A stretch of 43,041 nt of DNA from an uncultured Ruminococcus sp. (GTDB lineage: Bacteria; Bacillota; Clostridia; Oscillospirales; Acutalibacteraceae). The stretch is taken from positions 1 through 43,041 of the forward strand of contig CACXBF010000018.1 in the NCBI GenBank assembly GCA_902765855.1, in the 5' to 3' direction. The position numbers were made by a program, and so were the translations under genes. The notes beneath the pieces are model-generated. The model saw only the letters and a list, made by a program, of their open reading frames with translations, was not told the origin of the DNA and searched no databases. This document shows, piece after piece, positions 1-43,041 of the stretch; within the stretch, counting starts at the first letter, position 1, and each line of letters starts with the position of its first letter.

Positions 1-21
1 AAAGCGTTGTCAACTGAATAC

Positions 22-98
22 GGGGCATTAGCTCAGTTGGTTAGAGCAACCGGCTCATAACCGGTCGGTCCGGGGTTCGAGTCCCTGATGCCCCACCA
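22..98 (+). tRNA. tRNA with CAT anticodon (Met elongator or Ile2)
   Basis: A full cloverleaf is visible: acceptor GGGGCAT (22-28) pairs with ATGCCCC (88-94), the D-stem is GCTC/GAGC, the anticodon stem ACCGG/CCGGT encloses loop CTCATAA with anticodon CAT at 56-58, a T-arm follows, and CCA is encoded. G1-C72 pairing argues against initiator tRNA-fMet. A CAT anticodon can be elongator Met or lysidine-modified Ile2, and the loop fits both. A terminator follows directly. Confidence 0.95.
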
Positions 99-100
99 AG

Positions 101-137
101 AAATCCGAATGTTATTTTGACATTCGGATTTTTTGAT
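101..137 (+). terminator. Rho-independent terminator after the tRNA
   Basis: A 12-bp inverted repeat (AAATCCGAATGT / ACATTCGGATTT) with a 7-nt loop is followed by a T-run. It starts three bases after the tRNA CCA end. Confidence 0.9.
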
Positions 138-167
138 TTTATTATTTTCAGAAGATTTTATATATAA

Positions 168-205
168 CAAAAGACGGCTGATTTTTAACAATCAGTCGTC
201 TTTTG
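168..205 (-). terminator. Terminator of the NlpC/P60 gene
   Basis: The inverted repeat CAAAAGACGGCTGATT / AATCAGTCGTCTTTTG lies about 40 bp past the stop codon of the minus-strand NlpC/P60 gene. The U-tract on that strand is short (TTTT) and interrupted. Confidence 0.7.
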
Positions 206-246
206 CGTTGAAAGGTGTGTATTTTATGTTTTACTCGAAATCTTAA

Positions 247-2400
247 TTAGAATCTTCTGATGTTATCATTAGCGTGTCTTTGTGCAACTGCTCTTTTCAT
301 AGCCTTTGTCATACGCTTTTTAGATCTTACCATTGCGGCTACAACAGAAACACTGAGAACAAGAATCAAACCAAGAAGAATATAGAGCATATTTCTTGCA
401 TTTGAAAGATGATTGTCGCTCTGCTCTTTCTCTAATGAAAGCTTCTCTGTCTTAGATGTTGCAAGTCCTGACATTGCCTCGTTTGCAACTGATGCAGTAT
501 CTGTAATGATACCCTGTGCCTTTTCGGAGCCTTGTCTTGCAATACTCTTTGTGATACTGTTACGAACCGTATCATCGGCAACGCCATTTGCTTCGAGTTT
601 ATTCTCTTTCTGATAATCCTGAACTGCTGTTTCAAGCTCATCATTAAACTCGCCTGTTATAGAACCTTCATAATAGCCAAGCTTTGTGAGGTCACTTTCG
701 AGCGACTTAACATCGCTGCCGTTATAACCTATTTGGAGATTATCATAATCCTCTGACTTAACAGCCTTATCGGAATAAAATACCTTTAATTCTTCAGCAG
801 AAAGTGACTTGCTTACTTCAAGACCTGCATTTTTCTGATATGCGTTAACTGCCTTTAATGTAGCATCATCAAATACGCCTGTTGGCTCATCTGTCGTATA
901 TCTGAGTGCCTTAAGTCTTTTCTGAAGCTTTGTAACGGCACTTCCGCTCATACCATAGATAACTGCACCAGGATTTGGATTTCCTACGGCACTTCCACTA
1001 AAGAGTACGAGTTGGCTATTGAAATCTGCCTCACCTGTTGCCTCTATTCCATTAGCGCTTTGGAAAAGCTGCATTGCAATTACTGTATTTCCATCAAACT
1101 TGCCTTCTTCATATTCACCCTCTGTGAGGTATGAAAGAGAAACAAGCTTATTTTGAATATCCTTAATGCCTGTCTGTTTTTCGTCGAAATCGCCACTCTT
1201 GTAACTATTATACTTTGCCGGAGCTGATTCGGAGAAAATAGCATTCCATGTAGCTTCATCAACATTACCTGTTACTTCGATTCCTGCTTTCGCTTGGAAA
1301 TCTTTAACAGCAGCAGTAGTTGCTTCGCCATAATAACCTGTTACTTCATATGTATAGTAACCAAGCTTTGTCAGAGTTTGCTGAACTTCTGTTATCTTTG
1401 CATCGGCAATAGTTTCGTCCATATCGCCCTCTTTAAGCGTTACAAACTTAGGCTTTTCAGGCTCTTTGCTTACTTCGGATTCCTCTTTGCTTGATTCTTC
1501 AACACTTGATTCTGGCTCAGATACTTCGCTTGATTCCTCAACGCTTGATTCCGGCTCAGATACTTCGCTTGATTCCTCAACGCTTGATTCCGGCTCAGAT
1601 ACTTCGCTTGATTCCTCAACACTTGATTCCGGCTCAGATACTTCGCTTGATTCCTCATAGCTTGGTTCCGGCTCTTTGCTGGTTTCTTGTTTACTTGGTT
1701 CCGGCTTCTTGCTGGTTTCTTCTTTGCTTGACTCAGGCTTACTTGGCGCTGGGTCTGCTGTTGCTGTGCTGTAATCTGTCTGTGAATAAGCGCTTGATGG
1801 AGGTGCGATATTGGAAACACCGTTAGAATCAAAGTAATATGTTACGCCATCAAGTGTTCTTGATGTGTTGACAATATACTGACCATTCTCATAGTAGAAA
1901 GAATTGCCATCAAACAATACCCAACCTGTTGTAGGATAAGAAACACCTGCAACCTTGAACCACTCAACCCATGGCTTTGAGTATACATCGTGATAAACAA
2001 CGCCCGAGTTTTCATCTCTTGCATCAATAGCTGTGCCGCTTCCGATATAGATACCTACATGGTACGGCTGGTGAAGTCCAAGACCATGTATTCTTGGGAT
2101 ACCATCAGCTACATAGCCCCATTCTGGTGATGAGCCCAAAAGGTCTGTTCTGTTGCCGCCTACGCCGTTATAAGTGATGAACAAACCTGAGCAGTCAACT
2201 GCACCATAGCTTGCTCCGCCCCAAACATATGACCAATGCTCGTTATATGCTTGAAGTGCGTGTGCTGAAAGGCCAACACCTGTACTATCAGAAGCTGATG
2301 TTGTAAGTACACCAGTTGTAGCAACTGAAAGAATAAGTGCTGCTGCGATTGCAACAGAAACAATTTTCTTAGTTACTGATTTTCCTAAACTTTTTTTCAT
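247..2400 (-). CDS. Secreted NlpC/P60 peptidoglycan hydrolase with peptidoglycan-binding repeats
   Basis: The protein has 717 residues from the ATG at 2400, chosen because AAAGGAG lies just upstream and a signal peptide (MKKSLGKSVTKK, then a hydrophobic stretch ending near TTSAS) starts there. An in-frame upstream start at 2475 has no such support. An NlpC/P60 domain follows, with the catalytic Cys in VDCSGLF and the His in YHVGIYIG. Next come an SK/ESS-rich linker with a 13-residue tandem repeat, and four peptidoglycan_binding_1-type repeats (LQ..L..LGYY...G.F...T..AV..FQ...G pattern). A C-terminal membrane helix (MLYILLGLILVLSVSVVAAM) and a basic tail complete it. The family cleaves D-Glu/mDAP stem-peptide bonds. 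The likely role is wall turnover or separation by an enzyme held at the membrane. A WalR-like box lies at its promoter. Confidence 0.9.
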   Translation of the reverse strand: MKKSLGKSVTKKIVSVAIAAALILSVATTGVLTTSASDSTGVGLSAHALQAYNEHWSYVWGGASYGAVDCSGLFITYNGVGGNRTDLLGSSPEWGYVADGIPRIHGLGLHQPYHVGIYIGSGTAIDARDENSGVVYHDVYSKPWVEWFKVAGVSYPTTGWVLFDGNSFYYENGQYIVNTSRTLDGVTYYFDSNGVSNIAPPSSAYSQTDYSTATADPAPSKPESSKEETSKKPEPSKQETSKEPEPSYEESSEVSEPESSVEESSEVSEPESSVEESSEVSEPESSVEESSEVSEPESSVEESSKEESEVSKEPEKPKFVTLKEGDMDETIADAKITEVQQTLTKLGYYTYEVTGYYGEATTAAVKDFQAKAGIEVTGNVDEATWNAIFSESAPAKYNSYKSGDFDEKQTGIKDIQNKLVSLSYLTEGEYEEGKFDGNTVIAMQLFQSANGIEATGEADFNSQLVLFSGSAVGNPNPGAVIYGMSGSAVTKLQKRLKALRYTTDEPTGVFDDATLKAVNAYQKNAGLEVSKSLSAEELKVFYSDKAVKSEDYDNLQIGYNGSDVKSLESDLTKLGYYEGSITGEFNDELETAVQDYQKENKLEANGVADDTVRNSITKSIARQGSEKAQGIITDTASVANEAMSGLATSKTEKLSLEKEQSDNHLSNARNMLYILLGLILVLSVSVVAAMVRSKKRMTKAMKRAVAQRHANDNIRRF
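1490..1645 (-). repeat. 39-bp tandem repeat coding for a 13-residue linker (4 copies)
   Basis: Four near-identical 39-bp units lie inside the NlpC/P60 gene, each coding for ESSVEESSEVSEP. They differ by only a few bases, so copy number may vary by slippage. This is a flexible acidic linker between the catalytic and wall-binding parts. Confidence 0.9.
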
Positions 2401-2489
2401 CGAAAAACTCCTTTTAATGTCTGCTTGCCGAAAAGGCATTTTTCGCTCTTGTTCGTGGCGAATTCCACGAACCACAATACATATGCGAA

Positions 2490-2526
2490 ATTATAAATTT
2501 GTAAAAGTAATTACAAATTGGTAACA
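2490..2526 (-). promoter_or_regulatory. Promoter of the NlpC/P60 gene with a WalR-like box
   Basis: On the minus strand TGTTAC-CAATT-TGTAAT (2526-2510) matches the WalR/YycF consensus TGTWAH-N5-TGTWAH exactly. A TATAAT -10 lies at 2495-2490, and the -35 would overlap the box. The approximately 80-nt leader contains two hairpins, GTTCGTGG/CCACGAAC at 2451-2472 and TGCC/GGCA near 2426-2439. The rest of the 350-bp gap to ddl is AT-rich; a TATAAT at 2712-2717 without a clear -35 may serve ddl. Confidence 0.6.
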
Positions 2527-2750
2527 TAATAACATTTTTTTCCGTAAAAATCAAGTCTTTTTCTCGTATGCAAGTAATTTATGTGTAAATTTAGGCAAAA
2601 TAAACAAAATAAATTTTCAGATAATTTAGATTTCTAATGTCAAAAAACACTCTTTCTTCATATAGAGTTTGCAGGTACTTTCAAATTATGATAAAATGAA
2701 TTAAAACTAAGTATAATATATAAGATAATATATTTTTAGGAGTGAGTTCA

Positions 2751-3824
2751 TTGAGCAAAAAGCGTATTGCCGTAATATTCGGCGGTGCTTCATCAGAGCA
2801 TGAGGTATCAAGACTTTCTTCAGCTTACATCATAAACAACATAGACAAAGAAAAGTTTGATGTTGTTACAATAGGTATCACAAAAGACGGTCGCTGGTTC
2901 TTAACAACCGCACCAACAGCTAAAATTGCAAACGGCGAATGGGAAAATGACACAAACAACAAGAGAGCTTTTATCTCCCCTGCTCCAACAATAGGCGGTC
3001 TTGTTGTGCTTGACGACGCAGGTCACAGCGAAATTGTCAAGCTTGATGTTGTATTCCCTGTTCTTCACGGCAAAAACGGTGAGGACGGTACTGTTCAAGG
3101 TCTTCTTGAGCTTAGCAAGATTCCATATGTCGGTTGTGGTGTAGCTGCATCTGCTTGCTGTATGGATAAAGTTTTTACAAACATTATGCTTCGTGACAGC
3201 GGAATTGATGAGGCTGATTTCACTTGGTTCTATACATATGAATATAAGCGTTCACCTGAGAAATGTATTGAACAGGTTGAAAATGCTCTTGCATATCCTA
3301 TCTTTGTTAAACCGGCGAATGCAGGCTCATCTGTCGGCGTAAATAAAGCTAAAAATCGTGAACAGCTTATCACTGCTATTGAAATAGCTATAAAAGAGGA
3401 TAGCAAAATTCTTTTTGAGGAAAATATTGTCGGTAAAGAAGTTGAATGTGCTGTATTTGGTAATGAGGATATTTTCGCTTCAATCCCCGGTGAAATCGCA
3501 CCTGCAAAGGAATTTTACGACTATGAAGCGAAATATCAAAGTGCAAGCAGTGAACTTTATATTCCTGCAAAAATCGGTGATGAGCTTATTGAAAAGGTAA
3601 GAGAAACTGCTAAAAAGGCTTATCATCTCTTTGGCTGTGCCGGACTTACAAGAGTTGATTTCTTCGTAACAGAAAATGGCAGAGTTCTTCTTAACGAGCT
3701 TAACACACTCCCTGGCTTTACTTCAATTAGTATGTATCCTAAGCTTATGGCTAATTGTGGAAAAGAAGGCAAACAACTTATCGCTGGACTTATCGACCTC
3801 GCTTTAAATAAAAATAAAGCTTAA
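2751..3824 (+). CDS. ddl: D-alanine--D-alanine ligase
   Basis: This is an ATP-grasp ligase joining two D-Ala for peptidoglycan precursors in the cytoplasm. The N-terminal IFGGASSEHEVS, the VFPVLHGKNGEDGTVQGLL substrate loop, the ATP-binding FVKPANAGSSVGV and the C-terminal metal-site segment LLNELNTLPGFT are all present. The omega-loop FYDYEAKY keeps the Tyr typical of D-Ala-D-Ala ligases; VanA-type D-Lac ligases carry a different residue. I place the start at TTG 2751, eight bases after AGGAG (2738-2742). A GTG at 2742 would overlap that ribosome site. The protein is 357 residues, normal for the family. A multi-hairpin repeat starts five bases after the stop. Confidence 0.95.
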   Translation: MSKKRIAVIFGGASSEHEVSRLSSAYIINNIDKEKFDVVTIGITKDGRWFLTTAPTAKIANGEWENDTNNKRAFISPAPTIGGLVVLDDAGHSEIVKLDVVFPVLHGKNGEDGTVQGLLELSKIPYVGCGVAASACCMDKVFTNIMLRDSGIDEADFTWFYTYEYKRSPEKCIEQVENALAYPIFVKPANAGSSVGVNKAKNREQLITAIEIAIKEDSKILFEENIVGKEVECAVFGNEDIFASIPGEIAPAKEFYDYEAKYQSASSELYIPAKIGDELIEKVRETAKKAYHLFGCAGLTRVDFFVTENGRVLLNELNTLPGFTSISMYPKLMANCGKEGKQLIAGLIDLALNKNKA

Positions 3825-3828
3825 AATT

Positions 3829-3987
3829 AAAAGTTTCGCTCAAGGCTTTTCAAAGGCTTGTAGGACAAGGGCAATGCCCTTGTCGACGTCCGCAGACGGC
3901 GAAATTCTTTATGCTTTCTAAAGCACAGGAGGGTAGAAAAACATTCCAATGGAATGTTTTTCGTAGGGAACCCTCGCAGGGGGCCCT
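3829..3987 (+). repeat. Multi-hairpin intergenic element, copy A
   Basis: The element begins AAAAGTTTCGCTCAAG five bases after the ddl stop. It contains successive palindromes: a degenerate CAAGGCTTTT/CAAAGGCTTG, GACAAGGGC/GCCCTTGTC (3864-3884), CGTC/GACG (3887-3898), TGCTTT/AAAGCA (3912-3925), then ACAGGAGGGT, AAAAACATTCC/GGAATGTTTTT (3937-3961) and AGGGAACCC/GGGGCCCT (3965-3987). The same modules in the same order recur near 11.2, 14.0, 35.7 and 37.4 kb. No U-tract terminator and no coding frame is visible. The rest of the 344-bp gap to murI has only the small palindrome at 4074-4090. Confidence 0.85.
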
Positions 3988-4073
3988 GATGAAGTGCCTC
4001 CATTCGTAAGTTGCATAATTGCTAGATATTCTAAATTGACTTGTGCTTATGCAAAGGAAGTAGCTATCGAGCA

Positions 4074-4090
4074 GGCGAACACGGTTCGCC
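4074..4090. repeat. Small palindromic repeat GGCGAAC-ACG-GTTCGCC
   Basis: A perfect 7-bp-arm palindrome is followed by CCTACA. Related palindromes occur at 7175-7201 and, in variant form preceded by TGTAGGGGC, at about 13881-13903, always between genes. No function can be read from it. Confidence 0.6.
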
Positions 4091-4168
4091 CCTACACTTT
4101 TAGCAAATTTTTAAGCTAAACTTATTTTAAAGAAATATTCCGATTTTATGAAAGATGGGAAAATATAA

Positions 4169-4999
4169 ATGAATAAACAGGCAATCGGTGTTTTCGATTC
4201 AGGTCTTGGCGGTCTTACTGCTGTAAGAGAGCTTCTGTCTGTATTACCAAACGAAAATATAGTTTATTTTGGCGATACAGGTCGTGTTCCTTATGGTAAC
4301 AGAAGCCGAGAAACCATCAAAAAATATTCTATGCAGGACGCTACATTTTTGCTTACTAAAAATGTTAAGCTAATCATCGCCGCTTGTGGCACAGCAAGCT
4401 CTGTTGCGCCTGAAATCGGCGATAATCTTTCTGTACCATTTACAGGCGTTGTTGCTCCTACTGCCGCTGCGGCTGTTCGTGCAACTAAAAATGGTAAAAT
4501 TGGCGTTATTGGTACAACGGCAACTATAAAAACCGGCTCTTATAAAAGAGAAATTAAAAAAATCAATCCTAATATAGAGGTATATGAACAGGATTGTCCA
4601 CTTTTTGTACCGCTTGTTGAAAACGGCTTTATATCGGCTGATGACCAAGTGGTAACTCTTGTAGTTGAAAGATACCTTTCTTCTCTAAGAGAGGCAGGTA
4701 TTGATACTCTTATTCTCGGTTGTACGCACTATCCTATAATAGCTGAGGCAATATCTAAGGCTTTGCCTAATGTAAGACTCATAGACTCCGGCAGAGAAAC
4801 TGCTATATATGCGGCTTCATTATTAAAGGAAAACAACTCACTTTCTGAGGATAATATTAAGGGTGAATGTGAATTTTATGTCAGCGACACAACAGAAGGT
4901 TTCTCCACTCTCGCAGGAATTTTCCTCGGCAGAGATATTTCCGGACAGGTAAGCCACATTGACATAGAAGATGTTGCGAAAAAATTTAAATTGGGATAA
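4169..4999 (+). CDS. murI: Glutamate racemase
   Basis: The enzyme interconverts L- and D-glutamate and supplies D-Glu to the peptidoglycan stem peptide. The 276 residues carry the family landmarks: VFDSGLGGLTAVREL, FGDTGRVPYG, the first catalytic Cys73 in IIAACGTASS and the second Cys185 in LILGCTHYP. The first Cys motif reads CGTAS rather than the textbook CNTA. It lies in line with ddl, 344 bp upstream, so two wall-precursor enzymes are neighbours. The ribosome site before ATG 4169 (GATGGGAAAATATAA) is weak. Confidence 0.93.
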   Translation: MNKQAIGVFDSGLGGLTAVRELLSVLPNENIVYFGDTGRVPYGNRSRETIKKYSMQDATFLLTKNVKLIIAACGTASSVAPEIGDNLSVPFTGVVAPTAAAAVRATKNGKIGVIGTTATIKTGSYKREIKKINPNIEVYEQDCPLFVPLVENGFISADDQVVTLVVERYLSSLREAGIDTLILGCTHYPIIAEAISKALPNVRLIDSGRETAIYAASLLKENNSLSEDNIKGECEFYVSDTTEGFSTLAGIFLGRDISGQVSHIDIEDVAKKFKLG

Positions 5000-5022
5000 A
5001 ATAATGCAGGAAGTGAAGCATT

Positions 5023-5439
5023 ATGGAGAATAATTATAATTTAAAGATTAAAACAACACAGGTTGTTGAAAGCGAAGCCTTTGATATGGATTTTGAGATA
5101 AATGCATCTTATGTTAAAATCAATGATATTCGCTATATCTCTTATATTCAGATAGATGAGGAATCTAAAAATAAGCTTCGTACAACTATAAAAATTAAAC
5201 CGGACGGAGTTGTTACTATTATAAAAGGTAAGAGCGAGGGTATGATTCTTGAAATCGGAAAAACTCATTCTTGCAATTATCCAACTCCATTTGGTAATAT
5301 ATTGCTTGAAGTTTCTGCATTTAAAATTGCAAATGGTCTTAACGACGATGGTGGAGAGCTTGAACTTCAATATAGCTTAATCGTTGATGGAAATGAATTA
5401 AGTAAAAATACTCTCAACCTTACCGTAAAAGAAATTTAA
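5023..5439 (+). CDS. DUF1934 (YwiB-like) beta-barrel protein
   Basis: This 138-residue protein has no signal peptide and an alternating beta-strand pattern. It matches the DUF1934/YwiB family, predicted to form a calycin-like barrel: N-terminal LKIKTTQV, a KLRTTIKIKPDGVVTIIKGK strand pair, then YPTPFG and a C-terminal ELELQYSLIVDG. Family members often lie just before argS in Firmicutes, and here argS starts 25 bp downstream. AGGAAG precedes ATG 5023. The molecular function is unknown. Confidence 0.8.
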   Translation: MENNYNLKIKTTQVVESEAFDMDFEINASYVKINDIRYISYIQIDEESKNKLRTTIKIKPDGVVTIIKGKSEGMILEIGKTHSCNYPTPFGNILLEVSAFKIANGLNDDGGELELQYSLIVDGNELSKNTLNLTVKEI

Positions 5440-5464
5440 TAAACCGAAAGGAATGTTATAAATT

Positions 5465-7153
5465 ATGTCTGATACAGCAGGAAATACTGTCAGCCTATTG
5501 AGGAATGCTATTATTGATGCTATGGGACGAGCTATGTCCGCAGGCGAGCTTCCTCTTACTCCTACTCCAAACTTTACAATCGAAACTCCAGCCGACAGAA
5601 CTAACGGCGATTTAGCTTCAAATGTAGCTATGGTTTCAGCTCGTGCATTTAAAAAAGCTCCTCGTGCAATAGCTGAGGCAATCACAAAATACATCGAGCT
5701 TGAAGGCACTAATCTCGACCGTTTTGAAATAGCCGGTCCCGGATTTATCAATTTCTTTTATGGCAAGCAATTCTATACATCAGTTATCAGAGAAATTGAG
5801 GAAAAGGGTGCTGATTACGGCAAGAGTGATTTCGGTCAGGGCAAGCGTATACTTGTAGAATTTGTTTCCGCAAACCCAACCGGCCCTATGCACATAGGTA
5901 ACGCTCGTGGCGGTGCTTTGGGAGATTCACTTGCAAGCGTTCTTTCCGCAGCAGGCTATGATGTTTCAAGAGAATTCTATGTTAATGATGCAGGAAACCA
6001 GATTGAAAAATTTGCTACCTCTCTCGAAATCCGTTACCTTCAACTCTATAAAGACGGCATAGAACTTCCTGAAGACGCTTACCACGGACAGGATATTATC
6101 GACCATGCAAAGAACTTTGCTGAAATAAACGGCGACAAGTATGTTAATGCTGAAAGTTCGGAACGCAGAAAGGCTCTTGTAGATTTCGCACTTCCGAAAA
6201 ATATTCAAGGTCTTGAAAACGACCTCCTTAAATATCGTATCAAGTATGACAGATGGTTCAGAGAAAGCACTTTGCATCAGAGTGGTGCTGTTAAAAACAT
6301 TGTTAAACTTCTCAAGGAAAAGGGACATACTTATGAGCAGGACGGTGCTATCTGGTTCAAGGCCACTGAATTTGGTGCTGACAAGGATTTCGTTCTCGTT
6401 CGCTCAAATGGTATTCCAACCTATGTTGTACCTGATATTGCTTACCACTATGACAAGCTTGTAACTCGTGGCTTTGATAAGGCTATTGATGTTCTCGGTG
6501 CTGACCACCATGGTTATGTACCAAGATTAAAAGCTGCCCTTACCGCTCTTGGGGTCGATGCTTCAAGGCTTGACGCTGTTCTTATGCAAATGGTTCGTCT
6601 TGTAAGAAACGGCGAAATCGTCAAGGCATCTAAGAGAAGTGGTAAGGCTATTACTCTCGTAACTCTCCTTGAGGAAGTTCCGATTGATGCGGCTCGTTTC
6701 TTCTTTAATCTCAGAGAACCAAACAGCCACTTTGACTTTGACCTCGACCTCGCAATCGAGCAATCATCACAGAACCCTGTTTACTATGTTCAGTATGCAC
6801 ACGCAAGAATCTGCAATATCGTAAAGGGCCTTGCTGAGAGCGGTATCACACAAAGAGACTGCACTGATGAAGAACTTGCTCTTCTTACTGCTCCTGAGGA
6901 AATTGAGCTTATAAACAAGCTTGCTTCTCTTACTGGAGAAATCATAACTTCTGCAAAGACTTATGACCCTGCAAGAGTCACTCACTATGTTTATGAAACA
7001 GCTACACTTTTCCACAAGTTCTATAATGCTTGCAGAGTTAAGGGTGAAGACGAATCCCTTATGCAGGCAAGACTTGCACTTTGCGTAGCAACTAAAACTG
7101 TTATAGAAAATGTTCTTACTATGTTCAAGATAACTGCTCCTGAATCAATGTAA
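5465..7153 (+). CDS. argS: Arginyl-tRNA synthetase
   Basis: This class I aminoacyl-tRNA synthetase charges tRNA-Arg. The 562-residue length is typical. An N-terminal Add-1-type domain (to about residue 110) precedes the HIGH motif HIGNARGG and its lead-in VEFVSANPTGPM. The KMSKS-equivalent appears as IVKASKRSGKAIT, a variant common in this enzyme. The C-terminal helical anticodon-binding DALR domain ends ENVLTMFKITAPESM. AAAGGAATG precedes ATG 5465, and it is probably cotranscribed with the DUF1934 gene. Confidence 0.96.
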   Translation: MSDTAGNTVSLLRNAIIDAMGRAMSAGELPLTPTPNFTIETPADRTNGDLASNVAMVSARAFKKAPRAIAEAITKYIELEGTNLDRFEIAGPGFINFFYGKQFYTSVIREIEEKGADYGKSDFGQGKRILVEFVSANPTGPMHIGNARGGALGDSLASVLSAAGYDVSREFYVNDAGNQIEKFATSLEIRYLQLYKDGIELPEDAYHGQDIIDHAKNFAEINGDKYVNAESSERRKALVDFALPKNIQGLENDLLKYRIKYDRWFRESTLHQSGAVKNIVKLLKEKGHTYEQDGAIWFKATEFGADKDFVLVRSNGIPTYVVPDIAYHYDKLVTRGFDKAIDVLGADHHGYVPRLKAALTALGVDASRLDAVLMQMVRLVRNGEIVKASKRSGKAITLVTLLEEVPIDAARFFFNLREPNSHFDFDLDLAIEQSSQNPVYYVQYAHARICNIVKGLAESGITQRDCTDEELALLTAPEEIELINKLASLTGEIITSAKTYDPARVTHYVYETATLFHKFYNACRVKGEDESLMQARLALCVATKTVIENVLTMFKITAPESM

Positions 7154-7174
7154 TAAAGCAAAATAATTATCCAC

Positions 7175-7201
7175 GGGCGAACTGGCTTATACGGTTCGCC
7201 C
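7175..7201. repeat. Palindrome GGGCGAAC / GTTCGCCC
   Basis: It lies 22 bp after the argS stop in the 127-bp gap before the next gene. The arms match those at 4074-4090. There is no T-run on the plus strand, so it is not an obvious terminator. Confidence 0.55.
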
Positions 7202-7280
7202 ACAGCAATTTATAGCAAAAATTAAATATTTTCACACAGCAAGGATAGCTTTATCATTTTATAGAAAAGAGGTTTTTATT

Positions 7281-7538
7281 ATGCGTCAATCAACATATTT
7301 AACTATGACTTTGGTTTTTACTATTTTCGCCGTAACCGCTCTGATTTGTGCAATTATCTGCGATGCATTAAACAACTCAAATAGGTCTGTCACATTTGGC
7401 TGTATAGCTTGTGCTTGCTCTATTCCTGCGTTTTCCTGCGGTTCAATTTTATTTCAGTCAGCAAAAAAGGTATCTAAAGAAGATAAGCAAAACTCCGAAA
7501 ATATAGAAAGTTCGGAGGAAAATAATGATGCCAAATAA
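7281..7538 (+). CDS. Small two-helix membrane protein of unknown function
   Basis: This 85-residue protein is not recognised. It has two hydrophobic stretches, about residues 5-29 (TMTLVFTIFAVTALICAIIC) and 38-62 (VTFGCIACACSIPAFSCGSIL), and a charged C-terminal tail of about 20 residues (KEDKQNSENIESSEENND). AGAGG precedes the start. It overlaps the start of tmk by 14 bp in another frame, so the two are probably translationally coupled. The Cys-rich second helix is unusual, with six Cys in the whole protein. Confidence 0.7.
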   Translation: MRQSTYLTMTLVFTIFAVTALICAIICDALNNSNRSVTFGCIACACSIPAFSCGSILFQSAKKVSKEDKQNSENIESSEENNDAK

Positions 7539-8160
7539 TACTCGCGGAAAATTTATTGTATTTGAAGGACTTGACGGTTCAGGCAAGGGTACACAAATCT
7601 CTCTGATTTCAAAGTTTCTCAATGAAAAGGGAATTAGTATTTATGAAACGGCTGAACCTACTCAATCTGCGACAGGCGGTCTTATTCGCGATACACTTGC
7701 AGGGTATCAAAAACGTACGGCATACGAACTTGCAGCACTCTTTCTGACTGACAGAATTTTCCACAATACCTCTGCAAATGGAATTAAGCATATGCTTGAT
7801 TCCGGTGTAACGGTAATCTGTGACAGATATTATTATTCGTCTTTCGCTTATCAAGGAATAGATGCTGATCTTAAATGGGTTATGGATATGAACTTAAATT
7901 GTCCGGAAATTATAAAACCTGATTTATGTATCTTTCTTGATGTTCAGACAGAACAGTGCGACAAAAGAATGGGTTCTCGTCAAAGCAGGGAAATTTTTGA
8001 AAATGTCGATACGCTCAATAAAATCCGTAAAAGATTTTTTGAGGTGTTTGATTTGCTTCAAAACAGCGAAAATATAAGCATTATCAATGCGGCGAGAAGC
8101 ATTGATGACGTTCATAGAGATGTTGTTTCTTCCACTATGGAAATATTATATAAACAGTAA
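7525..8160 (+). CDS. tmk: Thymidylate kinase
   Basis: It phosphorylates dTMP to dTDP. The P-loop is GLDGSGKGT (residues 15-23), the substrate-binding segment is AEPTQSATGGLIRD, the DR(Y/F) motif is CDRYYYSSFAYQG, and the lid region is RMGSRQSREIFE. The length of 211 residues is normal. CGGAGG just upstream supports ATG 7525 (an ATG at 7528 is equally placed). The start lies inside the end of the preceding small gene. Confidence 0.94.
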   Translation: MMPNNTRGKFIVFEGLDGSGKGTQISLISKFLNEKGISIYETAEPTQSATGGLIRDTLAGYQKRTAYELAALFLTDRIFHNTSANGIKHMLDSGVTVICDRYYYSSFAYQGIDADLKWVMDMNLNCPEIIKPDLCIFLDVQTEQCDKRMGSRQSREIFENVDTLNKIRKRFFEVFDLLQNSENISIINAARSIDDVHRDVVSSTMEILYKQ

Positions 8161-8191
8161 GAATCTTCTGTTTATAATACGGGTTTTTTGC

Positions 8192-8220
8192 TTGACTATT
8201 GCGTAATTTTTATCTATAAT
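8192..8220 (+). promoter_or_regulatory. Sigma-A promoter of leuB
   Basis: TTGACT (8192-8197), a 17-bp spacer and TATAAT (8215-8220) give a near-consensus promoter about 55 bp before the leuB start. leuB therefore begins a new transcript after tmk. Confidence 0.85.
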
Positions 8221-8274
8221 TAGATTGGTTTAATTTTGATACTTTGCGGAATTTTTCGCATTTGGAGGGTTAAT

Positions 8275-9345
8275 ATGAATAAGTATAAAATTGCTGTTCT
8301 TAAAGGCGATGGAATCGGCCCTGAAATCGTAAATGAGGCTATTAAAGTCCTTGATAAGACAGCAGAAAAATTTGGCTTTGAAGTAGAATATAACGAAGCT
8401 CTTCTGGGTGGCTGTGCTATTGATGCAACTGGTGTACCTCTCCCTGAGGAAACTGTTGCTAAATGTAAAGCTGCTGACTCTGTTCTCCTCGGTGCAGTTG
8501 GTGGTCCTAAGTGGGACAATCAACCGGGCAACAATCGTCCAGAGGCCGGCTTACTCGGTATTCGTGGCGCATTAGGTCTTTTTGCTAACCTCAGACCTGC
8601 GGTTATTTTTGAGCCACTTAAAAATGCTTCTCCACTCAAGGCTGAAATTATCGGCGACTCTATGGATATTATGATTGTTCGTGAGCTTACCGGTGGTATC
8701 TACTTCGGTAAGAGGGGTAAATTTGAGGAAGACGGCATTCCTGCAGCTTATGATACAGAAAAGTATTCTGTAACCGAGATTGAAAGAATAGGCAGAGTTG
8801 CTTTTGATATGGCTATGAAGCGTAATAAAAAACTCACAAGCGTTGATAAGGCTAATGTTCTCGATTCCTCAAGACTTTGGAGAGAAACTATAATTCGTCT
8901 TTCTAAGGAATATCCTGAGGTTGAGCTTTCTCATATGTATGTTGATAACTGTGCTATGCAGCTTGTAAGAAATCCAAAGCAATTTGATGTTATTGTTACA
9001 TCAAATATCTTCGGCGACATTCTCTCTGATGAGGCTTCTATGATTAGTGGCTCTATCGGTATGCTCGCTTCTGCAAGCCTTAGCAGTGGAAAAAGTGGTC
9101 TTTATGAGCCTATCCACGGTTCTGCTCCTGACATTGCTGGTCAGGGTATAGCTAACCCACTTGCAACAATACTTTCTGTTGCTATGATGCTCCGCTATTC
9201 GCTTGATGAGCCTAAAGCTGCTGAAGCTATTGAAAAGGCTGTTTCTGAGGCTCTCAAGACAGCAAGAACTCCTGATATTTACACAGAAGGCACTAAGAAA
9301 GTTTCCACAAGCGAAATGGGCGACATTGTCGTTTCACTTCTTTAA
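8275..9345 (+). CDS. leuB: 3-isopropylmalate dehydrogenase
   Basis: It oxidatively decarboxylates 3-isopropylmalate in leucine biosynthesis using NAD and a divalent metal. ATG 8275 follows GGAGGG by six bases; an in-frame ATG at 8236 is upstream of the ribosome site. The resulting 356 residues show the N-terminal [25 protein letters not shown], the substrate segment [28 protein letters not shown], the catalytic [15 protein letters not shown], and the metal-binding [13 protein letters not shown]. The NAD pocket [21 protein letters not shown] has the Asp characteristic of NAD preference. No other leu gene is in the window. Confidence 0.94.
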
Positions 9346-9394
9346 TTAAAATTTATTTTTCACCATATTTTTATTGAAAAGGGGTAGTAAGTAA

Positions 9395-9766
9395 ATGGAA
9401 ATGGCCTTGAATCTTCTGTTAGCGGGCGTCGTTATAGTTTTCTTTGTTCTCGTTCTCTTGATATTTATTATCAAGATTTACAGTGCAATAGTTCAAGCTG
9501 CCCAAAACGGAAATCAAAAACGAAAAGACGCTAAAAAAGCTGCTGAAAAGAAACCTGAACCTGTTAAAGCAGAACCTCAGGCAAGTACAATTCAGACAAC
9601 AACTGATAATGGAGCTATTCCAGGTGAAGTTATTGCAGTTATTGCAGCGGCTGTTGACGCTATGTACGACAAGCCTGTAAAGATTAAGTCTGTAAGACGC
9701 AGTCGTTCTAACTCAGGTTCTTCCTGGAGAAATGCAGGTCTTTTTGAGAATACCAAGCCTTTCTGA
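9395..9766 (+). CDS. Small subunit of a sodium-pumping decarboxylase (OadG-like)
   Basis: This 123-residue protein has one N-terminal membrane helix (about residues 5-30, LLLAGVVIVFFVLVLLIFIIKIY). A Lys/Ala/Glu/Pro-rich cytoplasmic stalk and a short C-terminal segment GEVIAVIAAAVDAMY complete the OadG-type gamma subunit pattern. The family anchors the carboxyltransferase/biotin part to the membrane beta subunit. It starts 50 bp after leuB and 54 bp before the beta-subunit gene. No biotin-acceptor Lys motif (MKM) is present. Confidence 0.75.
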   Translation: MEMALNLLLAGVVIVFFVLVLLIFIIKIYSAIVQAAQNGNQKRKDAKKAAEKKPEPVKAEPQASTIQTTTDNGAIPGEVIAVIAAAVDAMYDKPVKIKSVRRSRSNSGSSWRNAGLFENTKPF

Positions 9767-9820
9767 CATATTGTCGGTTAGAGTGTAATTCGATAAATTT
9801 GAGAAAGGATTGATAATTAA

Positions 9821-11062
9821 ATGGAAATCTTAAACTCCCTATGGGAATCTATTTGCAGTATTTTCACAAGCTCAGGCTTAGCAACTCTATCCTGGGAAAA
9901 CTATGTTATGATGTGCATATCTTTCATTCTTTTATATCTTGCTATTAAAAAGCAGTATGAGCCACTTTTGCTCTTACCTATAGCATTCGGTATGTTACTT
10001 GTTAATGTTTTCCCCGGTATTATGGCAAACCCAACAAATGAAATGCTCACCGAAGCGCAGGTCTTAGCACGAAATCTTGACCCTGCTTCGTATACAACCA
10101 CAGTTCTTGATGGAACAACCTATTATAATGTCGGTCAAAACGGCGGTTTGTTCTATTATCTCTATCAAGGCGTTCACCTTGGTATCTTCCCTCCGCTTAT
10201 CTTCCTTGGCATTGGTGCAATGACAGACTTTGGTCCTCTCATTGCTAACCCTAAGAGTTTCTTTCTTGGTGCGGCTGCTCAGGTCGGTATTTTTATTACA
10301 TTTATCGGCGCAATACTTCTTGGCTTCCAGGCAAATGAAGCTGGCTCTATTGCTATTATCGGTGGTGCAGACGGCCCAACAGCTATCTTCGTTACATCAA
10401 AACTTGCCCCGAATCTCTTAGGTCCGATAGCCGTTGCCGCATATTCATATATGGCTCTTGTTCCTATTATTCAGCCGCCTATTATGAAGCTTCTTACAAC
10501 AAAGAAAGAGCGTTCAGTCGTTATGCAACAGCTCCGTCCTGTTTCTAAGATTGAAAAGATTCTCTTCCCTATCATCGTTGTAGTTATCATCGCACTTCTT
10601 CTTCCAGATGCAGCTCCTCTCGTTGGTATGCTTATGCTTGGTAACCTCTTTAAAGAGAGTGGCGTTGTTTCAAGAATCAGCAATACGGCTCAAAACGAGC
10701 TTATGAACATTGTTACAATCTTCCTCGGTGTTACAGTTGGCGCAACAGCAACAGGTCAAGTATTCCTCAGCGTAAGCACACTTGGAATTATCCTCCTTGG
10801 TCTTATCGCATTCTGCATGGGTACTGCTTGTGGCGTTCTCTTTGGTAAGATTATGTGCGCTGTTACACACGGCAAGGTTAACCCACTTATCGGTTCTGCC
10901 GGTGTTTCTGCTGTTCCTATGGCAGCAAGAATTTCACAGAAGGTTGGTCAGGAAGAAAATCCTGCAAACTTCCTTCTTATGCACGCTATGGGACCAAATG
11001 TTGCAGGCGTTATCGGTTCAGCAGTTGCTGCCGGTGTTCTCATCAGTCAAATCCCACACTAA
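9821..11062 (+). CDS. oadB: Sodium-translocating decarboxylase beta subunit
   Basis: This 413-residue polytopic membrane protein has the hallmark segment GGADGPTAIFVTSKLAP of the OadB/MmdB/GcdB family. Its conserved C-terminus includes NPLIGSAGVSAVPMAAR and LLMHAMGPNVAGVIGSA. The family decarboxylates carboxybiotin and exports Na+. A periplasmic-type loop follows the first helices (about residues 65-105). The specific substrate (oxaloacetate, methylmalonyl-CoA or glutaconyl-CoA) cannot be told from this subunit, so the symbol names the family only. The carboxyltransferase and biotin carrier are not in the window. A strong terminator follows. Confidence 0.9.
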   Translation: MEILNSLWESICSIFTSSGLATLSWENYVMMCISFILLYLAIKKQYEPLLLLPIAFGMLLVNVFPGIMANPTNEMLTEAQVLARNLDPASYTTTVLDGTTYYNVGQNGGLFYYLYQGVHLGIFPPLIFLGIGAMTDFGPLIANPKSFFLGAAAQVGIFITFIGAILLGFQANEAGSIAIIGGADGPTAIFVTSKLAPNLLGPIAVAAYSYMALVPIIQPPIMKLLTTKKERSVVMQQLRPVSKIEKILFPIIVVVIIALLLPDAAPLVGMLMLGNLFKESGVVSRISNTAQNELMNIVTIFLGVTVGATATGQVFLSVSTLGIILLGLIAFCMGTACGVLFGKIMCAVTHGKVNPLIGSAGVSAVPMAARISQKVGQEENPANFLLMHAMGPNVAGVIGSAVAAGVLISQIPH

Positions 11063-11086
11063 AGTTAATTTTATAGCATAAAGTCG

Positions 11087-11120
11087 AACGGCGAACAGTT
11101 TAAACTGTTCGCCGTTTTTT
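11087..11120 (+). terminator. Terminator of the leuB-oad transcript
   Basis: A perfect 15-bp inverted repeat (AACGGCGAACAGTTT / AAACTGTTCGCCGTT, 11087-11116) ends in T6. The rest of the 333-bp gap to the next gene is element copy B. Confidence 0.95.
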
Positions 11121-11216
11121 GTTAGGAGATTTTATAAGAAAATATGGGATAAACTGTTTATTCATAATAGCGTTAAAAACTACCAATTCTAAGCTTTAAA
11201 CAAGCTTTATCTTTCA

Positions 11217-11395
11217 GGTTCCCTTACGATAGTTCTCTACGAAAAATATTCCCTCGGAATGTTTTTCTACCCTCCTGTGCTTAGAAAAGTATAAAGTATT
11301 TCGTTCTCTGCGGAGAGAGACAAGAGCGTTGCTCTTGATCTACGAGCCTTTGAAAAGACTCAAACGAAACTTATAAGTGTCTTAGAGAAATTTAT
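11217..11395 (-). repeat. Multi-hairpin intergenic element, copy B
   Basis: Read on the minus strand it starts right at the TGA of the 11396-12256 gene. It runs through CTAAGACACTTATAAGTTTC, GAGTCTTTTCAAAGGCTC, CAAGAGC/GCTCTTG, TCTCTCCGCAGAGA, GAAATACTTTATACT, CACAGGAGGGT and AAAAACATTCC/GGAATATTTTT. It is more diverged than the copy at 13933-14131 but keeps every module. Confidence 0.8.
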
Positions 11396-12256
11396 TCACT
11401 TATCAGCAGTTTCTTCGACTTTATCTATGGAATCACAGCTTGCTTTAGTTAGAGTCTGATTATTCTTAGATGAAATTGTTCTTCCTCCATTAGTCGGAAT
11501 CCGTTCAAGCCATTTCATTTTGCCAAGAGTATACAAGGCGCTGAGAAAATATGTATCTGAAAGCTCCTTTGGCTTTATATCCTCAAGGCACACGGGAAGT
11601 CTTATGCTAAAATTATCGTGTACTATTCCGCATACAGGTACTTTAGGCCTGCTACCTGTAAAAATTGTCATTGTACTGCCACAGGAAATCGGCATTGTAA
11701 TAGTCTGCGGCGCAACAAGAATATCGCAAGGTATTACATCATAGAAATTACTATGCACGAAAATAGTCGCTCCATACTCTCGCATAAAGCGTTCATTTTC
11801 GGCCTCATAAAATCTTACTGCACTTGTTGCAACTTGAAGTGAATTCGTATACTTTATGAATCTTTCTGCGGCAAAGCTAAATCTACCGCTTGGGTCAAAG
11901 AGTGAGATTCTCAATTCATTAGGGTCACAATTAAGGCTCTTAATATAGCCTTCTGCCGCATTTATACACAGTCTGCGGATATACATAGGATTATCAAAAC
12001 GCTTAAAACCAAGCTTTCTCGGCAAACTCAAGCTACTTGAACATACTGTTTCGTGAAAATCAGCATTAACCGACCTCTTGATTTTTCCGAATCTTATTCT
12101 GCCACTTTTCTGAACATATGTAATATGAATCATTTCCAAACCAAGATAGGCATCGTTTATTTTTTTTACATTTATTTCATACGGGGAAAATAATGCACGA
12201 AACCTCTCTTTTAAGCTATTAGGCTGTTCGTGCTTAATCGTTAATGCTGTTATCAT
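11396..12256 (-). CDS. Uncharacterised protein
   Basis: I do not recognise this 286-residue protein. It has no signal peptide or membrane helix. It shows a central segment with Rossmann-like spacing (SLQVATSAVRFYEAENERFMREYGATIFV, then IPCDILVAPQ), a Cys/Gly-rich turn PISCGSTMTIFTGSRP, and a low-complexity Ser/Thr/Lys C-terminus after about residue 255. The Rossmann resemblance is only an impression. The start ATG at 12256 has no classical Shine-Dalgarno. The nearest purine run, GGGGG, lies inside the arm of the terminator hairpin of the upstream MATE gene. It is probably expressed with the MATE gene by read-through or with its own weak start. Confidence 0.7.
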   Translation of the reverse strand: MITALTIKHEQPNSLKERFRALFSPYEINVKKINDAYLGLEMIHITYVQKSGRIRFGKIKRSVNADFHETVCSSSLSLPRKLGFKRFDNPMYIRRLCINAAEGYIKSLNCDPNELRISLFDPSGRFSFAAERFIKYTNSLQVATSAVRFYEAENERFMREYGATIFVHSNFYDVIPCDILVAPQTITMPISCGSTMTIFTGSRPKVPVCGIVHDNFSIRLPVCLEDIKPKELSDTYFLSALYTLGKMKWLERIPTNGGRTISSKNNQTLTKASCDSIDKVEETADK

Positions 12257-12264
12257 AAAAATAA

Positions 12265-12309
12265 CCCCCGTTCAATCATATCTACAATATCTATATGATT
12301 GAACAGGGG
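12265..12309 (-). terminator. Terminator/attenuator hairpin between MATE and the downstream gene
   Basis: A 17-bp stem with one mismatch (12309-12293 against 12281-12265) and an 11-nt loop starts eight bases after the MATE stop codon. It is followed on the minus strand by TTATTTTTATG, where the ATG is the next start. It both ends the MATE gene and hides the only ribosome-site-like G-run of the next gene. Confidence 0.8.
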
Positions 12310-12317
12310 AACATATT

Positions 12318-13658
12318 CTAATTTTGTTGGTTTTTAACAAGGGATTTCTGACGCCATTTGCCACCCTTCCAACGGCAAACCATAAGTATTCCTCGGAAGC
12401 ATTCATCTGCTGCAAGAGCTATCCACATTCCATAAATGCCCCAACCAAATACTACAACGAAAAGGTATGAACCAAAGGTCGAGAGAACCCACATTGAGAA
12501 AATTGCTGCGGCTGTCGGGAAATATACATCTCCTGCACCACGCAAACTATTTATTACAATAAGGTTTGTGCATCGTCCTACTTCAAGAACTACATTTATG
12601 ATTATGAGAGTGCCTCCAATTGCTATAACCTCCGGATTATCAGTAAATATACCTATAAGCTGACTTCGGAATATAACTCCAAGAGTACACATAACCGCCG
12701 TTAGCCCGTAGCCTGCTAAAAGCCCTCGCCATACGCCATGATACGCCTCGTCATACTTTCCTGCACCAACTCGATGGCTTGTAAGTATCTGGGAACCTTG
12801 TCCGATTGATTGAGAGAAAATATAGAAAGTTGATGTTATATTCTGAATATATGACCTTGTTATATATTCATTATCAGTCATAAATCTAAGTGCGATAGAT
12901 GTTACCACAAGCTGTGCTATATTATAGTTTATAGATTCAAAGGCGGCTGGTATGCCGATTTTAAGCATCTGCCAAAAATCTTTGAATGGGAACGGGAAAA
13001 GCTTTTTGAAAACAGATGGCTTTTCAACCTTCTTAAAGAAGATTATAACAAGAATAGTGCCTCCGACAATTCGGCTAAAGGTTGTAGCTAATGCAACACC
13101 TGTTACACCAAGAACAGGCATACCAAACCAACCAAGAACGAATGTAAGGTCGAGAACAGTATTTATTATATTCATAACAACAGTTATGTACATCGGGATT
13201 CGTGTATAGCCATGACTTCTGAAAACAACATTTATTGAATTAATTATAGCCTGACCAAACATAAAGCAACCAACAATAGTCAGATATTCACTGCCGAAAT
13301 CAAGCACCTTCCCCTCTGCTCCAAGTGCAGAAAGCATAGGACGGTTAAAAATTACCAACACTACACTTACAATTATTCCAATAGAAAAATTAAAGAAAAT
13401 AGAAAGTGCCGCAGTCTGCGAGGCTTTCTCTCTATTTTTCGCACCAAGGTTTTGTGCAATTATTACAGCACTTGCGGTAGCAGTAACAGAAAACAACAGA
13501 TTACATATACCTGCAACTTGATTCGCCGTTCCGACAGACGCAGACGCAAGGTCATCGTACTGGCTTAGTGCAAATACATCTATAAAACCAAGCATCATAA
13601 AAAGTAAAGTTTCAATAAAGATTGGCCACGAAAGGCTGAAAAGTGACATCTTTTTCAT
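12318..13658 (-). CDS. MATE-family multidrug/cation efflux protein
   Basis: This 446-residue protein has about twelve hydrophobic helices and the MATE pattern of two similar halves. It begins with FSLSWPIFIETLLFMMLGFIDVFALS and has the central PAAFESINYNIAQLVV segment of the second half. These exporters swap drugs or metabolites for Na+ or H+ at the cytoplasmic membrane. AGGAGG lies eight bases before ATG 13658. The substrate cannot be deduced. No regulator is adjacent; two ABC exporter genes lie upstream on the same strand, beyond a 528-bp gap occupied by element C. Confidence 0.92.
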   Translation of the reverse strand: MKKMSLFSLSWPIFIETLLFMMLGFIDVFALSQYDDLASASVGTANQVAGICNLLFSVTATASAVIIAQNLGAKNREKASQTAALSIFFNFSIGIIVSVVLVIFNRPMLSALGAEGKVLDFGSEYLTIVGCFMFGQAIINSINVVFRSHGYTRIPMYITVVMNIINTVLDLTFVLGWFGMPVLGVTGVALATTFSRIVGGTILVIIFFKKVEKPSVFKKLFPFPFKDFWQMLKIGIPAAFESINYNIAQLVVTSIALRFMTDNEYITRSYIQNITSTFYIFSQSIGQGSQILTSHRVGAGKYDEAYHGVWRGLLAGYGLTAVMCTLGVIFRSQLIGIFTDNPEVIAIGGTLIIINVVLEVGRCTNLIVINSLRGAGDVYFPTAAAIFSMWVLSTFGSYLFVVVFGWGIYGMWIALAADECFRGILMVCRWKGGKWRQKSLVKNQQN

Positions 13659-13732
13659 AGAGAACCTCCTAACTTTAGTATATGGTAATTTTCTTACTCA
13701 CGCTTAAATTATCAAACTTCCTCAAGAAACTC

Positions 13733-13932
13733 AAAAGTTTCGCTTGAGCCCTTTTAAAGGCTCACAGAGTCGAGGGACAGAGTCCCTCGTGGGTTAGCCC
13801 CTTAACATTCTTTGCCCCTGAGCGGCGAATTTTATCCGACGCTTTTTCTATCGTTAGCAATAAGCTAACGAGTTATATGTAGGGGCAAACTTTGTTTACC
13901 CCTTCGGCAGATAAATTTGTAGAGGTATCCAC
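13733..13932 (+). repeat. Multi-hairpin element, copy C-left (subtype 2)
   Basis: It starts AAAAGTTTCGCTTGAG and has hairpins GAGCC/GGCTC (13745-13762), CGAGGGAC/GTCCCTCG (13771-13789), CGTTAGC/GCTAACG (13852-13870) and GGGGCAAAC/GTTTACCCC (about 13882-13903). Its second module (GAGGGAC..GTCCCTC) is shared with D-left at 35.5 kb but not with copies A, B and E. It faces copy C-right. It is the one copy without a co-directional gene just upstream. Confidence 0.75.
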
Positions 13933-14131
13933 AGGGAACCCCCTGCGAGGGTTCCCTACGAAAAACATTCCACTGGAATGTTTTTCTACCCTCCTGCGCT
14001 TTGTGGAGCATAAAGTATTTCGCTCTCTGCGGAGAGCGACAAGGGCGTTGCCCTTGACCTACAAGCCTTTAAAAAGGCTTGAGCGAAACTTCTAAGTGTC
14101 TTAGGGGAAATTTATCAGCTAATTGGTAGTT
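13933..14131 (-). repeat. Multi-hairpin element, copy C-right (best-preserved copy)
   Basis: Read on the minus strand it starts about 55 bp after the stop of the ABC gene with CTACCAATTAGCTGATAAAT and CTAAGACACTT. It then shows five near-perfect hairpins: AAGCCTTT/AAAGGCTT (14080-14063), CAAGGGC/GCCCTTG (14056-14040), CGCTCTC/GAGAGCG (14038-14021), AAAAACATTCC/GGAATGTTTTT (13985-13961) and AGGGAACCC/GGGTTCCCT (13957-13933). The conserved GAAATACTTTATGCTCC and GCGCAGGAGGGT lie between hairpins three and four. Confidence 0.9.
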
Positions 14132-14186
14132 ACTCACATAAACATAGGTCTATTAAGAATGTCTATTAATTATGTGTCTTGTGAGT

Positions 14187-15956
14187 TCACGCACCTTCAC
14201 TCCTTGCAAACTGGCTATTATAAAGAGTATTATAAAATCCACCTTTAGCAAGCAATTCTTCGTGATTACCTTGCTCGATAATATGGCCGTCTTTCATAAC
14301 CAAAATAATATCAGCCTCCTTGATAGTTGAAAGTCTATGTGCAACAATAAAGCTTGTTCTGCCTTTCATCATTGCATTAAACGCTTGCTGTACTCGAATT
14401 TCCGTTCTTGTATCAATGCTACTTGTAGCCTCATCAAGAATAAGCATAGGTGGGTCGCAGAGCATAACTCTTGCGATACACATAAGCTGTCGTTGCCCTT
14501 GCGAAAGGTTCATACCGTCTTCGGTGATAATTGTATCATAGCCATCTGGCAAACGCCTGATATAACCATCAATATAGGATTTCTTTGCAGCCTCTCGAAT
14601 TTCAGCAGAGGTTGCATCAGGCTTGCCGTATGCGATATTTTCAGCTATTGTCGCATTGTAAAGCCAGCTTTCTTGCAATACCATTCCATAAAGCCCACGC
14701 AAACTATTCCTTGTGATATTTTGAGTATCAACACCATCAATTAAAATCTTACCACTATTTATTTCATAGAAACGCATAAGAAGATTTATAAGGGTAGTCT
14801 TTCCGCAACCTGTCGGACCAACTATTGCAATCCTCTGACCAGGTTTAACTTTAAGGTTAAAGTCCTCAATGAGCTTTCTTTCTGGTGAATAAGAGAAGCA
14901 AACATTCTCAATATCAATAGCACCCTTGCAACGGCTCATTTCTACTGAATTTGCGGAATCAGGTGTCTGGTTATCCTCATCAAGTACCTCAAAAACTCTT
15001 GACGCACCTGCGAGTGCTGATTGAAGCTGAGGAATAACACCTGTAACTTCATTAAACGGCTTTGTGTACTGGTTTGCATAAGTCAAGAAGCATGAAATTT
15101 GTCCTACGGAAATAATTCCGTTAATTGCATTTATTGAGCCTACAATCGTTACAGCGGCGGTTACTATACCGTTGACAAATCTTGTGCTTGGGTTAGCAAG
15201 TGATGAATAGAACTGAGATTTCTGACCGCAAACACGAAGTCTTTCGTTAATTTCTTCAAAACCTTCGATAGAACGTTCCTCATAACCAAAGGTTTTTACC
15301 ATCTTTTGATTACCGACAATTTCTTCAACATATGAGCTGACTTCACCCTGTGTTTTGGATTGCTCAATGAACATTTTGTGTGAAAGTCGAGTAATCATAG
15401 TTGCCACAAATATTGAAAGCGGGCTGATAACTACAACAACTATTGCAATTCTGAAATCAATCGAAAGCATAAACACAAGTGTTCCAATTATCATTACAAC
15501 GCCCGAAAAAAGCTGCGTAACACCTTGAAGCAAGCCATCACCTACGGCATCAATATCGTTTATAACTCGGCTGATTAAATCTCCGTGTGGATGTCCGTCA
15601 ATATATTTAAGAGGAACATCGTTGAATTTTGCGAAAATATCACGCCTCATATCTCTTACAGTCATATAACTTACTGTATTTGTGAAAAGTGACATAAGCC
15701 ATTGGAAAAATGCCGAGCCAATAACTGTAAGCATTATTAAACCGATAATATTCAGCATAGCCTGAAAATCAACATTACCCTTGCCAACAGCCTTATCAAT
15801 AGCCTGTCCGATAAGAACCGGTGTTGTGAGGTTAAGCACTACATAAAGGATTGCAGTAAGCATTGCACCGATAATTTGTTTTTTATAGGGCTTTATATAT
15901 GAAAGAATGCGTTTTATAGTTCCCTTTTTTGCATTTGATTTCTTCATAACTCTCAC
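14187..15956 (-). CDS. ABC exporter subunit, canonical ATPase half
   Basis: This 589-residue half-transporter has an ABC_membrane domain (residues about 25-310, six helices) fused to an ATPase domain. It shows Walker A GPTGCGKTT, signature LSQGQRQ, Walker B MLILDEATSSID with the catalytic Glu, and the switch His in IVAHRLS. It resembles YheH/BmrD-type subunits of heterodimeric multidrug exporters. The first gene of the pair overlaps it by 4 bp (GTGA), with AGGAGG upstream. GTG 15956 is taken as start; an ATG at 15947 is the alternative. The stop is followed by repeat element C. Confidence 0.93.
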   Translation of the reverse strand: MRVMKKSNAKKGTIKRILSYIKPYKKQIIGAMLTAILYVVLNLTTPVLIGQAIDKAVGKGNVDFQAMLNIIGLIMLTVIGSAFFQWLMSLFTNTVSYMTVRDMRRDIFAKFNDVPLKYIDGHPHGDLISRVINDIDAVGDGLLQGVTQLFSGVVMIIGTLVFMLSIDFRIAIVVVVISPLSIFVATMITRLSHKMFIEQSKTQGEVSSYVEEIVGNQKMVKTFGYEERSIEGFEEINERLRVCGQKSQFYSSLANPSTRFVNGIVTAAVTIVGSINAINGIISVGQISCFLTYANQYTKPFNEVTGVIPQLQSALAGASRVFEVLDEDNQTPDSANSVEMSRCKGAIDIENVCFSYSPERKLIEDFNLKVKPGQRIAIVGPTGCGKTTLINLLMRFYEINSGKILIDGVDTQNITRNSLRGLYGMVLQESWLYNATIAENIAYGKPDATSAEIREAAKKSYIDGYIRRLPDGYDTIITEDGMNLSQGQRQLMCIARVMLCDPPMLILDEATSSIDTRTEIRVQQAFNAMMKGRTSFIVAHRLSTIKEADIILVMKDGHIIEQGNHEELLAKGGFYNTLYNSQFARSEGA

Positions 15957-17686
15957 TTCACCTCCTCAGCACTAAGCTGTGACAAGCAGATTTCCTTATA
16001 AACTTCGCAATTCTTGATAAGTTCATCGTGCTTTCCTATTCCAACAAGCTTTCCGTCATCAAGAACGAGTATCTTATCAGAATATCTTACGGTTCCTACA
16101 CGCTGAGAAACGATTATTGTCGTCATACCGTTTGTTTCTGTGGCAAGAGCTTTTCTTAATGCGGCATCTGTCGCAAAATCCAAAGCGCTTGCACTATCAT
16201 CAAGTATGAGAATTTCAGGTCTTGAGATTATTGCTCTTGCAATAGTCAATCTCTGCTTCTGACCACCTGAGAAATTCTTACCGCCTGCAAGAACCTCGTG
16301 TTCTATTCCGTCAGAAAGTTTTGAAACAAATTCATAGGATTGTGAAACCTTCAAAGCCCATTCTATATCCTCATCTGTAGCATCTTTATTACCCCAAAGG
16401 AGATTACTTCTGATTGTTCCGCTGAAAAGTATTGCCTGCTGTGGTGCAACACCTATTTTTGAACGAAGCGCAGAGAATGTGTATTCTTTAGCGGACATTC
16501 CGTCTATTATTACATCACCCTTTTGCGGGTCATAAAATCTTGGAATAAGGTTAATAAGTGTAGATTTACCTGAACCCGTACCGCCGATAATACCGATAGT
16601 TTCGCCTTTTTCAACTTTAAAACTAATATTTTCGAGGGCATATTTTCCTTTACCGTAGGCAAAGCTCACATCGTTAAATTCAATTTCATTATTGCTCTTA
16701 TTATCAGATTCTGTTTTTGTACCCTCAACAACACTTGGTTCTGTTTCAAAAACTTCATTTACACGATGTGCAGAAGCAAATGCCTTTGTGAAGACAACAA
16801 CAAGGTTTGCAACAACTATCATTGCAAGCAAAATCTGAGTCATATAGTTTACTAAAGCTATAATCTCGCCTTGACTAAGCTCGCCCTTATCAACAAAGCC
16901 ACCTCCAAACCATACTATCGCAACTATCGCAATATTAATAAGTACCGTTGTTAACGGATTAAGTAAAGCGGAAAGCCTGCCGACTGTAATTGCGGTTTTA
17001 GCTAAATCATCGCTTTTTTCGTTAAAGCGCTTCTTTTCGCTCTCTTGCTTAGAAAATGCTCTTATAACTCTATTACCTGAAAGATTTTCACGAGTGATAA
17101 GCGAGAGTTTATCAAGCTTTGACTGAATCTGCTTAAAGAACGGAACTGAACGACTCATAACAATATAAAGCACAAGTGCTAAAATCGGTGAGGCTATAAG
17201 GAAGATTATAGAAAGTCTCAAATCTATTGTCATAGCCATAATCAATGCACCGATAATAAGGAATGGTGCTCTTATGACAAGTCTTATAAGCATAGCAACC
17301 GCCGCTTGAAGTTGATTTATATCGTTTGTCATTCTTGTGATAAGCGATGGCGTACCGATTTTATCAAGCTCTTGGTGCGAAAGCTTATTTATATGCTTAA
17401 ACATAGCATTTCTGACCTGTGTTCCAAAGCCCTGTGAAACTATCGAGGCACTCTTCTGGCAAACTAATGCAAAACTCAAGCCTAATGCGCCAAGCAAAAT
17501 CATCAGTCCGCCTCTTTGCCATACATAAGCGTAATCCTGATTTTTAATGCCTGTATCAATAATATCTGCCATAACTAACGGCACTATAAGCTCAAATATT
17601 GCCTCAATTAGTTTACAAAGCGGGCCAAATATTAATGGCAGCTTATAGTTTTTTAAAAATCTTCTCAATTTAAACAATGACAACAA
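15953..17686 (-). CDS. ABC exporter subunit, degenerate ATPase half
   Basis: This 577-residue partner has a six-helix membrane domain and an ATPase domain with Walker A GGTGSGKST and signature FSGGQKQR. Walker B reads LILDDSASALD, with Asp for the catalytic Glu, and the switch region reads VSQRVGT, with Gln for His. Such changes mark the non-hydrolysing site of heterodimeric exporters (TM287/288, BmrCD type), so the two genes very probably form one transporter. The start is uncertain: TTG 17686 has only weak GAAACGAG upstream, and TTG 17677 is also possible. Its promoter is at 17707-17735. Confidence 0.92.
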   Translation of the reverse strand: MLSLFKLRRFLKNYKLPLIFGPLCKLIEAIFELIVPLVMADIIDTGIKNQDYAYVWQRGGLMILLGALGLSFALVCQKSASIVSQGFGTQVRNAMFKHINKLSHQELDKIGTPSLITRMTNDINQLQAAVAMLIRLVIRAPFLIIGALIMAMTIDLRLSIIFLIASPILALVLYIVMSRSVPFFKQIQSKLDKLSLITRENLSGNRVIRAFSKQESEKKRFNEKSDDLAKTAITVGRLSALLNPLTTVLINIAIVAIVWFGGGFVDKGELSQGEIIALVNYMTQILLAMIVVANLVVVFTKAFASAHRVNEVFETEPSVVEGTKTESDNKSNNEIEFNDVSFAYGKGKYALENISFKVEKGETIGIIGGTGSGKSTLINLIPRFYDPQKGDVIIDGMSAKEYTFSALRSKIGVAPQQAILFSGTIRSNLLWGNKDATDEDIEWALKVSQSYEFVSKLSDGIEHEVLAGGKNFSGGQKQRLTIARAIISRPEILILDDSASALDFATDAALRKALATETNGMTTIIVSQRVGTVRYSDKILVLDDGKLVGIGKHDELIKNCEVYKEICLSQLSAEEVK

Positions 17687-17706
17687 CTCGTTTCTTTACA
17701 ATTTGC

Positions 17707-17735
17707 ATTATAATGATTTTTACAAATTTAGCCAA
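17707..17735 (-). promoter_or_regulatory. Promoter of the ABC exporter operon
   Basis: On the minus strand TTGGCT (17735-17730), a 17-bp spacer and TATAAT (17712-17707) predict transcription from near 17700, leaving a very short leader before the TTG start. Confidence 0.7.
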
Positions 17736-17765
17736 AACTCTCCGCATAAATAAAATGCATTTAAA

Positions 17766-17916
17766 TCACTTGGCTTTATTATACTTAATTATAAATTTAT
17801 ATACAAATAACATACTACCCATAATTAGTACAATAATAACTTGAATATATTTTCTTACAAGTGTATTGATAATACAGAAACTCTTTATATCTAATAAAAA
17901 TTTTAAGTTTTCTCAT
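17766..17916 (-). pseudogene. Possible frameshifted small membrane ORF
   Basis: An ATG at 17916 with AGGTG seven bases upstream opens MRKLKIFIRYKEFLYYQYT, which soon runs to a stop. The +1 frame, closed upstream by TGA, reads TLVRKYIQVIIVLIMGSM and continues LFVYKFIIKYNKAK to a TGA at 17766, a clean single membrane helix with a basic tail. One indel near 17862 would join them into about 50 residues. It may be a decayed or misread small membrane protein, or chance in AT-rich DNA. The rest of the 483-bp gap before lysA has two promoters and nothing else clear. Confidence 0.3.
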
Positions 17917-18072
17917 TATTATCACCTATTTTAACTTTAAAATTACATATTGTTTAAGTATAACATAAACTAACAAATTTTTACATACATAATAAACGGG
18001 AAATTTATGTTTAAACAAATTATTTGAAATTTAGTATACACATGCTTTTCATATATATTTAGACCGCTTAAC

Positions 18073-18102
18073 TTGACAAGTAGTGTAAAAATGGTATATA
18101 TT
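18073..18102 (+). promoter_or_regulatory. Promoter of lysA
   Basis: A consensus TTGACA (18073-18078) is followed by TATATT at 18097-18102 (18-bp spacer) or TATATA at 18095-18100 (16 bp). This lies about 70 bp before the lysA start. Confidence 0.75.
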
Positions 18103-18169
18103 ATATTTGTTGAAATTTCTTATTTTTTCGGTAAAGTCGAAAAAAATGAAATAAATGGAGGGATTTATA

Positions 18170-19429
18170 ATGAAAAAGGTACCTTTTATCACAAAGGAAC
18201 AGGCTGAGGAAATTGCAAAAAAATATCCTACTCCTTTCCATATATATGACGAAAAAGGCATCAGAGAAAATGCAAGAAGGCTTTATGACGCTTTCTCTTG
18301 GAACAAGGGCTTTAAGGAATTTTTTGCTGTAAAAGCTACTCCTAATCCTACAATTCTTAAAATCTTGAAGGAAGAGGGTTGCGGTACTGACTGTTCTTCC
18401 TATACTGAACTTCTTATGAGCAAACGCTGTGGCTTTGAAGGCTCAAATATTATGTTCAGCTCTAATGATACTCCAACAAGTGAGTTCAGATATGCAAATG
18501 AAATAGGTGCAACCATAAATCTTGACGATATTACTCATATCGACTTTGTTAAACAGGCTTGCGGAAAAATTCCTGAAAGAATTTCTTGCCGATATAATCC
18601 GGGCGGAAAGTTCTCTATTGCTAATACTATTATGGACAATCCCGGCGACGCAAAATACGGTCTTACAAGACCACAGATGACAGAGGCTTTTAAGACTCTT
18701 AAAGAACTTGGCGCTAAGGAATTTGGCATTCATGCATTCCTTGCAAGTAATACTGTTACAAACGAATATTATCCGATGCTCGCAAAAATCCTTTTCACAA
18801 CTGCTGTTGAGCTTGCTAAAGAAACAGGCGTTCATATCGGATTTATTAACCTTTCGGGCGGCGTTGGAATTCCTTACACACCGGATAAAGAGCCTAACGA
18901 TATTTATGCTATCGGAGAGGGTGTTCGTAAGGCATATGAGGAAGTTCTTGTTCCTGCCGGAATGGACGATGTAGCTATCTATACAGAGCTTGGTCGCTTT
19001 ATGCTTGCACCATACGGACATCTTGTAACAAGAGCAATCCATGAAAAGCATACACATAAAGAATATATTGGTGTTGACGCTTGTGCTGTAAACCTTATGC
19101 GTCCTGCAATGTACGGTGCATATCATCATATAACGGTTCTCGGCAAAGAAAATGACCCTTGTGACCATGTTTATGATATTACAGGTTCACTTTGCGAAAA
19201 TAACGATAAATTTGCAATAGACAGAGCCTTACCTAAGATTGATATAGGCGACTTGCTTGTCATTCACGATACAGGTGCACACGGTTTTGCTATGGGTTAT
19301 AACTATAACGGTAAACTTAAATCCGCTGAACTTCTTCTCCGTGAGGACGGTTCTGTACTTCAAATTCGTCGTGCAGAAACTCCAGATGATTATTTCGCAA
19401 CACTCGAAGGTTTTTGGGATAAAATCTAA
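18170..19429 (+). CDS. lysA: Diaminopimelate decarboxylase
   Basis: This fold-III PLP enzyme makes L-lysine from meso-diaminopimelate. ATG 18170 follows GGAGGG by eight bases, whereas the ATG at 18155 lies before that site. The 419 residues include the PLP Lys55 in FFAVKATPNP, the His/Ser region FGIHAFLASNTV, the glycine loop NLSGGVGIPY, ELGRFMLAPYGH, the catalytic Cys in GSLCENNDKF, and the PLP-contact segment HDTGAHGFAMGYNYNG. It is monocistronic between its own promoter and a terminator. Some arginine or carboxynorspermidine decarboxylases share the fold, but the Cys motif and overall pattern favour LysA. Confidence 0.9.
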   Translation: MKKVPFITKEQAEEIAKKYPTPFHIYDEKGIRENARRLYDAFSWNKGFKEFFAVKATPNPTILKILKEEGCGTDCSSYTELLMSKRCGFEGSNIMFSSNDTPTSEFRYANEIGATINLDDITHIDFVKQACGKIPERISCRYNPGGKFSIANTIMDNPGDAKYGLTRPQMTEAFKTLKELGAKEFGIHAFLASNTVTNEYYPMLAKILFTTAVELAKETGVHIGFINLSGGVGIPYTPDKEPNDIYAIGEGVRKAYEEVLVPAGMDDVAIYTELGRFMLAPYGHLVTRAIHEKHTHKEYIGVDACAVNLMRPAMYGAYHHITVLGKENDPCDHVYDITGSLCENNDKFAIDRALPKIDIGDLLVIHDTGAHGFAMGYNYNGKLKSAELLLREDGSVLQIRRAETPDDYFATLEGFWDKI

Positions 19430-19504
19430 GCAAAAGAGATTCACTCAAATCTGCGTAAATTTTAATTCCTATTAAATTCACATTTAAAATTATCTTTTCA
19501 GAAA

Positions 19505-19556
19505 AATAATATCGGATATTCTGATAACTTAACAGAATATCCGATATTATTATTTT
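19505..19556. terminator. Bidirectional terminator between lysA and the Smr gene
   Basis: A 19-bp arm pair (AATAATATCGGATATTCTG and its complement) with a 9-nt loop is followed by TATTTTT on the plus strand. It can serve both convergent genes. Confidence 0.85.
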
Positions 19557-19798
19557 TACCTCTTAATTACAAAAATAGTAACGCCCTGATTAAGACCTAA
19601 TATCTTTCGTTCTATCTTGGTGTTAGAATATTTACTCACCATATTTCTCAGAGCTGTTCCGCCACGATAACCATGTATCACAGAAACCTCTCTTACATCT
19701 TTCGGCAAGGTTTTTAGTGTAGAAGTTATAAGACTTCTTGCACTCTCAACAGTATGACCGTGCAAGTCTATTTCTATTGAATAAGGCATTGTTTTCAC
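19556..19798 (-). CDS. Stand-alone Smr-domain protein
   Basis: This 80-residue protein consists of little more than a Smr domain, the C-terminal nuclease module of MutS2. It has the DLHGHTVESA motif and the VIHGYRGGTALRNMV glycine loop. Smr domains bind or nick nucleic acids, and MutS2 acts in Firmicutes on recombination intermediates or collided ribosomes. Here no MutS2 body is attached. It starts seven bases after the YbaK stop, so the two are probably one operon. Confidence 0.85.
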   Translation of the reverse strand: MKTMPYSIEIDLHGHTVESARSLITSTLKTLPKDVREVSVIHGYRGGTALRNMVSKYSNTKIERKILGLNQGVTIFVIKR

Positions 19799-19804
19799 CT
19801 CTGC

Positions 19805-20284
19805 TTAATCCGCTGTAATTTCAGCAGTTTTTGCATCAATAAGCTCAATTAAATCCTTTGGTGCAAGTTCTATTTGATAACCTATTTTTCCTGCACTTAC
19901 GATTATTGTTTCTATATTTTCAGAAGATTTATCAAAAACTGTTGTAAACTGCTTTTTCATTCCGATAGGCGAACAGCCCCCTCTGATATATCCAGTAACC
20001 TTATTTATATCCTTAACATGAATCATTTCAACATGCTTTTCCCCGACAGATTTTGCTGCCTTTTTTAAATCAAGTTCTTTTAATACAGGAACTACAAAAA
20101 CATAATAATCTCTGCCTGCACCCTTTGTAACCAATGTTTTGAAAACCTGTTCCGGATTTTGTCCCATCTTCTTGGCAACAGCCGCACCATCAATAGCTCC
20201 ATCACTATGGTCATATGTATGTGCTTTATATGTAATCTTTGCTTTATCAAGAATACGCATAACATTTGTCTTAAATTCTGACAT
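19805..20284 (-). CDS. ybaK: YbaK/EbsC-type Cys-tRNA(Pro) deacylase
   Basis: This 159-residue protein spans the whole YbaK/ProX editing domain: HTYDHSDGAIDGAAVAKKMG, QVFKTLVTKGAGRDYYVFVVPV with the conserved catalytic-pocket Lys, DLKKAAKSVGEKHVEM, and the signature GYIRGGCSPIGMKK. The family hydrolyses cysteine mischarged onto tRNA-Pro. AAAGGA precedes ATG 20284, and a good promoter lies at 20324-20352. The ribosome site sits inside the left copy of a 26-bp direct repeat. Confidence 0.92.
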   Translation of the reverse strand: MSEFKTNVMRILDKAKITYKAHTYDHSDGAIDGAAVAKKMGQNPEQVFKTLVTKGAGRDYYVFVVPVLKELDLKKAAKSVGEKHVEMIHVKDINKVTGYIRGGCSPIGMKKQFTTVFDKSSENIETIIVSAGKIGYQIELAPKDLIELIDAKTAEITAD

Positions 20285-20286
20285 AC

Positions 20287-20312
20287 TATTTCAATCCTTT
20301 CAGCTTTAATTA
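20287..20312. repeat. 26-bp direct repeat, left copy
   Basis: An exact 26-bp sequence containing CAATCCTTTCAGCTTTAATT recurs at 21916-21941 in the same orientation. On the minus strand this copy holds the Shine-Dalgarno of ybaK. The pair brackets the BspA-like gene and the ybaK promoter. Confidence 0.9.
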
Positions 20313-20323
20313 GACTTTACATT

Positions 20324-20352
20324 ATAATAAAATTTAGCAGTGACTTTGTCAA
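20324..20352 (-). promoter_or_regulatory. Promoter of ybaK-smr
   Basis: On the minus strand a consensus TTGACA (20352-20347), a 17-bp spacer and TATTAT (20329-20324) place the start of transcription near 20317. This is inside the segment bracketed by the direct repeats. Confidence 0.8.
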
Positions 20353-20396
20353 TATTTTATATATTAAAGTGTTTATAAAATAATCCAATATATCTA

Positions 20397-20425
20397 TAGA
20401 CTCTTATTAAAGAATAATATATAAT
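20397..20425 (+). promoter_or_regulatory. Promoter of the BspA-like gene
   Basis: TAGACT (20397-20402), a 17-bp spacer and TATAAT (20420-20425) lie about 40 bp before the start codon. Confidence 0.6.
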
Positions 20426-20463
20426 AGGTTTATATTATTCTAATATTTGAAATGGAGTATATT

Positions 20464-21891
20464 ATGAAAAAATCAATTAAGATTATAATGCTTATATTAA
20501 CATCGACATTAGCAATAAGTTATATGACAGCTTGTAAAAATTCTGAAGAAACCTTATCAAAACCTACTGATTCCATTGAAACCAATTCGTCTAATAGCAC
20601 ATTAAGCATAGATGAAAGCAAGTCCTCTTCAGAACCTATAAGTTATCAAAAAGATGATATATCTATTGATTTATCAAAATTAATTGCAAACGGTGAATGT
20701 GGTAAAAATAATGATAATATAAGTTGGTCATTAGATAATAATGGTACGCTTTTAATTTCTGGAAGCGGAGAAATGGAAGATTGTATATCTCTAAATAAAT
20801 TAGCTTGGTATTCATATAAGGATAAAATTAAAAAAGTCAAAATTGAATATGGTGTTACAAGTATTGGAACAGGTGCATTCTCTGATTGTAAAAATTTACA
20901 TAGCATAAGTATTCCAGATAGTATTACTGAAATCAATGGTTTGGCGTTTTATAATTGTACAGAATTAGTAAATATAAATCTTCCAGATGGTATATCAAAA
21001 ATACAAACATCTACATTTGAGACTTGTTCTAAATTAAAAAGTATAAATATTCCTGATAGTGTTACAAGCATTAAAGAATCAACTTTTGCCAATTGCCTAT
21101 CCTTAAAAAATATAAATATTTCAGATAATGTTGAAAATATTGAAAATGGTGCGTTCTACAACTGCAAAAGCTTAAAAGAAATAAATGTTAATCCAAATAA
21201 CAAAGACTATTTATCCGAAAATGGTATGTTATTTGATATAAACAAGACAAGTATTATTTGTTGCCCTGCCGGCAAAACAGGCAATTATACTATTCCAGAC
21301 AGTGTTAAATATATTGAAGATTATTCTTTTTATGGCTGTAATTTAAGCAATATAGAAATTCCAAAAACAGTTTCAAATATTAAAAGTTATGCTTTTGCTT
21401 TCTGTGAGAAATTAAAGGATATAAAAATCTCTGATAACATTAACAGCATTGGAGAATTTGCATTTTTTAAATGTGGCCTTTTAAAAAATATAACAATTCC
21501 AAGCAAGAATGTAAAAATTTATGATGATACATTTTATGGCTGTGATAGTTTGGAAGAAATTAACATTTCTCCAGATAATAAATACTATACATCAAGTGAC
21601 GGTGTATTATTTAATAAAAATAAAACCGAACTTATCTGTTGTCCTATGGGGAAAACTGGTGATTATATTATTCCGAATACTGCAAAAATCATTAAATCTC
21701 CGGGATTTAATTGCTGCAAAAAGCTAACAAGTATAACTATTCCAAATAGTGTTGACCAAATTAACGATGATGCATTTGGTTTCTTAATAGATACGCAAAC
21801 TATATATATTCAAGATAAAAGTGAACCAGCCGAAAAATGGGAAAATAGCTGGGATTTTCGCAGTGAAGCCAAAGTAGTTTGGAACGCATAA
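20464..21891 (+). CDS. BspA-like leucine-rich-repeat lipoprotein
   Basis: The 475 residues start at ATG 20464 (GGAG upstream). A signal peptide ends in a lipobox-like MTAC, so it is probably lipid-anchored at Cys. A Ser/Thr/Glu-rich spacer follows. From about residue 115 come about ten LRR_5/BspA repeats of the form IPDSVTSI..STFANC..L..I.I, interrupted twice by a SxNGMLFDxNKTxxICCPAGKTG insert. Such proteins bind host or microbial surface ligands. Codons are markedly more A/T-rich (AAT, AAA, ATA) than in neighbouring ybaK and folT. It lies between 26-bp direct repeats, which suggests insertion. Confidence 0.88.
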   Translation: MKKSIKIIMLILTSTLAISYMTACKNSEETLSKPTDSIETNSSNSTLSIDESKSSSEPISYQKDDISIDLSKLIANGECGKNNDNISWSLDNNGTLLISGSGEMEDCISLNKLAWYSYKDKIKKVKIEYGVTSIGTGAFSDCKNLHSISIPDSITEINGLAFYNCTELVNINLPDGISKIQTSTFETCSKLKSINIPDSVTSIKESTFANCLSLKNINISDNVENIENGAFYNCKSLKEINVNPNNKDYLSENGMLFDINKTSIICCPAGKTGNYTIPDSVKYIEDYSFYGCNLSNIEIPKTVSNIKSYAFAFCEKLKDIKISDNINSIGEFAFFKCGLLKNITIPSKNVKIYDDTFYGCDSLEEINISPDNKYYTSSDGVLFNKNKTELICCPMGKTGDYIIPNTAKIIKSPGFNCCKKLTSITIPNSVDQINDDAFGFLIDTQTIYIQDKSEPAEKWENSWDFRSEAKVVWNA

Positions 21892-21915
21892 AATTTGTTT
21901 TAAATTCCACTATAT

Positions 21916-21941
21916 TATTTCAATCCTTTCAGCTTTAATTA
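21916..21941. repeat. 26-bp direct repeat, right copy
   Basis: Identical over 26 bp to 20287-20312. It lies between the stop of the BspA-like gene and the terminator of the folT-type gene, where it has no evident translational role. Confidence 0.9.
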
Positions 21942-21942
21942 A

Positions 21943-21987
21943 AAAGGACATCAAACACACTCTTGTAGAATGCGTATGATGTCCTTT
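21943..21987 (-). terminator. Terminator of the folT-type gene
   Basis: The inverted repeat AAAGGACATCA / TGATGTCCTTT is followed on the minus strand by TTTTTAATT. It lies 40 bp past the stop of the folT-type gene. Confidence 0.85.
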
Positions 21988-22026
21988 ATTATTGGGAGTT
22001 GAAAATATCAGCAAATATAGAAAATT

Positions 22027-22614
22027 TTATGTATTAACTTCTGTCATACGCCTTACAAACTTTATCTTATCCATAGCTTTAAGCATTGCCGTAATAACAA
22101 CAAGCTTCACTATGGTCATTGGTATTATCTGAACAAACAGGCGTGAAACAAGGGTAGAAAAATAGAACGCAAAGAAATCTGTTTCATTGCCTTTATAAAG
22201 TATTGTCAACCATAATGGCGTAATAAACAAGCTAAAAACAAATTCTGATATAAGTACCGAAATTAAAATTCTGATAAAGCTATCACTCTTTTTAAGAAGC
22301 AATCCAAATACAGCACCTACCAGCATAGCTGAAATCGTAATAGGCGGAAACCATATTCCAACAGGACGAAATATCACTCCTATAATATCACCAAGTCCTG
22401 CTACTTCTGCAGCACCTACCGCACCATAAAGTCTTGCGGCAATAACTACCGGAACAAACGAAAAGCCTATTTTAATATTCCACACCTGAAATGTAAGAAA
22501 TTGTGAAATTACAAACTGAGCAGCAATAAGAATTGCAAATACTGCCATTGTTTGCGTTGATAGCTTAACATTGACTTTACGACTTTTTGTTTCATTCAAT
22601 TTGTTTTTGGACAT
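22027..22614 (-). CDS. folT: Folate-type ECF transporter S component
   Basis: This 195-residue protein has about six membrane helices and a basic N-terminus. The conserved S-component segment IGFSFVPVVIAARLYG is followed by a glycine/proline-rich stretch (GLGDIIGVIFRPVG, WFPPITISAMLVGAVFG) that matches the FolT family. It captures folate for the shared ECF energizing module, which is not in the window. A tetrahydrofolate riboswitch directly upstream strongly supports a folate substrate. AAGGAGG precedes ATG 22614. Confidence 0.88.
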   Translation of the reverse strand: MSKNKLNETKSRKVNVKLSTQTMAVFAILIAAQFVISQFLTFQVWNIKIGFSFVPVVIAARLYGAVGAAEVAGLGDIIGVIFRPVGIWFPPITISAMLVGAVFGLLLKKSDSFIRILISVLISEFVFSLFITPLWLTILYKGNETDFFAFYFSTLVSRLFVQIIPMTIVKLVVITAMLKAMDKIKFVRRMTEVNT

Positions 22615-22682
22615 AAAAAAACCTCCTTATTTTTACAGAATCGCTGTAATGAAATAAGAAGATTACTTCTTTACATTATCAA

Positions 22683-22778
22683 ACAGCGGGATGCAGACTG
22701 CGTACCGCAAGAAATTCTTTTCGTTCATACGACAACTCCCCGTTCGTATGACACTTAACGCACACAATCTTACTCTGT
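22683..22778 (-). promoter_or_regulatory. Tetrahydrofolate (THF) riboswitch
   Basis: The minus-strand leader carries the core of the folT-type THF aptamer: GCGTTAAGTGT, a stem CATACGA/TCGTATG closing GAACGGGGAGTTG-type loop sequence, ACGAAAAGAA, and TTGCGGTACGC leading to TGCATCCCGCT. The outer stem can pair ACAG (22778-22775) with CTGT (22686-22683). Downstream lie AAGAAG/CTTCTT and TTACAG/CTGTAA hairpins just before AAGGAGG. The last CTGTAA could instead pair with the 5' TTACAG of the aptamer, suggesting control of translation. The consensus match is by memory, not covariance search. Confidence 0.85.
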
Positions 22779-22785
22779 AACTAAT

Positions 22786-22814
22786 ACTATACACCCTCAA
22801 ATATATTTTGTAAA
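22786..22814 (-). promoter_or_regulatory. Promoter of the THF riboswitch-folT transcript
   Basis: TTTACA (22814-22809), a 17-bp spacer and TATAGT (22791-22786) on the minus strand lie immediately before the riboswitch. Confidence 0.75.
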
Positions 22815-22864
22815 GGAAATCTTTTGGCAAAGTTTTTATATTTTCTCTGATGCTTAAAATTGTG

Positions 22865-22906
22865 TTTTTGCGAATGCTTGCTATTATCGCAAAAAAGGTA
22901 TATAAT
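22865..22906 (+). promoter_or_regulatory. Promoter with palindromic operator for the G3E GTPase operon
   Basis: A promoter TTGCTA (22878-22883), 17 bp, TATAAT (22901-22906) is overlapped by an inverted repeat TTTTTGCGA / TCGCAAAAA (22865-22873 and 22887-22895, 13-bp spacer). The arms flank the -35 box, as expected for a dimeric repressor. It does not look like the Bacillus Zur box. The regulator is unknown. Confidence 0.6.
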
Positions 22907-22973
22907 AAAGATTAGGCAAATTTTATAGCACACAAACTATAATATGCAAATTTCTTAGAAGAAGGGATTCTTT

Positions 22974-24068
22974 ATGACTAAAATTGATATTTTTTCCGGC
23001 TTTCTCGGTGCAGGCAAAACTACACTTATCAAAAAGCTTATCGAAGAAGCCTTTAAGGGCGAAAAGCTCGTTTTAATTGAGAATGAGTTCGGCGAAATCG
23101 GCATTGACGGCGGTTTCCTCAAGGAGGCTGGTGTTCAGATTAACGAAATGAATTCCGGCTGTATCTGCTGTTCTCTTGTAGGTGACTTTGAAAAGGCTCT
23201 CGGCAAGGTTCTTGAGGATTATGCTCCTGACAGAATCATCATTGAGCCATCAGGCGTTGGTAAGCTTTCAGATGTTATTAAGGCTGTTCAGGCTGTTGTA
23301 ACAGATAAGGTTTGCCTTAACGGCTTCGTTACAGTTGCAGACGCTACAAAGTGCAAAATGTATATTAAGAATTTCGGTGAGTTCTATCTTAATCAAATCG
23401 AATATGCAAGCACTATCGTTCTCAGTAGAACTCAGAATCTTTCACAAGAAAAACTTGATGCCGCTCTCGCTCTTATCCGTGAGCATAATAGCAAAGCAAG
23501 AATTGTTACAACTCCATGGAGCGAAATTTCCGGTGAAAACATTCTTACAGCAATCGAGGGTGACAACTCCTTTACAGAGGACCTCCTCAAAGAAGCTGAA
23601 GTTTGCCCAACCTGCGGACATCATCACCATGACGGTGAACATTGCGACCATGACCACGACGAACATGAACACGAGCATTGCCACCACGACCACGATGAGC
23701 ATGACCACGAGCATTGCCACCACGACCACGATGAGCATGACCACGACCATTGCCACCACGACCATGACGGACATCACCATCATCACCATGCTGATGAAGT
23801 ATTCACAAGTTGGGGCAAGGAAACCGCAAAGCACTTTACAAAGGAAGAAATTGAAAAGATTCTCTCTGCTTTGAATGATACTGAAAAGTATGGTTTCATA
23901 CTTCGTGCAAAGGGCATTGTTGCAGGCGAAAACGGCGAATGGATTCACTTCGATTTCGTTCCTGAGGAATCAAATGTAAGAAACGGTTCTGCTGACTATA
24001 CAGGCAGACTTTGCGTTATCGGTTCTAAGCTTAATGAGGCCGCTCTTGCTGAGCTTTTCGATTGCTAA
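22974..24068 (+). CDS. G3E-family (COG0523/CobW) GTPase with a His-rich metal-binding insert
   Basis: This 364-residue protein has Walker A GFLGAGKTT (9-17), a switch region ENEFGEIGIDGGFL, and the metal-binding GCICC motif (62-66) that defines COG0523. A Walker B-like IIEPSGVGK follows. Residues about 215-270 form a His/Asp/Glu/Cys-rich tandem repeat, then the CobW C-terminal domain (KYGFILRAKGIV...WIHFDFVPE). The family delivers metal, in several cases Zn, to client proteins. The guanine-specificity motif reads SRTQ rather than NKxD. It is the first gene of a three-gene operon. Confidence 0.88.
   Translation: MTKIDIFSGFLGAGKTTLIKKLIEEAFKGEKLVLIENEFGEIGIDGGFLKEAGVQINEMNSGCICCSLVGDFEKALGKVLEDYAPDRIIIEPSGVGKLSDVIKAVQAVVTDKVCLNGFVTVADATKCKMYIKNFGEFYLNQIEYASTIVLSRTQNLSQEKLDAALALIREHNSKARIVTTPWSEISGENILTAIEGDNSFTEDLLKEAEVCPTCGHHHHDGEHCDHDHDEHEHEHCHHDHDEHDHEHCHHDHDEHDHDHCHHDHDGHHHHHHADEVFTSWGKETAKHFTKEEIEKILSALNDTEKYGFILRAKGIVAGENGEWIHFDFVPEESNVRNGSADYTGRLCVIGSKLNEAALAELFDC
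23660..23770 (+). repeat. 36-bp coding tandem repeat of the His-rich insert
   Basis: About three 36-bp units code for EHDHEHCHHDHD with small changes (EHEHEHCHHDHD, EHDHEHCHHDHD, EHDHDHCHHDHD). Each unit brings one Cys and about six His. The insert as a whole begins with CGHHHHDG and ends in a His6 run, HHHHHH. Confidence 0.85.
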
Positions 24069-24095
24069 GAGATTTTTCCGAAAGGATTTGATTAA

Positions 24096-25037
24096 ATGAC
24101 TATACCTGTTTACCTGTTTTTGGGATTTCTTGAGGGCGGAAAAACTCAGTTCATTCAGGAATCTATGTCTGACAAACGCTTTCACGATGGCGACAGAACA
24201 CTTATTGTTGTTTGTGAAGAGGGTATCGAGGAATTTGATACATCTAAATTCCATGGTGGAAATGTTACAATAGCAGTTATAGAGGACGAATCTGAGCTTA
24301 ATGCAAAGCACCTTGAGGAACTTCGCAAAAAGTGCAGAGCTGAAAGAGTTCTTATCGAATATAACGGTATGTGGCTTATTCAACAGCTTGCCGAAGCACT
24401 TCCTAAAAACTGGCAAATCTATCAGACAATGATGATGCTTGATGCTACAACATTTGATATTTATAATGCTAATATGCGTCAGCTTATGATAGATAAATTC
24501 TCCGCCGCAGAAATGATTGCAATAAATCGTTGCGAGCCTGGCGTTGATAAGGCTAAATTCCATAATGCAGTTCGTGCATTGAATCGCCGGGCAAGTATTG
24601 TTTTTGAATATAAAGATGGTTCTATCGAGCCAGATGACATCAAAGACGAATTGCCATTTGACCTTAAGGCACCTATTGTTGAGATTAAGGACGAAGATTT
24701 TGGCATACTTTATCTTGACGCTATGGACGAGCCTGATAAATATGACGGTAAGGTTATCAGCTATACGGGCATTGTTGCAAAATCCCCTAAACTTCCTAAA
24801 AATACCTTTATCGCAGGGCGCTTCTGTATGACCTGTTGTGCTGAGGATATAAACTATATTGGTTTTGTCTGCAATTCAAATACTGACCTCAAACTAAAAA
24901 ATAAAGGTTGGTATAAGGTTAAAGCTAAGATTAAGGTTGAGAATAATTCAGCTTATCAAGGCGTTGGTCCTGTGTTATATATTCTTGCAGTTGAACCGGG
25001 CAAAAAACCTGATGAAGAGCTTGTTTACTTCACCTAA
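24096..25037 (+). CDS. G3E-like GTPase fused to a DUF1980/YcgR-type C-terminal domain
   Basis: This 313-residue protein has an N-terminal P-loop GFLEGGKT (10-17) and G3E-like layout, but the GCxCC metal motif is absent. At the equivalent of the switch it reads VVCEEGIEEFDTSKF. From about residue 215 an OB-like domain follows, with GRFCMTCCAEDINYIGFVC and GWYKVKAKI. This matches the C-terminus of the TIGR03943/DUF1980 (YcgR) family, which in other Firmicutes belongs to a YcgQ-YcgR membrane pair. It starts 27 bp after the first GTPase, with AAAGGA upstream. I infer a paired metal-handling role; the fusion assignment rests on motif memory. Confidence 0.75.
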   Translation: MTIPVYLFLGFLEGGKTQFIQESMSDKRFHDGDRTLIVVCEEGIEEFDTSKFHGGNVTIAVIEDESELNAKHLEELRKKCRAERVLIEYNGMWLIQQLAEALPKNWQIYQTMMMLDATTFDIYNANMRQLMIDKFSAAEMIAINRCEPGVDKAKFHNAVRALNRRASIVFEYKDGSIEPDDIKDELPFDLKAPIVEIKDEDFGILYLDAMDEPDKYDGKVISYTGIVAKSPKLPKNTFIAGRFCMTCCAEDINYIGFVCNSNTDLKLKNKGWYKVKAKIKVENNSAYQGVGPVLYILAVEPGKKPDEELVYFT

Positions 25038-25051
25038 GGAGCGATTCAGAT

Positions 25052-25309
25052 ATGATATGCGACGATATGCCGCTCTTACTATGGTTTCAGTGCGATAATC
25101 CATTTTCTGAAAGCGAAGGAAATTTTCGCTACTGTCTTTCTCCAAAGGATAATGACGAAAAAGAACGCACTCTACTTTTAGAAATTTGGACTGGAAAGTT
25201 TTGCAAGGAAAAAAGCGAAATTTTGCATAGTCAGGAATTTTCCATGAGCGACGAAGGCATCCAAGAGGCAATCACTGTTATCAAAGAAAAATTAAATACT
25301 ATCGCTTAA
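25052..25309 (+). CDS. Small uncharacterised protein of the GTPase operon
   Basis: I do not recognise this 85-residue protein. It is soluble, acidic, with four Cys and a central strand pair (RTLLLEIWTGKF). It ends in an amphipathic helix (GIQEAITVIKEKLNTI). AAGGAG precedes the start by ten bases, it begins 14 bp after the second GTPase gene, and a terminator follows, so it is the last gene of that operon. Confidence 0.7.
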   Translation: MICDDMPLLLWFQCDNPFSESEGNFRYCLSPKDNDEKERTLLLEIWTGKFCKEKSEILHSQEFSMSDEGIQEAITVIKEKLNTIA

Positions 25310-25315
25310 AATTTT

Positions 25316-25355
25316 AATCCGCCTTTGGTATTTATATCAGAGGCGGATTTTTATA
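25316..25355 (+). terminator. Terminator of the G3E GTPase operon
   Basis: AATCCGCCT / AGGCGGATT closes an imperfect stem with a run of T after it, seven bases past the last stop codon. Confidence 0.9.
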
Positions 25356-25436
25356 TAAAGCTAAAAATCTATTAACTCTTTCAGTTCTCGATATTTGAAT
25401 TTCAGCAGCAGATATATACCTCTTAGCGTAATTTTG

Positions 25437-25465
25437 CTGACAACAAAACTGCATTTATATATAAT
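25437..25465 (+). promoter_or_regulatory. Promoter of the LytTR-DUF3021 operon
   Basis: CTGACA (25437-25442), a 17-bp spacer and TATAAT (25460-25465) lie 30 bp before the LytTR start. Confidence 0.7.
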
Positions 25466-25495
25466 TATCATATCATCAGAAAGGAGGTCTTTAAA

Positions 25496-25927
25496 TTGAA
25501 GGTTCGGATTGAAATAACCGACACAAATAAACCTTACGCAGTTATATACACAAATGAAATTACATCAGAAGTTCAACAGGCAGTTTCATTGCTTGATACT
25601 AAATCAGAACTTATTACCGCAAATGACGATGAAAAAATCGTTATTATTCAACCCACAGAAATTTATATGATTCGTATTGAAAATTCAGAAACCATTATTT
25701 ATTGTGAAAACCATAAGTACTGCTCTAAGAAAAGGCTTTATGAGCTTTTATCATTACTTGGCAAAGATTTTATACAAATCTCAAAAAGTGCAGTAATAAA
25801 TCTTAAACAAATTGATTTTGTTGAACCATCATTCAGCGGTATGATGAAACTTTTTCTAAAAAACAAACAAAGCGAATATATCTCAAGAAAATATCTGCCC
25901 GAATTTAAGAAGTATCTAGGTTTATGA
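25496..25927 (+). CDS. Stand-alone LytTR-family transcription regulator
   Basis: This 143-residue protein starts at TTG 25496, eight bases after AGGAGG. Its C-terminal two-thirds is a LytTR DNA-binding domain: IIQPTEIYMIRIENSETIIYC, a KRLYELLSLL helix, FIQISKSAVINLKQI and KQSEYISRKYLPEFKKYL. There is no receiver domain. LytTR proteins paired with a DUF3021 membrane protein form a known small regulatory unit in which the membrane partner is thought to restrain the regulator, which usually acts on its own operon. Here the partner follows within 15 bp. Confidence 0.88.
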   Translation: MKVRIEITDTNKPYAVIYTNEITSEVQQAVSLLDTKSELITANDDEKIVIIQPTEIYMIRIENSETIIYCENHKYCSKKRLYELLSLLGKDFIQISKSAVINLKQIDFVEPSFSGMMKLFLKNKQSEYISRKYLPEFKKYLGL

Positions 25928-25941
25928 AAGGAGTTTTATTT

Positions 25942-26358
25942 ATGAAAAAATTTTTAGGAAGAACTTTTTTAGGAATTGCTTGGGGCTGCACTATAAACTG
26001 CCTTGTTATGCTTATAATATCATTTTCAGAAGGCAAAATTTATTTTACTGCAAACGAATATCTCAAACAGCTTATCTGTTCAGCGGTTGTCGGAATAGCA
26101 TTTGTATTGCCAACTTTGATATACGAAAACAAAAAGCTCTCACAAGGAATAAAGTGCCTTATTCATCTTGGAATTGGCTTCATTACTTATTTTATTAACG
26201 CATTTATAGCTGGTTGGTTTCCAGTTGGCTTAGACATAAAAATAGTTATAAGCTCTGTTTTAATTATGATTGCACTATCATTTGTAATTTACTTTTTCTT
26301 TTGGCTTTATTATAAAAACGAAGCTAAAAAGATAAATCAAAAAATAAAAAACCATTAA
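25942..26358 (+). CDS. DUF3021 membrane protein, partner of LytTR
   Basis: The 138-residue protein starts at ATG 25942, eight bases after AAAGGAG. An ATG at 25924 overlaps the LytTR stop but lies before the ribosome site. Four hydrophobic helices are visible (near residues 5-25, 42-60, 72-94 and 103-125), with a Lys-rich C-terminal tail, as in DUF3021. It probably senses a membrane condition and modulates the adjacent LytTR protein; the signal is unknown. Confidence 0.82.
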   Translation: MKKFLGRTFLGIAWGCTINCLVMLIISFSEGKIYFTANEYLKQLICSAVVGIAFVLPTLIYENKKLSQGIKCLIHLGIGFITYFINAFIAGWFPVGLDIKIVISSVLIMIALSFVIYFFFWLYYKNEAKKINQKIKNH

Positions 26359-26393
26359 AATAAGTCTTAATTTTTTTAATTTATGTCATATTA

Positions 26394-26440
26394 AAAATCC
26401 TATCTATTAAAGCAATAAATTGCCCAATAGATAGGATTTT
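26394..26440. terminator. Bidirectional terminator between the DUF3021 and HTH regulator genes
   Basis: A 15-bp perfect arm pair (AAAATCCTATCTATT / AATAGATAGGATTTT) with a 17-nt loop lies between two convergent genes. Confidence 0.85.
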
Positions 26441-26452
26441 CTTATATATAAA

Positions 26453-28141
26453 CTAACTTTCCTGCATTGGTGGAGTAAAATTCTCTATTGCCTCTCTAAG
26501 CTTTGGGTGATGAATTATAAAATGAATTGCGGGAGATTTTCCCTTAGAAATCATAACCCACTGCCCTTGATGTATTATTATCTGCAAGTTGCGGAAAGTA
26601 TGTGCAGACGTCTGCTTAAAAATATAATTTGGGTGTTTTTCTTCATACTTCAGGCTTTGCTTTAAATGTTCAAGATAGTCTTCGTATGTATACAATATAT
26701 CATTTTCATAAAACATTCCGGAAAGAAAGAGCGACATAGGATAGTTTTCAAATTCTTCTTTAGTTATATAAGGAATTTCGTCCTCAATGATATTATTTTC
26801 AAGAATTTGTTCAGTAATATGTCTTTGCTGTTCGGCATAAGCCATTATATTCTGTTTGTCTGCTTCTGAAAGATAATATTTTTCTAAAAACTGCTTTAAA
26901 TAATTTTCCTCCATAGTATACAGTGGTAATGAAGATAAAATACTCCTTCTCTTTCCTTCTGTGTGAACATCTGAAAATAAAAACGCATTTAATGCACTTA
27001 CAATATCCTCTCTATAAATATCCATAAGGGAATGTGCATTACTTAACAACTCTTTCGCTCTCTTATTATAATAGGCAACCTCGTCCTTAGATTTTGTAAG
27101 GTAATACTTTCCATCACTATGATAACCAGAAATAGCCTCACCGGATAGTGCAACTGTTCCGGATACTTTAAGGAAATGCAAAAAAACGCTATTCTGTATA
27201 CCTTTTATATAATATGGTGAAATCTGACCTGTCATATACATAGGTATATAGCTTTCAAGCCCGAGCATCATTTCTGAAAACGGTCTATCAACATTATGTA
27301 TCATATTTAGGTGCAAGCCTTTTTTTAGCATCATAGCCATACTTTCCATTGGCATATCACTATACATTATAACCTGTTCCATAGATTTAGAAAGAACTGT
27401 CGCCTTGAGGAAATCAAGCTCACTCTGCATCATATTCTTTAAACCAAAATAGCTTTTTGATGTCGGAAGCTGAAACGGCAACGTTGGTACTTTTAATTCA
27501 TCAAAATGTATGGCCTTAATATATTCATTTAAATCAAATTCATTTAGCTTACTTAAAAAGTTTGATATGTTATTATCACTCTTGCCTTTTCCATCTATAA
27601 GCCATTCTTTTATCTTTTCAAAGCGCTTTGAACTATCGGAAAGTTCTTCTTTTGAACATTCCAAAAGTTCAGAAAGTATTTTTATCTGAGAATCGTCTTC
27701 AATTTCTTTTGCAATACAATTTGCAACTCCCTCTGCAAATTTAACAGGTTCAGCAGGTTGACGAGAACCATTCTTTATTCTGAATATTGTTGAAGAATCA
27801 TAGTTTATATATTTGCAAAGCTTTGACACATTTATATTCATTATTGAAAGTAATGTATTAAAATTTTTTCTTAATTGCTCTCTATCTACTGTACTTACAT
27901 CATCACATTCAAGAAAAGAATCTATAACTGATTTTTTTGTTATATCAAGTTCTTTCTTTTCTGCTAATATAATAATAGCTGCGCAAAGTCTTTCCAAAGC
28001 CTCGCTATTTATTTCAGGAACACGCTCACCAGAACGATAGCGACTGATAGTAGAAGCTGATAAACCCGAAACATTACACAAATCTTTAGCAGTACAATCT
28101 ATACTTTCTATATAATCATTAAGTCTTTCGTTAAATTTCAT
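26453..28141 (-). CDS. Large HTH (XRE-type) regulator with a long C-terminal domain
   Basis: This 562-residue protein has an N-terminal helix-turn-helix (LCNVSGLSASTISRYRSGER, residues about 20-40) and a second XRE-like unit (VSKLCKYINYDSSTIFRIKNG, about 100-120). The remaining 400 residues are soluble and not recognised by me; they are helical with several Met-rich stretches and could be a sensor or helical-repeat domain. GGAGG lies before ATG 28141. It is divergent from the VPQTG surface protein, and a palindrome lies between the two promoters, so it may regulate itself and its neighbour. That is inference. Confidence 0.75.
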   Translation of the reverse strand: MKFNERLNDYIESIDCTAKDLCNVSGLSASTISRYRSGERVPEINSEALERLCAAIIILAEKKELDITKKSVIDSFLECDDVSTVDREQLRKNFNTLLSIMNINVSKLCKYINYDSSTIFRIKNGSRQPAEPVKFAEGVANCIAKEIEDDSQIKILSELLECSKEELSDSSKRFEKIKEWLIDGKGKSDNNISNFLSKLNEFDLNEYIKAIHFDELKVPTLPFQLPTSKSYFGLKNMMQSELDFLKATVLSKSMEQVIMYSDMPMESMAMMLKKGLHLNMIHNVDRPFSEMMLGLESYIPMYMTGQISPYYIKGIQNSVFLHFLKVSGTVALSGEAISGYHSDGKYYLTKSKDEVAYYNKRAKELLSNAHSLMDIYREDIVSALNAFLFSDVHTEGKRRSILSSLPLYTMEENYLKQFLEKYYLSEADKQNIMAYAEQQRHITEQILENNIIEDEIPYITKEEFENYPMSLFLSGMFYENDILYTYEDYLEHLKQSLKYEEKHPNYIFKQTSAHTFRNLQIIIHQGQWVMISKGKSPAIHFIIHHPKLREAIENFTPPMQES

Positions 28142-28169
28142 CTCGTAACCTCCACACCCCTATATGAAA

Positions 28170-28219
28170 ATTATACACCTAATGTTAAGCTATGAAAACT
28201 ATTTTCCAAATTGGAAAAT
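28170..28219 (-). promoter_or_regulatory. Promoter of the HTH regulator with an adjacent palindrome
   Basis: On the minus strand TTTTCA (28198-28193), 17 bp and TATAAT (28175-28170) form a promoter. Just upstream ATTTTCCAAATTGGAAAAT (28201-28219) is a near-perfect odd-centred palindrome, a good operator candidate. A second palindrome ACTATAA-TATC-TTATAGT (28244-28261) covers a plus-strand TATAAT (28246-28251) that may serve the surface-protein gene. Confidence 0.6.
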
Positions 28220-28375
28220 GACATTATGGAAATAATTCACTACACTATAATATCTTATAGTATAATAAAAGTGTAAAAATTTCAAGCCTATGGAGGTGCA
28301 TTTTAGCTATGGTAACTAAAGCCTAAACTAAACAAAGCTAAAATAAATTATTTAGTAAAGCGAGGTTGAGAAAAT

Positions 28376-30469
28376 ATGAAAAAAACATCAATCAAAAAAA
28401 CAAACCAAGTGCTGTCGGTTTTGTTATCGTCTTGTATGCTATTATCAGCTACCACAGCGGCTTCGGCTACCACAACTGAGCCCCTTTCTGACAACAGGCA
28501 GACTCTTGCAGTTCAATCACAAAAAACTGATGTAGACACAACTATTGCCTTTAAACCAGGTTGGACTGGGATAGATATAAGTCCCGGTAATAAAGTAGAC
28601 AGCAACCATCGTGCTTATGGTGAGTTAACACTCGATTCAGACCAACAATATGAAATTATAAACGAATTTTGGGTTCGTGACGACGGCAAAGTAAACTCTT
28701 CATCAGGCAAACATGAATATGATATATTTGAATCTGGTCGTAGCTACACTTATGGTATGGAGCTTAAAGCAAAAGACGGATATAAGTTCAATAAAACTGC
28801 CAAATATCTGATTAGAGACTCTTGGAGTTTTGAAGATATAGATGATGCAATTTGTACTGTTTCTGAAGATGAAAGTATTCTTACTATAAAGAATATGCAC
28901 ACAACGACATTTGAATCTCTTGACAATTACAAAGTAATTGATACGATAGAGGTCAACAATGCTACTCTGACATTCAATGTGGGTGATACTCCTAAATTCA
29001 CAGGCACAGAACCCGAAGACAGTAAATATGGTGTTGTAGAATATTGGCGTGATAATGTCAATGGTGAAGGTATATGTTCAGACCCATTCTTCAATCAGGC
29101 TTTTGAAAAGCATATTGAGAAATTCAAGACAGGTGTTAACTATACATATGATATAGGTTTTGGAATAAAAGGCGATGCATGGGAAGAAGGTTATCGCTTA
29201 GCTGATAGTGTTAAGATTAAAATTAACGGAAAAGATATAGATTTCAGTATTGAAGATATTGATTATAACTGCAGTTATTACGCTGGGACTTCCAATCTTA
29301 TTTCTATGACGCCGACCGAAGCTATTCAAGACAATAAGGTAGATACCAATATCAAGATTACAAACACAATGCTTGATATCTATCCAGGAAACACACCGAG
29401 AGGTCCTCTTTCAGACGGCACTGACGCTCATGGCTATGGTGCAAAAACAAATTCAGAGCAATATGAGCTTACAGATGAATTCTGGGTTCGTGATGATGGT
29501 AAGGTAAATTATTACAGTGACCCATACGGTAGTGAAGGAAAAAACGAATATGGTACTTTTGAAGTCGGCCATAGCTATACCTATGGCATAGAGCTTAAGG
29601 CGAAAAGTGGATATATATTCGACAAAAATGCTGAATATAAAGTAAATGTGGACGGCACAGATATGACTGGTACAACTTCTGTTGTTTCAGAGGACGGCAA
29701 AACTCTTACCATAAAGAATATCAAAACAGAAGAGTTTAAAGCTCCAAGTGCTGATAAAGAAATTAACACAGTAGAAATTAATAATGCAACCCTCAGCTTT
29801 AAGGTTGGAGATGTTCCCGTATTTACAGGAAAAATCGACAATGATATGTATTATATTGACCACGAGAGATGGGATGGCTCAGACAACACTGGCTGGACAT
29901 CATCTGAATACTGGAATCAAAGATATGGCGATTTTGAAGGAAGCTGGGGTATGCCTATTACAGCCTTTGCTGCTAACACAGAATATACCTACGGCGTTTA
30001 TCTGAAGCTGACGAAAAATGCATATAAAGAAGGTTATCGTTTCAGCAAAGATGCTAATAAGCTTAAGTTAATATTAAACGGTCAGACTATCAATTTTAGT
30101 AACCCTGAAAATGATATAAGCACTGACGATTATGATGGCTTCTCAGTATGGTTTAGCAATGTTCTCGTAATGACGCCAACAGAAAACACTGACCCAGATA
30201 ACCCAAGCAACCCTGGCGAGCCAACTACACCTGATAACCCAAGCAATCCTGGCGAACCAACTACACCTGATAACCCAAGCAATCCTGGCGAACCAACTAC
30301 ACCTGATAACCCATCTACCCCGAGCATTCCTAATAATTCTTCCAATCAAAATGGAAAAGTTCCGCAAACTGGTGCAGATAATATGATTATATGGTTTGTT
30401 CTCGGATTAATCTCAAGCGCTTCTATTATTACAGTAACTTTGCAGAGAAAAAAGAATTCCTCTAAGTAA
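28376..30469 (+). CDS. Sortase-anchored (VPQTG) repeat surface protein
   Basis: The 697 residues comprise a signal peptide (to about residue 32, TAASA) and two copies of an A-B domain pair. A units carry EFWVRDDGKV...YTYG(M/I)ELKAK(D/S)GY and a TVSEDESILTIKN or SVVSEDGKTLTIKN end. B units carry VEINNATLSFKVGD..FTG and (K)EGYR...LVMTPTE. Then comes a Pro-rich stalk (PDNPSNPGEPTT, three 12-residue repeats plus a partial) and a sorting signal VPQTG with a hydrophobic helix and RKKNSSK tail. No sortase gene is in the window. The domains are unknown to me and look Ig-like by strand pattern. It is divergent from the large HTH regulator. Confidence 0.87.
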   Translation: MKKTSIKKTNQVLSVLLSSCMLLSATTAASATTTEPLSDNRQTLAVQSQKTDVDTTIAFKPGWTGIDISPGNKVDSNHRAYGELTLDSDQQYEIINEFWVRDDGKVNSSSGKHEYDIFESGRSYTYGMELKAKDGYKFNKTAKYLIRDSWSFEDIDDAICTVSEDESILTIKNMHTTTFESLDNYKVIDTIEVNNATLTFNVGDTPKFTGTEPEDSKYGVVEYWRDNVNGEGICSDPFFNQAFEKHIEKFKTGVNYTYDIGFGIKGDAWEEGYRLADSVKIKINGKDIDFSIEDIDYNCSYYAGTSNLISMTPTEAIQDNKVDTNIKITNTMLDIYPGNTPRGPLSDGTDAHGYGAKTNSEQYELTDEFWVRDDGKVNYYSDPYGSEGKNEYGTFEVGHSYTYGIELKAKSGYIFDKNAEYKVNVDGTDMTGTTSVVSEDGKTLTIKNIKTEEFKAPSADKEINTVEINNATLSFKVGDVPVFTGKIDNDMYYIDHERWDGSDNTGWTSSEYWNQRYGDFEGSWGMPITAFAANTEYTYGVYLKLTKNAYKEGYRFSKDANKLKLILNGQTINFSNPENDISTDDYDGFSVWFSNVLVMTPTENTDPDNPSNPGEPTTPDNPSNPGEPTTPDNPSNPGEPTTPDNPSTPSIPNNSSNQNGKVPQTGADNMIIWFVLGLISSASIITVTLQRKKNSSK
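30193..30312 (+). repeat. 36-bp tandem repeat coding for the Pro-rich stalk
   Basis: Three near-identical 36-bp units code for PDNPSNPGEPTT, followed by a partial unit, just before the sorting signal. Confidence 0.85.
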
Positions 30470-30492
30470 TTTGATATAACTTTCCCAAACCT

Positions 30493-30528
30493 AAGGGCAG
30501 TGATGAGCTTATTCATCGCTGCCCTTAA
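30493..30528. terminator. Strong hairpin after the surface-protein gene
   Basis: AAGGGCAG-T-GATGA pairs with TCATC-G-CTGCCCTT (one mismatch) 23 bp after the stop. There is no T-run on either strand, so it may be a transcript-stabilising hairpin rather than an intrinsic terminator. Confidence 0.55.
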
Positions 30529-30567
30529 CTATTACCCTAAAACAAAATAAACAGATTTATCCGCTAC

Positions 30568-30596
30568 TTGTGTTTTTCGACAATATAAAGTATAAT
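30568..30596 (+). promoter_or_regulatory. Probable promoter of the 30669 gene
   Basis: TTGTGT (30568-30573), a 17-bp spacer and TATAAT (30591-30596). The -35 is weak. Confidence 0.5.
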
Positions 30597-30668
30597 AATA
30601 ATATAATTGGCTAATTATATAGAAAATCGACAGCCATACTTTATACTATAAAAGTGGAGGTAATTATT

Positions 30669-33212
30669 ATGAAGCGTTTTACGGCTATTTTAGCAGCACT
30701 TTTGGCGGCCTCGTGCGTATTTTCTTCTGCCGTAATGGCTATTCCTGGTGAAACCGACCCGCAAACAGGCTATAATCAGTATGTACAAGAGCATATCAAA
30801 TATGACGCGATGGGCTATGCTTATATTGATGATGAAAACGGCACAAGAATATATTATGACCTTAATTCTTACGGATATTTTGTTCCTATAAATAATCCAT
30901 ATGACGAACCAAGCCAAGAACCAAGTTCTGAGCCAAGTGTTGAAGAATCAAGTCAGGAACCAAGCTCTGAACCAAGCGTTGAGGAACCAAGTAAAGAGCC
31001 AAGCTCTGAACCAAGCGTTGAGGAATCGAGTAAAGAGCCAAGCTCTGAATCAAGCGTTGAGGAATCGAGCAAAGAGCCAAGCTCTGAATCAAGCGTTGAG
31101 GAATCGAGCAAGGAAACAAGCAAACAAGAAAGCTCGAAAGAAACCTCTAAAAGAGGAGATAAAAGCGAAATTCCACTAATCAACTATAAAATTGACGCAC
31201 TTAAAATGAATATTGCTTTGCCAAATGACGTTTATGCTATTTTGAGAAGTGGAGAACAGAACGAAAAAGTTCTTGAAATTTTTAAGATGACGGCAGAAGA
31301 AGCTGTTGCCTCTCTTAAAAAATCTAATATGTACCTCAAAGCATCTCCGGAAGACTTTGCTTATGATATAACAGTAACTATGACGCAAGATGAGGATAGT
31401 AAAACAATAAATAATTTCACAGAGCTTTCTGACAAAGATTTAATTGAAATTACAAATTCTCTTACAAAGCAAAAAGAATATGCCTCTTGCACACAGAAAA
31501 AATATGGTGATGTTCTTTACCTAAGCTTGAACTATCATTCAACAGAAGACGGCGATGATATTGCCGGTATTCAGAATTACACTGTTGTAAATGGACAGAA
31601 AATTACAATTACACTTCAAACTCGTGCAAAGGACCTAAGCAATCAACAAAAGGAAATTCTTGAAGCTGTTATGAAGAGCGTTTCATTTACAGATATTAAG
31701 CCACCTGTTAAGGCAGAAACAAATGAAGATGAAATCAAAAATATGATGATTCTCATTTATACTACCGCAGGTGTATGTATAATTCTTTTCATTGTTTTAA
31801 TTTCAGTACTTATAAGCCGCTCTCGTAAGAAAAAGAAACTCTTAGCTGAAATTGAAAATAACAATGAAACAAAATCAAAACCTGAAGAACAAAAGGCCGA
31901 AACAAAAAATAAATCTGAAGATAAACCAAAGAAAAAAGATGAAAAAAAGCAAAAATCTAAAAAACAAGATAAGAAAAAGGATTCTAAGAAATCTGATAAA
32001 CCTAAAAAAGAAGTAACATCTACAAAATCTAAGATCGAAGAAAAAGCAGAGCCAAAAACAAATGACAAAAAGACTGAGGAAAAAATAGAAGAAAAAACTA
32101 TTCCAGAAGAAAAATCTGTTTCAGCAGAAAGTGATTACAAGTCTGAAGATTTTTCATTATTTGACACACAGCCAACAATAGAAAAAATCGAGATTTATAA
32201 TTCACAGAATGAACAGTCTAAGGTTAATCCAAACCTTCCGAAAGCGCCTAAATATAATCCTCCGGGAACATTAGATTATATAACAACAGGTGTTTCTAAA
32301 ACTCCTGAACAGGCCGGCATTCAGATTACAACTGAAACCTTTACAGTTCCAAATAATAAAAATAATATTCAACCGATTGAGGAAGAAAATACTGAAACTG
32401 CTACAGTTGTTGAGGATAAGAAGTCTGATACTGTTGAACCTACTCCAGCTGTTGAGGATAAGAAGTCTGATACCATTGAGCCTGCTCCGGTTATTGAGGA
32501 TAATAAGCCTGATACTGTTGAGCCTGCTCCGGTTATCGAGGATAATAAGCCTGAATTTGCTGAGCATGAGGCTCACGAAACTAAGGATAAAGCCTTAAAG
32601 AGTTTTCTTGGAAAAATAAAAAAGGCTGTTATTCCTGAAATTGATGAAGATGCTTTCGAGCATGAAATCACAGCAAACGCAAGCACTGAATCTATCAACA
32701 ATATTCCAAAGCCAGTTATTGCACCTACAAAACCTATAGAAAAGTCACAAACTACTCCACCTGTGGAACCTACTAAAAAAGTTCCGTCTGCTCCTAAAAC
32801 AGAGCCTAAAACAGAAAGCGATATATCTTCAAGATATGAAAAACTTTTCGGTAAAAACAGTTCGTCATCTGAAGATACTGAAAGCTTTGATAAAACAGAA
32901 TCTCGCTTTGAAAAGCTATTCGGCGTTAAAAACTCAACAAAAAATGATGAAAATTCCAATGATACACATACTAATGCCAATAGCAATGATTCAAAAGAGG
33001 AGAGCATTGTCTTTGAAAAACCTATTCAGAATGATGAAGAAAATATCCACAACAGACCACCTCAAATCACAATTCCTTCTCTAAAAACTGATAAGGAAAC
33101 AGAATCCCGCTTTGAAAAACTTTTCGGAAAAAATGACCCTGAAAGCCTTTCACATTCACAAACTAAGGCACAGCAAACCACAGATGAAATTAATAATTCC
33201 GAGAAGAAATAA
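30669..33212 (+). CDS. Single-pass membrane protein with a long disordered cytoplasmic tail
   Basis: The 847 residues start at ATG 30669, eight bases after GGAGG. A signal peptide (ending near VMAIPG) is followed by a 13-residue tandem linker (EPSSEPSVEESSK type, five units). The extracytoplasmic domain (residues about 180-355) resembles the PsbP/Mog1/DcrB fold in layout (MNIALPNDVYAI...LKKSNMYL...TLQTRAKDLSNQQ). A membrane helix (about 365-387) is followed by about 460 residues rich in Lys, Glu, Pro and Ser. The tail carries VEDKKSDTVEP-type repeats and three copies of SR(F/Y)EKLFG. I do not recognise the whole. It is probably a surface-to-cytoplasm link. Confidence 0.8.
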   Translation: MKRFTAILAALLAASCVFSSAVMAIPGETDPQTGYNQYVQEHIKYDAMGYAYIDDENGTRIYYDLNSYGYFVPINNPYDEPSQEPSSEPSVEESSQEPSSEPSVEEPSKEPSSEPSVEESSKEPSSESSVEESSKEPSSESSVEESSKETSKQESSKETSKRGDKSEIPLINYKIDALKMNIALPNDVYAILRSGEQNEKVLEIFKMTAEEAVASLKKSNMYLKASPEDFAYDITVTMTQDEDSKTINNFTELSDKDLIEITNSLTKQKEYASCTQKKYGDVLYLSLNYHSTEDGDDIAGIQNYTVVNGQKITITLQTRAKDLSNQQKEILEAVMKSVSFTDIKPPVKAETNEDEIKNMMILIYTTAGVCIILFIVLISVLISRSRKKKKLLAEIENNNETKSKPEEQKAETKNKSEDKPKKKDEKKQKSKKQDKKKDSKKSDKPKKEVTSTKSKIEEKAEPKTNDKKTEEKIEEKTIPEEKSVSAESDYKSEDFSLFDTQPTIEKIEIYNSQNEQSKVNPNLPKAPKYNPPGTLDYITTGVSKTPEQAGIQITTETFTVPNNKNNIQPIEEENTETATVVEDKKSDTVEPTPAVEDKKSDTIEPAPVIEDNKPDTVEPAPVIEDNKPEFAEHEAHETKDKALKSFLGKIKKAVIPEIDEDAFEHEITANASTESINNIPKPVIAPTKPIEKSQTTPPVEPTKKVPSAPKTEPKTESDISSRYEKLFGKNSSSSEDTESFDKTESRFEKLFGVKNSTKNDENSNDTHTNANSNDSKEESIVFEKPIQNDEENIHNRPPQITIPSLKTDKETESRFEKLFGKNDPESLSHSQTKAQQTTDEINNSEKK

Positions 33213-33269
33213 ATTTCAAGTCCTTATTTCAGCTTGGCTGATAAAATTTCAAGAAAGGTTTGATTTACA

Positions 33270-34541
33270 ATGGATAAACTGCTCATTAAAAATGTGCATA
33301 TCATTGACCCTTCACAATCTCTCGACTGCATAAGTGATATTATGGTTGAGGACGGTATTATATCAAAGATTGGCGAAAATCTCACTGCCGACTGCAAAAT
33401 TATTGACGGTTCAGGTTTTTATGCCGCACCAGGTCTTGTAGATATGCATGTACATCTCCGTGACCCAGGCTTTACTGATAAAGAAGATATTATTACTGGT
33501 TGTAAAAGTGCAGCGGCTGGCGGCGTAACAAGTTTACTTGCTATGCCTAACACAAAACCTGCTGTTGATACTCCAGAAACAGTAAAATATATTCTTGATA
33601 AGGCCAAAAATGCCGACGCAAGAGTTTATGTTGTAGGAGCGATTACTAAGGGCTTAAAAAGTGAGGAAATGACCGATATTCCTGCACTTAAAGAGGCTGG
33701 AATTATTGCCCTTTCCGATGACGGCAGACCTGTTGTAAATACAAAATTTATGGCAGAAGCTATGCAGCTTGCTGATGAACTTGGCCTTACAGTTACTGCA
33801 CACTGTGAAGATTTATTCCTTGCAGACGGCGGAAAAATTAACGAGGGCAAGGTTTCCAAGCTGCTTGGTATAAAAGGCATACCTGCCGCCGCTGAGGATA
33901 CCGGTACAGCAAGAGAGATTGCAATAGCTGCTGCATATGGAATTGCTATTCATATATGTCACGTCAGCACAGCTACTTCTGTTGCACTTGTTCGTGATGC
34001 AAAGGCTCGTGGTGTTCGTGTTACCGCAGAAACCTGCCCACACTACTTCACCTTTACCGAAAATGAACTTCTCAAGCGTGATGCGGATTTCAGAATGAAT
34101 CCTCCACTTAGAACAGAAACTGACAAACAAGCTATCATAGACGGACTTCTTGACGGTACTCTTGATGCAATTTCAACAGACCATGCACCACATACGCCGG
34201 AAGAAAAAGCTGACTTTGAGAAATCACCTAACGGAAGTATCGGTATGGAAACTTCTTTCTCGGTTTCATATACCGCTCTCGTAAGCACCGGTATTATGTC
34301 ACTTGAAAAACTTATAAAGCTTATGTCAACAACTCCAGCAGAAATTCTCGGAATAAATGCCGGCTCGCTCGCAGTCGGCTCGCCTGCTGACATTATGCTC
34401 TTTGATGCTGATGAGGAATGGACAGTTGATGAAAATAAGCTGCACGGAAAATCAAAAAACACACCATTTAAGGGTAAAACTCTTAAATCTCGTGTTAAAT
34501 ATACGATTTGCGGCGGCAGAATAGTATACACCGCAGAATAA
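33270..34541 (+). CDS. pyrC: Dihydroorotase
   Basis: This zinc amidohydrolase cyclises carbamoyl-aspartate to dihydroorotate in pyrimidine synthesis. The 423 residues show the metal motif DMHVHLRDPG, LAMPNTKPAVD, the His ligands in TAHCEDL and HICHVST, the substrate segment TAETCPHYF, and the catalytic STDHAPHTPEEK. This is the longer class I/PyrC type. AAAGG precedes ATG 33270. It lies 22 bp before pyrF with no terminator between, so they form an operon. Confidence 0.95.
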   Translation: MDKLLIKNVHIIDPSQSLDCISDIMVEDGIISKIGENLTADCKIIDGSGFYAAPGLVDMHVHLRDPGFTDKEDIITGCKSAAAGGVTSLLAMPNTKPAVDTPETVKYILDKAKNADARVYVVGAITKGLKSEEMTDIPALKEAGIIALSDDGRPVVNTKFMAEAMQLADELGLTVTAHCEDLFLADGGKINEGKVSKLLGIKGIPAAAEDTGTAREIAIAAAYGIAIHICHVSTATSVALVRDAKARGVRVTAETCPHYFTFTENELLKRDADFRMNPPLRTETDKQAIIDGLLDGTLDAISTDHAPHTPEEKADFEKSPNGSIGMETSFSVSYTALVSTGIMSLEKLIKLMSTTPAEILGINAGSLAVGSPADIMLFDADEEWTVDENKLHGKSKNTPFKGKTLKSRVKYTICGGRIVYTAE

Positions 34542-34563
34542 AATTAAACGGAGGCTGATTACA

Positions 34564-35487
34564 ATGTCATTTGACAGACTTATCGCTAAAATTATTGAAA
34601 CTAAAAATCCAACAGTAGCAGGGCTTGACCCAAAGCTCGATTATATTCCTGCATATATTAAAGAGGAATCCTACAAAAAATATGGCAAGAACCTTGAGGG
34701 TGCGGCAGACGCTCTCCTTACATTTAACAAAGCTCTTATTGACTCACTATGCGACATAGTTCCTGCTGTAAAGCCACAGGCAGCTTACTACGAAATGTAC
34801 GGTTTCTATGGTGTTAAGGCTCTATATGAAACTATTGCATACGCAAAAGAAAAGGGTATGTTCGTAATTACAGACGGCAAAAGAAACGATATAGGCACAA
34901 CTATGGAAGCTTATGCAACCGCTCACCTCGGTAAAACAGATGTTGAAGGTGTTAAGTTTGAGGCTTTTGGTGCAGACGCACTCACCGTTAATGGTTATCT
35001 CGGAACAGACGGCATTAAGCCATTGCTCAAGATTTGTGAAGAATCTGACAAAGGAATTTTCGTACTTGTTAAGACATCTAATCCATCATCGGGCGAGCTT
35101 CAGGATAGAGAACTTGCAGACGGCAAGTCAGTATATGCAACAATGGGTGAAATGTGTGAAGACTGGGGCTCAGAGCTTGTTGGTAAATATGGTTACTCAG
35201 CAGTAGGTTCAGTTGTCGGTGCAACATATCCTGCACAGCTCGGCGAATTGAGAAAGTCTATGCCTCATACATTCTTCCTCGTACCTGGCTATGGCGCTCA
35301 AGGTGGCGGTGCAAAAGATGTTGCTCCTGCATTTGATTCAAACGGCATTGGTGCTATCATCAATTCTTCTCGTGGAATTATGTGTGCATATAAAAAAGAA
35401 GGCTGTGACGAAAAAGATTTCGCAGCAGCTGCAAGAAGAGAAGCTATCCGTATGAGAGATGATATCAATTCCGCTATTTCCGGTTGA
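34564..35487 (+). CDS. pyrF: Orotidine 5'-phosphate decarboxylase
   Basis: It makes UMP from OMP. The 307 residues are longer than the roughly 230-residue E. coli-type enzyme and match the second PyrF subfamily (TIGR02127 type): TVAGLDPKLDYIP, VKPQAAYYEMYG, the catalytic ITDGKRNDIGTTMEAYA, VNGYLGTDGIKPLL, and the phosphate-binding VPGYGAQGGGAKD. GGAGG precedes ATG 34564. Its transcript runs into element D-left and the terminator at 35611-35640. Confidence 0.94.
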   Translation: MSFDRLIAKIIETKNPTVAGLDPKLDYIPAYIKEESYKKYGKNLEGAADALLTFNKALIDSLCDIVPAVKPQAAYYEMYGFYGVKALYETIAYAKEKGMFVITDGKRNDIGTTMEAYATAHLGKTDVEGVKFEAFGADALTVNGYLGTDGIKPLLKICEESDKGIFVLVKTSNPSSGELQDRELADGKSVYATMGEMCEDWGSELVGKYGYSAVGSVVGATYPAQLGELRKSMPHTFFLVPGYGAQGGGAKDVAPAFDSNGIGAIINSSRGIMCAYKKEGCDEKDFAAAARREAIRMRDDINSAISG

Positions 35488-35511
35488 TAATCTAACATAG
35501 GTTCTAAAACT

Positions 35512-35610
35512 AAAAGTTTTGCTCAAGCTTTTGAAAAAGCTTGCAGGGTCGAGGGACGGAGTCCCTTGTAGGTTTTAAGGGCAAAGCCCTTAACATTTCT
35601 TTGTTTCCAA
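35512..35610 (+). repeat. Multi-hairpin element, copy D-left (subtype 2)
   Basis: It starts 25 bp after the pyrF stop with AAAAGTTTTGCTCAAG. Hairpins are CAAGCTTTT/AAAAAGCTTG, GAGGGAC/GTCCCTT and AAGGGC/GCCCTT, then AACATTTCTTTG. It matches C-left and runs into the pyrF terminator. Confidence 0.75.
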
Positions 35611-35640
35611 AGCGGTGGACTAAGTCCACCGCTTTTATTT
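35611..35640 (+). terminator. Terminator of pyrC-pyrF
   Basis: AGCGGTGGAC / GTCCACCGCT (10 bp, 3-nt loop) followed by TTTATTTT. Confidence 0.9.
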
Positions 35641-35664
35641 TCTATTATCAGCAATATTAGTTAA

Positions 35665-35820
35665 ATATGGAACCCTCCTGCGATTTGTGGAGCATAAAGT
35701 ATTTCGCTGTCTGCGAACGGCGACAAGGGCGTTGCCCTTGTCCTATGAGCCTTTTTAAAGGCTCAAGCGAAACTTTTAAGCGTCTTAGGGAAGTTTATCA
35801 GCTAATCGGTAGAGCCGAAC
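35665..35820 (-). repeat. Multi-hairpin element, copy D-right (subtype 1)
   Basis: On the minus strand: CTACCGATTAGCTGATAAAC, CTAAGACGCTTAAAAGTTTC, GAGCCTTT/AAAGGCTC, GACAAGGGC/GCCCTTGTC, a degenerate CGCCGTTCGCAGACAGCG, GAAATACTTTATGCTCC, then CGCAGGAGGGTTCC. It lacks the AAAAACATTCC module. It lies beyond the cysK terminator. Confidence 0.85.
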
Positions 35821-35930
35821 TCTAAACAAATTCGGCTACGGTAGTTACTTCAACCGCGTCAATAACCTTTATGAATCAGTACCGAAAGCGAGACTTGTCG
35901 AGCGATTCCGCGTCTTGGGTGCGGCGGCTC

Positions 35931-35980
35931 GCCGCCTTGAGCGAAACTTTTATTTGTCTTAGGGAAGTTTATTAACTAAA
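35931..35980 (-). repeat. Extra partial element end, copy D3
   Basis: A third occurrence of the conserved end, CTAAGACAAATAAAAGTTTC then GCTCAAG, on the minus strand is followed by a different hairpin, GGCGGC/GCCGCC (about 35921-35935). The stretch 35821-35930 between the two minus-strand copies carries no gene; a hairpin AGCCGAA/TTCGGCT is at about 35812-35836. Confidence 0.65.
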
Positions 35981-36000
35981 ATAAAAATCTAATCCACATA

Positions 36001-36039
36001 AAAAGGACACAACTCATCATCTGAGCTGTGTCCTTTAAT
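36001..36039 (-). terminator. Terminator of cysK
   Basis: AAAGGACACAGCTCAGATGA-type stem (minus strand) ending GTGTCC followed by TTTTT, 20 bp after the cysK stop. Confidence 0.9.
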
Positions 36040-36059
36040 TCAATACTGATATTATTAAC

Positions 36060-36986
36060 TTAGAAAAGAGTTGTTGAGAGATATCTCTCGCCTGTATCCG
36101 GAAGAAGCACTACAATATTCTTGCCCTTATTCTCAGGGCGCTTTGCAAGAACTGTTGCAGCGTGAATTGCAGCACCTGATGAAATACCTACAAGAAGTCC
36201 ATCACTCTTGGCTACGGCTCTCGCACCCTCAAAGGCATCGTCATTAGAAACCTTTATAATTTCATCAACTATATCAAGGTTCATTACGCTAGGAACAAAG
36301 CCTGCTCCGATACCCTGAATCTTATGTGGGCCTGCCTTTCCGCCTGAAAGAACCGGTGATGATTCAGGCTCAACAGCAACAATCTTAACATTAGGATTCT
36401 TAGCTTTAAGAGCTTCGCCGTTACCTGTTACAGTACCACCTGTGCCAACACCTGCAACAAAAATATCAACCTTGCCGTCAGTATCTCTCCAGATTTCTTC
36501 AGCAGTAGTTTTTTTGTGAATTTCCGGATTAGCCTCATTCTCAAACTGCTGTGGAATTATAGCATTTCCATATTCCTCAACAAGTGCATTAGCCTTTGCA
36601 ATAGCACCCTTCATACCCTCTGCACCAGGCGTCAATACAACTTCTGCACCAAGTGCGGAAACAATCTTTCTACGCTCAATACTCATGGTTTCAGGCATTG
36701 TAAGGATAAGTCTTAAACCCTTTGAAGCTGCAACAAATGCAAGTCCGATACCTGTATTACCGCTTGTAGGCTCAATAATAACAGTGTCCTTATTAATTTT
36801 GCCATCAGCTATACCCTTTTCAATCATAGCATAAGCAACTCTATCCTTAACGCTTCCGAGAGGGTTAAAATACTCAAGCTTTGCAATAATCTTAGCGTCA
36901 AGATTATTATTAGCCTCATAGTTTGTGATTTCGAGTAAAGGTGTATTTCCAATAAGATCTGTAAGTTTAGTAGCGATTTTTGACAT
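36060..36986 (-). CDS. cysK: Cysteine synthase (O-acetylserine sulfhydrylase)
   Basis: This PLP enzyme makes cysteine from O-acetylserine and sulfide. The 308 residues show PLP Lys47 in [11 protein letters not shown], the substrate loop [13 protein letters not shown], the cofactor phosphate loop [11 protein letters not shown], and the C-terminal [11 protein letters not shown] and [12 protein letters not shown]. The length and motifs favour CysK over the longer cystathionine beta-synthases. GAGGAG precedes ATG 36986. The transcript starts near 37126 from a consensus promoter, and its about 140-nt leader contains an 11-codon ORF with two adjacent Cys codons, suggesting control by cysteine supply. 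Confidence 0.94.
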
Positions 36987-37043
36987 AATATCTATCTCCT
37001 CTATAATAATATATTTTTATTTAATTCAGATTATGATTAGGGA

Positions 37044-37079
37044 TTATATACGGCAACATCGAAAGTCGATATAAAGCAT
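37044..37079 (-). CDS. Putative Cys-containing leader peptide MLYIDFRCCRI
   Basis: Within the cysK leader an ATG at 37079 opens 11 codons, MLYIDFRCCRI, ending TAA. AGGAG (37094-37090) lies ten bases before it; an in-frame ATG at 37088 is too close to the ribosome site. Adjacent TGT-TGC codons next to an Arg, just before a cysteine-synthase gene, fit a cysteine-sensing leader ORF as known in Actinobacteria. No strong attenuator hairpin is visible in the about 57 bp after it, so the mechanism would be unusual. It may also be chance. Confidence 0.5.
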   Translation of the reverse strand: MLYIDFRCCRI

Positions 37080-37132
37080 CTTGTTCATTCTCCTGTATTC
37101 CTATCTTTTTAGTATGTTTTCGCTGTGATTAC

Positions 37133-37161
37133 ATTATATGCCGATTAAGTCTATTTGTCAA
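37133..37161 (-). promoter_or_regulatory. Consensus promoter of cysK
   Basis: A perfect TTGACA (37161-37156), a 17-bp spacer and a perfect TATAAT (37138-37133) on the minus strand. Confidence 0.93.
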
Positions 37162-37191
37162 TAGTTTTTAGTTATATTTTTAAAACTTTCT

Positions 37192-37234
37192 AAAAAAGCG
37201 GAAACCCCATATTTATAAAGGATTTCCGCTTTTA
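37192..37234 (-). terminator. Terminator downstream of the 1300-residue signalling gene and element E
   Basis: On the minus strand AAAGCGGAAA(T)CC / GG(G)TTTCCGCTTT is followed by T6. It lies between cysK and the element E copy, so element E is inside the 3' UTR of the signalling gene. Confidence 0.88.
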
Positions 37235-37352
37235 TCATTTAATATGAGTTTGATAATAGCTTTTAGTTCATAATTACTTTGAAAAAAATTGAACGAAACT
37301 TATCGCAGGTAGTCATCTGATACAATTTCGTGTCTTAAAAGCAAAGGCACTC

Positions 37353-37489
37353 CAGTAGGGAACCCTCCTGCGCTTTGTGAAGTATAAAGGCACTCTATGC
37401 GGAGAGCCACCAAAGGCAGAGCCTTTGAAAACTGCGAGCCTTTAAAAAGGCTCGAGCGAAACTTTTAATTGTCTTAGAGAATTTTTCAG
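37353..37489 (-). repeat. Multi-hairpin element, copy E
   Basis: On the minus strand it begins at the base after the stop codon of the signalling gene: CTGAAAAATTCTCTAAGACA, ATTAAAAGTTTCGCTCGAG, GAGCCTTT/AAAGGCTC, AAAGGC/GCCTTT, GGCTCTCCGCATAGAGTGCC, CTTTATACTTCACAAAGC, GCAGGAGGGTTCCCTAC. It lacks the AAAAACATTCC module. A terminator follows 120 bp later. Confidence 0.8.
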
Positions 37490-40400
37490 TTATTCTTTCT
37501 CATCATTACAAAGCTCTTGATTATAGAATAACCAGCTATTCTTTCCCTTATGCTTTATGGAGAAAAGTGCTATCTTAGAATTACTATAAAGTTCATCAAA
37601 ATTAACTCCATCATGAGGATAAATCGAAATTCCGACACTTCCTGAAACTGAAATAAGATTATCTCCCGATTCAAAATCCTGTCTTAGAATATTACAAATA
37701 CTTTCGGCTCTTTTAGGAAGAATATCGTTATTTTCAAGATTCTTGATAAATATAACAAATTGGTCTCTACCCACTCTGCCAATAAGGTCATATTCTCTGA
37801 AAAGTTTTTTAAGTCTTTCTGTTATATCCTTAAGAACTGTATCAGCAAAAATCTGTCCCATTTGGTCATAAACATTTTTGAAGTTATCTATATCAACAAT
37901 CATAAATGCGTGTATGCCTCTTTCGCCATCAATAGTCTGCAAAAATTCATTTATTTCATATTTAAGATTATCTTTATTGAGTAGCTGAGTAAGAAAATCG
38001 TACTTTAGCATATTTTTAATATTTTGATGTTCACGCCTTTCATCGTCAATATCAGCTTCAAAACCAATGACAGAATCAGGCATACCCTGTTCATTAAGAA
38101 TAGATGTGAATCTTAGCTTGCTCCAACGATAATTATCACCTATTGATTTTTTTATAATTCTTACAAAGCACTCCGCATCATGATAACCGGCTTTTACAGC
38201 AAGAAGCTTCTCAACATATTTGCATTTATCCTCCGGATGAATAAATTCGCAGTTTTTAATATAATCTATTAAATTTTCTGTTGGCGGTTCTACTCCATAA
38301 ATTTCCTTAAATGAATCTGAAAACCACACCATATCATTATTAAGTTGCCAGCGAAACAAAACAAATTTCATATCTTTGAAAATTTCACTATACATATTAT
38401 TTGTAAATGCAAGCTCATATTTTTGATGACAGAGCATAGGAGCTTTTGGCATAGTTTTAGTCAGCTTCATTTCCATTCGAAAAGCGTCTGTATTCAATAG
38501 CTTAGAGCTATAATATATAAATCTGTTTCCACTAAATTTTCGTAAAGTTTCTATCTCAGTAGAAGTAAGATTGTGTGGAAGTATAATAGAAACACCACTT
38601 GATATAAAATAGTCAAAAATAAATTTAAGCAATTTATTCGGGTAATGACCGTCAACAATACTATTGATAAAGCCTAAAGAAAAAGTTACTGAATCAAAAA
38701 GCTTTTCGGTGAAACACTTAATATTTATATATTCAAGACCAAAGCCGAAAAGACCAAGTTTAAAGCCAAACGAATGAATTGCAGATGAAAAATTGACAAG
38801 CTCTCTATAGCTCATAGTATTCAGCATATCCTGAGTTATATTTATTGTAATGCATGTGCAATCGAATGGATATTCTGAAACAAGATTGGTAATCATCTTC
38901 AAGACAATAGGTGCGTCTATACCTTTGAACATAGTATAGATTGAAATTTCCGGTAGAATATCACATTCCTTTTGAAGTTCATAAAGCCCCATCATAAGTC
39001 TTTTAAGACTATTTAATCCAAGAGCCGTTATATTATCCGAAACTGTTACCATCTCGCAAAGTTCGGCAAATGTATATGGAATATCTGTGCTTGGAAGTTC
39101 CATATAATCGTAAAAAACTATTGACTCTGTTTCAGAATCTATCGCAGGACAAAATACTCTCTTAAAATCATAAATATTGACACGCTCTTCATTAGAAACA
39201 AGTGCAAATGATGGATTTTCCTCAAAAGATTTACGCATCTCTTTATTATAGAAAAGATACATATCCTTGCCACGCAGCTTGGACATTTCTGTTGCGAAAT
39301 CTGCATTATTCATAAGTTCAGTAAAACTTGTTCCATCAGCAGGATATTGTGCAACGCCTATGCTTACTGAAACATTTTGCTTTGTAAGCAAATAATCGAA
39401 TGACATATGCATTGAATTATATAGCTCTTCAACCGAGTTTAAAACTTCCTTTATATCAAAACAATCACGCAAAAAAACTACAAAACTATCTGAACCAATT
39501 CTTGAAACCAATGAATTGGTCTTAAAATGTTCCTTTAGCTTTTCGGCAATTTTACAGAGAACCTCATCTCCAAATGTAGTGTTTGTAGCAAAATTAAGAG
39601 CCTTAAAGTCATCTATATCAATGCTTATCAATACATGCATACCATCCTTGCCGGAATGCATAAGATAATCATCAACAGCTTTTCGCAGATAATTTACATT
39701 CCAAAGTCCTGTAAGATTATCATGTTGGTCATTATAACGGTCATCTCCGTTTTCTGCATTTTTCTCGCTGATTTTAGACGCACAGCAATATAACTTTCTC
39801 AGTTTGCCGTCCTCACAAAAAGGAATCACTATACAGCGATACCAACGATATGAATTTTTATCTTGTATAAATCTTCCGTCAAATTCAAGCTTTTCTTTAC
39901 CTCTTTCAACAGCTCTTTGCACATTACTAAGGCGGAATGTTTTATTAAAGGCAACTACATCATCCGGGTGACATGAAGATGACATCATCGTTACAGCTTC
40001 GGTATAGTTTTTAGGATAATAATTATACATTTTATCCCAATCGCCCTTACGGACATAAAAGTTATCGTGCTTTAAATCACATTCGAACACAAGGTCATTA
40101 ATTCTATAAAAAATCTGGCAATCTCTTTCATGCGTTTCTCTTGCTACCTGTTTTTGACGCTCTAAAGCTCCAATAAGCTCTTCTCTGCCCATATTGGCAT
40201 AAATGCTCATAGCTGTATCACTAAAATTTTTTTTAAGCATTTTATCTGCCGCATTTAGCGAACCTTCTGTCTGCCGCTCTTTGTCTATATGAGCCTTATC
40301 AGCATATATCTTTGCAAGTTCTTCAAATTGCGGAAGCACAAGATTAAAACACTCCATAAGTTTTTCTGAGAATGCACCACAAGCACCAGATTTAATCATC

Positions 40401-41392
40401 TCTGCTGCCTGTTTATGCGGTATTCCTGCCTTATATGGTCTATCGCTGGTCAAAGCATCATAGCAATCCGCAACAGAAACAACTTGTGCACAAATTGGAA
40501 TATCATCACCTCTCAAGCCGTCAGGATAACCCATTCCGTCCCATTTCTCATGGTGATAACGGCAAATCTCATAACAATATTGAAAATATTCGTTTTTTTC
40601 CTGCAAATCAAGAAGATTTAAGATTTCACAACCCTTTGTTGTATGTTCTTTCATTATGCGAAATTCGTCATATGTAAGCCGTCTTGGTGCAAGAAGTATA
40701 GAATCCGGAATAGCGATTTTACCTATATCGTGTATTGACGAAGCAGAAACTATCAGGTTGATTTTGCTTTCTGTAAGATTATATTCAGGACATTTTTCGG
40801 CAACAACACGCAAAAGGATTTCTGTGAATTTGCGTATTCTATGAACATGCTTTCCACTTTCGACATCACGATACTCAATAACAGTACTAAGGGTATCAAG
40901 CATAGTATTATTCATATTGTTAATAGTATCCTGCTGTCGCTGTATTCTATCATTTTGCTGCATGAGATAAGTTGCCTGTTTTTTCAGAAGTTGTTCAAGC
41001 TTATTTTTTTGTTCATAAAGTTCAACCAAATTATCAATTCGCCTTAATACAGCATGAGGGTCAAATGGTTTTTCAATAATATCACAGGCACCATATTCGT
41101 GTTCATTGAGTATGGCTTCATCATTAAATTCTGCACTCATAAGTACAGTAGGAATAACATTAGTTATTCCAAAATCTTTTAGTTTTCTAAGTGCCTCTAT
41201 ACCGTCTTTATTTGGCATAATAATATCAAGCAAAATAACAGCAATCTTATCCATATTTTGCTCAGCAAGAGCAACTGCATCGTAAGCATTATCAGCCTCT
41301 AAAATTTTATACTTATCTTTCAAGAGTTCTGAAAGAATAGCTCTATTCATCTCTATATCATCAACAATCAAAATAGTATCACGAATTGCCAT
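37490..41392 (-). CDS. Receiver-HD-GYP protein with degenerate GGDEF and EAL modules
   Basis: The 1300 residues hold, in order: a receiver domain (phospho-Asp56, Lys108); a coiled linker; an HD-GYP domain with intact HD at 221-222, paired His (HH 280-281) and GYP 288-290; a PAS-like domain (about 430-560); a GGDEF-type domain with RIGSDSF in place of GGDEF (about 565-730); an EAL-like domain lacking the EAL motif (about 750-985); a second PAS-like domain (about 1010-1140); and a second GGDEF-type domain with RVGRDQF. HD-GYP enzymes hydrolyse c-di-GMP. The cyclase and EAL modules look catalytically dead and may bind nucleotide. It lies 12 bp after a pseudo-HPt gene, with which it is surely cotranscribed. 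Confidence 0.85.
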   Translation of the reverse strand: MAIRDTILIVDDIEMNRAILSELLKDKYKILEADNAYDAVALAEQNMDKIAVILLDIIMPNKDGIEALRKLKDFGITNVIPTVLMSAEFNDEAILNEHEYGACDIIEKPFDPHAVLRRIDNLVELYEQKNKLEQLLKKQATYLMQQNDRIQRQQDTINNMNNTMLDTLSTVIEYRDVESGKHVHRIRKFTEILLRVVAEKCPEYNLTESKINLIVSASSIHDIGKIAIPDSILLAPRRLTYDEFRIMKEHTTKGCEILNLLDLQEKNEYFQYCYEICRYHHEKWDGMGYPDGLRGDDIPICAQVVSVADCYDALTSDRPYKAGIPHKQAAEMIKSGACGAFSEKLMECFNLVLPQFEELAKIYADKAHIDKERQTEGSLNAADKMLKKNFSDTAMSIYANMGREELIGALERQKQVARETHERDCQIFYRINDLVFECDLKHDNFYVRKGDWDKMYNYYPKNYTEAVTMMSSSCHPDDVVAFNKTFRLSNVQRAVERGKEKLEFDGRFIQDKNSYRWYRCIVIPFCEDGKLRKLYCCASKISEKNAENGDDRYNDQHDNLTGLWNVNYLRKAVDDYLMHSGKDGMHVLISIDIDDFKALNFATNTTFGDEVLCKIAEKLKEHFKTNSLVSRIGSDSFVVFLRDCFDIKEVLNSVEELYNSMHMSFDYLLTKQNVSVSIGVAQYPADGTSFTELMNNADFATEMSKLRGKDMYLFYNKEMRKSFEENPSFALVSNEERVNIYDFKRVFCPAIDSETESIVFYDYMELPSTDIPYTFAELCEMVTVSDNITALGLNSLKRLMMGLYELQKECDILPEISIYTMFKGIDAPIVLKMITNLVSEYPFDCTCITINITQDMLNTMSYRELVNFSSAIHSFGFKLGLFGFGLEYINIKCFTEKLFDSVTFSLGFINSIVDGHYPNKLLKFIFDYFISSGVSIILPHNLTSTEIETLRKFSGNRFIYYSSKLLNTDAFRMEMKLTKTMPKAPMLCHQKYELAFTNNMYSEIFKDMKFVLFRWQLNNDMVWFSDSFKEIYGVEPPTENLIDYIKNCEFIHPEDKCKYVEKLLAVKAGYHDAECFVRIIKKSIGDNYRWSKLRFTSILNEQGMPDSVIGFEADIDDERREHQNIKNMLKYDFLTQLLNKDNLKYEINEFLQTIDGERGIHAFMIVDIDNFKNVYDQMGQIFADTVLKDITERLKKLFREYDLIGRVGRDQFVIFIKNLENNDILPKRAESICNILRQDFESGDNLISVSGSVGISIYPHDGVNFDELYSNSKIALFSIKHKGKNSWLFYNQELCNDEKE

Positions 41393-41404
41393 TATCTCAC
41401 TACC

Positions 41405-41764
41405 TTATATATCGGAACTTTTTATAAAATTTATTATATTGGAATAATCTTGCTTTAATTTTTCAATTGCAATTATTGCATCACTCACACTGTTACTTTT
41501 AACTTTTCTAAGTAAATCACGAGAATCGTTATACAAATCATTAAAGCCAAGATTTCCGACAATAGCTATAAAGGTTATAAGCATATTTTGTGATTGCCAT
41601 AATTTATCAGCCTTAAATGAATTTATAAAATTTTTATAGGTTCTATCGTCTGGAAATGAGTGAAAATATTTTAAATAAAGTCCATCATTTTCTGCAAATC
41701 TCGCAAGCGCAGTATCAATATCAATGCCATTTTTTCTAAAAGTATTCCTATTTTCCTCGGTCAC
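41405..41764 (-). CDS. HPt-like protein without the phospho-histidine
   Basis: This 119-residue helical protein follows the HPt pattern of receiver partners: GIDIDTALARFAENDGLYLKYF, then LITFIAIVGNLGFNDLYNDSRDLL. In HPt domains the GNLG segment is preceded seven residues earlier by the phospho-accepting His. Here that position is Ile63. The fold is thus likely HPt but phosphotransfer cannot run through it. AGGAGG lies before ATG 41764. It is probably a binding partner or regulator of the receiver domain of the next gene. Confidence 0.75.
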   Translation of the reverse strand: MTEENRNTFRKNGIDIDTALARFAENDGLYLKYFHSFPDDRTYKNFINSFKADKLWQSQNMLITFIAIVGNLGFNDLYNDSRDLLRKVKSNSVSDAIIAIEKLKQDYSNIINFIKSSDI

Positions 41765-41794
41765 AAAAAGACCTCCTATTTCATTCTAAAATAT

Positions 41795-41823
41795 ATTATA
41801 CATAAAAAAACATATTTTGTATA
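41795..41823 (-). promoter_or_regulatory. Promoter of the pseudo-HPt/HD-GYP operon
   Basis: On the minus strand TATACA (41823-41818), 17 bp and an extended -10 TG-TATAAT (41800-41795). Confidence 0.65.
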
Positions 41824-41867
41824 GTCTTTTTTGTGATTTTTATTAAAAAATTACCATTTTTAGAAAT

Positions 41868-41907
41868 AAAAAATCGCCCTTGCCCGAAAGCAAGAGCGAT
41901 TTTTTAA
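41868..41907. terminator. Terminator of the CBM26-like gene
   Basis: AAAATCGC-C-CTTG / CAAG-A-GCGATTTT closes a stem flanked by A and T runs on both sides, so it can act in both directions. It follows the stop of the starch-binding gene by 31 bp. Confidence 0.88.
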
Positions 41908-41937
41908 TTAATTGTTAAGTACTCTATCAACTAAGAA

Positions 41938-42639
41938 TTAGTCCTTAGAAGAAGCCTTCTTTGTCATAACAACAGCTGTGCCAAGGGAAGCAGCAACTAC
42001 AGCAAGGAGAACCCATGCAGCAGATGAATCGCCTGTACCAACTGTCTTGTCGTCTGAAGATTCAGCCTTAGAAGACTCTTCAGCCTTTGAAGACTCTTCA
42101 GCCTTTGAAGATTCTTCTTCAGCCTTTGAAGACTCTTCAGCCTTTGAAGACTCTTCTGTCTTATAGTCAGTAGCTGTTACGAGAACATTTGTGTTACCGT
42201 TGCCATCTTCTGCACCTTCACCAGTAGCCTTGTAAAGCTTACCCCACTCGATAGCTGGGTTCTTAACTGTCTTAGTAGCATCTGACTTAGCAATTGTCTC
42301 GCCACCGTCGATGTTCTGTGTCTGAACGCCGTTATCACCGTTGTTGAAGATGATACCTGTTGGAAGGTTATCAGCTGTCCATGTGTAAGAGTAGATATTA
42401 CCCTCAACATGAGTAGCTGCAGCACCTGGCCAATCACCGTTTACATTGCCTGCGTCATTCCAAGCATGAACTGTAACTGTGCTACCCCATGAATCAAGCT
42501 CCATCTTTGCAAGAGTATCATCATCTGGAATCTCGAAGTAAATTGTGTAGTCGTCTGCTGCAGATGTGCTACCTGCACCAACAACAAACATAGAAGCTAC
42601 AAGAGCTGCTGCGAAAATGACACTAAGAATCTTTTTCAT
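41938..42639 (-). CDS. Membrane-anchored CBM26-like starch-binding protein
   Basis: The 233 residues comprise a signal peptide (MKKILSVIFAAALVASMFVV, cleavage near STSA-AD) and one starch-binding module. The module has YTIYFEIPDDD, VTVHAWNDAGNVNG-WPG, IYSYTWTADNLPTGIIFNNGDNGVQTQNID, the CBM26 pattern of exposed Trp and Asn. An EESSKAEE-type linker follows, then a C-terminal helix (AAWVLLAVVAASLGTAVVM) with a basic tail. Just before the helix lies VGTGDSS, which lacks the Pro of LPXTG, so sortase attachment is doubtful and membrane anchoring likely. It has no enzyme domain, so its role is probably to hold starch or maltodextrin at the cell. Confidence 0.85.
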   Translation of the reverse strand: MKKILSVIFAAALVASMFVVGAGSTSAADDYTIYFEIPDDDTLAKMELDSWGSTVTVHAWNDAGNVNGDWPGAAATHVEGNIYSYTWTADNLPTGIIFNNGDNGVQTQNIDGGETIAKSDATKTVKNPAIEWGKLYKATGEGAEDGNGNTNVLVTATDYKTEESSKAEESSKAEEESSKAEESSKAEESSKAESSDDKTVGTGDSSAAWVLLAVVAASLGTAVVMTKKASSKD

Positions 42640-42705
42640 TTTGGATTTCCTCCTAATTAAATAAAAATAAATTTTTAAATCTCCTTTTAGAGATTCATTA
42701 TGCTT

Positions 42706-42734
42706 ATTATACTATGTAATATTCAAAAAATCAA
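42706..42734 (-). promoter_or_regulatory. Promoter of the CBM26-like gene
   Basis: On the minus strand TTGATT (42734-42729), 17 bp and TATAAT (42711-42706). A small hairpin AATCTC/GAGATT lies in the leader at about 42678-42694. The 215 bp from 42735 to the tRNA terminator are AT-rich with nothing I can support. Confidence 0.8.
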
Positions 42735-42949
42735 GAGAAAAATCAAAAAAAGACTAATGCATTAAAATAAAAACTACCAAATTATTAAAAATAAATTGTT
42801 TATAATGTATAAAAAATCAGTTTTTTCTAATAAGGAATTCAGAGTAGTATTATATATTTAAAATAAAAATACAGATATATATTTCACTTTTTTGTTATAG
42901 AGTTCTTATAAAATATCCCTATTCTTTATCATATTTTATTGCATTTCCA

Positions 42950-42985
42950 GCAAAAGAAAAAGCAGTAAGTTTTCATCTTACTGCT
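42950..42985 (-). terminator. Terminator of tRNA-Asn
   Basis: AGCAGTAAG / CTTACTGCT (9 bp) followed on the minus strand by TTTTTCTTTT, just past the tRNA 3' end. Confidence 0.9.
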
Positions 42986-42989
42986 TTAG

Positions 42990-43041
42990 TGGCTCCCCCA
43001 ACTGGGCTCGAACCAGTGACATCATGATTAACAGTCATGCG
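42990..43041 (-). tRNA. tRNA-Asn (GTT), 3' part only
   Basis: The minus strand reads an anticodon loop CTGTTAA (anticodon GTT), a T-arm ACTGG-TTCGAGC-CCAGT, the acceptor 3' strand TGGGGGA, discriminator G and CCA. The 5' half is beyond the window end. Confidence 0.93.

Follow-up and report, generated by a model that had tools for sequence, protein, structure and literature searches.

Is a multi-hairpin sequence that recurs between genes an RNA element at the 3' ends of transcripts, or a piece of mobile DNA? The question is raised by positions 13,933 to 14,131 of the window, by which we mean the whole 43,041-nt stretch of DNA analyzed here (contig 18 of a 2.39-Mb genome). A first-pass annotation had named both possibilities: a 3'-UTR RNA element, or a mobile palindromic unit that inserts at gene ends. 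Our reading, to which we assign a probability of about 0.7, is that the copies are mobile DNA, a family of small, non-autonomous repeats whose arms are kept paired mainly by template switching.

Stretches of the window align at 84%–94% identity to Pseudoruminococcus massiliensis Marseille-P3876 (NZ_OLMR01000002.1, NZ_OLMR01000001.1; hereafter G001), and we therefore take the window to come from a congener of that species; the two genomes are also classified in one genus. The window's own genome is referred to as G000, and a further congener as G002.

Copies in the window and their anatomy

The window holds eight hairpin-rich repeat copies or part-copies. All eight had been listed by the first-pass annotation, and all were found again near their original coordinates and on the same strands:

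3823-3984 (+), core multi-hairpin copy; 3826..4058 (+) including a variable tail
2742-3824 and 4169-4999, neighbors of 3826..4058 (+): D-Ala-D-Ala ligase gene and racemase gene (Pfam names)
11221-11410 (-), copy; 11142..11421 (-) including the 5' arm module and tail
13697..13957 (+), inverted half-element with different inner hairpins (nhmmer hit, alignment); same site occupied in G001
13933..14131 (-), full core copy (13933-14130 as recovered; relatives within its own genome)
14094..14131 (-), 5' arm module, CTAAGAC end (alignment)
14062..14081 (-), hairpin S1 (CAAGCCTTT/AAAGGCTTG)
14040..14056 (-), hairpin S2 (CAAGGGC/GCCCTTG)
14020..14039 (-), hairpin S3 (TCGCTCTC/GAGAGCGA)
13960..13986 (-), hairpin S5 (GAAAAACATTCC/GGAATGTTTTTC)
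13933..13957 (-), hairpin S6 (AGGGAACCC/GGGTTCCCT)
35491..35677 (+), in a convergent gap, forming the left half of an inverted pair
35671..35812 (-), the right-hand partner in that pair
35935..35979 (-), outer partial copy (5' arm module)
37361-37494 (-), copy; 37240..37494 (-) with an inverted-repeat-type end at 37240-37256 (by reading), its other end lying at the stop of gene 37490-41392

The single module order and the paired arms that had been described are both correct. A full core runs AAAAGTTTCGC, S1, S2, S3, a linker (GCGCAGGAGGGT), S5, and S6. The core either follows the 5' arm module (CTAAGAC end) or, as many single copies do, begins abruptly at AATTAAAAGTTT. By reading, each of the three frames of the arm-module consensus contains stop codons. 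The tail 3' of S6 is variable and comes in about four types (by reading). Where a further copy had been placed at 13733-13932 there is indeed a repeat, although it is not a full copy but an inverted half-element whose inner hairpins differ. It sits tail to tail with 13933-14131, an arrangement common at many other sites: cores often have such an inverted half, with its different inner hairpins, as their partner, and there may be part-copies on the outer sides of the pair. Overall, the elements are hairpin arrays of about 160–450 bp; some are nested, others joined tail to tail, and module combinations vary among copies, as is also a feature of BOX elements. No ORF of 80 aa or more was found within the window copies.

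The minus strand of 13933-14108 folds stably both as RNA (z = -7.1) and as DNA (z = -9.8), with none of 200 shuffles as good in either case. The plus strand of the same interval folds about as well as RNA (z = -6.7), and we count this likeness of the two strands against the 3'-UTR RNA reading.

Other features of the window include a THF riboswitch at 22682-22779 (-), which scores 91 bits, and short tandem repeats (39-, 42-, and 18- to 21-bp units) inside long ORFs at 1485-1740, 30902-31160, 32351-32554, and 42043-42180. Repeats of 36 bp at 23623-23766, in ORF 22974-24068, are seemingly rich in His/Asp codons and perhaps encode a metal-binding segment. A 58-bp leader-like repeat occurs at 20255-20312 and 21884-21941 (88% identical, 1.6 kb apart).

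Family size and distribution

In G000 the search found 80 matches, of which 40, the query copy among them, score at least 137 bits (40 of 188 first-look candidates were scored). The remainder are mostly short pieces, many of them hairpin S5 on the other strand. This copy number is far beyond chance, and copies at unrelated sites in the genome are 80%–96% alike. A profile search of the window plus 32 stretches returned 98 hits.

Beyond G000, the DNA query matched seven of 60 relatives (its own genome counted), and a 32-base pattern was found in at least 112 stretches of public genomes titled Ruminococcus, Anaerotignum, Angelakisella, Anaerotruncus, Oscillospiraceae, and others. The search of relatives with a covariance model, which had been proposed as a check, did extend the family: with strict filters and no more than 13 candidates per genome being scored, the model matched 46 of the order's 245 genomes (own included), in 32 of 127 genera. 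Occurrence across the order is patchy. No match to the query was found among plasmids, and the single matching phage record is MT836235.1 (1484-1575; 77% over 42% of the query). At the Rfam gathering score, the element was unmatched in the window and nine loci. A description of this repeat family was not found in the literature searched, although one may exist. The family comprises hairpin-rich intergenic DNA repeats in gut Clostridia that are apparently mobile.

Presence, absence, and orientation in congeners

Mobility was assessed by setting the copy clusters of G000 against one half of G001. An orthologous G001 interval is available for 23 of the 57 clusters (21 with a gap, two spanned). 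At seven of these 23 comparable sites the element is cleanly absent, with G001 carrying no more than 22 bp in its place (window 3826-4058 and 11142-11421, L016 near 2749, L020 near 4003, L021 near 4013, L025, and L039). An eighth site (window 37361) keeps an internally deleted remnant, and decayed remnants are present at several sites.

At 3826-4058 the three congeners form a series: 45 bp free of repeat in G002, a single small hairpin module in G001, and in G000 the same module together with the core. The element accreted here in steps. This is the one site at which absence is polarized by an outgroup, and deletion is possible at the other absence sites. The element at 11142-11421 has taken the place of a gene end: it supplies the last codons and the stop of gene 11396-12256. 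The encoded protein, for which there is no Pfam match, ends SIDKVEETADK, with the last eight residues derived from the arm module, and the G001 protein ends SIDIL.

Could these differences be deletions from static, vertically inherited intergenic DNA that has gained its palindromes by template switching? Such an explanation would accommodate the decayed remnants and the copy at 13933-14131, which is 99% identical to the G001 copy at the same site. We nevertheless regard it as very improbable, given that G002 also lacks the 3826-4058 element, that copies at unrelated sites resemble one another so closely, and that some arrangements are nested.

At three sites (L026, L027, and L028) a core lies at the same place in both species in opposite orientation. 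When the 22 G001 cores are ranked by identity, the flipped partners rank 3, 1, and 1, and the partners in four same-orientation pairs rank 1, 1, 1, and 10 (the last, at L032, being 10 of 22). Judged by these ranks, the flips appear to be shared copies that were inverted. They could instead be independent insertions, as the ranks rest on small identity differences. Together, the presence/absence differences between congeners, the flips in place, and the patchy occurrence in the order support the mobile palindromic unit that had been proposed, and both high copy number and insertion polymorphism, as expected of MITEs, are found.

Several larger structures were also seen. A tandem array of ~94-bp units adjoins the core at L028 (about 3650-4000), and at G001 C12:352187-353151 a core and its partner are repeated in tandem with a period of about 420 bp. 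Window segment 30649-35515 (~4.9 kb) is inverted relative to G001; G001 has element pieces at each of the two breakpoints, and the window has them at the right-hand one.

Stem pairing and loop inversion

To describe pairing within the genus, we used hits that reach the model end and have a AGGAGGGT-like linker (59, of which 58 are distinct), leaving out inverted half-elements. We assigned the stems by hand, working from the consensus; an RNAalifold consensus missed most hairpins and was unused. The 58 distinct cores contain 2,539 Watson-Crick, 102 G-T, 52 A-C, and 49 other cells. With the doubtful stem S4 set aside (it shows a T-G pair in 35 of 58 copies), the count is 60 G-T versus 47 A-C.

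The cross-genus set has 46 pairs in 20 sequences, of which eight come from Pseudoruminococcus and 12 from eight other assemblies. Its alignment (A1) took 15 of 23 sequences plus five window or G000 copies; one masked sequence, three half-elements, two near-identical sequences, and two with extra hairpins were left out. Standard pairs make up 94.8% of the stem cells. Compensatory change, for which a test had been suggested, is real: change is two-sided in 22 of the 46 pairs (80 cells), a level that none of 500 shuffles reaches, and four of five covariation measures lie beyond all 500 shuffles (for the fifth, further pair types, 45 of 500 came up to the observed value). One S3 pair is C-G in 10 sequences and G-C in 10.

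The paired arms had been taken to suggest selected RNA structure. RNA selected on one strand should favor G-U over A-C, and across genera there are 20 G-T cells (eight at one poorly aligned pair) versus 17 A-C. Despite the compensation, then, there is no G-U excess outside the doubtful S4, which argues against the RNA interpretation. It should be noted that the order of the hairpins, like the loops of S2 and S3, is conserved across genera, and this could reflect selection on one strand.

The loops offer a second view of how the stems change. With element orientation held fixed, reverse-complement loops occur in S5 (12-bp arms; TTT 3/AAA 2, GGT 4/ACC 1, AGT 32/ACT 2, and AAT 3/ATT 1, of which the AGT/ACT and AAT/ATT loops are each one substitution apart) and in slot C (10- to 12-bp arms in the copies read; TTT 9/AAA 4, TAT 2/ATA 1, and GAA 1/TTC 1). 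S1 loops (9-bp arms) are TC 31, TT 10, and GA 2, with TC and GA as a further reverse-complement pair. Within the genus, no loop inversion was found in S2 (45), S3 (45), or slots A and B (18 each). Across genera, S2 loops are GGC 3 and GCC 1, which are reverse complements yet one substitution apart, and no reverse-complement loop pair was found among 17 S5 loops. The hairpins that invert have arms of at least 9 bp, and those that do not have arms of 7–8 bp (by reading).

One study reports spacer inversions only for arms longer than 9 bp (PMC8604942), and another argues that template switching is able to maintain stems and fix arm pairing (PMC8794818). Loop inversion that is clear only in the longer-armed hairpins is as replication template switching predicts. 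During replication within the palindrome, one arm would be copied onto the other, sometimes with inversion of the loop. Arm pairing would then come mainly from this process rather than from selection on transcribed RNA. It is possible that the strand of the S2 and S3 loops is under selection.

Gene context and orientation

The first-pass annotation held that the element tracks gene 3' ends. Using simple ORF calls in the sampled half of G001, and counting any intergenic repeat with at least three other matches (the commonest 14-mers among these are modules of the hairpin family), we found 40 bp or more of repeat sequence in 100 of 552 intergenic regions. Repeats occupy 30% of convergent gaps (7,278/24,351 bp), 20% of tandem gaps (19,442/96,014 bp), and 9% of divergent gaps (3,256/36,603 bp). 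Convergent gaps are indeed the densest, but the gradient largely describes promoter avoidance. We suggest that the repeats insert between genes and survive best where promoters stay unbroken.

Co-orientation with the nearest gene, the other part of that claim, is automatic in convergent gaps. Seven window copies could be classified by gap, and the four in tandem gaps are three co-oriented and one anti-oriented. Single copies in tandem gaps are 29:13 (co:anti) in G001 and 16:9 in G000, or 45:22 pooled (p 0.007, with some orthologs counted twice), so that co-orientation in Pseudoruminococcus is a weak bias. Replication strand was considered as its cause and rejected: when all tandem copies are counted, the bias follows the gene in both classes (35:23 and 15:10). 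The proposed co-oriented enrichment is not seen elsewhere, albeit on small numbers. The 108 matches in other organisms divide into 10 co-oriented, 12 anti-oriented, 16 convergent, six divergent, 59 at a contig edge, and five inside ORFs. Ten P. massiliensis loci gave one co-oriented and five anti-oriented matches, a handful that runs opposite to the 45:22 bias.

These counts bear on whether the element is a structured RNA that acts in cis at the 3' ends of genes (a 3'-UTR stabilizer, processing site, or terminator array) and has spread as a useful module. Consistent with such a role are the stable fold, the strong cross-genus covariation, the weak co-orientation (45:22, with its twice-counted orthologs), the proximity of copies in tandem clusters to the upstream stop rather than the next start (40 of 62 and 21 of 33), the uninverted S2 and S3 loops within the genus, and the T-G excess in S4. 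However, orientation is even in other organisms (10 versus 12), divergent gaps hold 21 copies (seven in one array), G-U excess is confined to S4, both strands fold alike, the element is unmatched in Rfam (gathering score; window and nine loci), cores lie in opposite orientation at shared sites, and only 46 of 245 genomes matched. With co-orientation weak and limited to the genus, and no G-U excess outside S4, we consider the 3'-UTR RNA element originally proposed to be quite unlikely.

Element ends and candidate enzymes

Inverted ends (TAATRTRAGTTTGAT, by reading) are clear in only a few copies, and many copies end in other modules. Direct repeats of 6–7 bp accompany four of five elements, with weak statistics (individual p 0.09, 0.03, 0.03, 0.03, and 0.96; Fisher combination about 0.003, by hand), in windows that were chosen after seeing the data. 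A pattern search for inverted-end pairs gave 33 convergent versus 20 in a divergent control, and many such pairs are therefore chance. A pattern search for larger, autonomous copies gave ten left ends and distant right-end patterns. We propose that copies are moved in trans by a putative transposase or recombinase that works on their ends, as the short inverted ends and 6- to 7-bp direct repeats of a few copies suggest.

Among the six enzyme families searched, none is common to G000 and G001. The Y1 transposase has three matches in G000 and none in G001, the IS4-type family is present only in G000 and the IS256-type only in G001, and DDE_3, IS1595, and reverse transcriptase are absent from both. 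Identity with REP/RAYT was rejected on the lack of a Y1 transposase in G001, which carries many copies, and no parent insertion sequence turned up, none of the six families being present in both genomes. Three pairs of multi-copy ORFs were found in half of G001. A Pfam scan of four proteins from two multi-copy ORF pairs revealed no transposase (one protein matched tRNA methyltransferase families and three matched nothing).

In REP/RAYT and attC-type systems, folded single-stranded DNA is the substrate that a dedicated recombinase recognizes. The hairpin array may likewise be a single-stranded DNA substrate, here of an undescribed recombination system whose enzyme lies outside the tested families. 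Selection would act on one DNA strand, with stems recognized by shape and the loops of S2 and S3 by strand, and cassette-like insertion, flipping, nesting, and swapping would be the outcome. Stems that pair without G-U preference, a hairpin order kept across genera, S2, S3, and slot A and B loops that are oriented within the genus, and tandem and nested units all fit this proposal. Nevertheless, copy-rich G001 has no Y1 and the families searched offer no other candidate enzyme, short arms alone can explain the missing loop inversion, and the single GCC among cross-genus S2 loops (versus three GGC) is a reverse complement, or one substitution. On balance, we think the proposal unlikely, and prefer non-autonomous repeats paired mainly by template switching.

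Relation to known repeats and significance

The nearest described kind is that of BOX and MITE-like repeats, with the likeness to BOX drawn by description (PMC3049150). According to that text, BOX elements of Streptococcus pneumoniae are modular, intergenic, hairpin-forming, and over-represented between convergent genes; they can alter genes on insertion, and their mobilizer is uncertain (PMC3049150). The repeats described here share the modularity, intergenic position, hairpins, convergent-gap excess, and alteration of a gene by insertion, and no mobilizing enzyme was found for them among the families searched. They differ from BOX elements in host group and modules, in their tail-to-tail pairs, and in a fixed order of five to six hairpins that recurs in several genera. 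Bacterial MITEs, in the definition quoted in the same text (PMC3049150; reviewed in PMC10969869), are resembled in shortness, in the lack of an ORF of at least 80 aa in the window copies, in high copy number, and in some inverted ends and short direct repeats. The differences are that no parent insertion sequence was found among the families searched, many copies are without inverted ends, and the elements are strongly modular.

Two other comparisons are less close. Structured 3'-UTR or cis-regulatory RNAs, as collected in Rfam, share the multi-hairpin fold with covariation, whereas these elements are unmatched in Rfam (gathering score; window and nine loci), show no strand preference in other organisms, and have no G-U excess outside S4. 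REP/BIME/REPIN sequences with RAYT are palindromic intergenic units, often paired. The present elements are likewise palindromic, intergenic, and often in pairs, but their units are longer and G001 has no Y1 transposase. We read the family, with its high copy number, presence and absence in congeners, accretion, opposite orientation at three sites, modular recombination, and stems paired across genera, as a new BOX/MITE-like repeat family.

Repeats, which by their commonest 14-mers are mostly of this hairpin family, account for ~19% of sampled P. massiliensis intergenic DNA (29,976/156,968 bp), and, as gene 11396-12256 illustrates, a repeat of the family can rewrite a gene end. Were the single-stranded DNA substrate proposal true, these Clostridia would harbor an undescribed recombination system. 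The family would pass covariation tests for RNA structure, yet its pattern fits a mutational cause, and it is therefore a useful test case for telling RNA selection from palindrome-templated mutation.
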